Source: Acidimicrobiia bacterium
GTDB taxonomy: Bacteria; Actinomycetota; Acidimicrobiia; IMCC26256; PALSA-610
NCBI GenBank assembly: GCA_036271555.1
Contig: DATBAK010000048.1
Coordinates: 1 to 57,259 of the forward strand
Direction: 5' to 3'
Length of the DNA: 57,259 nucleotides
Shown here one piece after another: positions 1 to 57,259 of this stretch. The notes under the pieces were generated by a model. It had not been told where the DNA came from and ran no database searches. It saw only the letters and a list, made by a program, of their open reading frames with translations. The stretch's first letter is position 1; each line of letters begins with the position of its first letter. A program made the translations under genes and the position numbers.

Positions 1-254
1 CGCCCCCCCCGACCGGGTGGAACCGCGCGAGGCGCGCATCCGGACGACAGGGCACGGCCAGCGATCGTAAGCCGTCGAGCGGATCGTCGAAGTGGGTTAT
101 CAAGCCCGCCGCGAGCACCGCGTCGACCACGCGGCGGCCGGTAGTCGGACCCAGCGCCCCGACGGCGCGCGCGAAGGCCGCGTCGTCGTCCGGAAAGCGC
201 TGGTCCCAGGTCGCGCGGTGCGAAGAACTCGCGGGTGCGCGTCCGCGCGTGCAT
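1..254 (-). pseudogene. Class I SAM-dependent methyltransferase remnant (frameshifted, internally deleted, cut by window edge)
   Basis: Reading the minus strand from an ATG at 254, the start (MHARTRTREFFAPR) looks like the N-terminus of actinobacterial class I methyltransferases. One frame change then leads to TWDQRFPDDDAAFARAV and GRRVVDAVLAAGLITHFDDP, again family-like. In intact relatives a stretch with the glycine-rich SAM-binding motif (DxGxGxG) separates the VVDA-like and VLAAGL-like segments; here they are joined directly, which suggests an in-frame deletion between two short similar words. The reading continues to the window edge (RPDARLARFHPVGGG). With a frameshift and no SAM motif it is almost certainly non-functional. 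The family assignment is by motif memory, not a search. It lies just downstream of the mop gene, same strand. Confidence 0.5.
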
Positions 255-279
255 CGCCACACCGTCAGGCCGCGCCGCG

Positions 280-489
280 TCAGTCGACGCCGAGCACGAC
301 GTCGGACGCCTTCACCACGACGGTGACCGCGGATCCCTCGGCGATGCCGAGCTCTTGCACGGCTTCCTTCGTGATCGACGACGTCATCGTCGCGCCACCC
401 TCGAGTCGGACCTTGACCGTCGTCGTGACCGCGCCGTCGTGGACTTCGATGACGGTCCCGGGAAGCTGGTTCCTCGCGCTCAGTCTCAT
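280..489 (-). CDS. mop: Molbindin-like molybdate/tungstate-binding protein (single Mop/TOBE domain)
   Basis: This 69-residue protein is a single Mop domain: it begins MRLSARNQLPGTVIEV and ends SVTVVVKASDVVLGVD, the usual molbindin ends. Such proteins oligomerise in the cytoplasm and store or buffer molybdate. A TTG at 522 would extend it by 11 residues into the end of modC, but the ATG at 489 gives the canonical N-terminus and is preferred. It is the last gene of the modABC-mop run, 19 bp after the modC stop, so it is probably co-transcribed. Its sequence resembles the TOBE domain at the end of ModC. Confidence 0.85.
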   Translation of the reverse strand: MRLSARNQLPGTVIEVHDGAVTTTVKVRLEGGATMTSSITKEAVQELGIAEGSAVTVVVKASDVVLGVD

Positions 490-508
490 GGCGACCGTGA
501 TACGAGCT

Positions 509-1576
509 TCAGTCGGCTGCAACCACGACTTCGGTCGCCTTGAACGAGATCCATACCGGCGAGCCGGGAGCGAGGCCGAGCTCGGCGCGCGCCGCGCGCG
601 TCACGTCGACGGCGAGGGGCACGGGTTCGACGACCCGCACCCGCACGTGGTCGCCCTGGTCGTCGACGTCGGCGACGGTGGTCGACCAGACGTTGCGGGC
701 GCTGCCCTCCGGACGCGTCGTGTGCAGCGTGATCGCGCGCGGTCCGATGGTCGCGATCGCGAGACCATCGGGAACGCCGGTTGCGACCACGGCGACGTGC
801 CGGCCACCGCCGAGGTCGAGCTCGCCGCCGCGCAGGGTGCCCCGCAGCAGGTTCACGCCGAGCAAGTCGGCGACATACGTCGACCGCGGCGACGCGAGGA
901 GCTCGGCGGGTGCGCCGATCTGCGTGATGCGGCCCTGCTCGAGCACGACGATGCGGTCGGCGAGACCGAGTGCCTCGATCGGATCGTGCGTGACGAGGAC
1001 GCGCGGCGTAGCGAGTGCGGCGAGGTGGCGGCGCACCTCGCGACGCACCTCGATGCGCGTGCTCGCGTCGAGCGCGGCGAAGGGCTCGTCGAGCAGGAGC
1101 AATCGCGGCTCGACCGCAAGCGCGCGTGCGAGCGCGACCCGCTGCGCCTCGCCGCCCGAGAGCTGTGGCGGTCGACTCAACGCGAGGTGCGCGACGCCGA
1201 GCCGCTCGATCCAGCCCCGCGCGGTGCGGCGCGCGTCGGTGCGCGACGCGCCACGACTCCGCGGACCGAACGCGACGTTCTCGACGACGTCGAGGTGATC
1301 GAAGAGCAACCGGTCCTGGAAGACGACCCCGATCATCCGCCGGCGCGCCGGCACGAAATGGCCGGTCTCCGGGTCGTCGAGCACGTCACCGTCGAGTGTC
1401 AGGCGGCCGCCGTCGAGCGCGCGCAGGCCGGAGATCGCGCGCAACACCGTCGTCTTGCCCGCGCCATTCGGGCCGATCAGCGCGACGAGCTCGCCCGGCG
1501 CCACCGCGAACTCGGCCTCGACCGAGAACGCGCCCGTGCGCACGCGCACATCGCACGCGAGCCCGGTCGCGCTCAC
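509..1576 (-). CDS. modC: Molybdate ABC transporter ATP-binding protein ModC
   Basis: A 355-residue ATPase that powers molybdate import. Visible motifs: Walker A GPNGAGKTTVLRA near residue 36, Q-loop in VVFQDRLLFDHL, signature LSGGEAQRVALARAL, Walker B LLLLDEPFAALD and the H-loop VTHDP. The last ~110 residues form a Mop/TOBE-type domain (ending VWISFKATEVVVAAD), the usual ModC plan. The GTG start overlaps the modB stop by 4 bp (GTGA), which implies translational coupling. With ModB and ModA it forms the high-affinity molybdate transporter that supplies molybdenum-cofactor enzymes; no such enzyme is evident in this window. Confidence 0.93.
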   Translation of the reverse strand: MSATGLACDVRVRTGAFSVEAEFAVAPGELVALIGPNGAGKTTVLRAISGLRALDGGRLTLDGDVLDDPETGHFVPARRRMIGVVFQDRLLFDHLDVVENVAFGPRSRGASRTDARRTARGWIERLGVAHLALSRPPQLSGGEAQRVALARALAVEPRLLLLDEPFAALDASTRIEVRREVRRHLAALATPRVLVTHDPIEALGLADRIVVLEQGRITQIGAPAELLASPRSTYVADLLGVNLLRGTLRGGELDLGGGRHVAVVATGVPDGLAIATIGPRAITLHTTRPEGSARNVWSTTVADVDDQGDHVRVRVVEPVPLAVDVTRAARAELGLAPGSPVWISFKATEVVVAAD

Positions 1577-2406
1577 GTCGTGGTCGCCGAGACGCGCGTG
1601 CGCGTCATGAACACGCGACTGCCGACGACCGCGAGCACGAGCACCGAAACCGCAACCAGCACGAGGCTCAACACGATGCCGGACTGGTCACTGTTCTCGA
1701 ACGCGAGATAGATCGCGAGCGGCAAGGTCTGCGTCTTTCCCTGGAAGTTGCCCGCGAAGGTGATCGTCGCACCGAACTCGCCCAGTGCACGCGCCCACGT
1801 GAGCGCGAGACCGGCCGCGATCGACGGCCCGATCGCAGGCAGCGTCACCCGGCGCATCACCGTGAACCGGCTCGCGCCGAGCGTCGCGGCCGCGTCCTCG
1901 AAGCGCGTGTCGATCGATCGCAGCGCGCCCTCCACCGTGATCACGAAGAACGGCATCGCGACGAACGTCTCGGCGAGGATTGCGGCCCAAATCGTGAACG
2001 GCAGCTCCCATCCGAACGCGTGCTGGAGCCACTCCCCGACGAGCCCCCGACGTCCGAACGCGTAGAACAGCGCGACGCCACCGACGACGGGCGGCAGCAC
2101 GAGCGGCAGCACCGCGAGCGCGCGCACGATGCTGCGGCCGCGGAACTCTGTCCGCGCGAGCACCCACGCCAGCGGCAAGCCGAAGACCGCGGAGAGCGCG
2201 GTCGCCGACAAGGAGCAGACCAACGAGAGCCGCAGCGCCTCCCGCGACACCTCGTTGCCGAGCACGTTGCCGACGTCGCTCCACGGGGCGCGCCAGAGCA
2301 GCCCCAGCAGCGGCAGGACGAAGAAGACGACGAGCCCGACGAGGGCGACGACGACGGCGACCGCGGGCGTCCGGCCGCCCGCGGCGCGCCGTCGCCGGCG
2401 GCTCAC
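1573..2406 (-). CDS. modB: Molybdate ABC transporter permease ModB
   Basis: A 277-residue inner-membrane permease. A basic N-terminus (SRRRRRAAGGR) precedes about six hydrophobic segments, starting AVAVVVALVGLVVFFVLPLL. The binding-protein-dependent transport loop is visible around residues 165-200 (EDAAATLGASRFTVMRRVTLP...GEFGATITFAG), with the EAA-type motif that contacts ModC. I chose the GTG at 2406 because its GTGA overlaps the modA stop; the longer reading from 2469 would run 66 bp into modA and adds a shadow-like peptide. Second gene of the operon. Confidence 0.92.
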   Translation of the reverse strand: MSRRRRRAAGGRTPAVAVVVALVGLVVFFVLPLLGLLWRAPWSDVGNVLGNEVSREALRLSLVCSLSATALSAVFGLPLAWVLARTEFRGRSIVRALAVLPLVLPPVVGGVALFYAFGRRGLVGEWLQHAFGWELPFTIWAAILAETFVAMPFFVITVEGALRSIDTRFEDAAATLGASRFTVMRRVTLPAIGPSIAAGLALTWARALGEFGATITFAGNFQGKTQTLPLAIYLAFENSDQSGIVLSLVLVAVSVLVLAVVGSRVFMTRTRVSATTT

Positions 2407-3209
2407 AGCGGCAGGAACCCGTACTTCGACGCGAGCTCCGACTCGTTCGCGACCACGAACTTCACCCATGCATCGGCCAGGGCGGCATGGCTGGAGTCTT
2501 TCAGCGTCACGATCGGCAGCGTGGTCAAGACGTTCACTGCGTCCGGGATCGGCACCCCCGCGACCTTCTCCGAGCCCTTCACGTCGGTGACGTAGACGAT
2601 CGCGGCGTCGGCCTCGCCGAGCTCGACCTTCGACAGCGTCGCCTTCACGTTGAGCTCACGCGACTTCGGCGTGAGCGTGACCTTGGCATTGGTCAGGATC
2701 TGGTCGGCGAACTTGCCGCACGGGACCGTGGAGTCGCACAGCACGACGACGACACCGGGCTTGGTGAGGTCTTGCAGGGTCGTGATGTGTTTCGGGTTGC
2801 CCGGCTCGACCGCGATCTCGAGCCGGTTCTTTGCGAAGTCGGTCGGCGCACTCGCGTTGTCGTGCGCGCCGACGACCTTCTCCATGTTCGACTGGTCCGC
2901 TGACGCAAAGACGTCGGCGGGCGCGCCCTGCGTGATCTGCGTCACGAGATCGGACGACGCGCCGAAGCTGAGGTTGACCTTCGTGCCGGGGTGCGCGGCC
3001 TCGAACTGCGAGCCGAGGTCGGTGAAGCTGTTCGTGAGCGACGACGCAGCCAAGACGGTGAGGGTTCCGCTCAACGCGGGCGTCGACGACGGCGATCCGT
3101 TCGACGTGGGCGACGACGAGCCACCGTTCGACTTCGACGAGCCGCACCCAGCGGCGAGGACGGCGAACGCGATCGCGATGACCACGATCGGCTTGCGGCG
3201 AATGTTCAC
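2403..3209 (-). CDS. modA: Molybdate-binding lipoprotein ModA
   Basis: A 268-residue extracytoplasmic solute-binding protein. The N-terminus is a lipoprotein signal peptide (lipobox VLAAGC, Cys near residue 22) followed by a Ser/Asn/Gly-rich linker. The mature domain starts TLTVLAASSLTNSFTDL, with the ligand-contact segment GASSDLVTQITQGAPADVFASAD and later ELGEADAAIVYVTDV, both typical of ModA. The start is GTG with AAAAGGA about 9 nt upstream. It is first in the operon and captures molybdate for ModB/ModC. Two Cys in VLCDSTVPCGKF could form a disulfide. Confidence 0.93.
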   Translation of the reverse strand: MNIRRKPIVVIAIAFAVLAAGCGSSKSNGGSSSPTSNGSPSSTPALSGTLTVLAASSLTNSFTDLGSQFEAAHPGTKVNLSFGASSDLVTQITQGAPADVFASADQSNMEKVVGAHDNASAPTDFAKNRLEIAVEPGNPKHITTLQDLTKPGVVVVLCDSTVPCGKFADQILTNAKVTLTPKSRELNVKATLSKVELGEADAAIVYVTDVKGSEKVAGVPIPDAVNVLTTLPIVTLKDSSHAALADAWVKFVVANESELASKYGFLPL

Positions 3210-3259
3210 GGTGCGGTCCTTTTCTTGGGCGAAGTGGCCGAGACACTAACCAGGCAGAG

Positions 3260-3273
3260 CCTGACTAGTCAGG
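3260..3273. promoter_or_regulatory. 14-bp palindrome upstream of modA, candidate operator
   Basis: CCTGACTAGTCAGG is a perfect palindrome about 50 bp upstream of the modA start. It abuts a second short inverted repeat (CAGGC-TCT-GCCTG read toward modA). It lies between modA and the divergent PPOX-like gene, so it could control either. It does not resemble the enterobacterial ModE site; the regulator is unknown. Confidence 0.35.
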
Positions 3274-3306
3274 TATCGACTATTTGGCACGGCGGTGCGT
3301 CGCCCG

Positions 3307-3312
3307 TACCCT
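3307..3312 (+). promoter_or_regulatory. Candidate leaderless -10 box (TACCCT)
   Basis: TACCCT ends 7 nt before the GTG at 3320 that starts the PPOX-like reading frame. This spacing would place the transcription start at or next to the start codon, as in leaderless actinobacterial mRNAs. No Shine-Dalgarno sequence is visible. Confidence 0.35.
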
Positions 3313-3319
3313 TCGCAGC

Positions 3320-3677
3320 GTGAGCGTCCCCGTCGATCTCGCGGCATTGCGCGCACAGATCGAGCGATTCGGGCCGAATGCCTTTCTCGTGACGACGGCC
3401 GCGGACGCGCCGCCGCACCTCTCGTCGGTGCTCGTCGAGCACGGTCGGCGACGACCTCACCATGGGCTGCGGCAAGACGACGCGGGCCAACGTCGGCGCG
3501 CACCCCGAGGTCTCGCTGCTGTGGCCGCCCGGCCCGGACCCGGGTTACTGCCTCATCGTCGACGCGGTCGCGCAGGGCGAGCCGGGCTCGACGCTGACCG
3601 TGCGGCCGACCGCGGCGGTACTCCACCGCGTTGCGGGCGCGCCCGCCGGTCTCCCCGGTGCCTCCCCTGAGCCCTGA
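3320..3677 (+). pseudogene. Pyridoxamine-5'-phosphate-oxidase-like flavoprotein, frameshifted
   Basis: The first part (SVPVDLAALRAQIERFGPNAFLVTT, then PPHLSSVLVEH) and the second part (GDDLTMGCGKTTRANVGAHP, then PEVSLLWPPGPDPGYCLIVD) are the two halves of a small PPOX-fold protein, split by a frame change around 3440-3446. Members bind FMN or F420 as homodimers. Joined, the product is about 118 residues, close to the family's usual size. The single shift could be a real lesion or a sequencing/assembly error. A PPOX protein of unknown substrate is the best call. Repeat R1 copy 1 starts 4 bp after the stop. Confidence 0.6.
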
Positions 3678-3680
3678 CCC

Positions 3681-3772
3681 TTCTGGTCGCGCTCGCTGCG
3701 CTCGCCCCTCCTGACGCCTCAGTCCCCGAGTCGAACGGGCCGCAAAGCGACCCGCCCGTTCCCGCGGGAACG
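3681..3772 (+). repeat. R1 dispersed repeat, copy 1 (92 bp)
   Basis: It begins TTCTGGTCGCGCTCGCTGCG and ends CCCGCGGGAACG. It aligns without length change to copy 3 inside the ABC-F gene (33068-33159). The 3' half holds the inverted repeat GAACGGGC...GCCCGTTC. It lies between the PPOX pseudogene and the convergent FMN reductase gene, where it could also act as a terminator. Confidence 0.6.
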
Positions 3773-3786
3773 CCGGGCAGGAACGC

Positions 3787-4386
3787 CTACGTCGCGCTCG
3801 CCCGCTCGCGCGCGGCGGCGAGCGCGGTCGCCCACCAGACGAGATCGTCGGCGAGCATCGTGAGCCGCGGCAGGAGCGGGTCGAGCAGCGCGAGGTCGAA
3901 CGGCTCCGGCGCGCGGATCGCGGTGATGAGCACGTCGGGCAGCATGTGCACCGCGTGTCGCAGGGGCGCCATCTCCATCTCGACCACGACGAGTCGCAGC
4001 TGCTCGATCGCGCGGGCGCCACCGACGTTTCCCCACCCGACGAACGCGACCGGCTTGCGTGTCCATTCGACGAAGATGTGGTCGATCGCGTTCTTGAGCA
4101 CCGCGGTGTAGCCGTGGTTGTACTCGGGCGTCACCATCACGAATCCGTCGGCGCGATCGATCGTCTCGCCGAAGCGCGCGAGCTCCGGCGTCGCGTACTC
4201 GCGCGGTGAGTGGATCGGCGAGCGACCGTCGAAGAACGGCAGCGGGTAATCGCGCAGGTCGACGCGTTCGACGCGCAGATCGTCACGCGCACTCAGGCGG
4301 TCGACGACCCACGCGCCGGCGCGCTCACTGAAGCGCTCCTCGCGGGTGCTGCCAAGGATCACCTGGATCAGCGGAGACTCGGACAT
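3787..4386 (-). CDS. NADPH-dependent FMN reductase family protein
   Basis: A flavodoxin-fold protein of about 199 residues. The FMN phosphate loop is ILGSTREERFSERAG near residue 10. The middle segment FVMVTPEYNHGYTAVLKNAIDHI and the later FVGWGNVGGARAIEQLR are family hallmarks (azoreductase / chromate reductase / FMN reductase type). Such enzymes reduce FMN, quinones or metal ions with NAD(P)H in the cytoplasm. ATG at 4386 is preferred over the adjacent GTG at 4389. It lies 18 bp downstream of the ABC permease on the same strand, so co-transcription is possible. Substrate unknown. Confidence 0.85.
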   Translation of the reverse strand: MSESPLIQVILGSTREERFSERAGAWVVDRLSARDDLRVERVDLRDYPLPFFDGRSPIHSPREYATPELARFGETIDRADGFVMVTPEYNHGYTAVLKNAIDHIFVEWTRKPVAFVGWGNVGGARAIEQLRLVVVEMEMAPLRHAVHMLPDVLITAIRAPEPFDLALLDPLLPRLTMLADDLVWWATALAAARERASAT

Positions 4387-4404
4387 CACGACTCCTTGCT
4401 CGAT

Positions 4405-6051
4405 CTACACACCACGGCGGGCGTCGACCGCGAGCAACAGCTCGGGTTGCCGCCACCATGCCCACCGTTCGGCCATCTTCGTTCCGGCCTGCCAGAGGCC
4501 GTACCCGTACACCGCGCACGCGGGCGCGACGATCACGAGAGCCAGCGGCGCGAACGCGACGCACAGACCGGCCGCGATCGCGACCGGCGCCAAGATCACG
4601 GCCTGGAGCACCGCGGCGAGGGTGAGCACGAGCGACGTCACACAGCCCTGCCCGGCGGCGCGGCCCGCGAACGGGCTGCGCGACTCGGGGAGCCGCACGG
4701 GATAGCGGACCGACACGACGTTCGCGACGCCCATGCCCGCACCCAGACCCGCCGCCGCGAGCAGCAGCGCCGCGGGCACGTAGATCCATCCGCCGGTGAA
4801 GACCGCGAGCGCGACGCTGCTCACGAGCACGACCGGCAGCACCTCGACGAGCAGCGCGAGGTTCTTGCCCACGAGCTCGTCGCGCACGACGTTGCCGGCG
4901 ACGATGTCGACCCACAGCGCGCCGCCGTCGAACCCGAACTGGTTCATCGCCCCGACGATCGCGACGTAGCCCGCGAGCGACGCGATCAACACCGCACCCC
5001 GCGGCGCGTGGCCCACCTTGATCGCGTAGTAGAGCGGACCGCCGATGCCGAGCACGACGATCTGCGCGAGCTGCACCTTGCGTCGCGGATCGCGGGCGAC
5101 GTACCGCAGCTCCTTGGCGGCGATCGCGCCCGTCGCGCCCGCCGGCAGTCGGCGAACGTACCGGGGCCGGAGCGGCGCGGGCGAGGGCGCGGCGGCACCG
5201 ACGATCGCGTCCGCATCGTCGGTCGCGGCGCGACGCGCCTTCGTCGCGCCACCGCTCACGACGGTGAGTGACCGATCGAGCGCGCGCCCCCACACCGACA
5301 CGAACAGCGGCACGAGGATCAGCGCGGGGAGCAGTTCGGCGAGACCGTGCAGCCACCGCCCGTTGCGCGCGTCGACGACCGCCTGCCCGAGCATGCCCGG
5401 CGGCAGCCAGCGCAGCACGTTGCTGATGTGCGCGACGAGCTCGGCGTGGACCTTGTCGAAACGCACGAAGCGCAGAAACTGCACGCCGATCGCGACGCTC
5501 GCGCCGATCACGACGACGAGATCGCGACCGCGACGCGAGGTGAGCGACGCCGCGAGCAAGGTCGCGAGCATCCGAGCGCATGCCGCGCACATCAACGCGA
5601 GCAGCACCACCGCGAGCACCACGACGATCGTCGCCGCGCCGGCACGGAACCCGACGACGACGCCGACGAGCGTCGCGAGGACCGCGACCGGTCCGAACCC
5701 GATCAACGAGCTCAGCAGCAGGCCGGTGAGCAGCGGTCGGCGCTCGAGCGGAAGGAGCTGGAGGCGCGCCGGATCGAGCGTGTCGTCGGTGCCGAACGTG
5801 AGCAGCGGGAGCAGCGACCAACCGAGCATCAACGCGGTCGCGCCGATGACGACCGCGCCGCGGCCTTCGCGCGGATCGGACGCGTGGCCGGCCGCAACCA
5901 TCAAACCGAAGCCGACGAGACCGAACACGACCATCCCGACGAGGCCGAGCACGGGCGCGGCCTTGCCGCGGCGTCCCGACGGGTTGCGCAGCAGCCGCAG
6001 CTTGAGCCGCACGAGCACGAGTGGGATCGGCGGTGCGCTCGTGCGACTCAT
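4405..6051 (-). CDS. ABC transporter permease (large ABC-2-like, probable exporter)
   Basis: A 548-residue integral membrane protein with many hydrophobic stretches, for example VLGLVGMVVFGLVGFGLMVA near residue 35 and TIVVVLAVVLLALMCAACA near 140. A soluble region around residues 270-310 (VVSGGATKARRAATDDADAI...) splits the two membrane halves. It has no ATPase motifs. Its ATG overlaps the stop of the upstream ATPase by 4 bp (ATGA), so the two genes make one transporter. Direction is most likely export because no binding protein is present. The cargo cannot be told. Confidence 0.8.
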   Translation of the reverse strand: MSRTSAPPIPLVLVRLKLRLLRNPSGRRGKAAPVLGLVGMVVFGLVGFGLMVAAGHASDPREGRGAVVIGATALMLGWSLLPLLTFGTDDTLDPARLQLLPLERRPLLTGLLLSSLIGFGPVAVLATLVGVVVGFRAGAATIVVVLAVVLLALMCAACARMLATLLAASLTSRRGRDLVVVIGASVAIGVQFLRFVRFDKVHAELVAHISNVLRWLPPGMLGQAVVDARNGRWLHGLAELLPALILVPLFVSVWGRALDRSLTVVSGGATKARRAATDDADAIVGAAAPSPAPLRPRYVRRLPAGATGAIAAKELRYVARDPRRKVQLAQIVVLGIGGPLYYAIKVGHAPRGAVLIASLAGYVAIVGAMNQFGFDGGALWVDIVAGNVVRDELVGKNLALLVEVLPVVLVSSVALAVFTGGWIYVPAALLLAAAGLGAGMGVANVVSVRYPVRLPESRSPFAGRAAGQGCVTSLVLTLAAVLQAVILAPVAIAAGLCVAFAPLALVIVAPACAVYGYGLWQAGTKMAERWAWWRQPELLLAVDARRGV

Positions 6052-6917
6052 TCGGGTGGTGGCGGCGGCGAGGTCGGCGCCGAAGTCGGAGCGGTCGACG
6101 GTGCCGGCGTCGGGGGCTCGGCGCGCCCGGCGAGCCAGCCGAGCGCCGCGCCCTCCTGCTCCTGCGCGCCGACGAGATCGACGAACACGTCTTCGAGCCG
6201 GCGGCCGCCGCGCAGCTCGTCGATCGGACCCTCGGCGATGATGCGGCCGAGGTTCACGACCGCGACGCGATCACACAGCCGCTCGACCACCTCCATCACG
6301 TGACTCGAGAACACAACGGTGTTGCCGGTGTCGGTGTAGCGCTCGAGCACCGTGCGGATCGCACGCGTCGACACCGGGTCGATCGCCTCGAACGGCTCGT
6401 CGAGGAACAGCAGCTCGGGCGCGTGCAGCAGCGCCGACGCGAGCGCGACCTTCTTGCGCATGCCCGTCGAGTAATCGACGACGAGGGTGTCGGCCGCGTC
6501 GCTCAGGCCGAGCACCTGGAGCAGCTCGCGCGAGCGCTCCGCAACGAGCGCGGGCGGCATCGACCGCAGCAGCCCGCAGTACTCGAGCAGCTGCGAGCCG
6601 GTCAGCCGGTCGAAGAGGCGGAACTCGTCGGGTAGCACGCCGATGCGCGCCTTGGCGACGACGGGGTTCGCCCACACGTCGATGCCTTCGACCCACACCT
6701 GACCCGCGTCGGGCCGGAGCAGCCCGGTGAGCATGCGGATCATCGTCGTCTTGCCGGCGCCGTTCGGGCCGACGAGTCCGAAGAAGCACGCGCGCGGGAC
6801 GTCGAGATCGATGCCCGCGACCGCGACCTTCGCGTCGTAGCGCTTCCAGAGCCCGCGGATCACGACCGCGGGCCAGGCCGGCGGCCGCGTCTCCGGCTGT
6901 GGCTCCGCGGAGGTCAC
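6048..6917 (-). CDS. ABC transporter ATP-binding protein (ABC-2 exporter type)
   Basis: A 289-residue ATPase with Walker A GLVGPNGAGKTTMIRM near residue 51, signature YSTGMRKKVALASALL, Walker B LLFLDEPFEAID and H-loop SSHVMEV. It starts GTG at 6917. Its C-terminal ~30 residues are a Pro/Ala/Thr-rich tail (TPAPSTAPTSAPTSPPPPPE), an odd low-complexity extension absent from most relatives. Coupled by ATGA overlap to the permease downstream. Confidence 0.9.
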   Translation of the reverse strand: MTSAEPQPETRPPAWPAVVIRGLWKRYDAKVAVAGIDLDVPRACFFGLVGPNGAGKTTMIRMLTGLLRPDAGQVWVEGIDVWANPVVAKARIGVLPDEFRLFDRLTGSQLLEYCGLLRSMPPALVAERSRELLQVLGLSDAADTLVVDYSTGMRKKVALASALLHAPELLFLDEPFEAIDPVSTRAIRTVLERYTDTGNTVVFSSHVMEVVERLCDRVAVVNLGRIIAEGPIDELRGGRRLEDVFVDLVGAQEQEGAALGWLAGRAEPPTPAPSTAPTSAPTSPPPPPE

Positions 6918-6957
6918 CCGTGCATTGTGACCGACCCCGCGAGGCCCCTCGCGCGGC

Positions 6958-7434
6958 TCAGCCGCGCGCCGCCGCGACGTGCGGCAACGCGAAGATCTGC
7001 TCGAGCGGCTCGCCGGCCTCGTCGCCGAGCGACCGGTGCGCGAACGACGCGAGCGCGCGCTCGTGCGCGCAGTACTGCATCGCGATCGCGCGCTCGGCCG
7101 CGTCGTCCGACAGCGAGACGAGCTCCTCGTACTTCGCGAGGAACTGCACGGTCACGGGGGTGAGCGAGCGGAGGAAGCCTTCCCAATCGGTCTGCGCGAG
7201 CGCGTCGGCGAACTCCTTCGCGGTCGCGAGGCTCGCGTCCGTGTCGCCGCGGTCGAGGCCGCGCTGCTCGAACACGGGCTCGGCGATCTCCTTCGTCGCC
7301 CGTTCGAGCAGCGTGAGCGCCTCGAGCTGCTCGCGACGCGCAGGATCGGTCTCCTGCTGCGCCATCAGCCCGAAGAGCGCCTCTCCGAGCACCTCACCCT
7401 GGTACGACTCGACCCACAGCTCGTCCGCACGCAT
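6958..7434 (-). CDS. Conserved protein of unknown function, all-helical
   Basis: A 158-residue soluble protein starting MRADELWVESYQGEVLGEAL. It is predicted almost wholly helical and rich in Glu/Ala, with repeated E/H positions (ESYQGEVLGEALFG, CAHERALASFAHRSLGDEAG), which loosely recalls ferritin-like four-helix bundles, but I cannot assign a family. It is on the minus strand 10 bp after a membrane-protein gene and 40 bp before the ABC ATPase, so it could be part of a longer transcript. The GC-rich inverted repeat GCGAGG-CC-CCTCGC just downstream may be a weak terminator. Confidence 0.65.
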   Translation of the reverse strand: MRADELWVESYQGEVLGEALFGLMAQQETDPARREQLEALTLLERATKEIAEPVFEQRGLDRGDTDASLATAKEFADALAQTDWEGFLRSLTPVTVQFLAKYEELVSLSDDAAERAIAMQYCAHERALASFAHRSLGDEAGEPLEQIFALPHVAAARG

Positions 7435-7444
7435 GACCGAAAGC

Positions 7445-7882
7445 CTACGACGCGGTGGCGGGGACCGTCTTCGCGCCCCGCGTCGCGTAACGCGCGACGG
7501 TGAAGGCGATGATCAACGGCACGTCGGTCGCGAAGATGACGAGCATCAACGTGACGACCACCAGCGGCGCCCCGCGCGTGTGGTCCTTCACGAAGGCCCA
7601 CTCGATCATGCCCGCCGAGATGACGTACGCGATCAACGCGTAGCGCGCGACGAGGAAGAACGTGCTCCACGCGAAGTCGCGCAGCCGCGCCAGCACGACG
7701 ACGTTCCCCAGCATCAGCGCCCCGCTCACGACGAGCAGGGCCGTCGGCGCGAGCAGGGGCGGGCGGCGCGGAACGTACGACGCCATGATCACGCCGCCGA
7801 TGATCACGAGCGCGAGCGCCACCACCGCGGTCTCCGCGATCGGCGGGTAGGTCGCGTACTTGGATTCGGCCGGCGCGCTCAA
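7445..7882 (-). CDS. Four-helix integral membrane protein of unknown function
   Basis: About 145 residues with four clear hydrophobic segments (AVVALALVIIGGVIMASYV; LLAPTALLVVSGALMLGNVVV; FFLVARYALIAYVISAGMI; LVVVTLMLVIFATDVPLIIAF). No ATG or GTG fits. The TTG at 7882 overlaps the stop of the preceding membrane-protein gene (TTGA) and is the likely coupled start. A longer reading runs upstream through the neighbouring gene and tRNA-Cys and is not real. It probably forms a complex with the 204-residue membrane protein encoded directly upstream. Function unknown. Confidence 0.65.
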   Translation of the reverse strand: MSAPAESKYATYPPIAETAVVALALVIIGGVIMASYVPRRPPLLAPTALLVVSGALMLGNVVVLARLRDFAWSTFFLVARYALIAYVISAGMIEWAFVKDHTRGAPLVVVTLMLVIFATDVPLIIAFTVARYATRGAKTVPATAS

Positions 7883-8493
7883 TGCGACGCCACCCGCGTC
7901 ATGATGAAGAGCGTCGCGATCTGCATCACACCGGTGACCCCGGCGGTGTACACGAAGCGTTGCATCAGCTTGCCGATGATCTCGCCGTCCGGTTCGGGTT
8001 TGTTCATCTCGAACAGCACCGCGATGTTCGCGGGCTCGAGAACGCCGAGCGCGATCGCGGCCATGACACCGACGATGCAGAACGACGCGACGAGCCAACC
8101 GTGGTTGAGCGCGCCCGGATTCAGGTTGCCGTACTTCAAGGCGAGCTGGAAACCCGCCGCGAGCGTCATCACGACGACGGTCGGCATGATCACGACCATC
8201 TTCGGCATGAACTTCGCGGTGAACTCGGCGCGCGCCGGGATCGACATGCGCCCGATGATCGGGCCGACGATGAGGCCGACGAACAAGTCGATGGCGGTCC
8301 AGAGCCCCCCGCCGACGACGTGGAAGAACTCGAGCGACCAGAACGTGTTGATCTGGATCGCGATCACCAGCGCGACGAGGATCACGCCGACGATCGGCAG
8401 CGCCTTGACCGGCACGATCGGGACCTTCGGCCGGGCTGACGCACCGGCCCCCGCCGGTCCGGACGGCGTGACGAGATCGGCAGTACTGGCCAC
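7879..8493 (-). CDS. Integral membrane protein of unknown function (five to six helices)
   Basis: About 204 residues: a soluble N-terminus, then hydrophobic segments beginning PIVGVILVALVIAIQINTFW. The conserved-looking stretch FHVVGGGLWTAIDLFVGLIVG with His, Gly and Asp in membrane helices recalls DUF2269/CopD-like membrane proteins, but this is only a resemblance. The GTG at 8493 is preferred over TTG at 8499 because GGGGGG then sits 6 nt upstream. Translationally coupled to the next membrane protein. Confidence 0.7.
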   Translation of the reverse strand: MASTADLVTPSGPAGAGASARPKVPIVPVKALPIVGVILVALVIAIQINTFWSLEFFHVVGGGLWTAIDLFVGLIVGPIIGRMSIPARAEFTAKFMPKMVVIMPTVVVMTLAAGFQLALKYGNLNPGALNHGWLVASFCIVGVMAAIALGVLEPANIAVLFEMNKPEPDGEIIGKLMQRFVYTAGVTGVMQIATLFIMTRVASH

Positions 8494-8545
8494 CGGCAAC
8501 CCCCCTGTAATGGCCCGAATCTACGCCGGAAACACGCTTCTCGCT

Positions 8546-8620
8546 TGGAGGCGGCGGTGGGAATTGAACCCACGTCCAGGGTTTTGCAGACCCTTGCCTG
8601 AGCCACTCGGCTACGCCGCC
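8546..8620 (-). tRNA. tRNA-Cys (anticodon GCA)
   Basis: On the minus strand the sequence folds as a full cloverleaf: acceptor GGCGGCG/CGCCGCC, D-arm with AGCCGAGTGGCTCAGGC, anticodon stem AGGGT/ACCCT around loop CTGCAAA (anticodon GCA), and T-arm GGGTTCAATTCCC. The discriminator base is U, an identity element of tRNA-Cys, and CCA is encoded (8548-8546). The tRNA body is 8549-8620 (72 nt). Confidence 0.95.
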
Positions 8621-8708
8621 GGAACCCGGGAGCGTAGAGCATCGGGGGTCGCGCATCGGGGCCCGAATCGCTTCGGTCGGGGCCCGGATCGGCCGATGAG
8701 ACCGGGAC

Positions 8709-9689
8709 ATGCCGGACTCCGTGGTCTCCCTGAACTCGGTCTCGCGCGCGTTCGGCGAGGTTCTCGCGCTCGACGGCTTCAGCCTCGACGTCCCCGCGGG
8801 GACGATCGCGATGCTGCTCGGCCCGAACGGCGCGGGGAAGACGACCGCGGTCCGTCTGGTCACCGGCGCGATGCCGGCCGACTCGGGCACGCTGCGGGTC
8901 TTCGGTGTCGACCCGACCGTCGACGGCGAATCGGTGCGCCGGCGCTGCGGGGTCGTGCCCGCGCGCCCCGCGCTGTACGACCGTCTCTCCGGCTACGAGA
9001 ACCTGCGCTACGCCGCGCTGCTCTGGGACGTCGACGACATCGAAGGCGCGATCACGAGCGCGGCCACCCGCTTCAGCATCGTGGAAGCACTCGGCCAGCG
9101 GGTCGGCGGCTACTCGACCGGCATGAAGGCGCGCCTCGCGCTCGCGCGCGCCACGCTGCACGAGCCCGACCTCCTGCTGCTCGACGAGCCCACCGCGGGC
9201 CTCGACCCCGAGTCGGCGAAGGCCGTGCTCGGCCTCATCGGCGAGATGGCGCACGACGGCAAGACCGTGTTGATGTGCACGCACCTGCTGCTCGAAGCCG
9301 AGGGCCTCGCCGACCACGTCGTCGTCATGGATCACGGCCACACGCTCGCGTCCGGCTCGCCCCGCGAGCTCGTGAGCAAGCTGTGGGATTCGGTCACCGT
9401 CGCGATCGACGCCGAGGAACCCGCGCAGCTCGACCGCGTCCGGAATCTCCCCGGCGTCGTGTCGTACGAGCGCGTGCAGAGCGCAGTCGTCGGTCTCGAC
9501 ACGACCGACCGCATCCCCGACATCGTCGCCGCGCTCGTCGACATGGGCGTGCGCGTCACCCGCGTCGAGCCCCGCTCCCCCACGCTCGAGGAGCTCTACT
9601 TCGCCGTCCGGCGCGGCAACCACGGCAGCCCGTCGGCGCCGCCGCGCCCACCGGCGCCTCCGTCGCCCCGAGAGGTGGTCGCGTCATGA
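8709..9689 (+). CDS. ABC transporter ATP-binding protein (drug/ABC-2 exporter type)
   Basis: A 326-residue ATPase. Motifs: Walker A LLGPNGAGKTTAVRL near residue 38, signature YSTGMKARLALARA, Walker B LLLLDEPTAGLD and H-loop CTHLLLEAE. The ~100 C-terminal residues resemble the DrrA/CcmA-type regulatory domain and end in a Pro-rich tail. Its stop (TGA inside ATGA, 9686-9689) overlaps the start of repeat R2 copy 1, which separates it from its permease. Confidence 0.9.
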   Translation: MPDSVVSLNSVSRAFGEVLALDGFSLDVPAGTIAMLLGPNGAGKTTAVRLVTGAMPADSGTLRVFGVDPTVDGESVRRRCGVVPARPALYDRLSGYENLRYAALLWDVDDIEGAITSAATRFSIVEALGQRVGGYSTGMKARLALARATLHEPDLLLLDEPTAGLDPESAKAVLGLIGEMAHDGKTVLMCTHLLLEAEGLADHVVVMDHGHTLASGSPRELVSKLWDSVTVAIDAEEPAQLDRVRNLPGVVSYERVQSAVVGLDTTDRIPDIVAALVDMGVRVTRVEPRSPTLEELYFAVRRGNHGSPSAPPRPPAPPSPREVVAS

Positions 9690-9775
9690 GCGGCCAGGCG
9701 CAGACCGACGGCGCGGTCAGTTCGAGCCGCAGCGTGAACCGTCTGGATCGAGCACCGAAGGTCGAAGCCGCATGA
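9686..9775 (+). repeat. R2 intercistronic element, copy 1 (90 bp, ATGA at both ends)
   Basis: The element runs from the ATG overlapping the ATPase stop to the TGA overlapping the permease start, exactly 90 bp. It is an open frame of 29 codons (starting MSGQAQTDGAVSSSR, ending APKVEAA). It shares roughly 70-75% of its bases with copy 2 at 16337-16426, including the block GGCCAGGCGCAGACCG. It may be a coupling spacer, a tiny peptide gene or a structured RNA segment. Confidence 0.6.
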
Positions 9776-10599
9776 GCAAGTTCTCGTACCGTCGGGCGTG
9801 GATCATCGCGAGCACGGACCTGCGCCAGTTGCGCAGCAGCCGCGACTTCTGGCTACCGCTCGGCATCATCGCCGCGCTCTTCTTCGTCGTGATGCCGGCC
9901 GCGCTCTTCGCGGGCCTCTCCACGATCAAGGACGCCGGCATCGTCACGCAGATCGGCAACCTCATGGGCTCGCTGCCCAAGTCGATCCAGCATCAGACCG
10001 CGGGCCGCGCGCCGAACGTGCAGGCCGCGTACGCGCTCGCCGTCTACCTCTTCGCGCCGCTCGCGATCATCGTGCCGCTCACCGTCTCGTCGGCGGTCGG
10101 CTCGCAGACGATCATCGGCGAACGCGAGCGCGGCAGCGGCGAGTTCCTCGCGCACTCTCCGGCGTCGGAGCGCGAGATCTTCATCGGTAAGCTCGTCGCC
10201 AGTCTGCTGCCCGGCTATCTCACCGCGGGGGTCGGGTTCCTGCTGTACTCGTTGATCGTCAACCTGATCGTCGGACCGCAAGTGGGTGGATGGTTCTTCC
10301 CTACGACCAACTGGTGGATCCTCGTCCTCTGGGTGGTCCCGCCGTTCCTCGCCCTGGTGGTCGGCATCATCCTGCGGATCTCGTCGCGCGTGTCGAGCGC
10401 GGCGGCCGCGCAGCAGGCCTCGGCGCTGGTGACGTTGCCGCTCGTGATCCTCGCCTACGCGCTCGCGACCGGATCGCTCTCGCGGGCGAAGCTCTTCGGC
10501 GGCGGGCTCGGGCTCGTGGCATGGATGGGCGCGGTGATCGTGCTCGCGAGCGGCGCGCGCTCGTTGCGACGCGAGCGCCTGCTCGGACTCGGCGCCTAG
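9772..10599 (+). CDS. ABC-2 type transporter permease
   Basis: A 275-residue membrane protein with six hydrophobic segments (first FWLPLGIIAALFFVVMPAALF, residues ~25-45). The segment IIGERERGSGEFLAHSPASEREIFIGK is the characteristic cytoplasmic loop of ABC-2/NatB-like permeases. Its ATG overlaps the terminal TGA of repeat R2, so translation may be coupled through the 29-codon frame. It pairs with the ATPase at 8709. Exported substrate unknown. Confidence 0.85.
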   Translation: MSKFSYRRAWIIASTDLRQLRSSRDFWLPLGIIAALFFVVMPAALFAGLSTIKDAGIVTQIGNLMGSLPKSIQHQTAGRAPNVQAAYALAVYLFAPLAIIVPLTVSSAVGSQTIIGERERGSGEFLAHSPASEREIFIGKLVASLLPGYLTAGVGFLLYSLIVNLIVGPQVGGWFFPTTNWWILVLWVVPPFLALVVGIILRISSRVSSAAAAQQASALVTLPLVILAYALATGSLSRAKLFGGGLGLVAWMGAVIVLASGARSLRRERLLGLGA

Positions 10600-11666
10600 C
10601 CCCCGCGCTCGTCGCGCTCTCCGCGCTCGTCTGCTTGACCGCGGCGTGCTCGGCCGCGAACGGCGCGTCGCCACCGCCCGCGTCACCCGAGGCGACACAC
10701 CCGATCGCGACGACAACGTCGTCGACCTCGACCACGACGACCACCACGGTCGCGCCGACGACCACGACGTCGAGCCTGCCGCCCATCGGGATCCCCGCGG
10801 TTCCCTACCGCGTCGGCGCGCACACCTACGAGTGGATCGACGACTCGCGACCGACGCCGGCGAACAACGGCTACCGCGCCAAGTCGTACCGCGAGCTGCT
10901 GACGACGATCTGGTATCCCGCCGAGGGCACACCGAGCACGTACGTGCACCACGGCGCGACCGCCGACCACGCGGCGGCTCCCTTCCCGATCATCCTCTTC
11001 GCGCACGGGCACGGCGGCGAACCGGCCGACTACCTCGCCGAGATCATGAGCTGGACGTCGCGCGGGTACGTGGTGGTCGCCCCCGAGTTTCCGCTGTCGA
11101 ACGGCGACGCGCGCGGCGGCCCGAGCTACGCCGACGTCGCCGAGCAACCGGGCGACCTCAGCTTCGTGCTCTCGCGCGTGATCGGCCTCGACACGCAGCC
11201 GGGCTCGTGGATGTACCAGCTCGTCGACGCGCGTCGCGTCGCCGCGATCGGACATTCGGAAGGCGCGTGGACCGTGCTCGCGTTGGCCGGTAACTCGTGC
11301 TGCCGCGATCGGCGGGTCACCGCCGCGATCGTGCTCGCCGGCGAGATGGCCGTCGGGTTCCCGCGGCCCTTCTACAAGAACGGCGCACCGCCGCTGCTGT
11401 TCGTTCACGCGCGCGACGACGACGTCGTGCCGTATGCGAACGATCGCAACGCGTACGCGCACGCGCCGACTCCGAAGTACTTCCTCACCCTCCCGAAGGG
11501 CGGCCACGTCGCGCCGTACGAGGCGGCGGGCACGCGCGCGAACACGGCGGTGCTCACGGTGACGAACGCGTTCCTCGACCGGTACCTGAAGAACCTCGTC
11601 GCCGTGACGATCGCGTCGCCCGACCGCACGGTCGCGACGCTGTTCGACCAGCTTCCGCGCCCCTGA
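10521..11666 (+). CDS. Secreted lipoprotein alpha/beta hydrolase
   Basis: The product carries a lipoprotein signal peptide (LVALSALVCLTAACS), a Thr/Ser-rich linker (ATTTSSTSTTTTTTVAPTTT) and an alpha/beta hydrolase domain. Visible catalytic pieces: oxyanion region LFAHGHGGEPADY, nucleophile elbow GHSEGAWTV, acid region ARDDDVVPYAND and His in KGGHVAPYEA. It looks like a dienelactone hydrolase/PAF-acetylhydrolase-type esterase outside the cell. No start codon exists between the preceding stop (10599) and the signal peptide, so the nearest in-frame ATG at 10521, overlapping the permease by 79 bp, is used; the N-terminus is uncertain. Confidence 0.75.
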   Translation: MDGRGDRARERRALVATRAPARTRRLAPALVALSALVCLTAACSAANGASPPPASPEATHPIATTTSSTSTTTTTTVAPTTTTSSLPPIGIPAVPYRVGAHTYEWIDDSRPTPANNGYRAKSYRELLTTIWYPAEGTPSTYVHHGATADHAAAPFPIILFAHGHGGEPADYLAEIMSWTSRGYVVVAPEFPLSNGDARGGPSYADVAEQPGDLSFVLSRVIGLDTQPGSWMYQLVDARRVAAIGHSEGAWTVLALAGNSCCRDRRVTAAIVLAGEMAVGFPRPFYKNGAPPLLFVHARDDDVVPYANDRNAYAHAPTPKYFLTLPKGGHVAPYEAAGTRANTAVLTVTNAFLDRYLKNLVAVTIASPDRTVATLFDQLPRP

Positions 11667-11684
11667 CGGGCGCATTGCGGTCGG

Positions 11685-11690
11685 TACCAT
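11685..11690 (+). promoter_or_regulatory. Candidate leaderless -10 box (TACCAT)
   Basis: TACCAT ends 5 nt before the GTG at 11696 that begins a signal peptide. No ribosome-binding site is visible there. The spacing suggests a leaderless transcript starting at the start codon. Confidence 0.3.
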
Positions 11691-11695
11691 GCCGC

Positions 11696-12883
11696 GTGCG
11701 TCGCGCCCGGTTCCGAACCGTCACGCTCGCAGGCGCGTTGGCTCTGGCGTTGGCCGCGTGCCACGGCGGGAGCGGCTCGTCGGCCGGCGGTGGCACCACG
11801 TCGTCGGTTCCGACCTCGTCGGCCGCGACGACCACCACGACCGTCACCGCGGCCGGACCCGCGATCGCGTTCAGCACGCAGGGCGACGAGCTCGACGCGT
11901 ACCCGACGACGCGCCCGTTCGCGACGCAGGTCGTCGTGCCGTCGGCCGACGCCGACCGCGACGGCGTCGACGTCAGCGGGCAGATCTGCTTCGATCCGAC
12001 CGACCCGACGCGCTTCGTCGCGGTCGACCGCACCGCCGCCGCGGACGCGCAGGTCGGCTGGGGCGTGTTCGACCTGTCGGGATCGACGCTCGGCAAGCTC
12101 GGCGCCAGCGAGACCGCGCGGCTCGTGCCGACGTTCCAACCTTCTGCGGACGCGCCGACGCCGTTCGGGTGTGCATTCCTTCCCGACGGACGGCTACTGA
12201 CGACCGACCTCGGAAACCGCACGGGCGGGAACGCGAACGGTCAGCTCGTCGAGTGGTTCCCGCCGCTCGATCGCGAGCGCGTGCCGTCGTGCAAGGTCGC
12301 GGTGACGCTCGCCGCGCCCGAAGGCGTGCTCGTCGACGCCGATCATGTGCTCGTCGCCGAGTCGCGCGGGCGCGGCATCACGAGCTTCCTCACGTCGACG
12401 CTCCCGAGCGCGGCGAGCCCGGCGGGCGGCTGCTCACAACGCGACGCGACGCATGCCCTGATCGCGTTCGGCGTGGTGCACACGTCCCTGGTCGCGAACG
12501 CCGCGACCCTCGGGCTCGCGAATCCCGCGGTGCTCGTGCGCGCGCACAACGGCGACCTGCTCGTGTCGACCCCGCGCACCGGCGCGATCACGGAGATCAC
12601 CGCCGACGGTCACTTCGTGCGTCGCGTCCTCGCGCCGGCAACGAGCGCGCTCGGCACGCGGCCGTTCGCGAACGGCACCCCGGTCGGGCTCGCGGTCGCG
12701 CCCGACGGCGCGCTCTACTACGCGGATGCGGGCTTCGAGCGCCGCGGCGCCACGGTCGTTCCCGGCGTGCGCGCGGGCACGATCCGGCGCATCGCGTTCG
12801 TCGGCAACCGCCCGCTCCTCCCCGAAGTCGTGGGCAGCGGCCTCCACGATCCCGAAGGCCTCGCGATGTGGGAAGCGCAGTAG
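11696..12883 (+). CDS. Secreted lipoprotein, probable NHL/SMP-30-like beta-propeller
   Basis: A 395-residue lipoprotein. The signal peptide is MRRARFRTVTLAGALALALAAC with Cys as the lipidation site, followed by a Ser/Thr-rich linker. The mature part has repeated propeller-like segments (PFGCAFLPDGRLLTTDLGN; APEGVLVDADHVLVAE; NPAVLVRAHNGDLLVSTP; VGLAVAPDGALYYADAGF) and ends GLHDPEGLAMWEAQ. Such propellers often bind sugars or lactones; the substrate is unknown. It follows the other secreted lipoprotein gene after 29 bp but probably has its own promoter. Its 3' end is 3 bp from the convergent GGDEF/EAL gene. Confidence 0.8.
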   Translation: MRRARFRTVTLAGALALALAACHGGSGSSAGGGTTSSVPTSSAATTTTTVTAAGPAIAFSTQGDELDAYPTTRPFATQVVVPSADADRDGVDVSGQICFDPTDPTRFVAVDRTAAADAQVGWGVFDLSGSTLGKLGASETARLVPTFQPSADAPTPFGCAFLPDGRLLTTDLGNRTGGNANGQLVEWFPPLDRERVPSCKVAVTLAAPEGVLVDADHVLVAESRGRGITSFLTSTLPSAASPAGGCSQRDATHALIAFGVVHTSLVANAATLGLANPAVLVRAHNGDLLVSTPRTGAITEITADGHFVRRVLAPATSALGTRPFANGTPVGLAVAPDGALYYADAGFERRGATVVPGVRAGTIRRIAFVGNRPLLPEVVGSGLHDPEGLAMWEAQ

Positions 12884-12886
12884 GGG

Positions 12887-14644
12887 CTAATTGCCTCCGG
12901 CTGCGGCGGCGCGGGCCAGCGCGACGACGGGAATGTCTTCGCGCACGACGCCGTCCTGGAGGATGTCGGCCATCGCGTCGGCGTCGACCGCGCTGGTCCA
13001 GTACCAACCCATCGCGGTGTCGCAGCCGAGTCGGCGCAGGCGCGCGGCCTGCTCGACCCGCTCCACACCCTCGGCCGTGACCTTCATCCCGAGCGCGTGG
13101 CTCATCGTGATGACGGCCTGCACGATCGCGACGTCGGACTCGAGCTGGTCCATGCTCTCCACGAAGCTGCGGTCGAGCTTCACCACGTCGACCGGCAGTC
13201 GCTTGAGGTAGCTGAGCGACGAGTAGCCGGTGCCGAAGTCGTCGATCGCAACGCGGATGCCGAGCCGGCGCAGCGCCTCGAGCGTCTCGACCGTCTGGTC
13301 GATGTCGGTGAGCGCGGTGCGCTCCGTGATCTCGAGGCGCAGGCCCCGCGGGTCGGCGCCGGTCTCGCGCATCGTCGCGACGATGTCTTCGACGACGTCG
13401 GGCTGGCGCAAGAAGCGCGGCGACAGGTTCACCGAGACGACCGCGCGCTCGCGCGGGCTGCGCAGGTCCCACCATTCGCGCGCGCACCGGCAGGCCTGGC
13501 GCAGCACGTAGCGGTCGACCGCGACGATGAGGTTCGTCTCTTTCGCGAGCGGCAGGAAGTCGTCGGGCTCCAGCAGGCCGCGCGTCGGGTGCGGCCAGCG
13601 CACGAGCGCCTCGGCGGCGACGACGTCGCCACTCGCGAGCGAGAACTCGGGCTGGAAGCGCACGACGAGCTGCTCGCTGTCGAGCGCGTCCCACAACTCG
13701 TCTTCGAGCTCACGACGCACGGGCTCGCCGGGGTCGACGGGCGAGTCGAACAGCTCCCAACCGGAGCGGCCCTGGTCCTTCGCGACGAACATCGCGAGAT
13801 CGGCGTGACGCATGAGCTCGCCGGTCGTCTCGTCGCCGGCGTGCGAGACCGCGATGCCGACGCTCGCGGTGAGCACGACCTCGTGACCCTCGAAGATGAG
13901 CGGCTCGCCGAGCGCGTCGGCGATGCGGTCGGCGACCGCGGTCGCGGCCCCGACCGAGTCGAGGTCTTCGAGCAACACGCTGAACTCGTCACCGCCGTAG
14001 CGCGCGACGAGATCCTGCGGACGGACACACGATCGCAAGCGGTGCGCCAGGTCGTGCAGCAGGTGGTCGCCCGCGTCGTGCCCGAGGCTGTCGTTGATCT
14101 CCTTGAACCGATCGACGTCGACGTACAACACGCCGAGGCTCGTGCCCGCCTCGCGCGCCTCCTCGACGGCCGAGTCGACACGAGCGAGGAAGCTCACCCG
14201 ATTCGGAAGGCCGGTCAGCTGATCGTGGTGTGCGCGGTGCTCGAGCTCGGCTTCGATGCCCTTGCGCTCGGACACGTCGCGCATGTTGCACACGAGTCCC
14301 TTCACGCGCGAGTCGCCGGCGTGATTGGTGACGACGACCTCGAGCCACCGCACCGCGCCCTTCGCATCGCGCACGCGCAGCTCGGCCCACACCGGCTCAC
14401 CGCCCGGACGGGCCTCGGCGGCGGCGAGGATCGCGCGCGCACGCTCGCGGTCGGGTTCGTCGACGAGGTCGTCGACGAAACGCGCAAGGTCGCGCGCGTC
14501 GTAGCCGAGCACGTGCGTGACGGACGGGCTGACATCGCTCACGTTGCCCGCGCGGTCGACGACCATGAACACGTCGGACGAGTGCTCGACGAGCGCGCGG
14601 AAACGGTCCTCGGTCAATTGCGTGTCGTCGGCACGATTGCTCAC
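12887..14644 (-). CDS. PAS-GGDEF-EAL protein, diguanylate cyclase/c-di-GMP phosphodiesterase
   Basis: A 585-residue cytoplasmic signalling protein with no membrane segment. A PAS domain (residues ~10-130) is followed by a GGDEF domain with intact RYGGDEF at 216-221 and an inhibitory I-site RPQD at 208-211, then an EAL domain with AAEALVRW (EAL at 345-347), DDFGTGYSS at 468-476 and AEGVE near 524. Both catalytic motifs look complete, so it may make or degrade cyclic di-GMP according to the PAS signal. The end of the EAL domain reads MGWYW where QGYYF is usual. The GTG at 14644 has GGAGG 8 nt upstream; a longer reading to 14737 is not needed. Confidence 0.93.
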   Translation of the reverse strand: MSNRADDTQLTEDRFRALVEHSSDVFMVVDRAGNVSDVSPSVTHVLGYDARDLARFVDDLVDEPDRERARAILAAAEARPGGEPVWAELRVRDAKGAVRWLEVVVTNHAGDSRVKGLVCNMRDVSERKGIEAELEHRAHHDQLTGLPNRVSFLARVDSAVEEAREAGTSLGVLYVDVDRFKEINDSLGHDAGDHLLHDLAHRLRSCVRPQDLVARYGGDEFSVLLEDLDSVGAATAVADRIADALGEPLIFEGHEVVLTASVGIAVSHAGDETTGELMRHADLAMFVAKDQGRSGWELFDSPVDPGEPVRRELEDELWDALDSEQLVVRFQPEFSLASGDVVAAEALVRWPHPTRGLLEPDDFLPLAKETNLIVAVDRYVLRQACRCAREWWDLRSPRERAVVSVNLSPRFLRQPDVVEDIVATMRETGADPRGLRLEITERTALTDIDQTVETLEALRRLGIRVAIDDFGTGYSSLSYLKRLPVDVVKLDRSFVESMDQLESDVAIVQAVITMSHALGMKVTAEGVERVEQAARLRRLGCDTAMGWYWTSAVDADAMADILQDGVVREDIPVVALARAAAAGGN

Positions 14645-14836
14645 CAAGTCCTCCAACCGGGTCTCGCGGCCGGGCGCGCGAGCAGGGCGCGTTCGCGGTC
14701 GCTCGGATCGGGTCCCGTGCCCTCCACCGCTTCTCATCGACCGGTTCGGGCCCCGTCTTGACCCTCGGAGCAGGCGAAACGGCGCCGGGTAACGTTGGCG
14801 CGCTCCGTTCGTCCCGATCGAGGAGATCCGTGCCGC

Positions 14837-14913
14837 TCCGTCGCACTCGCTTCGCTCGCCGCCCCCGACGCCTCAGTCCCCGGCTCGGGCCGGCCGCACC
14901 GCGACCCACCTGG
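14837..14913 (+). repeat. R1 dispersed repeat, copy 2 (partial)
   Basis: It contains TCGCTTCGCTCGCC and GACGCCTCAGTCCC in the same order as copy 1, then diverges. It sits in the 286-bp gap between the GGDEF/EAL gene and the condensing-enzyme/DUF35 gene and ends just before the latter's ribosome-binding site. Nothing else is recognisable in that gap. Confidence 0.5.
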
Positions 14914-14930
14914 TCTCCGGAGGACCTGAC

Positions 14931-16340
14931 GTGAATGCCCGCTTGGCGGCCGTCGGCGGCGCCGCGCCCACCCACCGCCTCCCCGCCGCCGCGGTTGGCA
15001 AGGCCTGGGGACGGGGCGGCGGCCGGGGGCAGGCCGCGGTGTGCGCGCCCGACGAGGACACCCTGACCCTGGCCTGGGAGGCCGGCACCCGGGCCCTCGA
15101 CGCGGCCGGTATCGAGCCGGCGGCGGTCGACGGCCTGTGGTGGGGAACGACCCGCCCGCCCTTCGCCGAGGGGCCGAGCCACGCCTTCCTCGCCGGCGCG
15201 CTCGGGCTCGCCGCGGAGTCCGGCGGTGCGTTGTCGTCGGGCTCGACCCACGCCGGCATCGACGCGCTGGCCGCGGCCTCCGACGCGATCGTGGCGGGCA
15301 GCGCCCGCGTCGCGCTCGTGATCGCGTCCGACGCGCTGCGGGCCGGGGTGGGCACCGCCGCCGAGGCCCGTTGCGGCGCCGGCGCGGCGGCGCTGGTGCT
15401 CACCGCCGATGGCGGCGCGGCATCGATCGGCGCCCGCATCACGCGCCACCTTCCCGTCGTCGATCGCTACCGCGGCGACGCCGAGTCCGACACCCGCGAC
15501 CTCTACGACGGCCGCCTGTTCCGGGAGGAGATCTTCCTGCCGCTGACCTCGGGAGTCGTCGAGCAGCTCAATGCGCTCGACCCCCGCGCGTGGTCGCTCC
15601 CCGATCCCGACGGTCGCCTCGGCGGCACGCTCGCCAAGCAGACCGGCGCGGGCGCCCCGCCGTCGGCCGAGGTCTACGGCGAGCTCGGCGACACCGGCGC
15701 CGCGGCCGCGCTGCTCGGCGCGGTCGGCGCGCTCGACGCGGCCGGCACCGTCGGCATCGTCGGCTACGGCGGCGGCCGCGCCACCGCGATCGCGATCCAC
15801 GCCGACCGGCCGGTGCCCGGCGCCACCGCGGTGGCGCGCGCGATCTCCGAGGGCGAAGAGATCGGCTACACGGAGGCGCTGCGGGCGCGCGGGCAGCTGG
15901 TCGCGAGCGGCGAGACGATCCCGATGGGCGTTCCGCCGGAGAGTGCGATGTTCGTACGCGGCGCGGAGGAGATGCTCGGGCTGCTCGGTGGCCGGTGTGT
16001 CGACTGCGGCACGATCAGCACTCCGCCGTCGATCCATCCGCACTGCATCGCGTGCGGTGGCCCGAAGCTCGAGCCGGTCGCGCTGGCGCGGCAGGGCACG
16101 GTGCACACGTACGTCGTGAACCACACGATGCCGGCGCCGTTCGTCGCGCCGCTCCCGCTCGCGGTGCTCGACCTCGACGACGGTGCGCGGCTCATGCTCC
16201 AGGTCGTCGGCAAGGGTGAGCAGCTCGCGATCGGCGCCAAGATGCGGCTCGTGCTGCGGCGCTACGCGTACGAGCGCGGCGTGCCCGTGTACGGATTCAA
16301 GGCGAAGCAAGTGCCGTCGGCAGCGGAGGTCGGTCAATGA
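14931..16340 (+). CDS. Condensing-enzyme-like domain fused to a DUF35 (Zn-ribbon/OB) acyl-CoA domain
   Basis: A 469-residue two-domain protein. Residues ~1-330 have the thiolase/KAS III/HMG-CoA-synthase-like fold (VDGLWWGTTRPPF, ASDAIVAGSARVALVIASD, GSVDAL-type glycine-rich turns). Where family members have the nucleophilic Cys (xCxAG), this protein reads GSTHAG with Thr106, so the condensing activity may be lost. Residues ~340-469 are a DUF35 module: a zinc ribbon with C356, C359, C372 and C375, then an OB fold. DUF35 proteins shuttle or present acyl-CoA to partner thiolases. GTG start with GGAGG upstream. The gene abuts repeat R2 copy 2 and the thiolase, its probable partner. Confidence 0.8.
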   Translation: MNARLAAVGGAAPTHRLPAAAVGKAWGRGGGRGQAAVCAPDEDTLTLAWEAGTRALDAAGIEPAAVDGLWWGTTRPPFAEGPSHAFLAGALGLAAESGGALSSGSTHAGIDALAAASDAIVAGSARVALVIASDALRAGVGTAAEARCGAGAAALVLTADGGAASIGARITRHLPVVDRYRGDAESDTRDLYDGRLFREEIFLPLTSGVVEQLNALDPRAWSLPDPDGRLGGTLAKQTGAGAPPSAEVYGELGDTGAAAALLGAVGALDAAGTVGIVGYGGGRATAIAIHADRPVPGATAVARAISEGEEIGYTEALRARGQLVASGETIPMGVPPESAMFVRGAEEMLGLLGGRCVDCGTISTPPSIHPHCIACGGPKLEPVALARQGTVHTYVVNHTMPAPFVAPLPLAVLDLDDGARLMLQVVGKGEQLAIGAKMRLVLRRYAYERGVPVYGFKAKQVPSAAEVGQ

Positions 16341-16426
16341 GGGCCAGGCGCAGACCGCAGGCGCGGTCAATCGCGAAGGTTCGCCGCACCGTGAGGATCG
16401 AGTGCCGGAGGTCGGAGCCGCAATGA
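16337..16426 (+). repeat. R2 intercistronic element, copy 2 (90 bp, ATGA at both ends)
   Basis: The element again runs from an ATG overlapping the upstream stop to a TGA overlapping the downstream ATG, exactly 90 bp. It matches copy 1 over most of its length with a one-base deletion near the left end and a one-base insertion near the right end. The conserved reading (GQAQTAGAVNREGS...) is therefore in a different frame from the ATGA-bounded one and is continuous with the thiolase frame, which makes conservation of DNA or RNA more likely than conservation of a peptide. Confidence 0.6.
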
Positions 16427-17598
16427 GCTGGAACCGGGTCGCCGTCGTCGGCGCCGGCCTCATCAAGATGGGCGAGCTGTTCGACCAGAGCTACGAGCAG
16501 ATGGCGGCGGGTGCGTTCTCGGCCGCGGTCGCGAGCGTCGACAAGGGCTTCGAGCCCGAGCTCGTCGAGGCGGCCTTCGTTGCCACGCAGCGGGGAACGC
16601 TGTGGGGACAGGAAGGCATCGGCGGCAACACCGTGCCCACCGCGATCGGCCTCACCGGCATCCCCTGCACGCGCATCGAGAACGCGTGCCCGTCGGGGTC
16701 GGATGCGTTCCGCGTCGGCGCGATGGCGGTCGCGAGCGGCGTGCACGACGTCGTACTCGTGATCGGTGTCGAGAAGATGCGCGACAAGTCGACGGAAGAG
16801 GGGTTGCTGTCGCGCGCCGCGGCCGGTCATCCGATCTTCACGCGCGGCGAGACCGCGCCCGTGTTGTTCGCGCCGTTCGCGACGCGCCACATGGCCGACT
16901 TCGGTACGACGCGCGAGATGCTCGCGTCGGTCGCGGTGAAGAACCACTACAACGGCGCGCGCGATCCGTACGCGCACTTCCAGAACGAGATCACCGTCGA
17001 CGACGTGTTGAAGTCGGTGCCGGTGTGCCATCCGCTGCATCTCCTCGACTGCTGCCCGCAGACCGACGGCGCGGCAGCCGTGTTGCTCGTCAACGCGGAG
17101 CGGGCCGAGGAGTTCACCGAGCGGCCGGTGTGGGTGGCGGGCTTCGGCGTCGCGACCGACCACCCGTACCTGCACGAGAAGTCGTCGTTCACCGAGATCA
17201 AGGCGACCCGGCTCGCGGCCGAGCGCGCCTACGCGATGGCCGGCGTCGGACCTGGCGACATCGACTGCGCCGAAGTGCACGACTGCTTCACGATCACCGA
17301 GATCCTCGACATCGAGGACCTCGGGTTCGTCGAGAAGGGCAAGGGCGGACCCGCGAGCCTCGAGGGCGAGACCGCGCTCGACGGCCGCATCCCCGTCAAC
17401 ACCTCCGGCGGGCTGCTCGCCAAGGGCCACCCGATCGGCGCGACCGGCGTCGCGCAGATCACCGAGTGCTGGTGGCAGCTGCGCGGCGATGCGGGCGAAC
17501 GCCAGATCGAGACCCGCCACGGCTTCGCGCTGCAACACAACGCGGGTGGACGCGGCTCGGGCGTCGCGGTCGTCAACATCCTGACGAACCGGCGGTGA
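16423..17598 (+). CDS. SCP-x-type thiolase / acetyl-CoA acetyltransferase family protein
   Basis: A 391-residue thiolase-superfamily enzyme. The nucleophile is C89 in RIENACPSGSDAF. The C-terminal catalytic region has AEVHDCFTITEI and NTSGGLLAKGHPIGATG (catalytic His). The segment LQHNAGGRGSG has Asn/Gly where degradative thiolases carry the second Cys, typical of the SCP-x/archaeal subgroup. Such enzymes cleave or form beta-ketoacyl-CoA, often with a DUF35 partner; here the partner is fused into the gene upstream. ATG at 16423 overlaps the R2 element; an in-frame extension upstream exists but encodes only the repeat. Confidence 0.88.
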   Translation: MSWNRVAVVGAGLIKMGELFDQSYEQMAAGAFSAAVASVDKGFEPELVEAAFVATQRGTLWGQEGIGGNTVPTAIGLTGIPCTRIENACPSGSDAFRVGAMAVASGVHDVVLVIGVEKMRDKSTEEGLLSRAAAGHPIFTRGETAPVLFAPFATRHMADFGTTREMLASVAVKNHYNGARDPYAHFQNEITVDDVLKSVPVCHPLHLLDCCPQTDGAAAVLLVNAERAEEFTERPVWVAGFGVATDHPYLHEKSSFTEIKATRLAAERAYAMAGVGPGDIDCAEVHDCFTITEILDIEDLGFVEKGKGGPASLEGETALDGRIPVNTSGGLLAKGHPIGATGVAQITECWWQLRGDAGERQIETRHGFALQHNAGGRGSGVAVVNILTNRR

Positions 17599-17602
17599 CG
17601 CG

Positions 17603-18397
17603 ATGATCCGTGTCGACATCGGCGACGACCACGTCGCCCGCATCGTCCTCGACCGGCCCGAGGCGAAGAACGCGCTGACCGCGGAGATGCGCGACGACCT
17701 CGTCACCCACGTGCGTGCCGCGCGTAGCAACCCGAAGGTGCGCGCGCTGCTCGTCACCGGTGTCGGCGACGCGTTCTGCGCGGGCATGGACCTGTCGGCG
17801 TCGACGGTCGCGCAGGCGGGCCGCGACGACTTCGAGGTGCGATCGACGTCGGAGGCGCTGCGCGCGGGCGTGCAGGCCTTCATTCGCGAGCTGTGGGATC
17901 TCGACAAGCCCACGGTCGCGGCCGTGAACGGCGTCGCGGTCGGGCCGGGCGCGCACCTCGCGCTCGCGTGCGACTTCGTGATGGTCACACCCACGACGCG
18001 GTTCCTCTGGTCGTTCCACCGCTGGGGCCTCGTCGCCGACGCGGGCGGCGCGTACCTGTTGCCGCGGCTCGTCGGCCTGCCGCGCGCGAAGGCGATGCTG
18101 CTGCTCGGCGAGGGCGCGATCGGTCAGGCCGCGGTCGACCTCGGGCTCGCGTACTCGTGCGTCGAGGCCGACACGCTCGACGCGGAGTCGACCGCTCTCG
18201 CCGCGAAGCTCGCCGCCGGCCCGACGCGCGCGTTCGGGCTCACCAAGCGGCTGCTGAACGCGAGCTTCGAGACCGACCTCGCGCACTCGCTCGAGCTCGA
18301 GGGTCACTTCCAGGCGCTCGCCACCACGACCGGCGACCTGCGCGAGGGCATGACCGCATTCAAGGAGAAGCGCGACACGCAGTTCACCGGGACCTGA
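17603..18397 (+). CDS. Enoyl-CoA hydratase/isomerase family protein
   Basis: A 264-residue crotonase-fold protein that would hydrate or isomerise a 2-enoyl-CoA in beta-oxidation. Motifs: LDRPEAKNALTAEM at the start, oxyanion-hole segments DAFCAGMDLSAS and VNGVAVGPGAHLALACD, and GLVADAGGAYLLPRLVG, where the second acidic catalytic position is Asp rather than the classical Glu. It follows the thiolase stop by 4 bp, so it belongs to the same operon. R3 palindrome copy 1 lies 17 bp after its stop. Exact substrate unknown. Confidence 0.88.
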   Translation: MIRVDIGDDHVARIVLDRPEAKNALTAEMRDDLVTHVRAARSNPKVRALLVTGVGDAFCAGMDLSASTVAQAGRDDFEVRSTSEALRAGVQAFIRELWDLDKPTVAAVNGVAVGPGAHLALACDFVMVTPTTRFLWSFHRWGLVADAGGAYLLPRLVGLPRAKAMLLLGEGAIGQAAVDLGLAYSCVEADTLDAESTALAAKLAAGPTRAFGLTKRLLNASFETDLAHSLELEGHFQALATTTGDLREGMTAFKEKRDTQFTGT

Positions 18398-18414
18398 GCC
18401 TTCACGCCGGTCCC

Positions 18415-18458
18415 GTGGTACTGCGTTGCCGGCGTATCGCCGGGCAACGCAGTACCAC
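18415..18458. repeat. R3 palindrome, copy 1 (44 bp)
   Basis: Perfect 16-bp arms GTGGTACTGCGTTGCC and GGCAACGCAGTACCAC flank a GGCG-TAT-CGCC core. The same sequence recurs at 34353-34396. It lies between the enoyl-CoA hydratase and SDR genes. It could terminate transcription, although no U-tract follows, or be a REP-like element. Confidence 0.7.
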
Positions 18459-18537
18459 TGAGACCACCGAGACGATTGGCGGGCGCGGAACCGGCTCTGG
18501 TCGAATGCGCGCCGACTTCTGAGCGAAGGGAATCACC

Positions 18538-19458
18538 GTGGGTCTGTTCGACGGCAAGGTCGCGATCGTCACCGGTGCGGGACGCGGCATCGGCCGCGCG
18601 CACGCGCTGCTGTTCGCGCACGAGGGCGCGGCGGTCGTCGCGAACGACCTCGGCGGCGACATCGCCGGTGCCGGTGCCGACGCCACCCCCGCGCAGGAAG
18701 TCGTCGCCGAGATCAACGGCAACGGCGGCCGCGCGATCGTGAACGGCGCGAGCGTCTCCTCGTGGAAGGGCGCGCAGGAGATGATCGAGCAGGCGGTCGA
18801 CACCTTCGGCCGCCTCGACGTCCTCGTGAACAACGCCGGGATCCTGCGCGACAAGATGAGCTTCAACATGGACGAGGCCGAGTGGGACTCGGTCGTCGAC
18901 GTCCACCTCAAGGGCCACTTCGCACCGTCGCGCTTCGCGGCCAGCTACTGGCGCGGCAAGGCGAAGGAATCGGGCGAGCCGCAGAACGCCAAGATCGTGA
19001 ACACCGCGTCGGAGTCCGGGCTCTACGGCAACGCCGGGCAGGCGAACTACGCGGCCGCGAAGGCCGGCATCGCGGCGATGACGATCGTCATGGCGCGTGA
19101 GCTCGAGCGCAGCGGCGTGCGCGTGAACGCGGTCACGCCGACCGCCCGCACGCGTCTCACCGACACGGTCGCGACCGGCGGTTTCATGGACAAGAAGGAA
19201 GGCGAGTTCGACCGCTTCGCCCCCGAGAACATCTCGGCGGTCGTGGCGTGGCTCGCATCCGACCTGTCCGAAGGCGTGACCGGCCAGGTCGTGAAGGTCA
19301 TGGGCGGTCAGGTGCAGCTGCTCACGGGCTGGCGGCCGGTGACGCAGGCGGAGTCGGACAAGGAGTGGACGGTGCAGTCGTTCGGCGCCGCCGCCGAGAG
19401 CCTCTTCGCCAAGACGGGCAAGGGCGTGCCGGTCTTCATGCCGCCGGTCCAGGACTGA
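18538..19458 (+). CDS. SDR-family hydroxyacyl-CoA dehydrogenase-like protein
   Basis: A 306-residue short-chain dehydrogenase of the multifunctional-enzyme/17-beta-HSD4 type. Visible: cofactor loop VTGAGRGIGRAH (residues ~11-22), VVANDLGGDIAGAGAD (an aspartate suggesting NAD preference), LVNNAGILRDKM, catalytic Ser in NTASESGLYG and Tyr-Lys in ANYAAAKAG. It likely oxidises 3-hydroxyacyl-CoA. GTG start. A C-terminal ~50-residue extension (SLFAKTGKGVPVFMPPVQD) is shared with relatives. It is the fourth acyl-CoA gene in this run, though R3 lies before it. Confidence 0.85.
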   Translation: MGLFDGKVAIVTGAGRGIGRAHALLFAHEGAAVVANDLGGDIAGAGADATPAQEVVAEINGNGGRAIVNGASVSSWKGAQEMIEQAVDTFGRLDVLVNNAGILRDKMSFNMDEAEWDSVVDVHLKGHFAPSRFAASYWRGKAKESGEPQNAKIVNTASESGLYGNAGQANYAAAKAGIAAMTIVMARELERSGVRVNAVTPTARTRLTDTVATGGFMDKKEGEFDRFAPENISAVVAWLASDLSEGVTGQVVKVMGGQVQLLTGWRPVTQAESDKEWTVQSFGAAAESLFAKTGKGVPVFMPPVQD

Positions 19459-19477
19459 CCGTCGCTCCTTCGCAGCC

Positions 19478-20137
19478 GTGCCGACGCCGAGCGAGCTCGT
19501 CCGTGACGCCTTCCTCGGTGCCACCGCCGAAGCGCGCGGGCTGATCGCGTCGCGCGCGGTCGCCGCGCAGTGGCGCGAGCCGAGCGCGCTGCCCGAGCTG
19601 ACCATCGGCGCGCTCGCGGGACACCTCGCGCGCGCCGCGTTCGTCGTCGTCTCGTACCTCGACGCGTCACCGGACGCCGATCCCGAGGCCGCGACGACAA
19701 CCGCAGATCAGTACTTCGAAGCCGTGCTCGGTGCCGCGGCCGCAGCGGAGGGCGCGATGGACGCGGGGATCCGCGTGCGCGCCGCGGAAGAAGCGGCCGC
19801 GGGCCGGGACGCGCTCGTCGAACGGGTCGACGGGACACTGCTCGAGCTCGATCGACGCTTCGGCTCGGAGCCCGCGGAGCGCGCGGTGCAGGTCGCGCTC
19901 GACATCGTCATGCCGCTCGACGAGTACCTCGTGACGCGCATGGTCGAGCTCGTCGTGCACTCCGACGATCTCGCGACGAGCGTCGGTCTCGAGACGCCCG
20001 AGTTCGACGCGATGACGATGGCGTGCGTGGTCGGTTGCCTGCTCGCGATGGTGCGCGCACGGCACGGCGACATCGCCGTCGTACGCGGCTTCGCGCGCCG
20101 CGAGCGCGACGTCATCGAGGCGCTGCGCGCCTTCTGA
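19478..20137 (+). CDS. Maleylpyruvate isomerase-family (DinB-like, mycothiol-dependent type) protein
   Basis: A 219-residue helical-bundle protein. The N-terminal region (LPELTIGALAGHLARAAFVVV) has the metal-binding His pattern of the MDMPI/DinB-like superfamily, and a later VELVVHSDDLATSVGL is the second typical segment. Members use mycothiol for isomerisation or conjugation, a thiol restricted to actinobacteria. GTG start, 19 bp after the SDR stop. Its 3' end overlaps the convergent MFS gene by 26 bp. The substrate is unknown. Confidence 0.75.
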   Translation: MPTPSELVRDAFLGATAEARGLIASRAVAAQWREPSALPELTIGALAGHLARAAFVVVSYLDASPDADPEAATTTADQYFEAVLGAAAAAEGAMDAGIRVRAAEEAAAGRDALVERVDGTLLELDRRFGSEPAERAVQVALDIVMPLDEYLVTRMVELVVHSDDLATSVGLETPEFDAMTMACVVGCLLAMVRARHGDIAVVRGFARRERDVIEALRAF

Positions 20138-21302
20138 TCTCGCGTTCCTCCTCCGCACCCGTGTGGTACGCGAGGAGTCCACACACACCGACCGCGATGC
20201 CGAGCGTCGTCCAGAGCGCGGCCGCGCCCCACTGCCCGTACAAGGGCGCGGCGACCGCGGCCGACAGCGCCGCGATCATGAGTCCGGTCGCCTCGTACAG
20301 ACCCTGCCCCGCGGCGACCAGCGCCGGCGGGCTCGACTCCGCGACCGCGGCCTGACCCGCGGTCGTGCCGCCGGCGTCGAACACCGACTGCACGAACCCG
20401 ATGAGCGCGAGCACCATCGGGACCGGCACGAACCCGTACGACACGATGAACGGCACCGTGCACACCGCGCACATCGTGCCGAGCCGCAGCGGCCCGACGC
20501 GATCGGCGAGGCGCCCCGCGACCGGTGACAGGAGCGCGATCGGCGCGGCGAGGATCGTCAGCGAGATCGCGACGAACAGCCGGGTCGCGCCGAGGTCCTC
20601 CAGGAACCGCGCCCACAGGGAGTCGTACACGCCGATCGGGACGTAGAGCGTGACGCCGAGCAGCAGTCCTGCGCGCAATCCCCGGCTGCGCAACAGCGTG
20701 CGCACGACGTGGCGCGGCACGTCGTCGGGGTCGAGCGCGCCGACGTGCATGCGCGATACGGACGGCAACGCGCACGCGAGCAGCGCGGCGAGCAGGAAGA
20801 AGGGCACGCGCAGCCCGAACGCATCGGCGATGACCGCGCCGATCGGCGGCCCGAGCAGGAAGCCGCCGACGGTGAAGCTCGAAAGGCGGCCGAGGGCAGC
20901 ACCGACGTTCTCCGGGTTGCGCTCGATCACGACGCGGCGCGCCGCGGGCACGAAGCAACCTTCGCCGAGGCCGAGCACGATGCGCGCGCCGATGAGCTCG
21001 ATGAGATGATGCGCGATCCCGAGCCAGACGAGTCCGACGACGGACACGACGACGCCCGCGAAGAGCATCAGGCGCCCGTAGCCGCGGTCGGCGTACCGCG
21101 ACAGCACGACCTGGGCGACGAAGCCGGCCAGGAACGATGCGCCGACCGCGGCGCCGAGTCCCCACGCCGGGAAGTGCAGCGCGGTCTGGTAGTCGGGCAG
21201 CAACGCGAAGATCGCGCCGAATCCGACGGTGACCGTCGCGGCGACGACGAGCAACGACAACGGCACGTCGAGCCTGCGCGCCCGGCGACTGGCGAGCTCC
21301 AC
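20112..21302 (-). CDS. Major facilitator superfamily transporter
   Basis: A 396-residue membrane protein with about 12 hydrophobic helices, starting LDVPLSLLVVAATVTVGFGA. The MFS loop between helices 2 and 3 is visible (VVLSRYADRGYGRLMLFAG), as is its counterpart in the second half (SPVAGRLADRVGPLRLG). It is probably a proton-driven exporter; substrate unknown. The GTG at 21302 has GGGGGA 5 nt upstream; a longer reading frame upstream crosses the divergent P450 gene and is rejected. Divergent from the P450. Confidence 0.85.
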   Translation of the reverse strand: MELASRRARRLDVPLSLLVVAATVTVGFGAIFALLPDYQTALHFPAWGLGAAVGASFLAGFVAQVVLSRYADRGYGRLMLFAGVVVSVVGLVWLGIAHHLIELIGARIVLGLGEGCFVPAARRVVIERNPENVGAALGRLSSFTVGGFLLGPPIGAVIADAFGLRVPFFLLAALLACALPSVSRMHVGALDPDDVPRHVVRTLLRSRGLRAGLLLGVTLYVPIGVYDSLWARFLEDLGATRLFVAISLTILAAPIALLSPVAGRLADRVGPLRLGTMCAVCTVPFIVSYGFVPVPMVLALIGFVQSVFDAGGTTAGQAAVAESSPPALVAAGQGLYEATGLMIAALSAAVAAPLYGQWGAAALWTTLGIAVGVCGLLAYHTGAEEEREIRRRAAPR

Positions 21303-21460
21303 CGATCCCCCGATCCGAGGTGGCCACGCTAACCGTTGATGCGCGCCGGACTCGTGCGAAATCGGTGCCGAGCCCACTTTGCGACGCTGAGTGCCCGCTA
21401 CGGATACTGACGGTCGCAAGGTGGAGGGTCGACGTGACCGCCGTCCGCCCTGTGCCCTCA

Positions 21461-21466
21461 TAGGCT
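21461..21466 (+). promoter_or_regulatory. Candidate leaderless -10 box (TAGGCT)
   Basis: TAGGCT ends 7 nt before the ATG of the P450 gene (21474), with no Shine-Dalgarno sequence between. The arrangement matches leaderless promoters at several other genes in the window. Confidence 0.4.
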
Positions 21467-21473
21467 GGCGCGC

Positions 21474-22757
21474 ATGACGGTGACGATCCCGATTCCCAGC
21501 ACCGATCTCGCGCTCGACGACATCCAGCTCGGCGAGCTCGAGCAGTGGATGCGCCCCGACCGCGAGGGCATCTTCGCCAAGCTGCGCGACGAGCGGCCGG
21601 TGTCGTTCCACGCCGAGCCGGTGCCGCCGCCCGACGTGCCCTTCCCACAGGGCCCCGGCTTCTGGGCGCTCACCCGCTACGCCGACGTGATGCAGGCGAG
21701 CCGCGACCCCGAGACATTCCACTCCGCGCCGAGCAGCACCATCGGCGACATCCCACCAGAGATCGCGGAGTGGCTCGGATCCATCATCAACATGGACGCG
21801 CCGCGCCACACGCGCTTGCGCCTCATCGTGAACCGCGGGTTCACGCCGCGCCAGATCGCGAAGATCGAGGCGTCGGTGCGCGAGCAGGCGCGCGACATCG
21901 TCGACCGCGTCGCGCCGCTCGGTGAATGCGACTTCGTGTCGGAGGTCGCGGCCGCGCTGCCGTTGCAGGTCATCTGCGACATGCTCGGCATCCCGCGCCG
22001 CGACCACCAGCGGCTGTTCGAGCTCACGAACGTGATCCTCGGTGTCGGCGATCCGGAGTACGTGCAGACGCTCGAAGGGCTCATGGCCGCGGGCATGGAG
22101 CTGTTCCAGTACGGGCTCGCGCTCGCGGAGCAGCGGCTCGCCGATCCGCGCGACGACATCACGAGCGCGCTGATGCACGCGGAGGTCGCCGACGAGTCGG
22201 GCGACAAGCACCGGCTCACCACGAGCGAGCTCGGCTCGTTCTTCCTGCTGCTCGTCGTCGCCGGCAACGAGACGACGCGCACCGCGATCAGCCACGGTCT
22301 GCTCGAGCTCACGAAGCGTCCGGACCAGCGCCAGATCTGGATGAACGACTTCGAGCGCGTCTCCCCCACCGCGGTCGAGGAGATCGTGCGCTGGGCGACG
22401 CCGGTGATCCACTTCCGCCGGCTCGCGACGCGCGACGTCAACGTCGGTGGGCAGGAGATCAAGGCCGGGCAGAAGGTCGTGCTCTTCTACAACTCCGCGA
22501 ACCGCGACGAGCGCGCCTTCGAGGACCCGTTCCGATTCGACGTCACGCGCACGCCGAACGAGCACGTCGGCTTCGGCGCGGGCGGTCCGCACTTCTGCCT
22601 CGGCGCGAACCTCGCGCGCCGCGAGATCAAGGTGATGTTCGAAGAGCTGTTCCGCCGGCTCCCCGACATCGAGGTGAGCGGCGAGCCCGACCTGCTGCAA
22701 TCCGCCTTCATCCACGGCATCAAGCGCATGCCGTGCACGTTCACGCCCGCGCGCTGA
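21474..22757 (+). CDS. Cytochrome P450 (CYP124/125/142-like monooxygenase)
   Basis: A 427-residue soluble P450. Diagnostic parts: I-helix AGNETT near 263-268, K-helix EEIVR, heme-binding loop FGAGGPHFCLG with the thiolate C375, and substrate-side segment NMDAPRHTRLRLIVNRGF. The overall sequence is like the actinobacterial CYP124/125/142 group that hydroxylates terminal methyls of sterol side chains or branched lipids, but that specificity is inference. Electrons would come from a ferredoxin and reductase not seen here. It is monocistronic, and a perfect palindrome 42 bp after the stop may terminate it. Confidence 0.92.
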   Translation: MTVTIPIPSTDLALDDIQLGELEQWMRPDREGIFAKLRDERPVSFHAEPVPPPDVPFPQGPGFWALTRYADVMQASRDPETFHSAPSSTIGDIPPEIAEWLGSIINMDAPRHTRLRLIVNRGFTPRQIAKIEASVREQARDIVDRVAPLGECDFVSEVAAALPLQVICDMLGIPRRDHQRLFELTNVILGVGDPEYVQTLEGLMAAGMELFQYGLALAEQRLADPRDDITSALMHAEVADESGDKHRLTTSELGSFFLLLVVAGNETTRTAISHGLLELTKRPDQRQIWMNDFERVSPTAVEEIVRWATPVIHFRRLATRDVNVGGQEIKAGQKVVLFYNSANRDERAFEDPFRFDVTRTPNEHVGFGAGGPHFCLGANLARREIKVMFEELFRRLPDIEVSGEPDLLQSAFIHGIKRMPCTFTPAR

Positions 22758-22798
22758 GCTTCGCTGCTTTCATTGTGTGCGCGAGCTGACACCCGTGA

Positions 22799-22814
22799 CG
22801 TCGCCGCGGCGACG
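22799..22814. terminator. Candidate hairpin terminator after the P450 gene
   Basis: CGTCGCCGCGGCGACG is a perfect 16-bp palindrome in the gap between the P450 and the small exported protein. No T-run follows. It could instead be a protein-binding site for the downstream gene. Confidence 0.35.
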
Positions 22815-22874
22815 GTCAGTGGGTCGGCCCCCGTTCATGCTGAGTCGGTCAGGTAGCCGACTGAGGGAGTCCGC

Positions 22875-23315
22875 ATGAACGACCAGCAGACATCGAGGGT
22901 GGGCGCGGCGAAGCGCGGTGTCCTCGACTCCTGGAAACGCAAGACGGGAGCCGCGTTCGCAGCACTGGCGGGATCGATCGCGTTGGTGATCCCGATCACC
23001 GCGCTTCCGGCATCCGCGTCGACGGGCAACGTCTACGTCGTGACCGCGCGCCAGGACGGGTGGTGTCCGGGCAGCGGCAACTACGTGACCTTCGTGAACT
23101 GGGCGACCTTCAGCGGTCCGGTCACGGCGTCGGGTGGTGATGGCGGCGACGACATCGTCTACCCGCGCGTCGCACTCAACACATCGAACACCATCGTGCT
23201 CGCCGTCTCGTGCAAGAAGACCACGCCGATGGGCACGAGCATCGACATCAAGCCCACTCGCACCGGCCTCACGTACTTCGTCAACACGAGCGGTCGGGTC
23301 ACGAAGGTGAAGTAG
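22875..23315 (+). CDS. Small secreted protein of unknown function
   Basis: A 146-residue exported protein. A basic N-terminus (KRGVLDSWKRKTG) is followed by the hydrophobic core AFAALAGSIALVIPITA and a signal-peptidase site ALPASAS|TG. The mature ~98 residues are Thr/Ser/Val-rich, probably beta-sandwich, with two Cys (DGWCPGSG and AVSCKK) that may pair. I recognise no family. GGGAG lies 6 nt upstream of the ATG. Lower G+C than its neighbours, and alone between two genes of other function. Confidence 0.75.
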   Translation: MNDQQTSRVGAAKRGVLDSWKRKTGAAFAALAGSIALVIPITALPASASTGNVYVVTARQDGWCPGSGNYVTFVNWATFSGPVTASGGDGGDDIVYPRVALNTSNTIVLAVSCKKTTPMGTSIDIKPTRTGLTYFVNTSGRVTKVK

Positions 23316-23410
23316 CGAGCCGGTCGGGGTTCCGATCCTCGGTGCTGCGTGACCGCTGTCGCGTGGCGCACCGCAGCAACGAGGACGGTCCCGATCGAAC
23401 ACCGAACCCC

Positions 23411-23416
23411 TACGAT
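23411..23416 (+). promoter_or_regulatory. Candidate leaderless -10 box (TACGAT)
   Basis: TACGAT ends 8 nt before the ATG of the Nudix gene at 23425, with no ribosome-binding site between. An earlier ATG overlaps this box but is out of frame. Confidence 0.35.
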
Positions 23417-23424
23417 GCCGACCC

Positions 23425-23970
23425 ATGGTCAGCGGGCCGGCGGGTGCACTCCGCGAAGCGCTCGGGTCGCACCACGCGCGCGATCCGGTCGAGGCGGTCG
23501 ACGTGGCGCGGCTGCAGGCGTTGATCGAAGGCGGTGACGACGTGTTCGCGCGCACGACCGCGGTGCACGTGACCGGTTCCGCGGTCGTGGTGCATCCGCC
23601 GACGCGACGCGTGCTGCTGCGCTGGCACCCGCGCATGCAGATGTGGATGCAGGTGGGCGGGCATTTCGACCCCGGTGAGCACGACCCGCTCGCGGTCGCG
23701 TTGCGGGAAGCGTGCGAGGAAACCGGACTGACAGATCTGCGGGCGCAGGCGGACGAACCGGTTCAGATCGTGATCGTGCCGGTCCCGGCGAACGACCTCG
23801 AGCCCGCGCACGAGCACGCCGACTTCCGCTACGTCCTCACGACCGAGGATCCCGACGCGATCGTCGCGGAGTCGGAGGACGCGCAGCTGCAGTGGCTCAC
23901 GATCGACGACGCGATCGCGCAGACGACCGAGGCGAACTTGCGCGAGCTCTTGCGGCGCGTCGCGTTCTAG
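23425..23970 (+). CDS. Nudix hydrolase
   Basis: A 181-residue protein with a full Nudix box GHFDPGEHDPLAVALREACEETGL (within residues ~74-97; G-x5-E-x7-REACEETGL), so it likely hydrolyses a nucleoside diphosphate linked to another group using Mg2+. Upstream of the box is MWMQVGG, the usual strand. The C-terminal half has FRYVLTTEDPDAI, where many members confer specificity. The convergent neighbour overlaps its last 4 bp. Substrate not predictable. Confidence 0.88.
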   Translation: MVSGPAGALREALGSHHARDPVEAVDVARLQALIEGGDDVFARTTAVHVTGSAVVVHPPTRRVLLRWHPRMQMWMQVGGHFDPGEHDPLAVALREACEETGLTDLRAQADEPVQIVIVPVPANDLEPAHEHADFRYVLTTEDPDAIVAESEDAQLQWLTIDDAIAQTTEANLRELLRRVAF

Positions 23971-25094
23971 GTTGCGGGCGCGCCGTCGAAGAGATCGGTG
24001 AACCCCGACGGCTCGTGCGGCCCGAGCACGAGCTGTTCGAACACGCCGACGCCGACGCGCTCGCCCATCGTCGCCCGCACGATCTGCTGGATGTGCAGAT
24101 GGAACGGGTCGACGCCCGTCATGTGATCCGCGACCTTCCACCGCTCGGTGTGCACGTCGAGATCACCGTGCCACTGGCCGTGTCCCCACTCGGGGTGCAG
24201 GTAGCCGAGCCCGCGCATGTGGAACGTCGCGAGCGGCTCGAGCTCGACCGAGAGCGCGTCACCGCGCAACGGCTGCAACTGAACAACTGCGTTCCGAGCG
24301 CGACGAGTGCCCGGCTCCCACGCGACCGAGGCGCGCGCCGATTCCATCACCTCCATCGCGACATCGGGTCCGAACACCGGATCGCTCGGCGACGACAGCA
24401 CGGGCATCACGAGCCCTTCGTGGTGCCACTGCCGGCCGTCGCCGTGCTCGTTCGTGTCGAAGTGGACGCAGACGTCGTCGAAGTTGATCGGCGCCCACAG
24501 CCAGAAGAACTGTGGGCCGAACGCCGATGGTCCCGGCGGCGCGGTGCCGACCGGACGGACGCCCCACGAACGATCGCGACACCCGAGCACCGAGTCGGGC
24601 GTGATCTCGTGAACCGCGCCGTCGACCGTCAGCGAGCCCGACCACGCGCCCCACTGCGTGAGTCGCGTGTAGTCGAACACCGCGGTCGCCTCGTTGAACA
24701 GCGTGAAACGCGGCTCCTCGACGACGGGCGAGCGCGCGCCGAACACGAGGTCGGCCTCGATCCCGGAGTCGTTCGGCTCGACACGCACGCGCATCCGCCG
24801 GAACGGTTCCTCGATCGTGATCGAGATCGGACCGACGCGCGTCTCGGTCGGGTCGAGCGGCGCGCGCCGCGACGCGATGACGCTGATCTCCTCGCCGTCG
24901 TGCAACACCGCGAACGCGGCGTCCATCACTTTCCGGTTCGGATACAAGCCCAACGCGGCCCCGAAGTAGAGCGACCCGTCGCGCGTGTAGCCGTTGAAAA
25001 AGTAGCGGTCGTAGTGGTTCAGGCTGCTCTGCGCGGTGTGGGCGACCGGCTCGGACGTCTGGTGCAGCGGATAGTCGTCGAACGGCGTCAGCAC
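23967..25094 (-). CDS. Conserved protein, possibly lipocalin-like (CrtC/AttH type)
   Basis: A 375-residue protein without signal peptide. Its composition is beta-rich with many Trp/Tyr/Phe (YDRYFFNGYTRDGSLYFG; QFFWLWAPINFDDVCVHFD; GYLHPEWGHGQWHGDLDVH). The two-part pattern recalls the duplicated lipocalin-like folds of CrtC/AttH proteins and proteins found beside lipid and steroid gene clusters; this is a resemblance only. Starts GTG at 25094 with a TAGGCT box 6 nt upstream, i.e. probably leaderless. Divergent from the acyl-CoA dehydrogenase operon, with operator copy A between them. Confidence 0.7.
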   Translation of the reverse strand: MLTPFDDYPLHQTSEPVAHTAQSSLNHYDRYFFNGYTRDGSLYFGAALGLYPNRKVMDAAFAVLHDGEEISVIASRRAPLDPTETRVGPISITIEEPFRRMRVRVEPNDSGIEADLVFGARSPVVEEPRFTLFNEATAVFDYTRLTQWGAWSGSLTVDGAVHEITPDSVLGCRDRSWGVRPVGTAPPGPSAFGPQFFWLWAPINFDDVCVHFDTNEHGDGRQWHHEGLVMPVLSSPSDPVFGPDVAMEVMESARASVAWEPGTRRARNAVVQLQPLRGDALSVELEPLATFHMRGLGYLHPEWGHGQWHGDLDVHTERWKVADHMTGVDPFHLHIQQIVRATMGERVGVGVFEQLVLGPHEPSGFTDLFDGAPAT

Positions 25095-25100
25095 AGCGCG

Positions 25101-25106
25101 AGCCTA
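25101..25106 (-). promoter_or_regulatory. Candidate leaderless -10 box (TAGGCT)
   Basis: On the minus strand TAGGCT ends 6 nt before the GTG at 25094. It is identical in sequence to the box before the P450 gene. Confidence 0.4.
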
Positions 25107-25154
25107 CGAGCACCCAAATGGCCGCGCGCCGAGCACCGCCGGTAGGGTCGGAGG

Positions 25155-25170
25155 CTGACGTCGGCGTCAG
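25155..25170. promoter_or_regulatory. Operator copy A (CTGAC-N6-GTCAG)
   Basis: CTGACGTCGGCGTCAG has 6-bp inverted arms. It lies 34 bp before the first acyl-CoA dehydrogenase start and about 60 bp from the divergent gene's start. Near-identical sites occur at 35968-35983 and 56855-56870, the latter next to a TetR gene. Confidence 0.6.
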
Positions 25171-25204
25171 GTTTCACGGGATCACGGGAAGGCGCGGGAG
25201 CGCA

Positions 25205-26380
25205 ATGCAGCTGGCTTGGAGCGCGCAGGACGAGGCATTCCGCGCCGAGCTCGCGACCTTCCTCGACACCGAAGCGCCGCCGGAAGCGCACGGCTACGAC
25301 TTCGGCGAGTCCCGTCCCGACGAAGCCTCGATCATCCCCGACTGGCTGCGCGCGTGGCAGGCGAAGCTGTTCGACAACGGCTGGATGATCCCCGCGTACC
25401 CGCCCGAGCTCGGCGGACGGAACTCCACGCCGATCCAGACGCTCATCTATCTCGAGGAGCTGTCGAAGCGGCGCATCCCGCGCGCGACGCACTTCCCCGG
25501 CTACGCGATCGTCGCGCCGAGCCTGCTCGAGTTCGGCAACGACGAGCAGAAGAAGTTGGTGCCCGCGGCGATCCGCGGCGACACGATCTGGTGCATCGGG
25601 ATGAGCGAGCCCAACGCGGGCTCCGACCTCGCGGGGCTGCAGACGCGCGCACAACTGTTCGACGACCACTTCGTCGTCAACGGGCAGAAGGTGTGGACGA
25701 GCTACGCGATGATCGCGAGCAAGTGCTTCTGCTACGTGCGCACCGATCCGTCGGCGCCGAAGCACCGCGGCATCTCGCTGCTCATCATCGACATGGACAC
25801 ACCGGGCATCGACGTGCGCCCGCTCCGTCACATCAACGGCAAGGCCGACTTCGCCGAGGTCTTCTTCACCGACGTCGAGGTGCCGCGCGAGAACCTGGTC
25901 GGTGAGCTCAACGGCGGCTGGATGATCACGCAGGGATCGCTCGCACACGAGCGTGCGGGTCTCTGGGTCGACAGCGTGTCGCGACTCGAGCAGACGGTGT
26001 TCGCGCTCGTCGACCTCGCGAAGCGCACGGGTCACGACCTCGATCCCGTCGCGCGCCGGCGCATCGCCGAGAAGTACGAGCTGGCCGCGAGCCTGCGCGC
26101 GCTCGGGTACAAGGGATTCGCGTCGTTCGCGCAGGGCTCGTCGGCGCCCGAGCACTCCTACATGAAGATGGCGACGTCGGAGGCCGGCAAGGCGGTGTTC
26201 GAGCTCGGCATGGAGCTGTGCGGACCGTTCGCCGCAGTGACCGATCCCGAGCTCGGCGACGAGAACGGACGTTGGGTGAACATGTTCTTCATGAGCTTCG
26301 CCAACACGATCGCCGGCGGCAGCTCCGAGATCCAGCGCAACATCATCGCCCAACGCATCCTCGGGCTCCCGCGGAAGTAA
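25205..26380 (+). CDS. Acyl-CoA dehydrogenase (probable alpha subunit of a heteromeric enzyme)
   Basis: A 391-residue flavoprotein that would insert an alpha,beta double bond into an acyl-CoA. Recognisable: IGMSEPNAGSDLAGLQTRA (flavin/substrate loop), VNGQKVWTSYA, DFAEVFFTDVEVPRENLVGE and the C-terminal SSEIQRNIIAQRILGLPRK. The ATG at 25205 is preceded by a purine-rich GGGAG. The next gene starts 2 bp after its stop and encodes a second, shorter ACAD; such pairs often form alpha2beta2 enzymes for bulky (steroid side-chain) substrates, as in mycobacterial ChsE1-ChsE2. Inference on specificity; family certain. Confidence 0.92.
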   Translation: MQLAWSAQDEAFRAELATFLDTEAPPEAHGYDFGESRPDEASIIPDWLRAWQAKLFDNGWMIPAYPPELGGRNSTPIQTLIYLEELSKRRIPRATHFPGYAIVAPSLLEFGNDEQKKLVPAAIRGDTIWCIGMSEPNAGSDLAGLQTRAQLFDDHFVVNGQKVWTSYAMIASKCFCYVRTDPSAPKHRGISLLIIDMDTPGIDVRPLRHINGKADFAEVFFTDVEVPRENLVGELNGGWMITQGSLAHERAGLWVDSVSRLEQTVFALVDLAKRTGHDLDPVARRRIAEKYELAASLRALGYKGFASFAQGSSAPEHSYMKMATSEAGKAVFELGMELCGPFAAVTDPELGDENGRWVNMFFMSFANTIAGGSSEIQRNIIAQRILGLPRK

Positions 26381-26382
26381 CG

Positions 26383-27381
26383 ATGGACTTCACCTTCACT
26401 CCCGACCAGGAGCTCCTGCGCGAGACCGCGCGCGCGATGTTCGCGAAGGAGTGTCCGACGACGCTGCTGCGCGAGCACATGACGGATCGCAGCGCGATCG
26501 TGCCGCTGCGCAAGCACGTGCGCGAGTTCGCGGGGCTCGGGACCGGCGCGGCGAGCGACCTCTGCGTGTTCCTCGAGGAGATGGGTTACGTCGCGGCACC
26601 GGGACCGTTCTTCGCGTCGGCCGTGCTCGCGGGTCCGCTGCTCGAAGCGATCCGGCATCCGCAGCTCGAGCCCGTCATCAGCGGTGAGGCGGTCGCCACG
26701 GTCGCGATCGCAGGAAACTCGGGCGAGTGGATCCCGAACGCCGAGACCGTGAAGTATTTCGTGCTCGACGCCGACCTCGCCGACTGGATCGTGATCCTCG
26801 AGTCGGGCCCGTCGGTGCGCGTGGTGCCGCGCGACCGCGTCGACCCCGTACCGATTCGCACGGTCGACTCGACGCGGCCCGTCTTCCGCATCGACGTCGG
26901 CGACGTCGAGAGCGAATCGTTCGAACTCTCCGCCGACGCATGGGAAGCGTGGCGCGACCGCGCGCACACGGTCATCGCGGCCGAGATGGTCGGCACCGCG
27001 CGCCGGCTGTTCGACATGGCCCTCGAGTACGCGAAGGAACGCAAGCAGTTCGACGTGCCGATCGGCTCGTTCCAGGCGATCCAGCACAAGCTCGCCGACC
27101 TCGCGCTCGCGCTCGAGCGCGCGACCGCGGCGGTGCAGTACGCGTCGATGACCGTCGACGCGGCCGACGCCGACCGCACCCGCGCCGCGCACGTGGCGAA
27201 GGCGGCGGCCGGCGACGCGGCGCGGCGCTGCTCGAAGGACGGCATCCAGATCCACGGTGGCATCGGCTACACGTGGGAGCACGATCTTCACCTCTTCATC
27301 CGGCGCGCGACTGCGTCCGAGTACCTGCTCGGCCCGACGTCGTGGCACCACGACCGCCTGGCGGATCTGCTCTTCAGCTGA
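26383..27381 (+). CDS. Acyl-CoA dehydrogenase-like protein (probable beta subunit)
   Basis: A 332-residue ACAD-family protein. The central domain is poorly conserved (no clear EPxAGSD loop), while the C-terminal helical domain is typical: ALEYAKERKQFDVPIGSFQAI and IQIHGGIGYTWEHDLHLFIR. It lacks the usual final helix with the EIxRxxI motif and is shorter than classical ACADs (~380-400 aa). This pattern fits the non-identical subunit of a heterotetrameric ACAD. Separated from the partner by 2 bp. Confidence 0.88.
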   Translation: MDFTFTPDQELLRETARAMFAKECPTTLLREHMTDRSAIVPLRKHVREFAGLGTGAASDLCVFLEEMGYVAAPGPFFASAVLAGPLLEAIRHPQLEPVISGEAVATVAIAGNSGEWIPNAETVKYFVLDADLADWIVILESGPSVRVVPRDRVDPVPIRTVDSTRPVFRIDVGDVESESFELSADAWEAWRDRAHTVIAAEMVGTARRLFDMALEYAKERKQFDVPIGSFQAIQHKLADLALALERATAAVQYASMTVDAADADRTRAAHVAKAAAGDAARRCSKDGIQIHGGIGYTWEHDLHLFIRRATASEYLLGPTSWHHDRLADLLFS

Positions 27382-27570
27382 GCTCTGGTCGGGCGCGCAC
27401 CGCGCCGTGTCGAGTGACGATGGGGACGAGGCGCCACTCGACGGTGGGATCGCGAATCCGGGCAATGTCGTCCGCGTCGGCTCTCGCGATCTACCTATGG
27501 CGGAAACGGAAGGCGGCCTGCCTTGTCGAGGCGAGCCTGAGGCGCCTCGCGTTGCGAGCGCAGAGCGGGC

Positions 27571-28428
27571 ATGATGCGCGCGATGGCGCTTGCCGAGGAT
27601 CTTGAGATCGTCGTGCGGGGATCACGGCTCCGTGCGCAACGTTGGGGCTCTCGCTCTGGTCCGCTGGTCATCGGGTTCCCGGGTCTGAAGGGCTCGGCCG
27701 AGCGATTTGCGTTCCTCGGTGAGCGTCTTGGTAGTGATGAGTTGCAGTTGGTCGCGCTGGACCCGCGCGGCCGAGGCAAGAGCGACAAGACTGCGCCGGG
27801 CAGCTACGGGTGGGAGAATCACGCACGGGACGTTCTGGCCATCGCGGATGCGCTCGGCACCGAGCAGTTCAGCATGATCGGCCACTCGATGGGCGGGTCG
27901 GTGGCGATGAAGACCGCTGAACTCGACGCGAGCAGGTTGCGTCGCGTCGTCCTGATCGACATCGCCGGACGTGTCGATCGAGGCGTTGGTGCAGTGATCG
28001 CCGGCGAAATTGACGATTTGCGGTCGACCTACGACTCCGTGGAGCAGTATCTGACGCACGTCCGGTCGGGAGGACTGATCGAGCCGTGGGACAAGTACTG
28101 GGATCGCGTCCATCTCGCCGACGTGACCGAGGTCGACGGTCGCTTCAGGCACCGAACGAGCCCGGAGGCCGTCGAAGAAGATCGGGCGTACACCTGGACG
28201 CAACACCCCTACGCGCGATGGAAGTACCTGACGATGCCGACACTGCTCGTCAGAGCTTCCCAAGAGATGCGACCCGGTAGCGGGTTCGTGGTGCCGATCG
28301 CCGATCGAGACCGCTTCATGCGAGAAGTACCCGACGCGACTCTGGTTGAGGTCGATGCCAACCATCTGACGATCAAGAGGCACGCCGAGACGGCGAACGC
28401 GATCCAGTCGTTCCTGACGGCGCCATAA
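27571..28428 (+). CDS. Alpha/beta hydrolase
   Basis: A ~285-residue alpha/beta hydrolase. Features: oxyanion strand VIGFPGLKGSAERF, DPRGRGKSDKTAPGSYGW, nucleophile elbow GHSMGG (residues ~108-113), and a C-terminal His in VDANHLTIKRH. The start is uncertain: ATG at 27571, 27577 or 27583 are all in frame. Codon use is visibly less GC-rich at third positions than in neighbours, and the gene sits in a 1.3-kb lower-GC patch, which suggests acquisition. Substrate unknown (esterase, haloperoxidase or hydrolase of a lactone). Confidence 0.85.
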   Translation: MMRAMALAEDLEIVVRGSRLRAQRWGSRSGPLVIGFPGLKGSAERFAFLGERLGSDELQLVALDPRGRGKSDKTAPGSYGWENHARDVLAIADALGTEQFSMIGHSMGGSVAMKTAELDASRLRRVVLIDIAGRVDRGVGAVIAGEIDDLRSTYDSVEQYLTHVRSGGLIEPWDKYWDRVHLADVTEVDGRFRHRTSPEAVEEDRAYTWTQHPYARWKYLTMPTLLVRASQEMRPGSGFVVPIADRDRFMREVPDATLVEVDANHLTIKRHAETANAIQSFLTAP

Positions 28429-28477
28429 CTGCCGCTCGGCGCTACCGCCCGAGCATGGGATCAGCCAATCTGGGCGC

Positions 28478-28768
28478 ATGGTGGCCGAGGTTCCGGATTG
28501 GGTCATCGAGAAGACACGCGCGTTCGTCGATCGCTCAGGGCGTGGCGACGAACCTGCGGTGTATCACTGCGCGTTCGGCGACGACGGGAGCACCCATCAC
28601 GTCGTCGTGGTGACAGGCGACTTCACGATTCACGCGGCGCGCCTTCCTCCGCACATAACGGCGGGTACGCGACAAAGGCATGCCAGGGCGCGTTCGGCGG
28701 ATCACTACGCCGTGATGTCGCGTCGTCGGAAGATGAGGCTCGACGCCGCGAGGAACAGGCCGGCGTAG
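28478..28768 (+). CDS. Small hypothetical protein, possibly truncated
   Basis: A 96-codon frame in the same lower-GC patch. The first ~60 residues look protein-like (VPDWVIEKTRAFVDRSGRGD; YHCAFGDDGSTHHVVVVTGD). From about residue 66 it becomes Arg-rich and overlaps antisense the end of an ABC permease gene, so the real gene may have lost its 3' end. I do not recognise the family. Confidence 0.3.
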   Translation: MVAEVPDWVIEKTRAFVDRSGRGDEPAVYHCAFGDDGSTHHVVVVTGDFTIHAARLPPHITAGTRQRHARARSADHYAVMSRRRKMRLDAARNRPA

Positions 28769-29520
28769 AGCGCGGTCATCAGCACCGCGCGGGTCCAGCC
28801 GCCGGAACCGCCGCTCCCCGATCCGACGCCTTGCAGCAGCAGGCCCGGGAACCACCGGTCGGCCGCCGCCCACGAACGGAACATGATGTTCTCGAACGGG
28901 AACACCCACGCGAGCATCACCGCGAGCGTGATCGGCAACGTGCGGAGTGCGATCGCGGCCATCATGCCGAGCAGTCCCCAGCCGATGCCCGACAGCACCG
29001 CGTCGCCGAACGCCGACGCGGTCGACTGCAGACCCGCGCCCGTCGTCCACGCGTGCACGGGCACGCCTTTGATTCCGGCCGCGATGTACGCGGTGAGGAT
29101 GCCGGCGACCTCGGCGAGCGCGTAACCGATCGCGACGAACACGACGAGCGCGGCGATCTTGCCCGCGAGCAACCGCAATCGTCGCGGTTCGAACAGCGCG
29201 AGCGTCCGCAGCGTGCCGTACGAGTGCTCGCTCGCGATGCTCACCGCGAACATCACGAGCACGATCACGCCGACGAATCCGGCACCGAGCACGAAGCCCC
29301 GGGTCGCGCCGGCGCTCCCCGTGAGGTCGGCGAGGCTGAAGCCGACGGCACCGGGCCGGTCGCCGTTGAACACCTGCGGCCGGTCTTTCGCCACGAGGAA
29401 CGCGAGCGTCGTCGCAAGCACCGAGAAGCCGACCATCGCGCCGTAGAAGCCGGCAAGCATCTTCGGACGGCGCAGCTTCATGAGCTCGGCGCGGAAGGCG
29501 CCGGAGGTTCGATCGTTCAT
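28705..29520 (-). CDS. ABC-2 type transporter permease
   Basis: A 271-residue membrane protein with six hydrophobic helices (first MLAGFYGAMVGFSVLATTLAF, residues ~20-40). The cytoplasmic loop ASEHSYGTLRTLALFEPRRLRLLAGK is the standard ABC-2 signature. The ATG at 29520 overlaps the stop of the ATPase upstream (ATGA), so I start here rather than at 29835. It is the last gene of the kinase-regulator-exporter module. Confidence 0.88.
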   Translation of the reverse strand: MNDRTSGAFRAELMKLRRPKMLAGFYGAMVGFSVLATTLAFLVAKDRPQVFNGDRPGAVGFSLADLTGSAGATRGFVLGAGFVGVIVLVMFAVSIASEHSYGTLRTLALFEPRRLRLLAGKIAALVVFVAIGYALAEVAGILTAYIAAGIKGVPVHAWTTGAGLQSTASAFGDAVLSGIGWGLLGMMAAIALRTLPITLAVMLAWVFPFENIMFRSWAAADRWFPGLLLQGVGSGSGGSGGWTRAVLMTALYAGLFLAASSLIFRRRDITA

Positions 29521-30443
29521 GACAGTTCTCCCGTGAGTTGCAGGAATCGGTCTTCGAGCGTGCCCCGCACCGGCGTCATCTCGGTGAGGGTGATGCCTTC
29601 CGCGGCGCTGCGACGCGCGAGCTCGCCGGCAAACGTCGCGGGCGCGGCAACGGTGAGCCGGCCGTCGGCGACGGTGGCCTCGTGCCCGGCGGCCTGCGCG
29701 ATCCGCGCCACGGTTGCAAGGTCTTCCGCGCGTTCGGTTGCGACGACGAGATGCTCGATCGCGCCGTCGATGAGCTCCGCGACCGAGCCCTGGTACGCGA
29801 GGCGGCCGCGCTGCACGACGACGAGCCAGTTGCACACGCTCTGGATCTCACCGAGCAGGTGCGACGACACGAACACCGTCGGACCCTGCGCCGCGATCGC
29901 GGTGACGAGCTCGCGCATGTCGCGCATACCCGCGGGGTCGAGGCCGTTCGTCGGCTCGTCGAGGACCAGTAGCGCGGGATCGCGCAGCAACGCGGCCGCA
30001 ATGCCGAGCCGTTGCTTCATGCCCAGCGAGTACGTCTTGAACGGATCGCCCGCGCGCTCCGCGAGGTTGACGATGTCGAGCACTGTGGCCACGCGATTGC
30101 GCTCGACACCGCCGAGCGTCGCGAGCACCTCGAGGTTCTCGCGCCCGCTGAGTGGGGCGTAGAACGCGGGGCCCTCGATGAGCGCGCCGACGGCAGGGAG
30201 GTAGTCGTACGGGTGCTCGATCGAGCGTCCGAGCACCTCGGCTTCGCCGCTCGTCGGACGCACGAGGCCGAGCAGCATTCGCAACGTGGTGGACTTGCCC
30301 GCGCCGTTCGGACCGACGAACCCGGCGACGACGCCGTTCGGCACTTCGAACGAGACGTCGTCGACCGCGATCTGGTGACCGAACCGCTTGGTGAGGCCGA
30401 CGGCACGGATCGCCGGCGGCCGGTTACCGAGATGGAGCGTCAT
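29517..30443 (-). CDS. ABC transporter ATP-binding protein
   Basis: A 308-residue ATPase of the bacitracin/BcrA type. Walker A GFVGPNGAGKSTTLRM near residue 42, signature YSLGMKQRLGIAAALL, Walker [14 protein letters not shown]-loop SSHLLGEI. It partners the 28705 permease. It is downstream of a two-component pair, the usual arrangement for antibiotic- or peptide-sensing exporters. Confidence 0.92.
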   Translation of the reverse strand: MTLHLGNRPPAIRAVGLTKRFGHQIAVDDVSFEVPNGVVAGFVGPNGAGKSTTLRMLLGLVRPTSGEAEVLGRSIEHPYDYLPAVGALIEGPAFYAPLSGRENLEVLATLGGVERNRVATVLDIVNLAERAGDPFKTYSLGMKQRLGIAAALLRDPALLVLDEPTNGLDPAGMRDMRELVTAIAAQGPTVFVSSHLLGEIQSVCNWLVVVQRGRLAYQGSVAELIDGAIEHLVVATERAEDLATVARIAQAAGHEATVADGRLTVAAPATFAGELARRSAAEGITLTEMTPVRGTLEDRFLQLTGELS

Positions 30444-30585
30444 GCAGCGCCTCGCAGGATTGGGATCGGGACCGCTCCACGATCCGCCGATCCCGCGGCG
30501 CCGACGTCCGTCGATCGTCGGTTCCTGCGCTACGGCTCGTGCGGCAGCGACCCCGTCGGCACCTACGCCCGCCGGCGTACGCGCG

Positions 30586-31251
30586 TCAGGCGGTCCACCC
30601 CGGCTGCACCAGACCGCTCTCGTACGCGAAGACCACGAGCTGTGCGCGGTCGCGTGCGCCGAGCTTGATCATCGACCGACTCACGTGTGTCTTCGCGGTC
30701 GCCGGGCTCATCACGAGTCGCGACGCGATCTCGTCGTTCGTGAGCCCGGCGGCGACGAGCGCCATGACCTCGCGCTCCCGATCGGTGAGCACCGCGAGAT
30801 CGCGCGCGACCTCACGCGGCTTCGCCTTCGCCGCGAACTCGGAGATGAGCCGGCGGGTGACGCTCGGCGAGAGCAACGCCTCCCCCGCCGCCGCCGCGTG
30901 AACGGCGCGCACGAGCTCCGCGGGCTCGGTGTCCTTCACGAGGAAGCCGCTCGCGCCGGATCGCAGCGCTTCGAACACGTACTCGTCGAGCTCGAAGGTC
31001 GTGAGGATGACGATGTGCACCGCGGCGAGGCGGACGTCGTCGGCGATCATGCGCGTCGCCGCGAGCCCGTCGAGCTCGGGCATGCGGATGTCCATGAGCA
31101 CGACGTCGGGCCGGTGCTCTCGCGTGAGCGCGACCGCCGCGCGCCCGTCGGCCGCCTCACCGACGACCTCGACATCGGCCTCGGCGTCGAGCAGAGCGCG
31201 AAAGCCGGCGCGCACCAGCGCCTGATCGTCGGCCAGGACGACGCGGATCAT
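30586..31251 (-). CDS. LuxR/NarL-family response regulator
   Basis: A 221-residue regulator. The receiver domain (1-120) has the acidic pair in VLADDQALVRAGF, the phospho-acceptor Asp in VVLMDIRMPELDGLAA (about residue 54) and Lys in FLVKDTEPAEL. The C-terminal helix-turn-helix is LTDREREVMALVAAGLTNDE to SRSMIKLGARDRAQLV. The ATG overlaps the histidine kinase stop, so the pair is coupled. It probably controls the ABC exporter genes that follow; the 142 bp between shows no clear binding site to me. Confidence 0.93.
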   Translation of the reverse strand: MIRVVLADDQALVRAGFRALLDAEADVEVVGEAADGRAAVALTREHRPDVVLMDIRMPELDGLAATRMIADDVRLAAVHIVILTTFELDEYVFEALRSGASGFLVKDTEPAELVRAVHAAAAGEALLSPSVTRRLISEFAAKAKPREVARDLAVLTDREREVMALVAAGLTNDEIASRLVMSPATAKTHVSRSMIKLGARDRAQLVVFAYESGLVQPGWTA

Positions 31252-32429
31252 GCCGGCTCGCCGACCGGCAGGCCGGTGGGCAACTCGGCGCGCACGCGGA
31301 AGCCTCCGTCGGGGGTCCCGCCGGCCTGCAAACGTCCGCCCACGGCGGTCGCCCGTTCACGCATGCCTGCGATTCCATTGCCGTCAGTCGCTCCGTGACC
31401 GTTGCGCGCGCCGACGCCGTCGTCGACGACTTCGATGACGACCTCGTCGGCCCGGTACTCGATGCGGACCCGCGCGTGCGCGGGGCCGGCGTGCCGTACG
31501 ACGTTCGTCAGCGCTTCCTGCACGATGCGGTACGCGGCTACGTCGACGCTCGTCGGCAGCGGACGGGGACTGCCGGTCACCTCGCTCGCGACCCGTAGCC
31601 CTGCCGCGTCGACCCGCGCGACCAGCGCGTCGACATCGCCGAGACCCGGTACCGGCGCGCGCGGGAGATCGTGCTCGGGGTCACGCAGGATGTCGAGCAC
31701 CGACCGCAGCTCGCCGAGCGCGTCGCGGCTCGCGATCTTGATCGCCTGGAACGCGTCGCGCGCGGAGTCGGGCAGCTCGTCGCCGAGGTGAAGCGCGACC
31801 CCGGCCTGCACGTTGATGAGCGAGATGTTGTGCGCGAGCACGTCGTGGAGGTCTTGCGCGATCCGCACCCGCTCCTCGCTCGCGCGCCGACGCGCGCTCT
31901 CGTCGCGCGTCTGCGCCCGCTCGATCGCGCGCTCGCGGCGCGTCCGCGCGATCTCCGAGCCGCTGAGCAACACCAGGAGCCACGCCGCGAGCCCGACGAT
32001 CGCGCCGATCCCCGGGCCCGAGTCGCGTTCGAAGAGCCACGGCACCCACAGGAACGCAGCCCAGCCCACGACGACGACGCCGACCGCGAACGCGCGGTCA
32101 CCGTCGAGCACCACCGTCACGAACGCGACGATGAGCGCGAAGAAGATCGGCCCCTTCGGGAAATCGGCGGTCCAGTACGCGAGCGTCGACACGAAGACGA
32201 ACCCGAGCACGAGGCGTGGGTAGCGGCGGCGCACGAGCAACGAAACCGGGCCGACGGCGAGGAGCAGGACGGCGGCGACCGTGAAGTCGCGATGTGGATG
32301 CTGGTGGCGCGACGCGAGCGCGGTGAACGCGACCTGGAGCACGACCACGACGCCCGCCACCACGGCGTCGAAGCGCCACTCGGGCCAGAGCCGATGCGGC
32401 GCGCGGGCGGTCGAGACCTCGGCGTCCAC
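31248..32429 (-). CDS. Sensor histidine kinase (NarX/DesK type)
   Basis: A 393-residue membrane kinase. The N-terminal half has about five hydrophobic helices (AVVAGVVVVLQVAFTALAS; FFALIVAFVTVVLDGDRAFA). The HisKA_3 phospho-acceptor is RIAQDLHDVLAHNISLINVQ. The HATPase domain has EALTNVVRHAG (N box), VVIEVVDDGVGAR (G1) and GIAGMRERATAVGG. GTG start at 32429 with TACCCT 6 nt upstream. It probably senses a membrane-active compound through its helices because no extracellular domain is visible. Confidence 0.92.
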   Translation of the reverse strand: MDAEVSTARAPHRLWPEWRFDAVVAGVVVVLQVAFTALASRHQHPHRDFTVAAVLLLAVGPVSLLVRRRYPRLVLGFVFVSTLAYWTADFPKGPIFFALIVAFVTVVLDGDRAFAVGVVVVGWAAFLWVPWLFERDSGPGIGAIVGLAAWLLVLLSGSEIARTRRERAIERAQTRDESARRRASEERVRIAQDLHDVLAHNISLINVQAGVALHLGDELPDSARDAFQAIKIASRDALGELRSVLDILRDPEHDLPRAPVPGLGDVDALVARVDAAGLRVASEVTGSPRPLPTSVDVAAYRIVQEALTNVVRHAGPAHARVRIEYRADEVVIEVVDDGVGARNGHGATDGNGIAGMRERATAVGGRLQAGGTPDGGFRVRAELPTGLPVGEPA

Positions 32430-32435
32430 GCACTC

Positions 32436-32441
32436 AGGGTA
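32436..32441 (-). promoter_or_regulatory. Candidate leaderless -10 box (TACCCT)
   Basis: On the minus strand TACCCT ends 6 nt before the GTG of the sensor kinase. Same spacing as in other leaderless candidates. Confidence 0.35.
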
Positions 32442-32507
32442 CGGGCTGCGCGCGGTGACGAAATCCGTCGTCGGGCGAGGCTGGGCGTACTCCCGTCGGA
32501 GTACGCG

Positions 32508-34265
32508 CTACGCCGCGCGGTCGCTCACCACCCGCCCGGCCTGGATCTCGATCGTGCGCGTGAAGTGCAGCGCGTCGATGAGGCCGCGGTCGTGCGTCAC
32601 GAGCAGCAGCGTGCCGTCGAACCCCTCGAGTGCCTGTTCCAACTGCTCGATCGCGGGCAGGTCGAGGTGGTTCGTCGGCTCGTCGAGCACGAGACAGTTC
32701 ACGCCGATCGCGCTCAGCAACGCGAGCTCGGCGCGAGTGCGCTCACCGGGCGAGAGCGTCGCCGGCGCGCGCCCGACGTGCTCCGCGCCGAGTCCGAACT
32801 TGGCGAGCAGCGAGCGGCTCTCCGCGTTCGTGAATCGGCTCGCGGCGGTGAAGCCGTCGAGCAGCGTGGGGCTCGTGCCGAAGCGGGCCCGCGCCTGCTC
32901 GAGCGTGCCCACGACCACTCCGGGACCGAGCCGGCGCTCGCCCGCGCGCAGCGGAAGATCGCCGAGGATCGCGCGCAGCAACGTGGTCTTGCCGCTGCCG
33001 TTGGGACCGAGGATCGCGACGCGCTCGGCCCAGCCGATCTCGAGGTCGACCGGGCCGAGCACAAATCTTCCGGTCGCGCTCGCTTCGCTCGCCGCTCCTG
33101 ACGCCTCGGACGCCGAGTCGGGCGGTCCGCAGGGCGAACCGCCCGTCCCCGCGGGAGCGTGCCCCCCGAGCTGCACGACCGCGTGCTCGAGCCGCGCGAC
33201 GACGCTGCCGCTGCGGGCCGCCGACGCGATCTCCATGTGCAGCTCCCAGCCCTCCCACGGCTTCTCGACGACATCGAGCCGTTCGGCCGCGCGCTCGGTG
33301 AGTCGCGCCTTCGCCGCGACGTGCTCGCTCGAGTTCCGTCGGAACGCGCGGATGTTCTTGTCCTTCTCGTTGCTCTTCTTCGTCTTGCTGACACCCTGCA
33401 TCGACCACTCGCGCTCGCGCTGCGCGCGCTGATTCAGCGCGGTGCGCTTCGTCGTGTAGTCGGCGTACGCCTCTTCCGCGTGCCGACGCGCGATCGCGCG
33501 TTCCTCCAAATACGCGGCCCAGCCGCCGTTGAACTCGCTCGCAGTGTGCTCGTGGTCGTCGAGCTCGAGCACCGCGTTGATCGTGCGGTCGAGGAAGGCG
33601 CGGTCGTGCGACACGATCACCGCGCCGCCCGGCAACCGCGTGACGAACTCTTCCAACCGGTCGAGTCCCGCGAAGTCGAGGTCGTTCGTCGGCTCGTCGA
33701 GCAGGAAGACATCGAAGCGTGACAGCAGGATCGCGGCGAGCGACGCGCGCGCGGCCTCACCGCCGGACAGAGTCTCGGTCGTGCTCGCGAGCAACCGCTC
33801 GGGAAGGCCGAGCTCTTCGCACACGACACCGACGCGCGCGTCGAAGTCGGGACCGCCGAGCGCGAGGAAGCGATCGAGCGCGTGTGCATAGGTATCGTCG
33901 GCGCCGGCTTCGCCGCTCGCGAGCGCGTGCGCGCTCGTCTCCAACATCGCCTCGGCGCCCGCGACACCGGTCCGGCGCGCGAGGAACTGCTGGAGCGTCT
34001 CTCCGGCGCGGCGCTCGGGCTCCTGCGGCAGATAGCCGACGGTCGCGTTCGGCGGGATGCACGAGACGCTGCCCGCGTCGGGAGTCTCGATGCCGGCGAG
34101 GACGCGCAGGAGCGTCGACTTGCCGGTGCCGTTGGGCGCGACGATGCCGACCCGGTCGCCCGGCGCGACCGTGATCGAGACGTGCGCCAGCACGACGTGG
34201 GGACCGAACGCTTTGGAGACGTCGCGAGCGACGAGCGACGCGAGATGGGGCGTGACGTGAGTCAT
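32508..34265 (-). CDS. ABC-F family ATPase with an in-frame repeat-derived insert
   Basis: A 585-residue soluble protein with two ABC domains and no membrane segments. Domain 1: [44 protein letters not shown]. Linker ~240-330 is Lys/Arg-rich ([15 protein letters not shown]). Domain 2: [47 protein letters not shown] proteins act on the ribosome (antibiotic protection or translation factor). Residues ~369-400 ([20 protein letters not shown] and following, just before [12 protein letters not shown]) are translated from repeat R1 copy 3; relatives have only a few residues there. The insert precedes the second ATP domain, so it may be tolerated. Confidence 0.9.
33068..33159 (+). repeat. R1 dispersed repeat, copy 3, inside the ABC-F gene (92 bp)
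   Basis: It begins TTCCGGTCGCGCTCGCTTCG and ends CCCGCGGGAGCG. It aligns base for base, without gaps, to copy 1 (3681-3772) at roughly 80% identity. It is inserted antisense to the gene and is translated in frame with no stop. It keeps the 3'-half inverted repeat. Confidence 0.65.
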
Positions 34266-34352
34266 GGCAGACCTGCGCAGGAAGAAGGCGGACAGCGGCA
34301 GCGGGTCTGAGCTCAGCGCACGGCGAGCAGGTTATCGGCCCTCCGTCGGTCA

Positions 34353-34396
34353 GTGGTACTGCGTTGTTCGGCGATACGCCGACAACGCAGTACCAC
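34353..34396. repeat. R3 palindrome, copy 2 (44 bp)
   Basis: GTGGTACTGCGTTGT / ACAACGCAGTACCAC arms enclose TCGGCG-ATA-CGCCGA. The outer 14 bases are identical to copy 1; the inner bases change on both sides so that pairing is kept. It ends 2 bp before the stop codon of the acyl-CoA ligase gene and lies 87 bp from the ABC-F start. Confidence 0.7.
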
Positions 34397-34398
34397 CG

Positions 34399-35955
34399 TC
34401 AACCGATGCGTTGGTCCCGGCCCGCCCAGGCCTGCTCGCGGAGGAGCCGCTTCAGCACCTTGCCGTTCGGATGGCGCGGCAGCTCGTCGACGATCTCCCA
34501 CGACGCCGGCACCTTGTAGTCGGCGAGCCGGTCCCGGCACCACGCGTCGAGCTGATCGTCGGAAACCGGCGCGCGCGTCTCGATCACCGCGTGCAGGCGC
34601 TCGCCGAGTCGCTCGTCGGGCACACCGAACACCGCGCAGTCGACGACGGCCGCGTGCGTGAACAGCACGTCCTCGATCTCACGCGGGTAGATGTTCACAC
34701 CGCCGCGGATCACCATGTCGCTCGCGCGATCGGTCAGGTAGAGGTAGCCGTCGGCGTCGAGATGGCCGACATCGCCGACGGTGAACGCGTCGTCGTGCCA
34801 CGCCGACGCGGTCTTGTCGTCGTCGTCGTGGTAGTGGAAGCGCGCGCCACCTGCGGGACGGATGTAGACGAGCCCCGTCTCGCCCGGCGGCAGGGCGTCG
34901 AACGAGTCCGAGAGCACGCGCACCTCGACGCCGGGCCACGGCAAGCCGACGCTTCCCGGGCGCGCGCGCCATTCGTCGGGTGAGATGCGGGTCGCGCCGC
35001 CCTCGCTCGCGCCGTAGAGCTCCCACACCTGCGCGGGCGCGAGCGCGTCCAGCACCCGCTCCTTCACCGGAACCGGACACGGCGCGCCGCCGTGCGCGAT
35101 CACGCGCAACGACGACAGGTCGAACCGCGCGCGCTCCGACGCCGGCACTTCGAGGATGCGGATGAAGTGCGCGGGCGTCATGAACGAGATCGTCACCCGC
35201 TCGCGCTCGACCAGTCGCAGCCACTCACGCGCGTCCCACGCGCCCGTCGAACCCGGTTGCAGGATCACCGAGCGCGCGCCGACGAACAACGCCGACATCA
35301 CATAGCCGCCCGGGCCTGCGTGATACGCGGGACCCGAAAGGATGTAGGTGTCGTCGGCCGTCCACCCCCAGAGCATGATCTGGCCCTGCTGCACCGCCGC
35401 CGCCTGCTTGCCGCCGGAACCGAGCGAGCCGTGGATCACGCCCTTCGGCCGGCCCGTCGTACCCGACGTGTAGAAGACGGGCGGCGCGAGCACGAGGCAC
35501 GGCGCGAGCGGCTCGGAACCCGCCGCGACCGGCGCGGCCGCAACCGCCGCTTCGTACTCGTCGGGCGCGCCGCCGACCACGAGCACGGAACAACCGCCGC
35601 GCGCGATCGCGGGCTCGAAGTCGGCGCGCAGCCGTTCGTGCGCGACGAGGACACGCGCGCCGGAGTCCTCGAGGATGTACGCGAGCTCGTCGGCCTTCAG
35701 ATGGAAGTTCACGAGCACGACCGCGCACTCGAGCTTCGCGGCGGCCGCCCACACCTCGAAGAAGGCGACGTCGTTCGGCAGCATGATCGCGATGCGCTCA
35801 CCCGCCACCACGCCCATCGTGCGCAGCACCCGCGCCAGCCGATCGGTGCGTTCGTCCAGCTCGCCGTAGGTGACGTGCCGGTCGCCGGACACGAACGCGA
35901 GCCGCTGCGGGTCGGCTGCAGCCACCCCGCTCAGCCCGGACGGAGCGTCTGCCAT
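34399..35955 (-). CDS. Acyl-CoA synthetase / AMP-dependent ligase (FadD-like)
   Basis: A 518-residue ANL-superfamily ligase that activates a carboxylic acid with ATP and CoA. Motifs: P-loop YTSGTTGRPKGVIHG (near residue 170), ELYGASEGG, hinge TDRASDMVIRGGVNIYPREI, and catalytic Lys in NGKVLKRLLRE near the C-terminus. It is probably leaderless (TAGTTT 6 nt before the ATG) and shares operator copy B with the divergent hyuBA operon. Likely substrate: a fatty or aryl/steroid acid; not determinable from sequence. Confidence 0.92.
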   Translation of the reverse strand: MADAPSGLSGVAAADPQRLAFVSGDRHVTYGELDERTDRLARVLRTMGVVAGERIAIMLPNDVAFFEVWAAAAKLECAVVLVNFHLKADELAYILEDSGARVLVAHERLRADFEPAIARGGCSVLVVGGAPDEYEAAVAAAPVAAGSEPLAPCLVLAPPVFYTSGTTGRPKGVIHGSLGSGGKQAAAVQQGQIMLWGWTADDTYILSGPAYHAGPGGYVMSALFVGARSVILQPGSTGAWDAREWLRLVERERVTISFMTPAHFIRILEVPASERARFDLSSLRVIAHGGAPCPVPVKERVLDALAPAQVWELYGASEGGATRISPDEWRARPGSVGLPWPGVEVRVLSDSFDALPPGETGLVYIRPAGGARFHYHDDDDKTASAWHDDAFTVGDVGHLDADGYLYLTDRASDMVIRGGVNIYPREIEDVLFTHAAVVDCAVFGVPDERLGERLHAVIETRAPVSDDQLDAWCRDRLADYKVPASWEIVDELPRHPNGKVLKRLLREQAWAGRDQRIG

Positions 35956-35961
35956 CGACCT

Positions 35962-35967
35962 AAACTA
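35962..35967 (-). promoter_or_regulatory. Candidate leaderless -10 box (TAGTTT)
   Basis: On the minus strand TAGTTT ends 6 nt before the ATG of the acyl-CoA ligase. Operator copy B begins at the next base, so a bound repressor would cover the promoter. Confidence 0.4.
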
Positions 35968-35983
35968 CTGACATCAGCGTCAG
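35968..35983. promoter_or_regulatory. Operator copy B (CTGAC-N6-GTCAG)
   Basis: CTGACATCAGCGTCAG has 5-bp perfect arms and matches copies A and C. It sits between the divergent acyl-CoA ligase (12 bp from its ATG) and the hyuB start (38 bp). Its position against the -10 box suggests repression. Confidence 0.6.
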
Positions 35984-36021
35984 TTTCGCGAGTGGCGCCG
36001 TTCGATCGCGAGGGGAAGCGC

Positions 36022-37848
36022 ATGACCAACGTCGACATGGTGCGACTCGCCGGCAGCCGGCAGCGGCTCAGCGAGCATCCGACCGTCGATCCGGTCACCG
36101 CGGAGGTCATCCGCGGCGGCATGGAGACCATCTGCTTCGAGATGGCGATGTATGTGTCGCGCACCGCGACGACGCCGATCCTGAACCAGAGCAACGAGCG
36201 CAACGCGACCATCCTCGACGCGCAGGGCCGGCTCGCCGCGCTGTCGGTCGGCATCCCGCAGTTCATGCTCACGTCGACGTTGCCGGTGCGCTTCGCGCTC
36301 GAGTTCCTCGGCTCGGCCGAGTTCCGCGAGGGCGACGTCTTCGTCGCCAACGACCCGTATCACGGCGGCGGCCACCTCCCCGACTACAACGTGTTCGCGC
36401 CGGTCTTCGCCGACGACGCTCACGGCAACCGGCGCATGGTGCTCATCGCGAGCATCCAGTGCCATCACGGCGACACCGGCGGCGCGGTCCCCGGCGGTTA
36501 CAACGTGACCGCGAGCGACATCTGGGGCGAGGGCGTGCGCTGGCCGGTCGTGAAGGTGATCGACCGCGGCGTCGAACGGCGCGACGTGCTGTACGCGCTG
36601 CAGGCGAACAACCGCATCCCCGACTACATCGGCGACCTGCACGCGCAGATCGGTTCCGCGCAACTCGGTGTGCAGCGGCTCACCGAGATCCTCGATCACC
36701 ACGGCACCGCGATGGTCGAGGAGTCGGTCGACTACATGATCGACTACGCGGCGAGCCGCTTCCGCGAAGAAGTGACGGAGTGGCCCGACGGCGTATACGA
36801 GGCCGACGCGTACGTCGACCACGATCCGCTCGGCAATCCCGACGTGCACCTGCACGTGAAGATCACGGTCGCCGGCGACTCGCTCACGATCGACTACTCG
36901 GGGAGCGACTCGCGTCCCGAGCTCCAGGCGTGGTCCACGTACGGCAACACGCGCGGCTACACGATCGGTCAGATCGCCTCGATGATGGATCCCGAGATCC
37001 CGAAGAACGAGGGCTTCTTCGACCAGATCAAGCTCGTCGTGCCGCAGGGTTGCGTGCTGAACCCGCCGCCGGGCCGCCCCGTGAGCGCGGGCACGCACCA
37101 CCCCGGCGCCGACGTCGGCGAGGTCATCGCGGTCGCGATGCAGCACGTGCTCCCCGACAAGGCCGTGCCCCAGACCTACAAGACGGGCATCCCCACGATC
37201 ATCGTCGGCGTCGACCCGCGCACCGGCGCGCGCTTCACCGACCACTCGGCCGAGGTGTACGCGGGCTGGTGCAACGCCGCGAAGGGCATGGACGCGTGGG
37301 GCGCGCTCAACGCGTCGTTCGGGAACCTCTGGAAGGCGACTGCGGAGATCAACGAGAGCCTGTTCCCGCACGTGCAGTGGAGCCGCGACTACCGCATCGA
37401 CTCCGGCGGCGCAGGTGAATGGCGCGGCATTCCCGGCAGTCACTACGAGAAGGAAGTGCGCGTCGACGCGACCGTGTACACGTACGTCGTCGGCATGAAG
37501 TACCCGATGCCCGGCATCTGCGGTGGCGACAACGGCGCGCCGAACGAGATGGTCATCCGCTACGGCTCCGACGATCCGTTCCGCGTGGAGCACACCGCGA
37601 ACTACGTGCCGATCAGCGCGGGTGAGCGGGTCATGTACGACTACGGCGGCGGCGGCGGTTGGGGCAACCCGCTCGATCGCGATCCGCAGGCCGTGCTCGA
37701 CGACGTGCTCGACGAGTACGTGAGCACCGAAGGCGCGCGCCGCGACTACGGCGTCGTGTTCACCGGTTCGCTCGACGACCTCTCGCTCGCGCTCGACGTC
37801 GACGGCACACATCAGCTCCGCGCAGAGATGAGAAAGTCGCGCCCGTGA
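36022..37848 (+). CDS. hyuB: Hydantoinase B / oxoprolinase family protein (HyuB-like)
   Basis: A 608-residue subunit of the hydantoinase/5-oxoprolinase/acetone-carboxylase-like superfamily. Typical segments: VTAEVIRGGMETICFEMA, RTATTPILNQSNERNATILD, FVANDPYHGGGHLPDYNVFAP, HPGADVGEVIA and DYGGGGGWGNPLDRDP. The ATG at 36022 is preceded by GAGGGGAAG. The hyuA start overlaps the stop by 4 bp. With HyuA it probably performs ATP-dependent opening of a cyclic amide or carboxylation of a ketone; which one is unknown, and a third small carboxylase subunit is not seen. Confidence 0.9.
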   Translation: MTNVDMVRLAGSRQRLSEHPTVDPVTAEVIRGGMETICFEMAMYVSRTATTPILNQSNERNATILDAQGRLAALSVGIPQFMLTSTLPVRFALEFLGSAEFREGDVFVANDPYHGGGHLPDYNVFAPVFADDAHGNRRMVLIASIQCHHGDTGGAVPGGYNVTASDIWGEGVRWPVVKVIDRGVERRDVLYALQANNRIPDYIGDLHAQIGSAQLGVQRLTEILDHHGTAMVEESVDYMIDYAASRFREEVTEWPDGVYEADAYVDHDPLGNPDVHLHVKITVAGDSLTIDYSGSDSRPELQAWSTYGNTRGYTIGQIASMMDPEIPKNEGFFDQIKLVVPQGCVLNPPPGRPVSAGTHHPGADVGEVIAVAMQHVLPDKAVPQTYKTGIPTIIVGVDPRTGARFTDHSAEVYAGWCNAAKGMDAWGALNASFGNLWKATAEINESLFPHVQWSRDYRIDSGGAGEWRGIPGSHYEKEVRVDATVYTYVVGMKYPMPGICGGDNGAPNEMVIRYGSDDPFRVEHTANYVPISAGERVMYDYGGGGGWGNPLDRDPQAVLDDVLDEYVSTEGARRDYGVVFTGSLDDLSLALDVDGTHQLRAEMRKSRP

Positions 37849-39911
37849 CCGGTTACCGCGTCGGAGTGGATGTGGGCGGCACGTTCACCGACATCATCTG
37901 CGTCACACCCGAGGGCGAGATCGTCCTCGACAAGACGCCCACCACGCTCGACGACCAGTCGACGGGGGTGATGAACGGGCTCGAGCAGCTGAGCGAGCGT
38001 TTCGGCATCTCGCTCACCGATCTCTGCGGCCGACTCGACATCCTCGTGCACGGCACCACCACCGCCGACAACACGATGATCGAGATGAACGGTGCGGCGA
38101 CCGGTCTGCTCGTCACCGAGGGTCATCGCGACGAGATCGAGATGCGCCGCTGCCACAAGGAGGAGATCTGGGATCCCTCCGCGGCGGGACCGCTGCCGAT
38201 CGCGCGCCGGCGGGCGCGCATCCCGATCCCCGAGCGCGTCGACTTCGAGGGCGGTGTGCTCAAGCCGCTCGACGAGGACGCGGTGCGGCGCGGGGTGCAG
38301 CGGCTCAAGGCGCTCGGCGTCCGTTCGATCGCGGTGATGTACCTCTTCTCGTTCGTCAATCCCGCGCACGAGCGCCGGACGCGCGAGATCGTGCTCGAAG
38401 AGTTCCCCGACGTCGAGCACATCTCGCTCTCGCACGAGGTGATGCCGCGCGGCCCCGAGTTCGAGCGCGTGTCGACGACGCTCGTGAACGCGTACGTCGC
38501 GCCGCGCATCGCGAGCTACGTCGACCGGCTCGAGGACAAGCTGCGGCGCGGCGGCTACGCGGGTCCGCTGCTGATCATGCAGTCGACGGGTGGCGTCATG
38601 CCCCCCGACTACGTGTCGCGGCGCGCGGTCTCGCTGCTCGCGTCGGGTCCGACCGGCGGCGTGATGGGCGCGACGGTTGCGGCCGAGCAGGCCGGCATCG
38701 ACAAGTTCGTCGCCGTCGACATGGGCGGCACCAGCTTCGACCTCTGCCTCGTGCGCGACGGCCGGCCCGAGATCAAGACCGACTGGAACTGGCGCTACCG
38801 CTACTACATCGGGCTCCCCATGGTCGACGTGCAGAGCGTCGGCGCGGGCGGCGGCTCGATCGCGCGTGTGCGCCAGGGCGCGCTGCTCGTCGGCCCCGAA
38901 TCGGCGGGCTCGAAGCCGGGTCCCGTTTGCTACAGCCGCGGCGGCACGCAACCGACCGTGACCGACGCCGACGCGGTGCTCGGCTACCTGCCGGCCGACG
39001 GGTTCGCGGCCGGGCGCATGCACCTCGACGTCGAGGCGGCGCGCGACGCGATCCGGCGCGAGGTCGCCGACCCGCTCGGCGTCGACGTCGTCGAGGCCGC
39101 GTGGGGCATCGAGCGCATCGTGAACTCGAACATGGCGAACGCGACGCGCAAGGTGCTCGCGGGTCACGGGGCCGATCCGCGTGAGCTCGCGCTGATCGCG
39201 TACGGCGGTAACGGCGCGGTGCACGCGTGGGCGATCGCGGCCGAGCTCGGCATCGACCGCATCGTCGTGCCGAAGGCGGCGCCCGCGTTCTCGGCGCTCG
39301 GCGTGCTCGTGGCCGACTACGTCGTCGACGTCGTGCGCGCGTACGTCACTCCCCTGTCGCAGGTCGACCTCTCGCGGTTGCGCACGCTGATGTCCGAGGT
39401 TCTCGACGAGACCCGCAAGGAGCTCGAGCCGACGGGCCTCGCCGACGACGGCATCGAGCGCGCGCTGTACGCGCAGATGTGTTATCCGGGCCAGAACTTC
39501 GACATGAGCGTGCCCGTGCCCGAGGGTCCCGAGCTCGACGAGCCCGGTCTGCTCGACCTCGCCGAGCGCTTCCACGACCAGCACCAGACCGAGCGTGGCT
39601 TCTGCTTCCGTAACCAGCAGCCGCTGCTGCGCGGCGTCCGGCTCGTCGCGCGCGGTCGCACGCCGAAGCCGGAGCGGCTCGCGCAGGCGAGCGCTTCACA
39701 GGCCGCCGACGGCGCGGTGAAGGGCACGCGGCCCGCGTACTTCGGCACCGACTTCGTCGACACGCCGGTGCACGACGGGCCTGCGCTCGCACCGGGCAGC
39801 GAGGTCCGCGGGCCGGCGCTGATCGAGGAGCCGTTCACCGTCGTCGTGGTCCCCCCGGGTTCGACGGCGCGGCTCGACGACCTCGGCAACTACGTGCTGC
39901 GCGTCGATTGA
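37845..39911 (+). CDS. hyuA: Hydantoinase A / oxoprolinase family protein (HyuA-like)
   Basis: A 688-residue ATP-binding subunit with the actin-like ASKHA fold: N-terminal VGVDVGGTFTDIICV (phosphate 1), VHGTTTADNTMIEMNGA, and the middle VAVDMGGTSFDLCLVRDGRP (phosphate 2). Central LLIMQSTGGVMPP and C-terminal GNGAVHAWAIAAELG are family marks. GTG start overlaps the hyuB stop (GTGA). Length is normal for the family. Confidence 0.92.
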   Translation: MTGYRVGVDVGGTFTDIICVTPEGEIVLDKTPTTLDDQSTGVMNGLEQLSERFGISLTDLCGRLDILVHGTTTADNTMIEMNGAATGLLVTEGHRDEIEMRRCHKEEIWDPSAAGPLPIARRRARIPIPERVDFEGGVLKPLDEDAVRRGVQRLKALGVRSIAVMYLFSFVNPAHERRTREIVLEEFPDVEHISLSHEVMPRGPEFERVSTTLVNAYVAPRIASYVDRLEDKLRRGGYAGPLLIMQSTGGVMPPDYVSRRAVSLLASGPTGGVMGATVAAEQAGIDKFVAVDMGGTSFDLCLVRDGRPEIKTDWNWRYRYYIGLPMVDVQSVGAGGGSIARVRQGALLVGPESAGSKPGPVCYSRGGTQPTVTDADAVLGYLPADGFAAGRMHLDVEAARDAIRREVADPLGVDVVEAAWGIERIVNSNMANATRKVLAGHGADPRELALIAYGGNGAVHAWAIAAELGIDRIVVPKAAPAFSALGVLVADYVVDVVRAYVTPLSQVDLSRLRTLMSEVLDETRKELEPTGLADDGIERALYAQMCYPGQNFDMSVPVPEGPELDEPGLLDLAERFHDQHQTERGFCFRNQQPLLRGVRLVARGRTPKPERLAQASASQAADGAVKGTRPAYFGTDFVDTPVHDGPALAPGSEVRGPALIEEPFTVVVVPPGSTARLDDLGNYVLRVD

Positions 39912-39949
39912 CTCGGTAGTGTCGGCAACTCGACGGCGAGGGGGGCAGC

Positions 39950-40447
39950 GTGGGCAATCCGCTGATCAGTCATCAGATCGTCCGCGACCGGGTGCGCGCG
40001 CTGGAGCTCGATGCGGCGAACCGCCGGCAGGCCACCACGGCACTGCCCGAGATTCTCGGCGCGGCGCGCATCTTCAGCGCCTGCGGCAAGAAGGAGCTGC
40101 GCGCGATCGCCAAGGCGGCCCGGATCGGCGTGGTGCCCAAGAACTCGACGATCATGACCGAAGGCGACGAGGGCGACACGATGTACGTGCTCCTCGTCGG
40201 TTCGGCCCGGGTCTCGCGCAACGGTCGGAAGCTCGCGACGCTCGGACCGGGCGACGCGGTGGGCGAGCTCGCGTTGCTGAGCAAGGGGCCGCGCTCGGCG
40301 ACCGTCGTCGCGCAGTCCGACCTCGAGGTCGCGATCATCAGCCGGCGCGCCTTCTCGAAACTGCTCGCGGACGCGCCCGGTTTCTCCCGCAAGTTGCTCG
40401 AGTCGCTCGCGAACGTCATCCGCGACCTCGACAAAAAGGTCGTCTGA
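39950..40447 (+). CDS. Cyclic nucleotide-binding domain protein (no HTH)
   Basis: A 165-residue protein made of a short helical N-terminus and one cNMP-binding domain. The phosphate-binding cassette is GDAVGELALLSKGPRSATVVA (within residues ~103-123), with the expected Glu and Arg. There is no DNA-binding domain, so it may sense cAMP/cGMP or be a regulatory subunit-like protein. GTG start with GAGGGGGG upstream, 38 bp after hyuA; co-transcription likely. R1 copy 4 follows its stop. Confidence 0.85.
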   Translation: MGNPLISHQIVRDRVRALELDAANRRQATTALPEILGAARIFSACGKKELRAIAKAARIGVVPKNSTIMTEGDEGDTMYVLLVGSARVSRNGRKLATLGPGDAVGELALLSKGPRSATVVAQSDLEVAIISRRAFSKLLADAPGFSRKLLESLANVIRDLDKKVV

Positions 40448-40455
40448 ACGATGCT

Positions 40456-40549
40456 TTCCGGTCGCGCTCGCTGCACTCGCCGCTGCTGACGCCTCAGCCA
40501 TCCCGTTGGGTCGCGCCGCTCGCTGCGGTCGCGCGCTGATGCCGGAACG
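40456..40549 (+). repeat. R1 dispersed repeat, copy 4 (5' half conserved)
   Basis: It starts TTCCGGTCGCGCTCGCTGCA and keeps CTGACGCCTCAG. The right half differs and has its own inverted word (GGTCGCGCCGCTCGCTGCGG). It fills most of the 114-bp gap between the cNMP protein and the small dehydrogenase subunit. Confidence 0.5.
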
Positions 40550-40561
40550 CGCCGCAGCACG

Positions 40562-41131
40562 GTGAGCGACCACGTCCATCTCTCCGCGGCCGACGCCGAG
40601 GTGCTGCGCGCTGCGGTCGACCGCCTCGTGCCGCCGTACGGATCGCATCCGGGTGCGGCCGCGCTCGGCGCCGTCGACTACATCGACGGGCTGCTCGGAG
40701 CGTTCACGTTCGACCCGCCGCGCATCTTCGCGGGCGGACCCTTCTCGGGTCGCAAGGGCGGCGACGCGTCGTTCGCCGACTTCATCGCGTTGAGCCCGCT
40801 CGAGGAGCTGACCTGGCGAACGCGAATCGAGGGTTCGCAGGGGCGTCCCGAACGCGAGTTCAACGGCCCCGTCGTCGGCTGGCAGGAGGCGTACCGCAAC
40901 GGCATCGACGCGCTCGGCGACGACTTCGTGCGCGTCGACGCCGACGAGCAGGACGCCCGACTCGCGGCGGCCGAGGTGTTCGGCGCGCTGCTCTACGGCC
41001 ACGTCTGCGAGGCCTGCTACGGGGCGCCCGAGTACGGCGGCAACCGCGACCAGCGCGGCTGGGACGCGATCGGCTTCGCGGGCGACGCACAACCGCGCGG
41101 CTATACCGACGACGAGGTCTCCAGCCGATGA
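40562..41131 (+). CDS. Gluconate 2-dehydrogenase subunit 3 family protein
   Basis: A 189-residue helical protein (AADAEVLRAAVDRLVPP ... GALLYGHVCEACYGAPEYGGN) of the family that accompanies FAD/GMC dehydrogenases as a small subunit. Members often carry a Tat signal; here none is visible, so the partner may be cytoplasmic. GTG start. The next gene, a GMC oxidoreductase, begins 97 bp later and is the natural partner. Confidence 0.82.
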   Translation: MSDHVHLSAADAEVLRAAVDRLVPPYGSHPGAAALGAVDYIDGLLGAFTFDPPRIFAGGPFSGRKGGDASFADFIALSPLEELTWRTRIEGSQGRPEREFNGPVVGWQEAYRNGIDALGDDFVRVDADEQDARLAAAEVFGALLYGHVCEACYGAPEYGGNRDQRGWDAIGFAGDAQPRGYTDDEVSSR

Positions 41132-41138
41132 TCGAGAC

Positions 41139-41210
41139 ATGCCGAGCGTGCGAGCGGCGAGCGGAGCGAGCAAGCGACCGCATGCGCTCCCATCCCGCGC
41201 CATGGAGGGC
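41139..41210 (+). repeat. R1-related GC-rich words upstream of the GMC gene
   Basis: GCGAGCGGCGAGCGGAGCGAGC and the 14-mer GCTCCCATCCCGCG (within 41184-41199) occur here. The same 14-mer and a related GAGCGGCGAGCGG word occur at 47510-47538. These could be rearranged R1 fragments. They make the GMC start codon ambiguous. Confidence 0.35.
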
Positions 41211-41228
41211 GAGCTTGCGAGCCCGACC

Positions 41229-42923
41229 ATGGTGAACGACTGCGACGCGGTGATCGTCGGTTCCGGGCCCGCGGGCGCGACGAGCGCCGACGTGCTCACC
41301 GAGGCCGGTTGGTCGGTGGTCGTGCTCGAGAAAGGCCCGAACCACCTGCTCGACCTCGAAGCACCCTTCGCGCTGAACGGCCATCTGTCGAACGACGAGA
41401 TCAAGTTCTCGCGCCGCGACTTCCTCGGTCCCGACCCGCTCGTCGAGCCGCGCACGTTCCGTCACGCCGAATCCGAAGGCGAGCGCACCCACACCGGCAG
41501 CGTGAACAACATGCCGACCGGCGTCGGCGGCGCGGGCTTCCACGCCGACGCGAAGCTGCCGCGCTTTCGCGAGGTCGACTTCCACGCGCGTTCCGAGCTC
41601 GGTCCCATCGAAGGCAGCGACGTCGTCGACTGGCCCTTCGAGTACGACGAGCTCGAGCCGTACTACGACGCGGCCGAGAAGCTGGTCGGTGTCGCGGGTG
41701 ACGCCAATGGCAATCCGTTCGCGTCGTGGCGCGCGAACCCCTACCCGATGCCGCCCGGGCCCGACATGTACGGCGCGATCCTCACGAGCGCAGCGGCGAC
41801 GGAGCTCGGCTACCACCCGTACCGCGCGCCGACGGGCGTCAACAGCGTCGAGTACGACGGCCGGCCCGCGTGCAACAACTGCGGGTTCTGCGGCGGCTAC
41901 GGCTGCCCGATCGACGCGAAGGGCGATCCGGTCGCGCCGCTGCGGCGCGCGCTGCGCACCGGTCGCTGCGAGATCCGGCCCGAGAGCTACGTGAGCGACA
42001 TCGTCCTCGACCCGAGCGGCAAGCAGACGCGCGGCGTGCGCTATCTCGACGCCGCGGGCGATCTGCACGAGGTTCGTGCACGCTTCGTGATCCTCGCGTG
42101 CGGCGCGTTCGAAACACCGCGGCTGCTGCTGCGCACGGGCGTCGGCAACTCGTCCGATCTCGTCGGCCGGTACCTCATGTACCACTTCCAGACGTTCGCG
42201 ATCGGCTCGTTCGACCACTCGTTGCACGGGCACCGCGGTCGCGCCGTCACGCACATCCACGACGACCACATGATCCCGGACGCCGAGAGCCTCGCGTACG
42301 CGAAGGATCACGGACTCCCCTACTTCCGCGGCGGCCTCACCGAGCACGGTGGCGGCGGCAGCCCCGTGATGGAGGGCACGTTCCTGCCGACCGGGATCGC
42401 GCACACGCGCGGCATGATCGAATCGATGATGCGCGACAAGATCTGGGCGTTCACCGTGCAGGGCGAGGACGTTCCACAGCTCACGAACCGCGTCGATCTC
42501 GATCCGAACGTGCGCGACTACCGCGGCTTTCCCGCCGGACGCGCGACGTACCAGCCGCACCGCCACGAGCTGGTTGCTTCGAAGTACTACGGGCCGAAGC
42601 TCACCGAGATCATGAAGCGGGCCGGCGCGCGCGTCACGTTCACGGCGACGTCGCCGCCGCTCCCCGGATCGCGCGGCAGCGAGCTCCGACCCACGCCGGA
42701 GTCGAAGCACGTCATGGGCACGTGCCGTATGGGAACCGATCCCCGCACGAGCGTCGTCGATCCGTGGCACCGGTTCCACGACGTCGAGAACCTGCTCTGC
42801 ACCGACTCCTCGGTGTTCCCGACGTCGACCGGCTACGGGCCCACGCTCACCATCGTCACCCTCGCGATCCGCGCCTGCCGCGCGCTGGCGGGCATGCCGC
42901 CGTTGACGTCGACCCGATCGTGA
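41229..42923 (+). CDS. GMC-family FAD oxidoreductase
   Basis: A 564-residue flavin dehydrogenase (cholesterol-oxidase/choline-dehydrogenase superfamily). N-terminal dinucleotide fold DAVIVGSGPAGATSADVL with Glu in VVVLEKGPNH; glycine-rich SVNNMPTGVGGAGFHADAKL; C-terminal active-site zone KHVMGTCRMGTDPRTSVVDP and SVFPTSTGYGPTLTIVTLAI. Four Cys in ACNNCGFCGGYGCP are unusual and could hold a metal or disulfide. ATG at 41229 gives the standard N-terminus; an upstream ATG at 41139 would add repeat-derived sequence. Confidence 0.88.
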   Translation: MVNDCDAVIVGSGPAGATSADVLTEAGWSVVVLEKGPNHLLDLEAPFALNGHLSNDEIKFSRRDFLGPDPLVEPRTFRHAESEGERTHTGSVNNMPTGVGGAGFHADAKLPRFREVDFHARSELGPIEGSDVVDWPFEYDELEPYYDAAEKLVGVAGDANGNPFASWRANPYPMPPGPDMYGAILTSAAATELGYHPYRAPTGVNSVEYDGRPACNNCGFCGGYGCPIDAKGDPVAPLRRALRTGRCEIRPESYVSDIVLDPSGKQTRGVRYLDAAGDLHEVRARFVILACGAFETPRLLLRTGVGNSSDLVGRYLMYHFQTFAIGSFDHSLHGHRGRAVTHIHDDHMIPDAESLAYAKDHGLPYFRGGLTEHGGGGSPVMEGTFLPTGIAHTRGMIESMMRDKIWAFTVQGEDVPQLTNRVDLDPNVRDYRGFPAGRATYQPHRHELVASKYYGPKLTEIMKRAGARVTFTATSPPLPGSRGSELRPTPESKHVMGTCRMGTDPRTSVVDPWHRFHDVENLLCTDSSVFPTSTGYGPTLTIVTLAIRACRALAGMPPLTSTRS

Positions 42924-42928
42924 CCCGG

Positions 42929-43666
42929 ATGAGCGCGCCCTCGCGGTACGACGCGGTCATCTTCGACTTCTACGGAACCCTGGCCGAATCCGACGGCACC
43001 GGCGAGCGCCTCACCGACATCGTCGTCGCGCACGGGTACGAGGTGCCCGCCGACGTCGCGCGCCGGTACTGGCAGGACGGGCTCGACGGCGTCGAGCACG
43101 ACGAGCATTCGCATTCGCGCGACCACTACGTGGCCTGGCAGCGGCAACGTCAGCACAGCCTGCTCGGCGAGTGCGGCATCGACCGCGCGCTCGCGGAGGA
43201 GATCGTCGCCAAGCTCCAGACCGAAGGTTGGGCGCGGTCGATGGTTGCCTACGACGACACCGTCGCGATGCTCACGCAGCTGCGCGCCGCGGGTGTGCGC
43301 ATCGCGGTCTGCTCGAACTGGGACTGGGATCTCGCCGAGGCCCTCGACGCGGCGGGGCTCACAGAGCACGTCGACATCGTCGTCTCGTCGGCGTGGGTCG
43401 GCGCGCGCAAGCCGCACGCGCGCATCTACCAGCACACGCTCGACGCGCTCGGTATCGAAGCCGATCGGGCGCTGTTCGTCGGCGACACGTGGAACTGCGA
43501 TGTCGACGGCCCGATCGCGCACGGCCTGCGCCCGGTCTACGTTCGCCGGGCCCACCGCGTGCCCGACATCACCGCGCCCACCGACCGCCCCGGGAACGTG
43601 GTCGTGCTCCCCGACTTCGCCGGGCTCCTCGATGTGCTGAACGAGCAGGACCCACGCGTACGCTGA
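42929..43666 (+). CDS. HAD-superfamily hydrolase
   Basis: A 245-residue haloacid-dehalogenase-like protein. Motif I FDFYGTLAE (Asp nucleophile ~residue 12, here D-F-Y), motif II VCSNWDWDL, motif III Lys in GARKPHARIY, motif IV VGDTWNCDVDG. These features point to a phosphatase or 2-haloacid dehalogenase-like enzyme. Starts either ATG at 42929 or GTG at 42920, which overlaps the GMC stop (GTGA); coupled to the GMC gene in either case. Physiological substrate unknown. Confidence 0.88.
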   Translation: MSAPSRYDAVIFDFYGTLAESDGTGERLTDIVVAHGYEVPADVARRYWQDGLDGVEHDEHSHSRDHYVAWQRQRQHSLLGECGIDRALAEEIVAKLQTEGWARSMVAYDDTVAMLTQLRAAGVRIAVCSNWDWDLAEALDAAGLTEHVDIVVSSAWVGARKPHARIYQHTLDALGIEADRALFVGDTWNCDVDGPIAHGLRPVYVRRAHRVPDITAPTDRPGNVVVLPDFAGLLDVLNEQDPRVR

Positions 43667-43757
43667 ACGCGGCCCGGACATGTGATCCGCCCGGCAGGCG
43701 CGTCGAAACGGACCGCGCAGAGCTCGCAGCGACACGCGCGGACCGGTGAGGATGCGA

Positions 43758-43775
43758 CGACCGCGAGCGCGGTCG
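43758..43775. terminator. Hairpin terminator after the cold-shock gene
   Basis: CGACCGCGAGCGCGGTCG is a palindrome with 8-bp arms just 5 bp after the cold-shock protein stop, and also lies downstream of the convergent HAD gene. It could serve both. Confidence 0.5.
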
Positions 43776-43780
43776 CGGGG

Positions 43781-43981
43781 TCAGATCACCCGAACGTTCT
43801 GCGCTTCCTCACCCTTGCGACCGGGGCCCACATCGAACTCGACGTTCTGACCTTCGGTCAGTGTGCGGTAGCCGTTGCCCTGGATGGCCGAATAGTGCAC
43901 GAACACATCGGCACCATCCGTCCGGGAAATGAAGCCGTAGCCCTTCTCCGCGTTGAACCACTTGACGGAGCCTGTTGCCAA
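43781..43981 (-). CDS. csp: Cold-shock protein (CspA family)
   Basis: A 66-residue single cold-shock domain. RNP-1 KGYGFISR and RNP-2 VFVHYSAI are intact, so it is a single-stranded nucleic-acid chaperone. It starts TTG at 43981 (ATGSVKWFN follows) with GGGAG 8 nt upstream. The 144 bp upstream has no other gene and could form a long 5' UTR, the usual site of cold-shock control; lower GC than its neighbours. Confidence 0.95.
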
Positions 43982-44125
43982 CTCGGTGACTCCCTACTTG
44001 CACACTTCGGTCCGCTCTCGGACCGAGTCGACCTCAGATCGGGGTCGCGGCCGGCACGGTAGCAGCCGGACTTCGCGAGGGAAACCGGGCGCGTCGACCC
44101 ACATTTCCGCGCATTGACGCGCGCG

Positions 44126-44503
44126 TCAGCCGTAGTAGCGGAGCTCGACGAGGTTGCCATCGGGATCGCGCACGTAGACCGACGTGCCGATCCCGCGTGC
44201 GCCCCACCGCTCGACCGGACCCTCGACGACGTCGAAGCGACCGGACGCGACGAGCCCCGTGAAGTCCGCGGGCTCGACGACGAGACAGAGGTGGTCGACG
44301 TTCACGCCCGAACGCTCGGATTGGAACAGATCGATCACCGTGTCGTCGTTCACACGAACCGACGGGAAGAACACTTCCCCCCGACGCCACTCGTCCACGC
44401 GCTCGCCGGCGAGTCCCAGCTCGCCCTCGTACCACGCGAGCGAGTGCTCGACGTCGGGCGTGTCGATGACGATGTGATCGAGACCGGTGACGCGCAGTGT
44501 CAT
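44126..44503 (-). CDS. VOC-family protein (glyoxalase/bleomycin resistance/dioxygenase fold)
   Basis: A 125-residue protein: GLDHIVIDTPDVEHSLAWYE, GVNVDHLCLVVEP and SVYVRDPDGNLVELRYYG are the beta-alpha-beta-beta-beta modules with the metal ligands His and Glu in place. It may be a lactoylglutathione-lyase- or fosfomycin-like enzyme; substrate unknown. ATG at 44503 preferred to the longer reading from 44677. It follows the acyl-CoA dehydrogenase on the same strand, 40 bp downstream. Confidence 0.85.
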   Translation of the reverse strand: MTLRVTGLDHIVIDTPDVEHSLAWYEGELGLAGERVDEWRRGEVFFPSVRVNDDTVIDLFQSERSGVNVDHLCLVVEPADFTGLVASGRFDVVEGPVERWGARGIGTSVYVRDPDGNLVELRYYG

Positions 44504-44543
44504 CGTGCGATTCTGACGCGCTTCTGGCGGCGCCCGCTCTCGA

Positions 44544-45704
44544 TCAGCGTGGGAGGCCGAGGATGCGGTCGCCGATGATCGTGCGCTGCACCTCGGACGT
44601 GCCGCCCGCGATCGACGCGGCCTTGCTCCACAGCCATTGCTTCTGCCAGCGGCCGCGGTCGGCGTTGTCGCTCGCATCGCCCCACAGCGGCGCGGCCGAG
44701 CCGACGACCGCGAGCGCGGCCTCGGCCATGTGCTGGCTCATGTCGGTCCACGCGAGCTTGACGTAGCTCGACTCGGGACCGGGCTCGAGCCCGCGTGTCA
44801 GGCGCGACAGGGTGCGCCAGTTGTGCAGCCGCAGCACCCGCAGCTCGACGAACGACTGCGCGAGCGCGTCGGCGATCTCGACGTCGTCGAGGCCACCCTG
44901 TTCGTGCGCGAGCGCGTAGAGCTCGTCGAGGTAGACCTCGTGCACGACCTGCTCCTTGAACGGGAAGCTCGTACCCCGCTCGTGCGCAAGCGTCGTGTTG
45001 GCGACGGCCCAACCGTCGTGCAGCCGCCCGACGAGATGATCGGCGGGCACGAACACGTCGTCGAAGAACACCTCGTTGAACTCGGCGTCGCCGGTGATCT
45101 GCACGAGCGGGCGCACCTCGATGCCCGGTGCCTGCATGTCGACGACGAGATACGAGATGCCCGCGTGCTTGGCGACGTCGGGATCCGTGCGCGCGAGGCA
45201 GATCCCCCAGCGCGCGAACTGCGCGTAGCTCGTCCAGACCTTCTGGCCCGAGAGCAACCAGCCGTCGTCGACCGGCGTCGCGCGCGTCTTCAACGCCGCG
45301 AGATCGGAACCCGCGTCGGGTTCGCTGAACAGCTGGCACCAGATCTCCGACGCGTCGAGGATCGACGGGAGCCAGCGCGCCTTCTGCTCCTCGGTGCCGT
45401 GCGCGAGCAGCGTCGGACCCGCGAGGTTGATGCCGACCCGGTTCACGGGCTGGAGGGCGCGCGAGCGTGCGTACTCCATGTTGAAGATCGCGACCTGCAC
45501 GGGTGACGCGCCGCGCCCGCCGTAGGCCTCGGGCCAGTGGATGCCGACCCACCGACCGGCCGCGAGCTTCGCCTGCCACGCGCGTCCCCACTCGACTTCG
45601 TCGGCGAGCGCCGCGAAGCGCGGCGGCAGCTCGAGGTTCGCGTCCATCCACGCGCGCACCTCGGCCGCGAAGGCCGACTCCTGCGCGCTGAACGAGAGGT
45701 CCAT
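44544..45704 (-). CDS. Acyl-CoA dehydrogenase (FadE-like)
   Basis: A 386-residue ACAD. Typical segments: QLFSEPDAGSDLAALKTRA, LSGQKVWTSYAQFARW, EFNEVFFDDVFVPADHLVG and the C-terminal IAGGTSEVQRTIIGDRILGL. ATG at 45704. It lies 7 bp downstream of an acyl-CoA ligase on the same strand; both could act in sequence (activation, then dehydrogenation). Resembles the large-substrate FadE17/26/34 group by overall pattern; not proven. Confidence 0.9.
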   Translation of the reverse strand: MDLSFSAQESAFAAEVRAWMDANLELPPRFAALADEVEWGRAWQAKLAAGRWVGIHWPEAYGGRGASPVQVAIFNMEYARSRALQPVNRVGINLAGPTLLAHGTEEQKARWLPSILDASEIWCQLFSEPDAGSDLAALKTRATPVDDGWLLSGQKVWTSYAQFARWGICLARTDPDVAKHAGISYLVVDMQAPGIEVRPLVQITGDAEFNEVFFDDVFVPADHLVGRLHDGWAVANTTLAHERGTSFPFKEQVVHEVYLDELYALAHEQGGLDDVEIADALAQSFVELRVLRLHNWRTLSRLTRGLEPGPESSYVKLAWTDMSQHMAEAALAVVGSAAPLWGDASDNADRGRWQKQWLWSKAASIAGGTSEVQRTIIGDRILGLPR

Positions 45705-45711
45705 CGGCGGC

Positions 45712-47454
45712 CTAGAGATCCCAGAACCGGTCGCGCTGGTAGTGCTTGAACGAGTCGAGGAGCGCGTCGGCGTCGGTGTCCTCGAACGCGCGGTACGCGT
45801 CGGCACCGCGCTCGCGCACGAACAGCGGGTCGCCCGCGACCCGATCCGGACGGAACTTCTGGTGCACCAGCGTGCGCTTCACGATCTTGTTCGTGCCCGT
45901 GGTCGGCGGGTCGCGCAGCACGCGCACGTACCGAGGCCGCCACTTCGGCCCGATCGCAGGCTGCGCGTCGAGCCAGCCCGCGAACGCGGCGCCGTCGAAC
46001 GTCTCACCGTCGCGCAGCACGAGCCCGGCCATCACCTGATCGCCGGCCTGGTCGTCGGGCACGCCGTAGACCGCGGCGAGGATCACACCCGGCGCGTCGC
46101 GCAGCGCCTCCTCGATCGGACCGGCGGGGAAGTTCTCGCCGTCGACGCGGATCCAGTCGGCGTTGCGACCCGCGAAGTAGAGGTAGCGGTCGGCGTCGAG
46201 ATAGCCGAGGTCGCCGGACCAGTACCAACCGAAGCGGGTGGTCTTTCCGGTCGCTTCGGTGTTGTTGTAGTAGCCCTCGAACGGGCCGACGCCCGCAACG
46301 TTCACGATCTCGCCGACGCAATCGGCCGCGTTCGTGAGCCGGCCCTCGGCGTCGAGCGCGGCGAACGGCTTCTCCTTGCCGTCCTCGTCGACGATCTTGA
46401 TGTTCTCGGGCGCGAGGCCGAGCGCGCCCGCGCGCTGCTCCGCGTCGCGGTTCACGGCGATGCCACCCTCGGTCGCGCCGTACGCGTCGATGACCTCGAC
46501 CCCGAAGCGCGACGAGAACCGCTCGACGACTTCGGGCGATCCCTCGTTGCCGAACGAGACGCGCAGCGGGTTGTCGGCGTCGTCGGGCTTCTCGGGTTGC
46601 GCGAGCAGGTACGCGAGCGGCTTGCCGGTGTAGTTGAAGTACGTCGAGCCGTAGTGACGAATGTCCGGGAGCCAGCGCGACGCGCTGAAGCGGCGCGCGA
46701 GACCGACGCTTGCACCGATGACGATCGACGGCGCCCACCCGACCTGCACCGCGTTCGAGTGGAACAACGGCATGCAGACGTAGCCGGTGTCGTCGTGCGT
46801 GAGGTCCATGATCATCGACATCCGGTTGCCCGTGACCATGAGCCGGCGCTGCGAGCAGATGACGGCCTTCGGCGCGTCCGACGTCCCCGACGTGAAGATC
46901 AGCGCCCAGATCGAGTCGACGTCGGGCTCGATACCGGGATCGGCGGTCGCGCTCGCGTCGAGCGCGGCGTCCAGCGGACTGCCGAGTGAGGGCTCGGGAT
47001 CGTCGCCGTCGGCGAAACGCGTCGACGTGAGCACCGGCGGCAGCGAGCCGGCGATCGACTCGATGAGCGCCTCGTGCCGCGGCTCGGTGACGACGAGCCC
47101 GCAGTGGGTGTGCTCGGCGTCGCGCAGCAGGTGCTCGCCCCGACGAGTGTGGTTGAGGCCGACGACGGCGCCGCCGATCAGCGCCGCGCCGCCGAACGCG
47201 AACAGGTAGTCGGGCGTGTTGTCGAGCAACACCGCGACGTGGGGCGGCTTGCCCTCCGGGAGCCGGTCGCGAAAGAGGTTCGCGAACCGGCAGGACTCCT
47301 CGTAGTACTCGCGATGCGTCCAGACGCGGTCGCGAAAGCGGATCGCCGGCCGCGGCGCGATGTCGGGGTCGGCGGCGTTGCGGCGCAGCAACGCGGCGGC
47401 GTCGGGCGCGACGAGCGGGGCCTGCCCGGGCGCGGGGGCGGACTTACCTGACAT
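45712..47454 (-). CDS. Acyl-CoA synthetase (FadD/FATP-like AMP-binding ligase)
   Basis: A 580-residue ANL ligase. The A-motif reads IFTSGTSDAPKAVICSQRRL, with SGTSD-AP where SGTTG-xP is usual but the Lys is retained. Later motifs: GATEGGIAVN, WSGDLGYLDADRYLYFAGR, RVDGENFPAGPIEEAL, and final Lys region TNKIVKRTL. The C-terminus is longer than the 34399 ligase and ends FKHYQRDRFWDL, as in very-long-chain acyl-CoA synthetases. ATG at 47454 with TAGTGT 7 nt upstream (leaderless candidate). Confidence 0.9.
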   Translation of the reverse strand: MSGKSAPAPGQAPLVAPDAAALLRRNAADPDIAPRPAIRFRDRVWTHREYYEESCRFANLFRDRLPEGKPPHVAVLLDNTPDYLFAFGGAALIGGAVVGLNHTRRGEHLLRDAEHTHCGLVVTEPRHEALIESIAGSLPPVLTSTRFADGDDPEPSLGSPLDAALDASATADPGIEPDVDSIWALIFTSGTSDAPKAVICSQRRLMVTGNRMSMIMDLTHDDTGYVCMPLFHSNAVQVGWAPSIVIGASVGLARRFSASRWLPDIRHYGSTYFNYTGKPLAYLLAQPEKPDDADNPLRVSFGNEGSPEVVERFSSRFGVEVIDAYGATEGGIAVNRDAEQRAGALGLAPENIKIVDEDGKEKPFAALDAEGRLTNAADCVGEIVNVAGVGPFEGYYNNTEATGKTTRFGWYWSGDLGYLDADRYLYFAGRNADWIRVDGENFPAGPIEEALRDAPGVILAAVYGVPDDQAGDQVMAGLVLRDGETFDGAAFAGWLDAQPAIGPKWRPRYVRVLRDPPTTGTNKIVKRTLVHQKFRPDRVAGDPLFVRERGADAYRAFEDTDADALLDSFKHYQRDRFWDL

Positions 47455-47461
47455 GCGCGTC

Positions 47462-47467
47462 ACACTA
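47462..47467 (-). promoter_or_regulatory. Candidate leaderless -10 box (TAGTGT)
   Basis: On the minus strand TAGTGT ends 7 nt before the ATG of the acyl-CoA ligase at 47454, with no Shine-Dalgarno sequence between. Confidence 0.35.
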
Positions 47468-47509
47468 TTAGGGTGCGCCGAGTGACGACGAGAGGGCTCG
47501 GAACCGCTC

Positions 47510-47538
47510 GCTCCCATCCCGCGTCCGGAGCGGCGAGC
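47510..47538 (+). repeat. R1-related words upstream of the amidohydrolase gene
   Basis: GCTCCCATCCCGCG followed by GGAGCGGCGAGCGG; the same 14-mer occurs at 41184-41199 near similar words. The intervening 104 bp between the ligase and amidohydrolase genes contain nothing else clear. Confidence 0.35.
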
Positions 47539-47558
47539 GGCGGCGGAGCCGAGCGACC

Positions 47559-48410
47559 ATGAGCGTCGACCTCGGCGGCGCCGCCGACCTGCATTGTCAC
47601 TTCGGGCCCGACGCGCATCGTGAGCGCTCGGTCGACGCGTTCGAGGCCGCGCGCGAGGCGGCCGCGGCGGGCCATCGCGCCGTCGTCCTCAAGTCGCACG
47701 ACTTCCCCACCGCGTCGCTGGCGTGGTCGGTGTCTCAGGTCGTGCCCGACATCGAGGTGTTCGGCGGCATCAGCTGCGATCGCGAAGTCGGCGGCGTGAA
47801 CCCCGCGGCGGTCGAGATCGCGCTGCGCCTCGGCGGCCGCATCGTGTGGCTGCCGACACTGTCGAGCAAGCAGGACTTCGACAGCGGCATCGGTCCGCAG
47901 CTCGGCCTGCCCGGACCCGGCATCTCCGTGATCGACGACGACGGCGCGCTGCTGCCGGAGACGCGGGAAGTGCTCGCGCTCGTGCGCGAGCACGACGCGA
48001 TCCTCGCGACGGGTCACGTGAGCGCGGTGGAGCACTACGCGGTCGTGCGCGAGTTCGCGTCGCGCGGGCGCGTGTTGCTCACGCACGCGACCGAGGACCT
48101 CGCCGGACCGAATCTCAGCGCGCAGCAGTGCAAGGAGCTCGCGGATCTCGGCGCGTGGGTCGAGCTCTGCGCCATGACGTGCATCGGTGCGCTCGCGACG
48201 CGCACGCCCGCGGAGATGCTCGCGACGATGCGCACGGTCGGCATCGATCGCGTGACCCTCGGCACCGACTTCGGTCAGAAGGTGAATCCGCACCCCGCGG
48301 CGGGGCTGCAGACGTACGCCGACGCGCTGTTCGCCGAGGGAATGACCGAAGCCGAGATCCGGCGCATGGCGTGCACAAATCCGTCGGCGTTGCTGGGGCT
48401 CGACGCGTAG
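47559..48410 (+). CDS. Amidohydrolase-like metal-dependent hydrolase (DUF6282 type)
   Basis: A 283-residue TIM-barrel protein. N-terminal metal site DLHCHFGPDAH (HxH), VVLKSHDFPT (Lys/His), later ATGHVSAVEHYAV (His) and LTHATEDLAG. A final GTDFGQKVNPHPAAGL carries the conserved Asp. The best match I can make is the DUF6282 family of predicted amidohydrolases. Substrate unknown. The next gene begins 10 bp later. Confidence 0.78.
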   Translation: MSVDLGGAADLHCHFGPDAHRERSVDAFEAAREAAAAGHRAVVLKSHDFPTASLAWSVSQVVPDIEVFGGISCDREVGGVNPAAVEIALRLGGRIVWLPTLSSKQDFDSGIGPQLGLPGPGISVIDDDGALLPETREVLALVREHDAILATGHVSAVEHYAVVREFASRGRVLLTHATEDLAGPNLSAQQCKELADLGAWVELCAMTCIGALATRTPAEMLATMRTVGIDRVTLGTDFGQKVNPHPAAGLQTYADALFAEGMTEAEIRRMACTNPSALLGLDA

Positions 48411-48413
48411 CGT
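48408..48413 (+). promoter_or_regulatory. Candidate leaderless -10 box (TAGCGT) overlapping the preceding stop
   Basis: TAGCGT includes the TAG stop of the amidohydrolase and ends 7 nt before the ATG at 48421. The thioesterase gene could thus be read from an internal promoter as well as from the operon. Confidence 0.3.
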
Positions 48414-48420
48414 CTCCCGC

Positions 48421-49260
48421 ATGGGGGATTTGGGCAAGGACACCGCGGTGCGCGGCGGCGACGGTCGCTACACCGCCACTCTGTCGCGCGACTGGGAGAT
48501 CTGGGGACCGCAGGGCGGTTACATCGCCGCGGTCGCGCTGCGCGCCGCGGGTGCGCACTCGCGTTTCCCGCGCCCCGCGAGCATCGTCGGCCACTTCCTC
48601 GGCGTCGCCGACTTCCGCGACGTCGACATCGTCACGGTGACGAAGCGCGCGGCTTCACGCGCCGAGTCGATCGCGGTGTCGATGACACAGGACGGCAAGC
48701 CGATCTTCGAAGCGCTCGTGTGGGCGGTCGCCGAAGACGTCGACGGACTCACGCACGACCGCGCGCGCTTCCCCGATCACGTCGGTGCGCCCGAGGACTA
48801 CCCGACCGTGCAGGAGCGCATCGCCGCGCTACCCGAGCCGCCACCCTCGCCACCGTTCCCGTTCTGGCTCAACTTCGAGTCGCGGCCGATCGAATGGGTG
48901 TCGAACTGGGAGGAGCGCACAGCCGGGGAGCCGGTGTGGGAGAGCTGGGAGCGCTACGTCGTCGAGCCCGACCCCACGGATCCGTACCTGTGCGCGGCGC
49001 GCCTGCTCGTGCTCGTCGACGTCGGCTCGTGGCCCGGCGTCGTGCGACTGCACGTCGACACGAAGGGGCTGTACGCGCCGTCACTCGATATCGCGTGCGA
49101 GTTCCACCGCATCGCACCGGGCTCGGCGCCGCTGCTCGCGCGCGGCGAGTCGCCGTCGGGCGCCGAGGGCCTGATCGGCACGCATCAGCAGGTGTGGTCG
49201 CGCGACGGGGAGCTGCTCGCGTCGGGCGTCAGCCAGCTCTTGTGCCGGCCCGCCCGCTGA
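48421..49260 (+). CDS. Acyl-CoA thioesterase family protein (double hot-dog)
   Basis: A 279-residue protein with the TesB-like double hot-dog layout: N-terminal GPQGGYIAAVALRAAG and ASIVGHFLGVADFRDVDI, SRAESIAVSMTQDGKPIFEALVWAV, then SLDIACEFHRIAPGSAPLLA and LIGTHQQVWSRDGELLASG. These enzymes hydrolyse acyl-CoA to free acid and CoA, fitting the acyl-CoA gene context. ATG start. Confidence 0.85.
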   Translation: MGDLGKDTAVRGGDGRYTATLSRDWEIWGPQGGYIAAVALRAAGAHSRFPRPASIVGHFLGVADFRDVDIVTVTKRAASRAESIAVSMTQDGKPIFEALVWAVAEDVDGLTHDRARFPDHVGAPEDYPTVQERIAALPEPPPSPPFPFWLNFESRPIEWVSNWEERTAGEPVWESWERYVVEPDPTDPYLCAARLLVLVDVGSWPGVVRLHVDTKGLYAPSLDIACEFHRIAPGSAPLLARGESPSGAEGLIGTHQQVWSRDGELLASGVSQLLCRPAR

Positions 49261-49276
49261 ACGTCTTGCTGACCGC

Positions 49277-49714
49277 TCACAGCTCGGGCGGCTCGCTCTT
49301 GCGATTCGGATCGATGGGGCTCATGAGGCCGACCGCGTTGCCGTCGGGGTCCTCGACGATCGCGTAGCGCGCACCCCAGAACGCGTCGTACGGCTCTTGC
49401 TGGCTGCGGTAGCCGGCGCCGATGACCTTCTCGTAGAGAGAGTCGACGTCGTCGCGATCGCCGACCCGGAACCCGAGCACGACGCCCCGCCGATCGCGAG
49501 AGCCCGGGAAGCCGGCGTTCCACTCCGGAGCGAAGCGCTCGCTGTCGAGATCGAAGTCGATGCCGCCGGGGACGTCGGCCGAGCGGTGGTGGTCGTCCCA
49601 GAGCGGATCGCGATCGGGGATCGCGAAACCGAGCAACCGATAGAACTCGACGGACGCGTCCATGTCGCCGACGACGAGGTTGACCTGATCGAGCACCGGA
49701 CGCTCTTCCATCAT
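49277..49714 (-). CDS. VOC-family protein
   Basis: A 145-residue vicinal-oxygen-chelate protein. VLDQVNLVVGDMDASVEFYRL, RGVVLGFRVGDRDDVDSLYE and YAIVEDPDGNAVGLMSPID mark the fold. The first position is Gln-Val-Asn rather than His, so metal binding may be altered. Two ATGs in tandem (49714 and 49711). Divergent from the 49778 gene. Confidence 0.85.
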   Translation of the reverse strand: MMEERPVLDQVNLVVGDMDASVEFYRLLGFAIPDRDPLWDDHHRSADVPGGIDFDLDSERFAPEWNAGFPGSRDRRGVVLGFRVGDRDDVDSLYEKVIGAGYRSQQEPYDAFWGARYAIVEDPDGNAVGLMSPIDPNRKSEPPEL

Positions 49715-49762
49715 GGTCGCGACCTCCGGGTCTTGAGGTGGGCGCGACGCTAGCCCGCGTCC

Positions 49763-49768
49763 GTAGAC
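49763..49768 (+). promoter_or_regulatory. Candidate leaderless -10 box (TAGACT)
   Basis: TAGACT ends 9 nt before the GTG of the 49778 gene. No ribosome-binding site is evident. Confidence 0.35.
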
Positions 49769-49777
49769 TCGCCCGCC

Positions 49778-50425
49778 GTGGAGGACCGCATCACGCCGGG
49801 GCTGTACCTCGAGATGAGCGAGCTCGACGGCGCGACGTACGCGACGACGCGCGTACCCGAGGTACTCGCGCTCCCGGGCGTGGTGCGCGCGACGTGGTGG
49901 CGCAACGTGCACCGCGACCGCACCGATCTCCCCCGGGTGCTGCCCGAGTTCTCGATGCTCGGCGTCTACGAGGTAGGTGCCGCGTTCGAGGCGCCTTCGG
50001 TGCCGGCGGGCGTCACGGGCCACCACTTCCGCCACTACCGCCGCCCCGGGCAGGGCATCGTGACCGGCAACCCGACGCTCGGTCTCTCGCTGGTGCTGAT
50101 CTCGCCGAAGGCACCCGAGCGCGCGCAAGAGCTGCGGGACTGGGCCGACTTCGTGCACATCCGTCACATCGCCGCGGCCGCGGTGCCGGGCTACTCGATG
50201 ATCACGCCGTACGAGAACGTGAGCGGCGGCGACCCGTTGTTCATGCACTTCTACGAGATGGAGACCGACGACGCGGAGCGCGTGTTCAAGTCGATGACGC
50301 CGCTCGTGATGGAGCGCATCGGCGGGGTCGAGACGGACGCGTTCAAGGAATGGGCGACGTGTCCGGCGCTCCGCATCATGTACGTGAACTCGTTCGCGCG
50401 CATCGGCGAGCGCTCGCGCGCGTGA
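49778..50425 (+). CDS. Conserved protein of unknown function, two ferredoxin-like halves
   Basis: A 215-residue cytoplasmic protein. Two halves with similar layout (GLYLEMSELDGATYATTRVP ... SMLGVYEVGAAFEAP; IRHIAAAAVPGYSMITPYEN ... LFMHFYEMETDDAERVFKSM) suggest a dimeric alpha/beta-barrel fold, as in EthD-like or stress-response monooxygenase families. I cannot name the family. GTG start; GTGA overlap with the nitroreductase gene shows the two are coupled. Confidence 0.7.
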   Translation: MEDRITPGLYLEMSELDGATYATTRVPEVLALPGVVRATWWRNVHRDRTDLPRVLPEFSMLGVYEVGAAFEAPSVPAGVTGHHFRHYRRPGQGIVTGNPTLGLSLVLISPKAPERAQELRDWADFVHIRHIAAAAVPGYSMITPYENVSGGDPLFMHFYEMETDDAERVFKSMTPLVMERIGGVETDAFKEWATCPALRIMYVNSFARIGERSRA

Positions 50426-51018
50426 GCGACCTGTTCGAGGTCGTCCATCGCCAGCGTGCGTGTCGCGCGTTCGCGGAAGCTGCGCTCTCGGATGACGACG
50501 TCGCGCGTGTGCTCGACGCCGCGACGTTCGCGCCGAGCGCCGAGAACCGGCAGCCCTGGGAGTTCGTCGTCGTGCGCGATGCGTCGATGCGCGCGGCGTT
50601 GGGCGATCTGACCGCGCGCGCGTGGGAAGGCGGCGGGCGGTCGTTCTCCGAGGGTCGACTTTCGGAGAAGATGTTGGCCGACGTCGACGCGGGCGCGCGC
50701 GGTGGGGTCGCCGGTGCGCCGGTGATCGTGGTCGCGTGCGCGGACACGTCGCGCGGCCTGCCGCAGACGGTGCCGTCGTCGATGTTCCCCGCGATCCAGA
50801 ACCTGCTGCTCGCCGCGACCGCTTTGGGGTTGGGCTCCGCGCTCACGACGATCACGACCGCGTTCGTCGACGAGCTGCGCACGCTGCTCGCGCTGCCGGA
50901 CACGGTCGTTCCGGTCGCGCTCGTGCCGCTCGGCTGGCCGGCACGCGCGTTGGGCCCGCCGCGGCGCGAGCCGTTCGCCGCGCACACCCACCGCGAGCGC
51001 TACGGGAGCGCCTGGTAG
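50422..51018 (+). CDS. Nitroreductase family protein
   Basis: A 198-residue FMN enzyme. RQRACRAFAEAALSDDDVAR (phosphate-binding Arg), TFAPSAENRQPWEFVVV and QNLLLAATALGLGSALTTIT are diagnostic; the C-terminal VPVALVPLGWPARALGPPRR is the flavin-binding tail. It would reduce a nitro or enone compound, or dehalogenate, with NAD(P)H. GTG start overlapping the upstream gene's stop. Confidence 0.9.
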   Translation: MSDLFEVVHRQRACRAFAEAALSDDDVARVLDAATFAPSAENRQPWEFVVVRDASMRAALGDLTARAWEGGGRSFSEGRLSEKMLADVDAGARGGVAGAPVIVVACADTSRGLPQTVPSSMFPAIQNLLLAATALGLGSALTTITTAFVDELRTLLALPDTVVPVALVPLGWPARALGPPRREPFAAHTHRERYGSAW

Positions 51019-51062
51019 GCGGCGGTGCCGCGGGACCGCCGCGCACGCGGCGACGAAAAGCT

Positions 51063-51164
51063 CATTTGCGCGATGCGTTCATTTGGTCGTATCGCGCGCG
51101 GCGATGCTGCGCTGCGGCAGCAATCGTGATCCGCGATGCTTCCATTTGGAAGGAACGCGCAAAT
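51063..51164. other. Compact repeat cluster between the nitroreductase and Gfo/Idh genes
   Basis: CATTTGCGCG (51063) pairs with CGCGCAAAT (51156), a distant inverted repeat. GATGCGTTCATTTGG (51073) and GATGCTTCCATTTGG (51135) are direct repeats. CGCTGCGGCAGC forms a small hairpin in between. The stretch is less GC-rich than the surrounding genes. It could be a bidirectional terminator, an RNA or an old insertion footprint. Confidence 0.35.
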
Positions 51165-52246
51165 CAGGTTCCGACCGGCACGAGTGCGCCGGCGGCGGCC
51201 GCCGACCGGCGCACGGCGTCGAGCACCTGCATCTCGGCGAGACCGTCCGCGAACGTCGGCACCGGCACGACCGTGGGATACGACGAGCCGTCGACCGCGC
51301 ACCGCAACACCTCGCACAGCCGCGTATAGGGACCCAGCTCGAGGTGGGTGAAACGGTGACGGGGATCGTCGCTCTCGGCCGGCGCAACCGGCGGCCGGAG
51401 ATCCGCCGGCACGTCGAGCGGGCGTGCTCCCCCACGGTCGGCGATCCACGCGGTGTCGCCGTCGACCCAGATCGTGCCGTCGGTTCCCGCGACCGTCGTG
51501 AGCCCGCGCATCGGTCCCCAACCGGCGGCGGTCTGCTGGAGCACACCGTCGACGCCGGAGCGCGTGCGGAAGCGGATCGTGAAGGTGTCGTCGGCCACCG
51601 CGGCGCGCGCCGACACGACCGACAACGTCGCGCTGACCGACTCGATCTCGCCGAGCCACACGCGCACCTGGTCGACGACGTGCGAGCCCGACGCGCCGAG
51701 CCAGCCGCCGCCGGACGCGACGTCGAACCACCAGCCCGGCAGCTTCGCGTCGAGATCGGCGACGAGACCGACGACCGACACGAGCGACGCGAAGCGCGGC
51801 TCGCCGATCATCCCGTCGGCGATAGCCCGGGCGACGACCGCGCGCTCGGGCGCCCACCGGAACTCGTGACCGACGAGATGTCCGACGCCCGCGGCTTCCA
51901 CCGCGGCGAACATCGCGGCCGCCTCACCCGCGTCGAGCGAGAAGGGCTTCTCGCACAGCACGTGCTTCCCGGCGCGCGCCGCCGCGATGGCCAGCGCGGC
52001 ATGAGTCGACGGCGGCGTCGCGATCGTCACCGCGGCGACGCCCGGCAAGTCGAGCGCGTCGGCGAGCGCCGTGAGCCCACGCGGAACGTCCGCACGCGCC
52101 GCGCGCCGGGCGGTGCGTTCCGCATCGGTACCGACGAGCGCGACGACGTCGAAGCCGGCGGCGCGCAGTGCGGGCACGTGCACGCGGCAACCGAACCCGG
52201 TCCCGACGACGACTGCGCCGGGCCGGTCCGACGAAGCCGCCACCAC
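51164..52246 (-). CDS. Gfo/Idh/MocA-family oxidoreductase
   Basis: A 360-residue NAD(P)-dependent dehydrogenase. N-terminal Rossmann fold VVGTGFGCRVHVPALRAAGF, then TIATPPSTHAALAIAAARAG and the diagnostic CEKPFSLDAGEA; the C-terminal domain begins VGHEFRWAPERAVVA. Substrates are usually sugars, inositol or similar. GTG start directly adjacent to the stop of the 52247 gene (TGA then GTG), so they form an operon. Confidence 0.9.
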   Translation of the reverse strand: MVAASSDRPGAVVVGTGFGCRVHVPALRAAGFDVVALVGTDAERTARRAARADVPRGLTALADALDLPGVAAVTIATPPSTHAALAIAAARAGKHVLCEKPFSLDAGEAAAMFAAVEAAGVGHLVGHEFRWAPERAVVARAIADGMIGEPRFASLVSVVGLVADLDAKLPGWWFDVASGGGWLGASGSHVVDQVRVWLGEIESVSATLSVVSARAAVADDTFTIRFRTRSGVDGVLQQTAAGWGPMRGLTTVAGTDGTIWVDGDTAWIADRGGARPLDVPADLRPPVAPAESDDPRHRFTHLELGPYTRLCEVLRCAVDGSSYPTVVPVPTFADGLAEMQVLDAVRRSAAAAGALVPVGT

Positions 52247-53173
52247 TCAGTAGCCCTCTTCGAGGTCGACGAGGTCGCGCAGCGGACGCCCGTCGACGAA
52301 GCGGTGGAGGTTCTCGATCAAGATCGCGACGGAACCGGTGAAGTTCTCGGTCGTCCCCCACGACACGTGCGCGCTGAGGCGCACCTTCGGATGCGAGTAC
52401 ATCCAGTGGTCGTCGGGCAGCGGTTCGGGATCGACGGTGTCGAGCGTCGCCGTCGCGACGCGGCCGTCGTCGAGCGCGACGCGCAGCGCGTCCTGGTCGA
52501 CGAGCGAGCCGCGCGCGATGTTCACGAGATGCACGCCGGGCTTCACGAGTGCGAGCGTCTCCGCGTTCACGATGTGGCGCGTGCGCGGCGTGCCCGGCGC
52601 CGCCAGCACGAGGTGATCGGCGTCGGGCAGAAGCTCGCGGAAATCGGTGAGCATCTCGACACCCGCGATCGGACTCGGCGCCGACGTTCGCCGCACCGCA
52701 GATACCCGCATGCCGAACGGCAGCGCGCGCTTCGCGATCTCGATGCCGATCCCGCCGAGACCGAACAGGCCGAGGTGCTTGTCCTCGAGCGTGCTCAGGG
52801 GATGGAAGTTCCAGTGCTTCGGTGGCGATTCGAGCCACACGTTCGGCATGTCCTTCGCGAACGCGAGCATCGCCGCGAGCACGAACTCGGAGATCGCGAC
52901 GCCGCTCGCGCCTCGCGCGCACGTGACCGTGCGCCCGTCGAACAGGTCGCGCGGCAGGCCGTCGATGCCGGTGCCGGGCAGCTGCACCCACGGAACCGTG
53001 CGCATCCACGGCTCGAGAACGTCCCACTCGCCCCAGCCGCCGAACACGACGTCGGCCGTGAAGCCGGCGGGCGGACCGTCGGGCGTGAGGTCGACGATCT
53101 CGGCGTCGGGGAAGTCGTGGCGCACGGCCTCGGCGGCGCGGGCTCCGAGCTGGTTCACCACTCGCAACGGCAT
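52247..53173 (-). CDS. D-isomer-specific 2-hydroxyacid dehydrogenase
   Basis: A 308-residue NAD-dependent dehydrogenase. The cofactor domain has LGLFGLGGIGIEIAKRAL; catalytic Arg in VNIARGSLVDQDAL, Glu in TVDPEPLPDDHW, His in RLSAHVSWGT. It would interconvert a 2-oxoacid and D-2-hydroxyacid. It is first of a two-gene operon with the Gfo/Idh protein and divergent from the SMP-30 gene; together they suggest sugar-acid or lactone metabolism. Confidence 0.92.
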   Translation of the reverse strand: MPLRVVNQLGARAAEAVRHDFPDAEIVDLTPDGPPAGFTADVVFGGWGEWDVLEPWMRTVPWVQLPGTGIDGLPRDLFDGRTVTCARGASGVAISEFVLAAMLAFAKDMPNVWLESPPKHWNFHPLSTLEDKHLGLFGLGGIGIEIAKRALPFGMRVSAVRRTSAPSPIAGVEMLTDFRELLPDADHLVLAAPGTPRTRHIVNAETLALVKPGVHLVNIARGSLVDQDALRVALDDGRVATATLDTVDPEPLPDDHWMYSHPKVRLSAHVSWGTTENFTGSVAILIENLHRFVDGRPLRDLVDLEEGY

Positions 53174-53183
53174 GGGCCGAGCC

Positions 53184-53189
53184 TAGGGT
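53184..53189 (+). promoter_or_regulatory. Candidate leaderless -10 box (TAGGGT)
   Basis: TAGGGT ends 6 nt before the ATG of the SMP-30-like gene (53196). The whole divergent gap is only 22 bp, so a leadered start is hard to fit. Confidence 0.4.
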
Positions 53190-53195
53190 GACCAC

Positions 53196-54077
53196 ATGCG
53201 AGCCGAGGTCGTCGCGACCGGCGTTCCCTTCGGCGAGGGCCCGGTGTGGTGCCCCGACGGAACGCTCGTCGTTACGAGCGTCGCGGCCGGCGCGCTGTTC
53301 CGCGTCCGGCCGGAGGCGGGCAGCGCCGAGCGCTTCGCCGAGACGCGGGGTGGCGCGAACGGCGCCACGCTCGCGGCCGACGGATCGATTCTCGTCACGC
53401 AGAACGGCGGCTTCGACGTCGGCGGAACCGGGTTCGTGAAGAACGCGCCGCCGGTCACGTCGGAACCCGCGACGCCGGGCCTCCAGCTCGCGACACCCGA
53501 CGGCGCGGTGAGCTACCTGCTCGACGACGGCTTCCACGCGCCGAACGACCTCTGCATCGACCGCGACGGCACCGTCTTCTTCACCGACCCCGGCCACTAC
53601 CCACCGCCCGAGCCGAACTACGGACGCGTGTTCGCGTATGCGACCGATGGCAGCGTGCGGCTCGTCGGCGACGGCTTCCTCTACTGCAACGGCATCGCGC
53701 TCGATCGCGACGGACACCTCGTCGTCATCGAGGCTCGTGGCCTGCAACGGCTGCTGCCCGACGGCGAGCGCGAGTGGGTGATCGAGAGGCTCGGCCGGGG
53801 CGGCGGCGACGGCTTCTGCCTCGACGCCGACGGTCGGTACTACGTCGCGTCCACGATCGAGCACGGCGTGCGGGTCGTCGACACCGACGGCACGGTGCTC
53901 GACTTCCTCGAGATCGACGGCGACGGGCTCACGACCAACTGCTGCTTCGGCGGTCCCGATCTCCGCACGCTCTACGCGACCGACGCGGTCCCCGGGAACG
54001 TCGTCGCGTGGGCAGGCATGCCGACCCCCGGCCTCCCGCTCCACAGCTGGCCGGGAGTCAGAAGCTCGGCGGCGTGA
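53196..54077 (+). CDS. SMP-30/gluconolactonase-like lactonase
   Basis: A 293-residue six-bladed propeller. VPFGEGPVWCPDGTLVVTSV is the N-terminal metal-site strand (Glu); HAPNDLCIDRDGTVFFTDP carries the Asn; YCNGIALDRDGHLVVIEA and GDGFCLDADGRYYVAS carry the next Asn and Asp. These match calcium- or zinc-dependent lactonases. Its 3' end overlaps the convergent degraded lipoprotein gene by 20 bp. Confidence 0.88.
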   Translation: MRAEVVATGVPFGEGPVWCPDGTLVVTSVAAGALFRVRPEAGSAERFAETRGGANGATLAADGSILVTQNGGFDVGGTGFVKNAPPVTSEPATPGLQLATPDGAVSYLLDDGFHAPNDLCIDRDGTVFFTDPGHYPPPEPNYGRVFAYATDGSVRLVGDGFLYCNGIALDRDGHLVVIEARGLQRLLPDGEREWVIERLGRGGGDGFCLDADGRYYVASTIEHGVRVVDTDGTVLDFLEIDGDGLTTNCCFGGPDLRTLYATDAVPGNVVAWAGMPTPGLPLHSWPGVRSSAA

Positions 54078-54780
54078 CGTTCGCCGCGGGTGCCAACTTC
54101 GACGTCGGAACCGGCATGCCGGGCGCCGGGAAGTTGCAGGGGTCGAACGGCGAAGCGTCGAGCGACGTCATGAGGAAGCTCGGGTCGCAATTCACGTGGG
54201 TTCCGTTGCGGCGGGTCAGCGTGTAGCCGGTGCCGCCGGAGAGAAACGGCGGGGGTGGCGTCGTGTCGACGAAACCCTGAAAGCGCGCGTCGATGAGCAC
54301 TGGCCGCGGCGCTTGGCTCCTGAGAGACGAGCCGCACGACCCGTTGCTGTACGTCGACGTACAGGTCCACCGCAGTGTGAACGACTCGATGAGGAGTGAC
54401 GAGCGTGTCCGTGCGCGTGACGGGCGTCGAGTAATGCCGCAGGCTCTGCCCGTCGACGATCGTCTGACCGTGATCGGCGAGCTTCGCACCGTGCGCGCGG
54501 AGATCCGAGAGCTCGGTGTACGGGTTCGTGGTCGTGCACGATCACGTCCTCGCGCGAGACGGACTTCGCGCCCGGGTTCAGCTCCAACTCGTACTCGCCG
54601 ACTCCGTGCGTGAAGTCGAAGGCGCCCGTCTCGATCGTGGCGACCGTGGGGTGGCCGACCGAATCGGACATCGTGATGCGCACGCGAGCCGTGCGCGCTG
54701 CGGACCCACCACCGGACGGAGCACACGGCCACGCCGAGCAACGCGACGACGACTCCGATCACAACCCCGCGCCCGCCCAC
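54058..54780 (-). pseudogene. Exported LppX/LprAFG-like protein gene with multiple frame changes
   Basis: On the minus strand four successive segments look coding but in changing frames: a membrane anchor/signal (GVVIGVVVALLGVAVCSVRW), then TIETGAFDFTHGVGEYELEL, then ELSDLRAHGAKLADHGQT with VDLYVDVQQRVVRLV, then VLIDARFQGFVDTTPPPP and a Cys-containing tail ending NVTPPSF. The order and the motifs (GAFDF..., V-D-L-Y-V-D...R-V-V-R) recall mycobacterial LppX/LprAFG-like lipoproteins. At least three frame changes are needed, so it is a pseudogene unless the assembly is poor here. The family call is tentative. Confidence 0.45.
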
Positions 54781-54800
54781 GGCGGGGCAGCGTACCGGCG

Positions 54801-55325
54801 CTACAACGCGCGCAGATGTGCCGCGAGGTCGACGGCCCAGGCGCGCGGGTCGTCCAAGGGCCAGCCCTGCTCGGGGATGTCGAAGTACTCGACCGAGCAC
54901 GATCCCTGATAGCCGAGCTCGACCAGCCGCGCGACCACCGCCGCGAAGTCGACGACGCCGCGCGGGTCGTCGACGTGCAGCGCGGTCGAGCCGGGCATGC
55001 CCTGCCGTAGCTGCACGTGCCGCGCGTACGGCAGGAGCTCGAGCGGGTCGCCGCCCCAGTCGGCGACGTGGCCCGTATCGACGAGCAGCTCCAGCTCCGG
55101 CACCGCGTCGAGCATCGCGAGCACCTTCTCGGTCGAACCGACGACCGATCCCGCCCACGGTTCCATCAGGCAACCGGGCGCCCCACGGAACAACGCGACC
55201 GTCTTGTCCCACCGACCGGGCGCGTCGGCCGCGGCGGGTGTCGTGCACCATCCGGCCTGCGGCCGCGGAAATGCAGTGGGACACCCGATCGGCAGCGCGA
55301 GCGACGACGCATCGATCCCGACCAT
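54801..55325 (-). CDS. Sugar phosphate isomerase/epimerase-like TIM-barrel protein, 5' end damaged
   Basis: From ATG at 55325 the frame gives 174 residues: ALPIGCPTAFPRPQAGWCTT, LLVDTGHVADWGGDPLELLP (metal ligands), HVQLRQGMPG, SVEYFDIPEQGWPLDDP. The same frame is clearly coding 40 codons further upstream (IVALSFPFGLGVVDVVYARV ... EDGFEHIDC), matching the xylose-isomerase-like family's first strand, yet no ATG/GTG/TTG occurs there; the upstream sequence is R1 copy 5. So the gene has probably lost its native start. It may be translated from the internal ATG as a shortened, perhaps inactive, barrel. Confidence 0.65.
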   Translation of the reverse strand: MVGIDASSLALPIGCPTAFPRPQAGWCTTPAAADAPGRWDKTVALFRGAPGCLMEPWAGSVVGSTEKVLAMLDAVPELELLVDTGHVADWGGDPLELLPYARHVQLRQGMPGSTALHVDDPRGVVDFAAVVARLVELGYQGSCSVEYFDIPEQGWPLDDPRAWAVDLAAHLRAL

Positions 55326-55445
55326 GCAATCGATGTGCTCGAACCCGTCCTCACGCGCGCGCTGCGATCGCGCGACGACGGAACCGACGCGCGCGTAGAC
55401 GACGTCGACGACACCCAGCCCGAACGGAAAGCTCAGAGCGACGAT

Positions 55446-55527
55446 CCCGCGGGTACGGGCGGGCCGCCGCGCGTCCCGACCGAACCGAAGGCTGCGGCGA
55501 GCGGAGCGAGCGCAGCGAGCGCGACGA
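55446..55527 (-). repeat. R1 dispersed repeat, copy 5 (at the 5' end of the isomerase gene)
   Basis: On the minus strand: TCGTCGCGCTCGCTGCGCTC ... CCCGCCCGTACCCGCGGGA. It shares both ends with copies 1 and 3; the middle differs and repeats the GCTCGCTCCGCTCGCC word. It starts exactly after the SDR stop and runs to the first isomerase-like codon. Confidence 0.5.
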
Positions 55528-56424
55528 TCAACTACGGCGCTCCATGGTCTTCGGCATCACCATGCCGACGGGTTGGAGGTGCTGGCCGAGGATCTTGTCG
55601 AAGTTGGCGGCGACCTCCGCGGGAGTGAAGCCGCCGTCCTTCCACATCCACGCGATCTGCTTCGGCGTCTGGAACAGCGTGTAGCCGAACTCGGTGCGTC
55701 CGAGGACCTGGCCGTTGACGTGCGCGGCGGCTTCGGAGGCGAGGAACGCGACGAGCGGCGCGTTCAATGCCGGGTTCTCCTCGGCCGGCGGCGCCGCACC
55801 CGACTTCTCGAACAGCGACGCGGTCATGCGCGTCGCACCCGACGGCGCGACCGCGTTCACCGTGACGCCGTACTTGCCGAGCTCGAGCGCCCACACGAAC
55901 GTCATGCCCATGAGCCCGGCCTTCGCGGCGCCGTAGTTCGTCTGCCCGAAGTTGCCGCGCAGACCGGCCGACGACGTGATGTTCACGATGCGCCCGTAGC
56001 CGCGCTCCTTCATGATCGGTGCGGCGTGGCGCGCGCAGTTGAACGAGCCCTTGAGGTGCACCGCGATCACGGAGTCGAAGTCGGATTCCTCCATCTTCAC
56101 GAGCGTCTTGTCGCGCACGATGCCCGCGTTGTTCACGAGGATGTCGATCGTGCCGAACGCGTCGACCGCGGTGTTGACGAGACGGCCTGCGGCGTCGAAA
56201 TCGGAGACCGAGTCGTAGTTCGGCACGGCCTTGGAGCCGAGCGCCTCGATCTCCTTGCACACCTGTGCAGCGGGGTCGTCCTCGGTGCCGCGGCCGTCGA
56301 GCGAGACGCCGACGTCGTTCACGACGACGTTCGCACCCTCACGCGCGAAGCAGAGCGCGAACTCGCGTCCGATGCCGCGTCCGGATCCGGTGACGACGGC
56401 GGTACGGCCGTCGAGCAGTCCCAA
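55528..56424 (-). CDS. SDR-family 3-hydroxyacyl-CoA dehydrogenase-like protein
   Basis: A 298-residue SDR of the multifunctional-enzyme type 2 group. VVTGSGRGIGREFALCFA, VVVNDVGVSLDGRG, LVNNAGIVRDKTL, catalytic Ser in ITSSAGLRGN and Tyr-Lys in TNYGAAKAGL. C-terminal MWKDGGFTPAEVAANFDKIL resembles the linker seen in MFE-2 enzymes. TTG start at 56424, 2 bp after the MaoC gene stop. With the MaoC-type hydratase it could perform hydration and dehydrogenation of a 2-enoyl-CoA, i.e. a split MFE-2. Confidence 0.88.
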   Translation of the reverse strand: MGLLDGRTAVVTGSGRGIGREFALCFAREGANVVVNDVGVSLDGRGTEDDPAAQVCKEIEALGSKAVPNYDSVSDFDAAGRLVNTAVDAFGTIDILVNNAGIVRDKTLVKMEESDFDSVIAVHLKGSFNCARHAAPIMKERGYGRIVNITSSAGLRGNFGQTNYGAAKAGLMGMTFVWALELGKYGVTVNAVAPSGATRMTASLFEKSGAAPPAEENPALNAPLVAFLASEAAAHVNGQVLGRTEFGYTLFQTPKQIAWMWKDGGFTPAEVAANFDKILGQHLQPVGMVMPKTMERRS

Positions 56425-56426
56425 GG

Positions 56427-56831
56427 CTAGGAAGCGACCGCGGTCGCGGTGCCGGTGATCGCCTTGTCGCCGTTCTGGTTCGAGACGACGAGGTCGAGGT
56501 CGACGAGCTGCTCCCCGCCTTCCTCGCGCGTGCCGGTGACGGTCGCGACGCACGTGAGCACGTCGCCGGGCCAGACCTGCTTCGCGAAGCGCACCTTCAC
56601 GTTGCGAATCGCCTCGGGTCCGAACCAGTCCTTGACGACGCGCGCGGCGAGGCCCATCGAGAGCATGCCGTGGCCGAACACCGACGGGTTGCCGACCTGG
56701 CTCGCGATCGTGTCGTCGTGGTGCATCGGGTTGAAGTCTCCCGACGCGCCCGCGTAACGCACGAACATGGTGCGGGTGAGGGGCGGGAACTCCTGCGTCT
56801 TCTCTTCGCCCACGGCGACGGAACCACTCAC
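56427..56831 (-). CDS. MaoC-like (R)-specific enoyl-CoA hydratase
   Basis: A 134-residue hot-dog hydratase. The hydratase-2 motif ASGDFNPMHHDDTIA has the catalytic Asp/His, followed by SVFGHGMLSMGLAARVVKDW. The GTG at 56831 has GGAGAG 6 nt upstream. First of a two-gene operon with the SDR. Operator copy C lies 23 bp upstream of its start. Confidence 0.9.
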   Translation of the reverse strand: MSGSVAVGEEKTQEFPPLTRTMFVRYAGASGDFNPMHHDDTIASQVGNPSVFGHGMLSMGLAARVVKDWFGPEAIRNVKVRFAKQVWPGDVLTCVATVTGTREEGGEQLVDLDLVVSNQNGDKAITGTATAVAS

Positions 56832-56854
56832 GCTGCTCTCCCCGATGCTCGTAG

Positions 56855-56870
56855 CTGACGGCGGCGTCAG
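56855..56870. promoter_or_regulatory. Operator copy C (CTGAC-N6-GTCAG)
   Basis: CTGACGGCGGCGTCAG has 6-bp arms. It lies in the divergent region between the MaoC-SDR operon and the TetR regulator gene, as expected for an autoregulated TetR repressor's site. Matches copies A and B. Confidence 0.65.
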
Positions 56871-56966
56871 ATCGTAACCGGGCGTCTCCGCGGCCGCAGG
56901 TCCGTGTCCGCAGGCCGCGGTCGCCGAGCCGCGTGATGCCAACGTGACATGCGTGTCGGGTTTGCG

Positions 56967-56972
56967 TAGCGT
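56967..56972 (+). promoter_or_regulatory. Candidate leaderless -10 box (TAGCGT)
   Basis: TAGCGT ends 6 nt before the GTG of the TetR gene (56979). No Shine-Dalgarno sequence is visible. Confidence 0.35.
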
Positions 56973-56978
56973 GGCCGG

Positions 56979-57259
56979 GTGGCACGCGCATCGACATCGG
57001 GTGCGCGTCGGCGCCCCGCCCCCGACGACGATCCGGCGCTGCGTGCCGGGCGTCCGGCGCAGGGGCGCGAGCTGCGGGCCCGAGGCCAGCGGACCCTCCG
57101 CAAGCTCCTCGACGCCGGCATCCAGGTGTTCGCGACCCGTGGCTACCACGCCGCCCGGGTCGACGACGTGGTGAAGCTCGCGCGCACTTCGCACGGCACC
57201 TTCTACCTCTACTTCTCGAACAAGGAAGACCTGTTCGCGGCGCTCACCTCGGAGGTCGG
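56979..57259 (+). CDS. TetR-family transcriptional regulator (3' end beyond the window)
   Basis: The first 93 codons are present. After a basic, disordered ~35-residue lead ([17 protein letters not shown]), the TetR helix-turn-helix is clear: RKLLDAGIQVFATRGYHAAR, VDDVVKLARTSHGTFYLYFS, NKEDLFAALTSEV. The ligand domain is cut off. GTG at 56979 keeps the frame open to the edge. Divergent from the MaoC-SDR operon with operator copy C between them; it is the best candidate regulator for all three CTGAC-N6-GTCAG sites. Acyl-CoA or CoA-thioester ligands are common in this family. Confidence 0.85.
   Translation, partial: MARASTSGARRRPAPDDDPALRAGRPAQGRELRARGQRTLRKLLDAGIQVFATRGYHAARVDDVVKLARTSHGTFYLYFSNKEDLFAALTSEV

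Follow-up and report, generated by a model that had tools for sequence, protein, structure and literature searches.

A short repeat at stop/start overlaps of actinobacterial genes, probably a mobile element that relays translational coupling

The window, that is, the whole stretch of 57,259 nucleotides analysed here, comes from the genome of an uncultivated actinobacterium and contains two repeats of 90 bp, each separating two genes on the same strand (Table 1). In copy 1, the ATG at 9686 overlaps the stop codon (9687-9689) of ORF 8709-9689; at the other end, the permease ATG at 9772 overlaps the closing TGA (9773-9775). Copy 2 is arranged in the same way, with its ATG at 16337 overlapping the stop of ORF 14931-16340 and its TGA at 16424-16426 overlapping the thiolase ATG at 16423. 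These two stretches and their overlaps had been described in an earlier note on this DNA with exact coordinates. The likeness reported there between the two was confirmed by global alignment, which gave 73 identical columns out of 100 and a score of 48.5, far above 2000 shuffles (mean −0.4, maximum 16). Offsetting indels do shift the frame of the conserved word, as had also been noticed, the same arm being translated as MSGQAQTDGAV in copy 1 and as MRARRRPQARS in copy 2.

Table 1. Positions in the window of the two repeat copies, their parts and the neighbouring genes.
Feature	Position	Strand	Remarks
Element copy 1 with flanking ATGA words	9686..9775	+	Open mini-ORF, 29 codons plus TGA
Copy 1 target duplication, left copy TGAGCG	9687..9692	+	Right counterpart TGAGCA
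Copy 1 left arm GGC-GCA-GACC-GAC-GGCGC-GGTC	9697..9718	+	
Copy 1 variable middle	9719..9745	+	Length near-constant, mostly without conserved sequence
Copy 1 right arm GATC-GA-GCACC-GAA-GGTC-GAA-GCC	9746..9769	+	Partner of left arm
Copy 1 target duplication, right copy TGAGCA	9773..9778	+	
Element copy 2, 90 bp	16337..16426	+	Mini-ORF of 29 codons, different left-arm frame
Copy 2 left arm	16347..16368	+	
Copy 2 right arm	16396..16419	+	
Upstream gene 1, ABC transporter ATPase	8709..9689	+	Walker A and signature motifs in translation
Downstream gene 1, ABC-2 type permease	9772..10599	+	Pfam PF12698/PF12679
Upstream gene 2, thiolase-like/DUF35-like fusion	14931..16340	+	Family label from the earlier note
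Downstream gene 2, thiolase	16423..17598	+	Pfam PF00108/PF22691

The window also carries an inverted pair of 47 nt (18415-18461 and 34350-34396; 94% complementary), both members of which are near-perfect hairpins (GTGGTACTGCGTTGCCGGCG...CAACGCAGTACCAC) and which may be another dispersed repeat or a terminator. In addition, a 55-nt repeat (TTCCGGTCGCGCTCGCTTCGCTCGCCGCTCCTGACGCCTCGG...) is present in four window copies, at 3681, 14835, 33068 and 40456, with 78-100% identity.

The rest of the genome (G000; 4.68 Mb in 104 contigs, assembly 95.8% complete) is rich in the element. Blastn with copy 1 gave 48 matches, of which about 40 have E < 1e-4 and some form arrays with a period of 86 bp, and a search with a covariance model trained on 43 copies found about 65. 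The two copies in the window are thus not an isolated pair, and the expectation of many further copies at ATGA junctions was borne out. Head-to-tail arrays of 2-4 units were seen at G000:C41:5390-5699, C83:28613-28957, C10:190394-190568 and C62:78878-79053; since the units of an array have a common variable middle, these arrays appear to have grown by local duplication and not by repeated insertion. Six genomes of the same family contain 18, 13, 12, 5, 2 and 1 copies, two others give one weak match each and five give none. When 396 Actinomycetota genomes were scanned, the own genome was the sole match and the other 395 had no element, and a pattern searched in 84,980 species matched four actinobacterial MAGs. 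No match was obtained in collections of viral contigs, phages and plasmids, so a phage or plasmid origin was rejected, and a known RNA family was likewise rejected because no Rfam family was matched above its curated score.

In a stack of 33 equal-length copies from the own genome, conserved arms flank an unconserved middle of about 22 nt. The element is made up of a TGAxxx target duplication and about 80 bp of left arm, variable middle and right arm, with the consensus NTGAxxx, GCCAGGCGCAGACCGCAGGCGCGGTC, about 22 variable nt, CGTCCGGATCGAGCGCCGGAGGTCGGAGCCGCA and again TGAxxx, and its modal unit lengths are 86 and 80 bp. The right arm carries an SD-like GGAGGTC. The arms form an imperfect inverted repeat with the pairs GGC/GCC, GACC/GGTC, GGCGC/GCGCC and GGTC/GATC, and nine of the 18 arm pairs tested were changed on both sides, with 30 double-change cells compared with 8.8 in shuffles and a much lower covariation score for slid structures. 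At least seven distinct concerted inner stems were found (GGCCC/GGGCC, CGTGC/GCACG, GCCGC/GCGGC, GTCGC/GCGGC, GGCTC/GAGCC and others). Using own copies only, matched arms gave 342 paired cells versus 327 ± 2 with permuted partners. A single hairpin within the left arm (columns 20-34) was discarded for its weaker covariation, with double changes in one of five pairs. Single copies fold no better than shuffled sequence (z about −0.4). The covariation supports a genuine pairing of the arms, and folding does not establish that each copy forms a stable RNA hairpin; the pairing may act in RNA or in DNA, or may in part represent quasi-palindrome correction.

With few exceptions, the right end coincides with a start codon that opens a coding ORF, and left ends mostly coincide with the stop codon of a same-strand coding ORF. 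The occupied sites include ccmB-ccmC, ilvB-ilvN, sufC-sufS, nuoC-nuoD, the gene before era and an aminotransferase-type pair, names read from the translations and in several cases backed by Pfam. Six conserved junctions filled here (the first five of these and the one before the thiolase) were followed in relatives, where none of the readable orthologs contains the element and many are a bare NTGA overlap, as in the empty site before the thiolase, ATGAGCTGGAAC. The ABC ATPase-permease pair of the window is also empty in relatives G002 and G012, with an ATGA overlap. Orthologous pairs lacking the insert had been foreseen in the earlier note, and in relatives the stretch is not a conserved N-terminal extension. 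Duplication of TGA plus 3 nt was supported by 98 left/right matches against 73.8 ± 5.4 for permuted pairs (0 of 20000 permutations), and in the relatives alone the signal was not significant (p 0.26). In sixteen copies the left word is GTGA and the right one ATGA, and the opposite combination does not occur, indicating that the element supplies the A before the right TGA. Duplications are mostly TGA+3 and sometimes longer, such as TGAACTCCA in contig C54. At G007:C14:13772-13861 (L101), the element lies in the start of efp (named from its translation), with a duplication that covers about 48 bp of the beginning of that gene; the left start is GTG, the right one is ATG, and the mini-ORF stays in frame. 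The lack of copies elsewhere may come from purifying selection and not from targeting.

A different arrangement occupies the orthologous ABC ATPase-permease junction at G010:C235:8641-8737 (L269/L272), a tandem array of 26-bp units that are nine-codon mini-ORFs linked by ATGA overlaps and unrelated in sequence to the element. It was rejected as a second dispersed family, since it occurs once in that genome.

The distance from left TGA to right TGA equals 2 mod 3 in 77 of the 89 scorable copies. Among copies of non-modal length (neither 86 nor 80), this holds for 26 of 38 (p 1e-5, which like the other p-values is optimistic because copies and relatives are non-independent samples). All 77 copies that obey the rule have an uninterrupted mini-ORF from the left start to the TGA overlapping the next ATG, and in the middle no in-frame stop was found in 649 codons, compared with nine in the other two frames. 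Each of the three possible frames of the left arm is used in some copies without a change in total length, so that what is conserved is an open, phased frame and not a peptide, in line with the proposal of a DNA/RNA-level element; variable columns fall mostly on codon positions 1 and 2 and third positions are largely fixed. In eight of the 12 exceptions to the 2 mod 3 rule, the left start is in frame with the right start, giving two long N-terminal fusions and otherwise short ones. One of the two long fusions is at G000:C8:17248-17335 (L091), where an indel-bearing copy adds 28 residues in frame to a 2-oxoglutarate dehydrogenase-like protein. At G000:C33:9564 (L042, about 1565), the left arm alone forms the in-frame N-terminus (MSSQAQTADP...) of the downstream gene; the idea that this site marks one terminus of a bigger autonomous element was rejected, since it is a decayed and apparently domesticated copy joined to a gene.

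As judged from genome comparison, the copies, their target, the duplication, the empty sites, the retained frame and the covarying arms are very probably explained by a mobile, non-autonomous element about 80 bp long that is tolerated at coupled junctions by relaying termination-reinitiation. The element would enter between translationally coupled genes, at the NTGA where the stop of one overlaps the start of the next, duplicating TGA and about three further bases. It would provide the A of the new downstream ATG together with a stop-free mini-ORF whose length, measured between the two TGA words, is 2 mod 3. After finishing the upstream gene, a ribosome would reinitiate at the left NTG, translate the arms, terminate at the right TGA and begin again at the ATG that overlaps it. 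With coupling relayed in this way, an insertion would be nearly neutral and copies could accumulate in essential operons. The earlier suggestion of a mobile spacer that preserves stop-start coupling agrees well with about 65 copies, NTGA targets, empty sites, TGAxxx duplication and a mini-ORF that retains its frame but not its peptide; the element presumably still moves, its mini-ORF is probably translated, and reinitiation is probably relayed across it.

Regarding the enzyme that mobilises it, Y1 transposase (PF01797) gave no match in the own genome at 95.8% completeness, with positive controls in five genomes, and movement of the IS200/605 type was therefore rejected. Retro-type movement through an encoded reverse transcriptase was rejected as well, RVT_1 being absent from the genome. 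No autonomous version was found, and among the matches no pair of arms flanks a gene.

Other explanations have to be weighed against this one. If the repeats encoded a small functional peptide (MSSQAQTAGAV...DRAPEVGAA) and had been copied across the genome as genes, it would be understandable that one frame, ending in DRAPEVGAA, recurs in most copies. However, several copies use other left-arm frames (PGADRRRG, RARRRPQ) at an unchanged total length, the third codon positions are the ones largely fixed, the middle is random and the arms covary as base pairs; this explanation is very improbable, and a small-protein family was rejected because the reading frames differ among copies. An ancient, non-mobile RNA leader that co-regulates operons as a translational regulon is quite unlikely too: same-family orthologous junctions lack the element, copy number ranges from 0 to 65, the genes served are functionally mixed, a target duplication exists and Rfam gives no match, although covarying conserved arms immediately 5' of start codons, with GGAGGTC within the right one, are what such a leader would show. 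It is possible, if on the whole doubtful, that the element is a MITE derived from REP/RAYT or another IS and that its position at start codons reflects survivorship only. Imperfect inverted arms, small size and target duplication all suit a MITE, and bacterial MITEs with internal ORFs have been catalogued (PMC10969869), but the genome has no Y1 transposase, flanking IS ends were not found and the duplication seems to vary in length from 4 to about 48 nt. Mobilisation by a DDE enzyme may take place and would be compatible with the coupling-relaying mobile element preferred here.

Mycobacterial repeats were used as a control set, for which two mycobacterial genomes were located through the RegX3 protein; the repeats sampled with this query are taken here to be the mycobacterial interspersed repetitive units (MIRUs) of the senX3-regX3 site. 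They gave 28 and 40 matches in the two genomes and have the NTGA target, the mini-ORF (in frame in 18 of 23 with a scorable distance), cases of GTGA on the left with ATGA on the right, and a significant TGAxx duplication, in which the two bases after TGA have match values of 0.86 and 0.77. To our knowledge, the mechanism by which MIRUs move is still open. The common target, TGAxx duplication, GTGA-to-ATGA bias, mini-ORF and tandem arrays could be read as common descent, the element being a MIRU in the strict sense. This is most improbable, since sequence similarity is absent, the covariance model of the element has no match in the sampled mycobacteria, and the MIRU consensus has no conserved pairing (−2.2 kcal/mol).

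Compared with known repeats, the element shares with REP/REPIN sequences, which are moved by Y1/RAYT, a short, hairpin-prone, dispersed and intergenic nature, and differs from them in lying at stop/start overlaps with target duplication, in a genome without Y1 transposase. Rickettsia palindromic elements are likewise small palindromic repeats compatible with the frames of the genes that they enter (PMC10969869), but they insert within ORFs, to which they are fused in frame, and encode a conserved peptide, whereas the present element occupies a position between genes, has a start and a stop of its own, conserves no peptide and gives few secondary fusions.

The closest parallel contradicts the earlier statement that no described element of this form was known. 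MIRUs are short mobile repeats that enter start codons with an internal ORF coupled at −4 nt (PMC12548453, citing Supply et al. 1997), and this coupling likely reduces the cost of insertion, according to the same 2025 review (PMC12548453). As in MIRUs, the element lies at an NTGA word shared by a start and a stop codon and is coupled at −4 nt to the gene on either side, its mini-ORF runs in frame to a TGA overlapping the downstream ATG (77 of 89 here), TGAxx is duplicated at both ends, the right start is mostly ATG even with GTG on the left, and tens of copies are dispersed, some in head-to-tail arrays. In contrast, the MIRU core GACGATGCAGAGCGAAGCGATGAGGAGGAG is unlike the element consensus, the unit is 86 or 80 bp here versus 53 bp in the sampled mycobacteria, two covarying inverted arms with a variable middle have no counterpart in MIRUs, and the host belongs to another class of Actinomycetota. 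By sequence comparison, the element appears to work like a MIRU without being one. More tentatively, and rather doubtfully, it could represent a convergent, independent class of elements that have a structured core and relay coupling, and could use a new insertion mechanism that recognises stop/start overlaps or translated mRNA; the fixed right end (N/TGA) and duplications of about 4 to 48 nt would point to such a mechanism, which MIRUs possibly use as well. Dozens of insertions in nuo, ilv, suf and ccm operons, with the frame preserved and the peptide not, make the coupling of translation between genes accessible to study as a natural experiment. That two families unrelated in sequence agree in target, duplication and frame rule shows that this architecture evolved repeatedly or is older and more general, and the family described here provides an independent data set for finding a common enzyme or mechanism.
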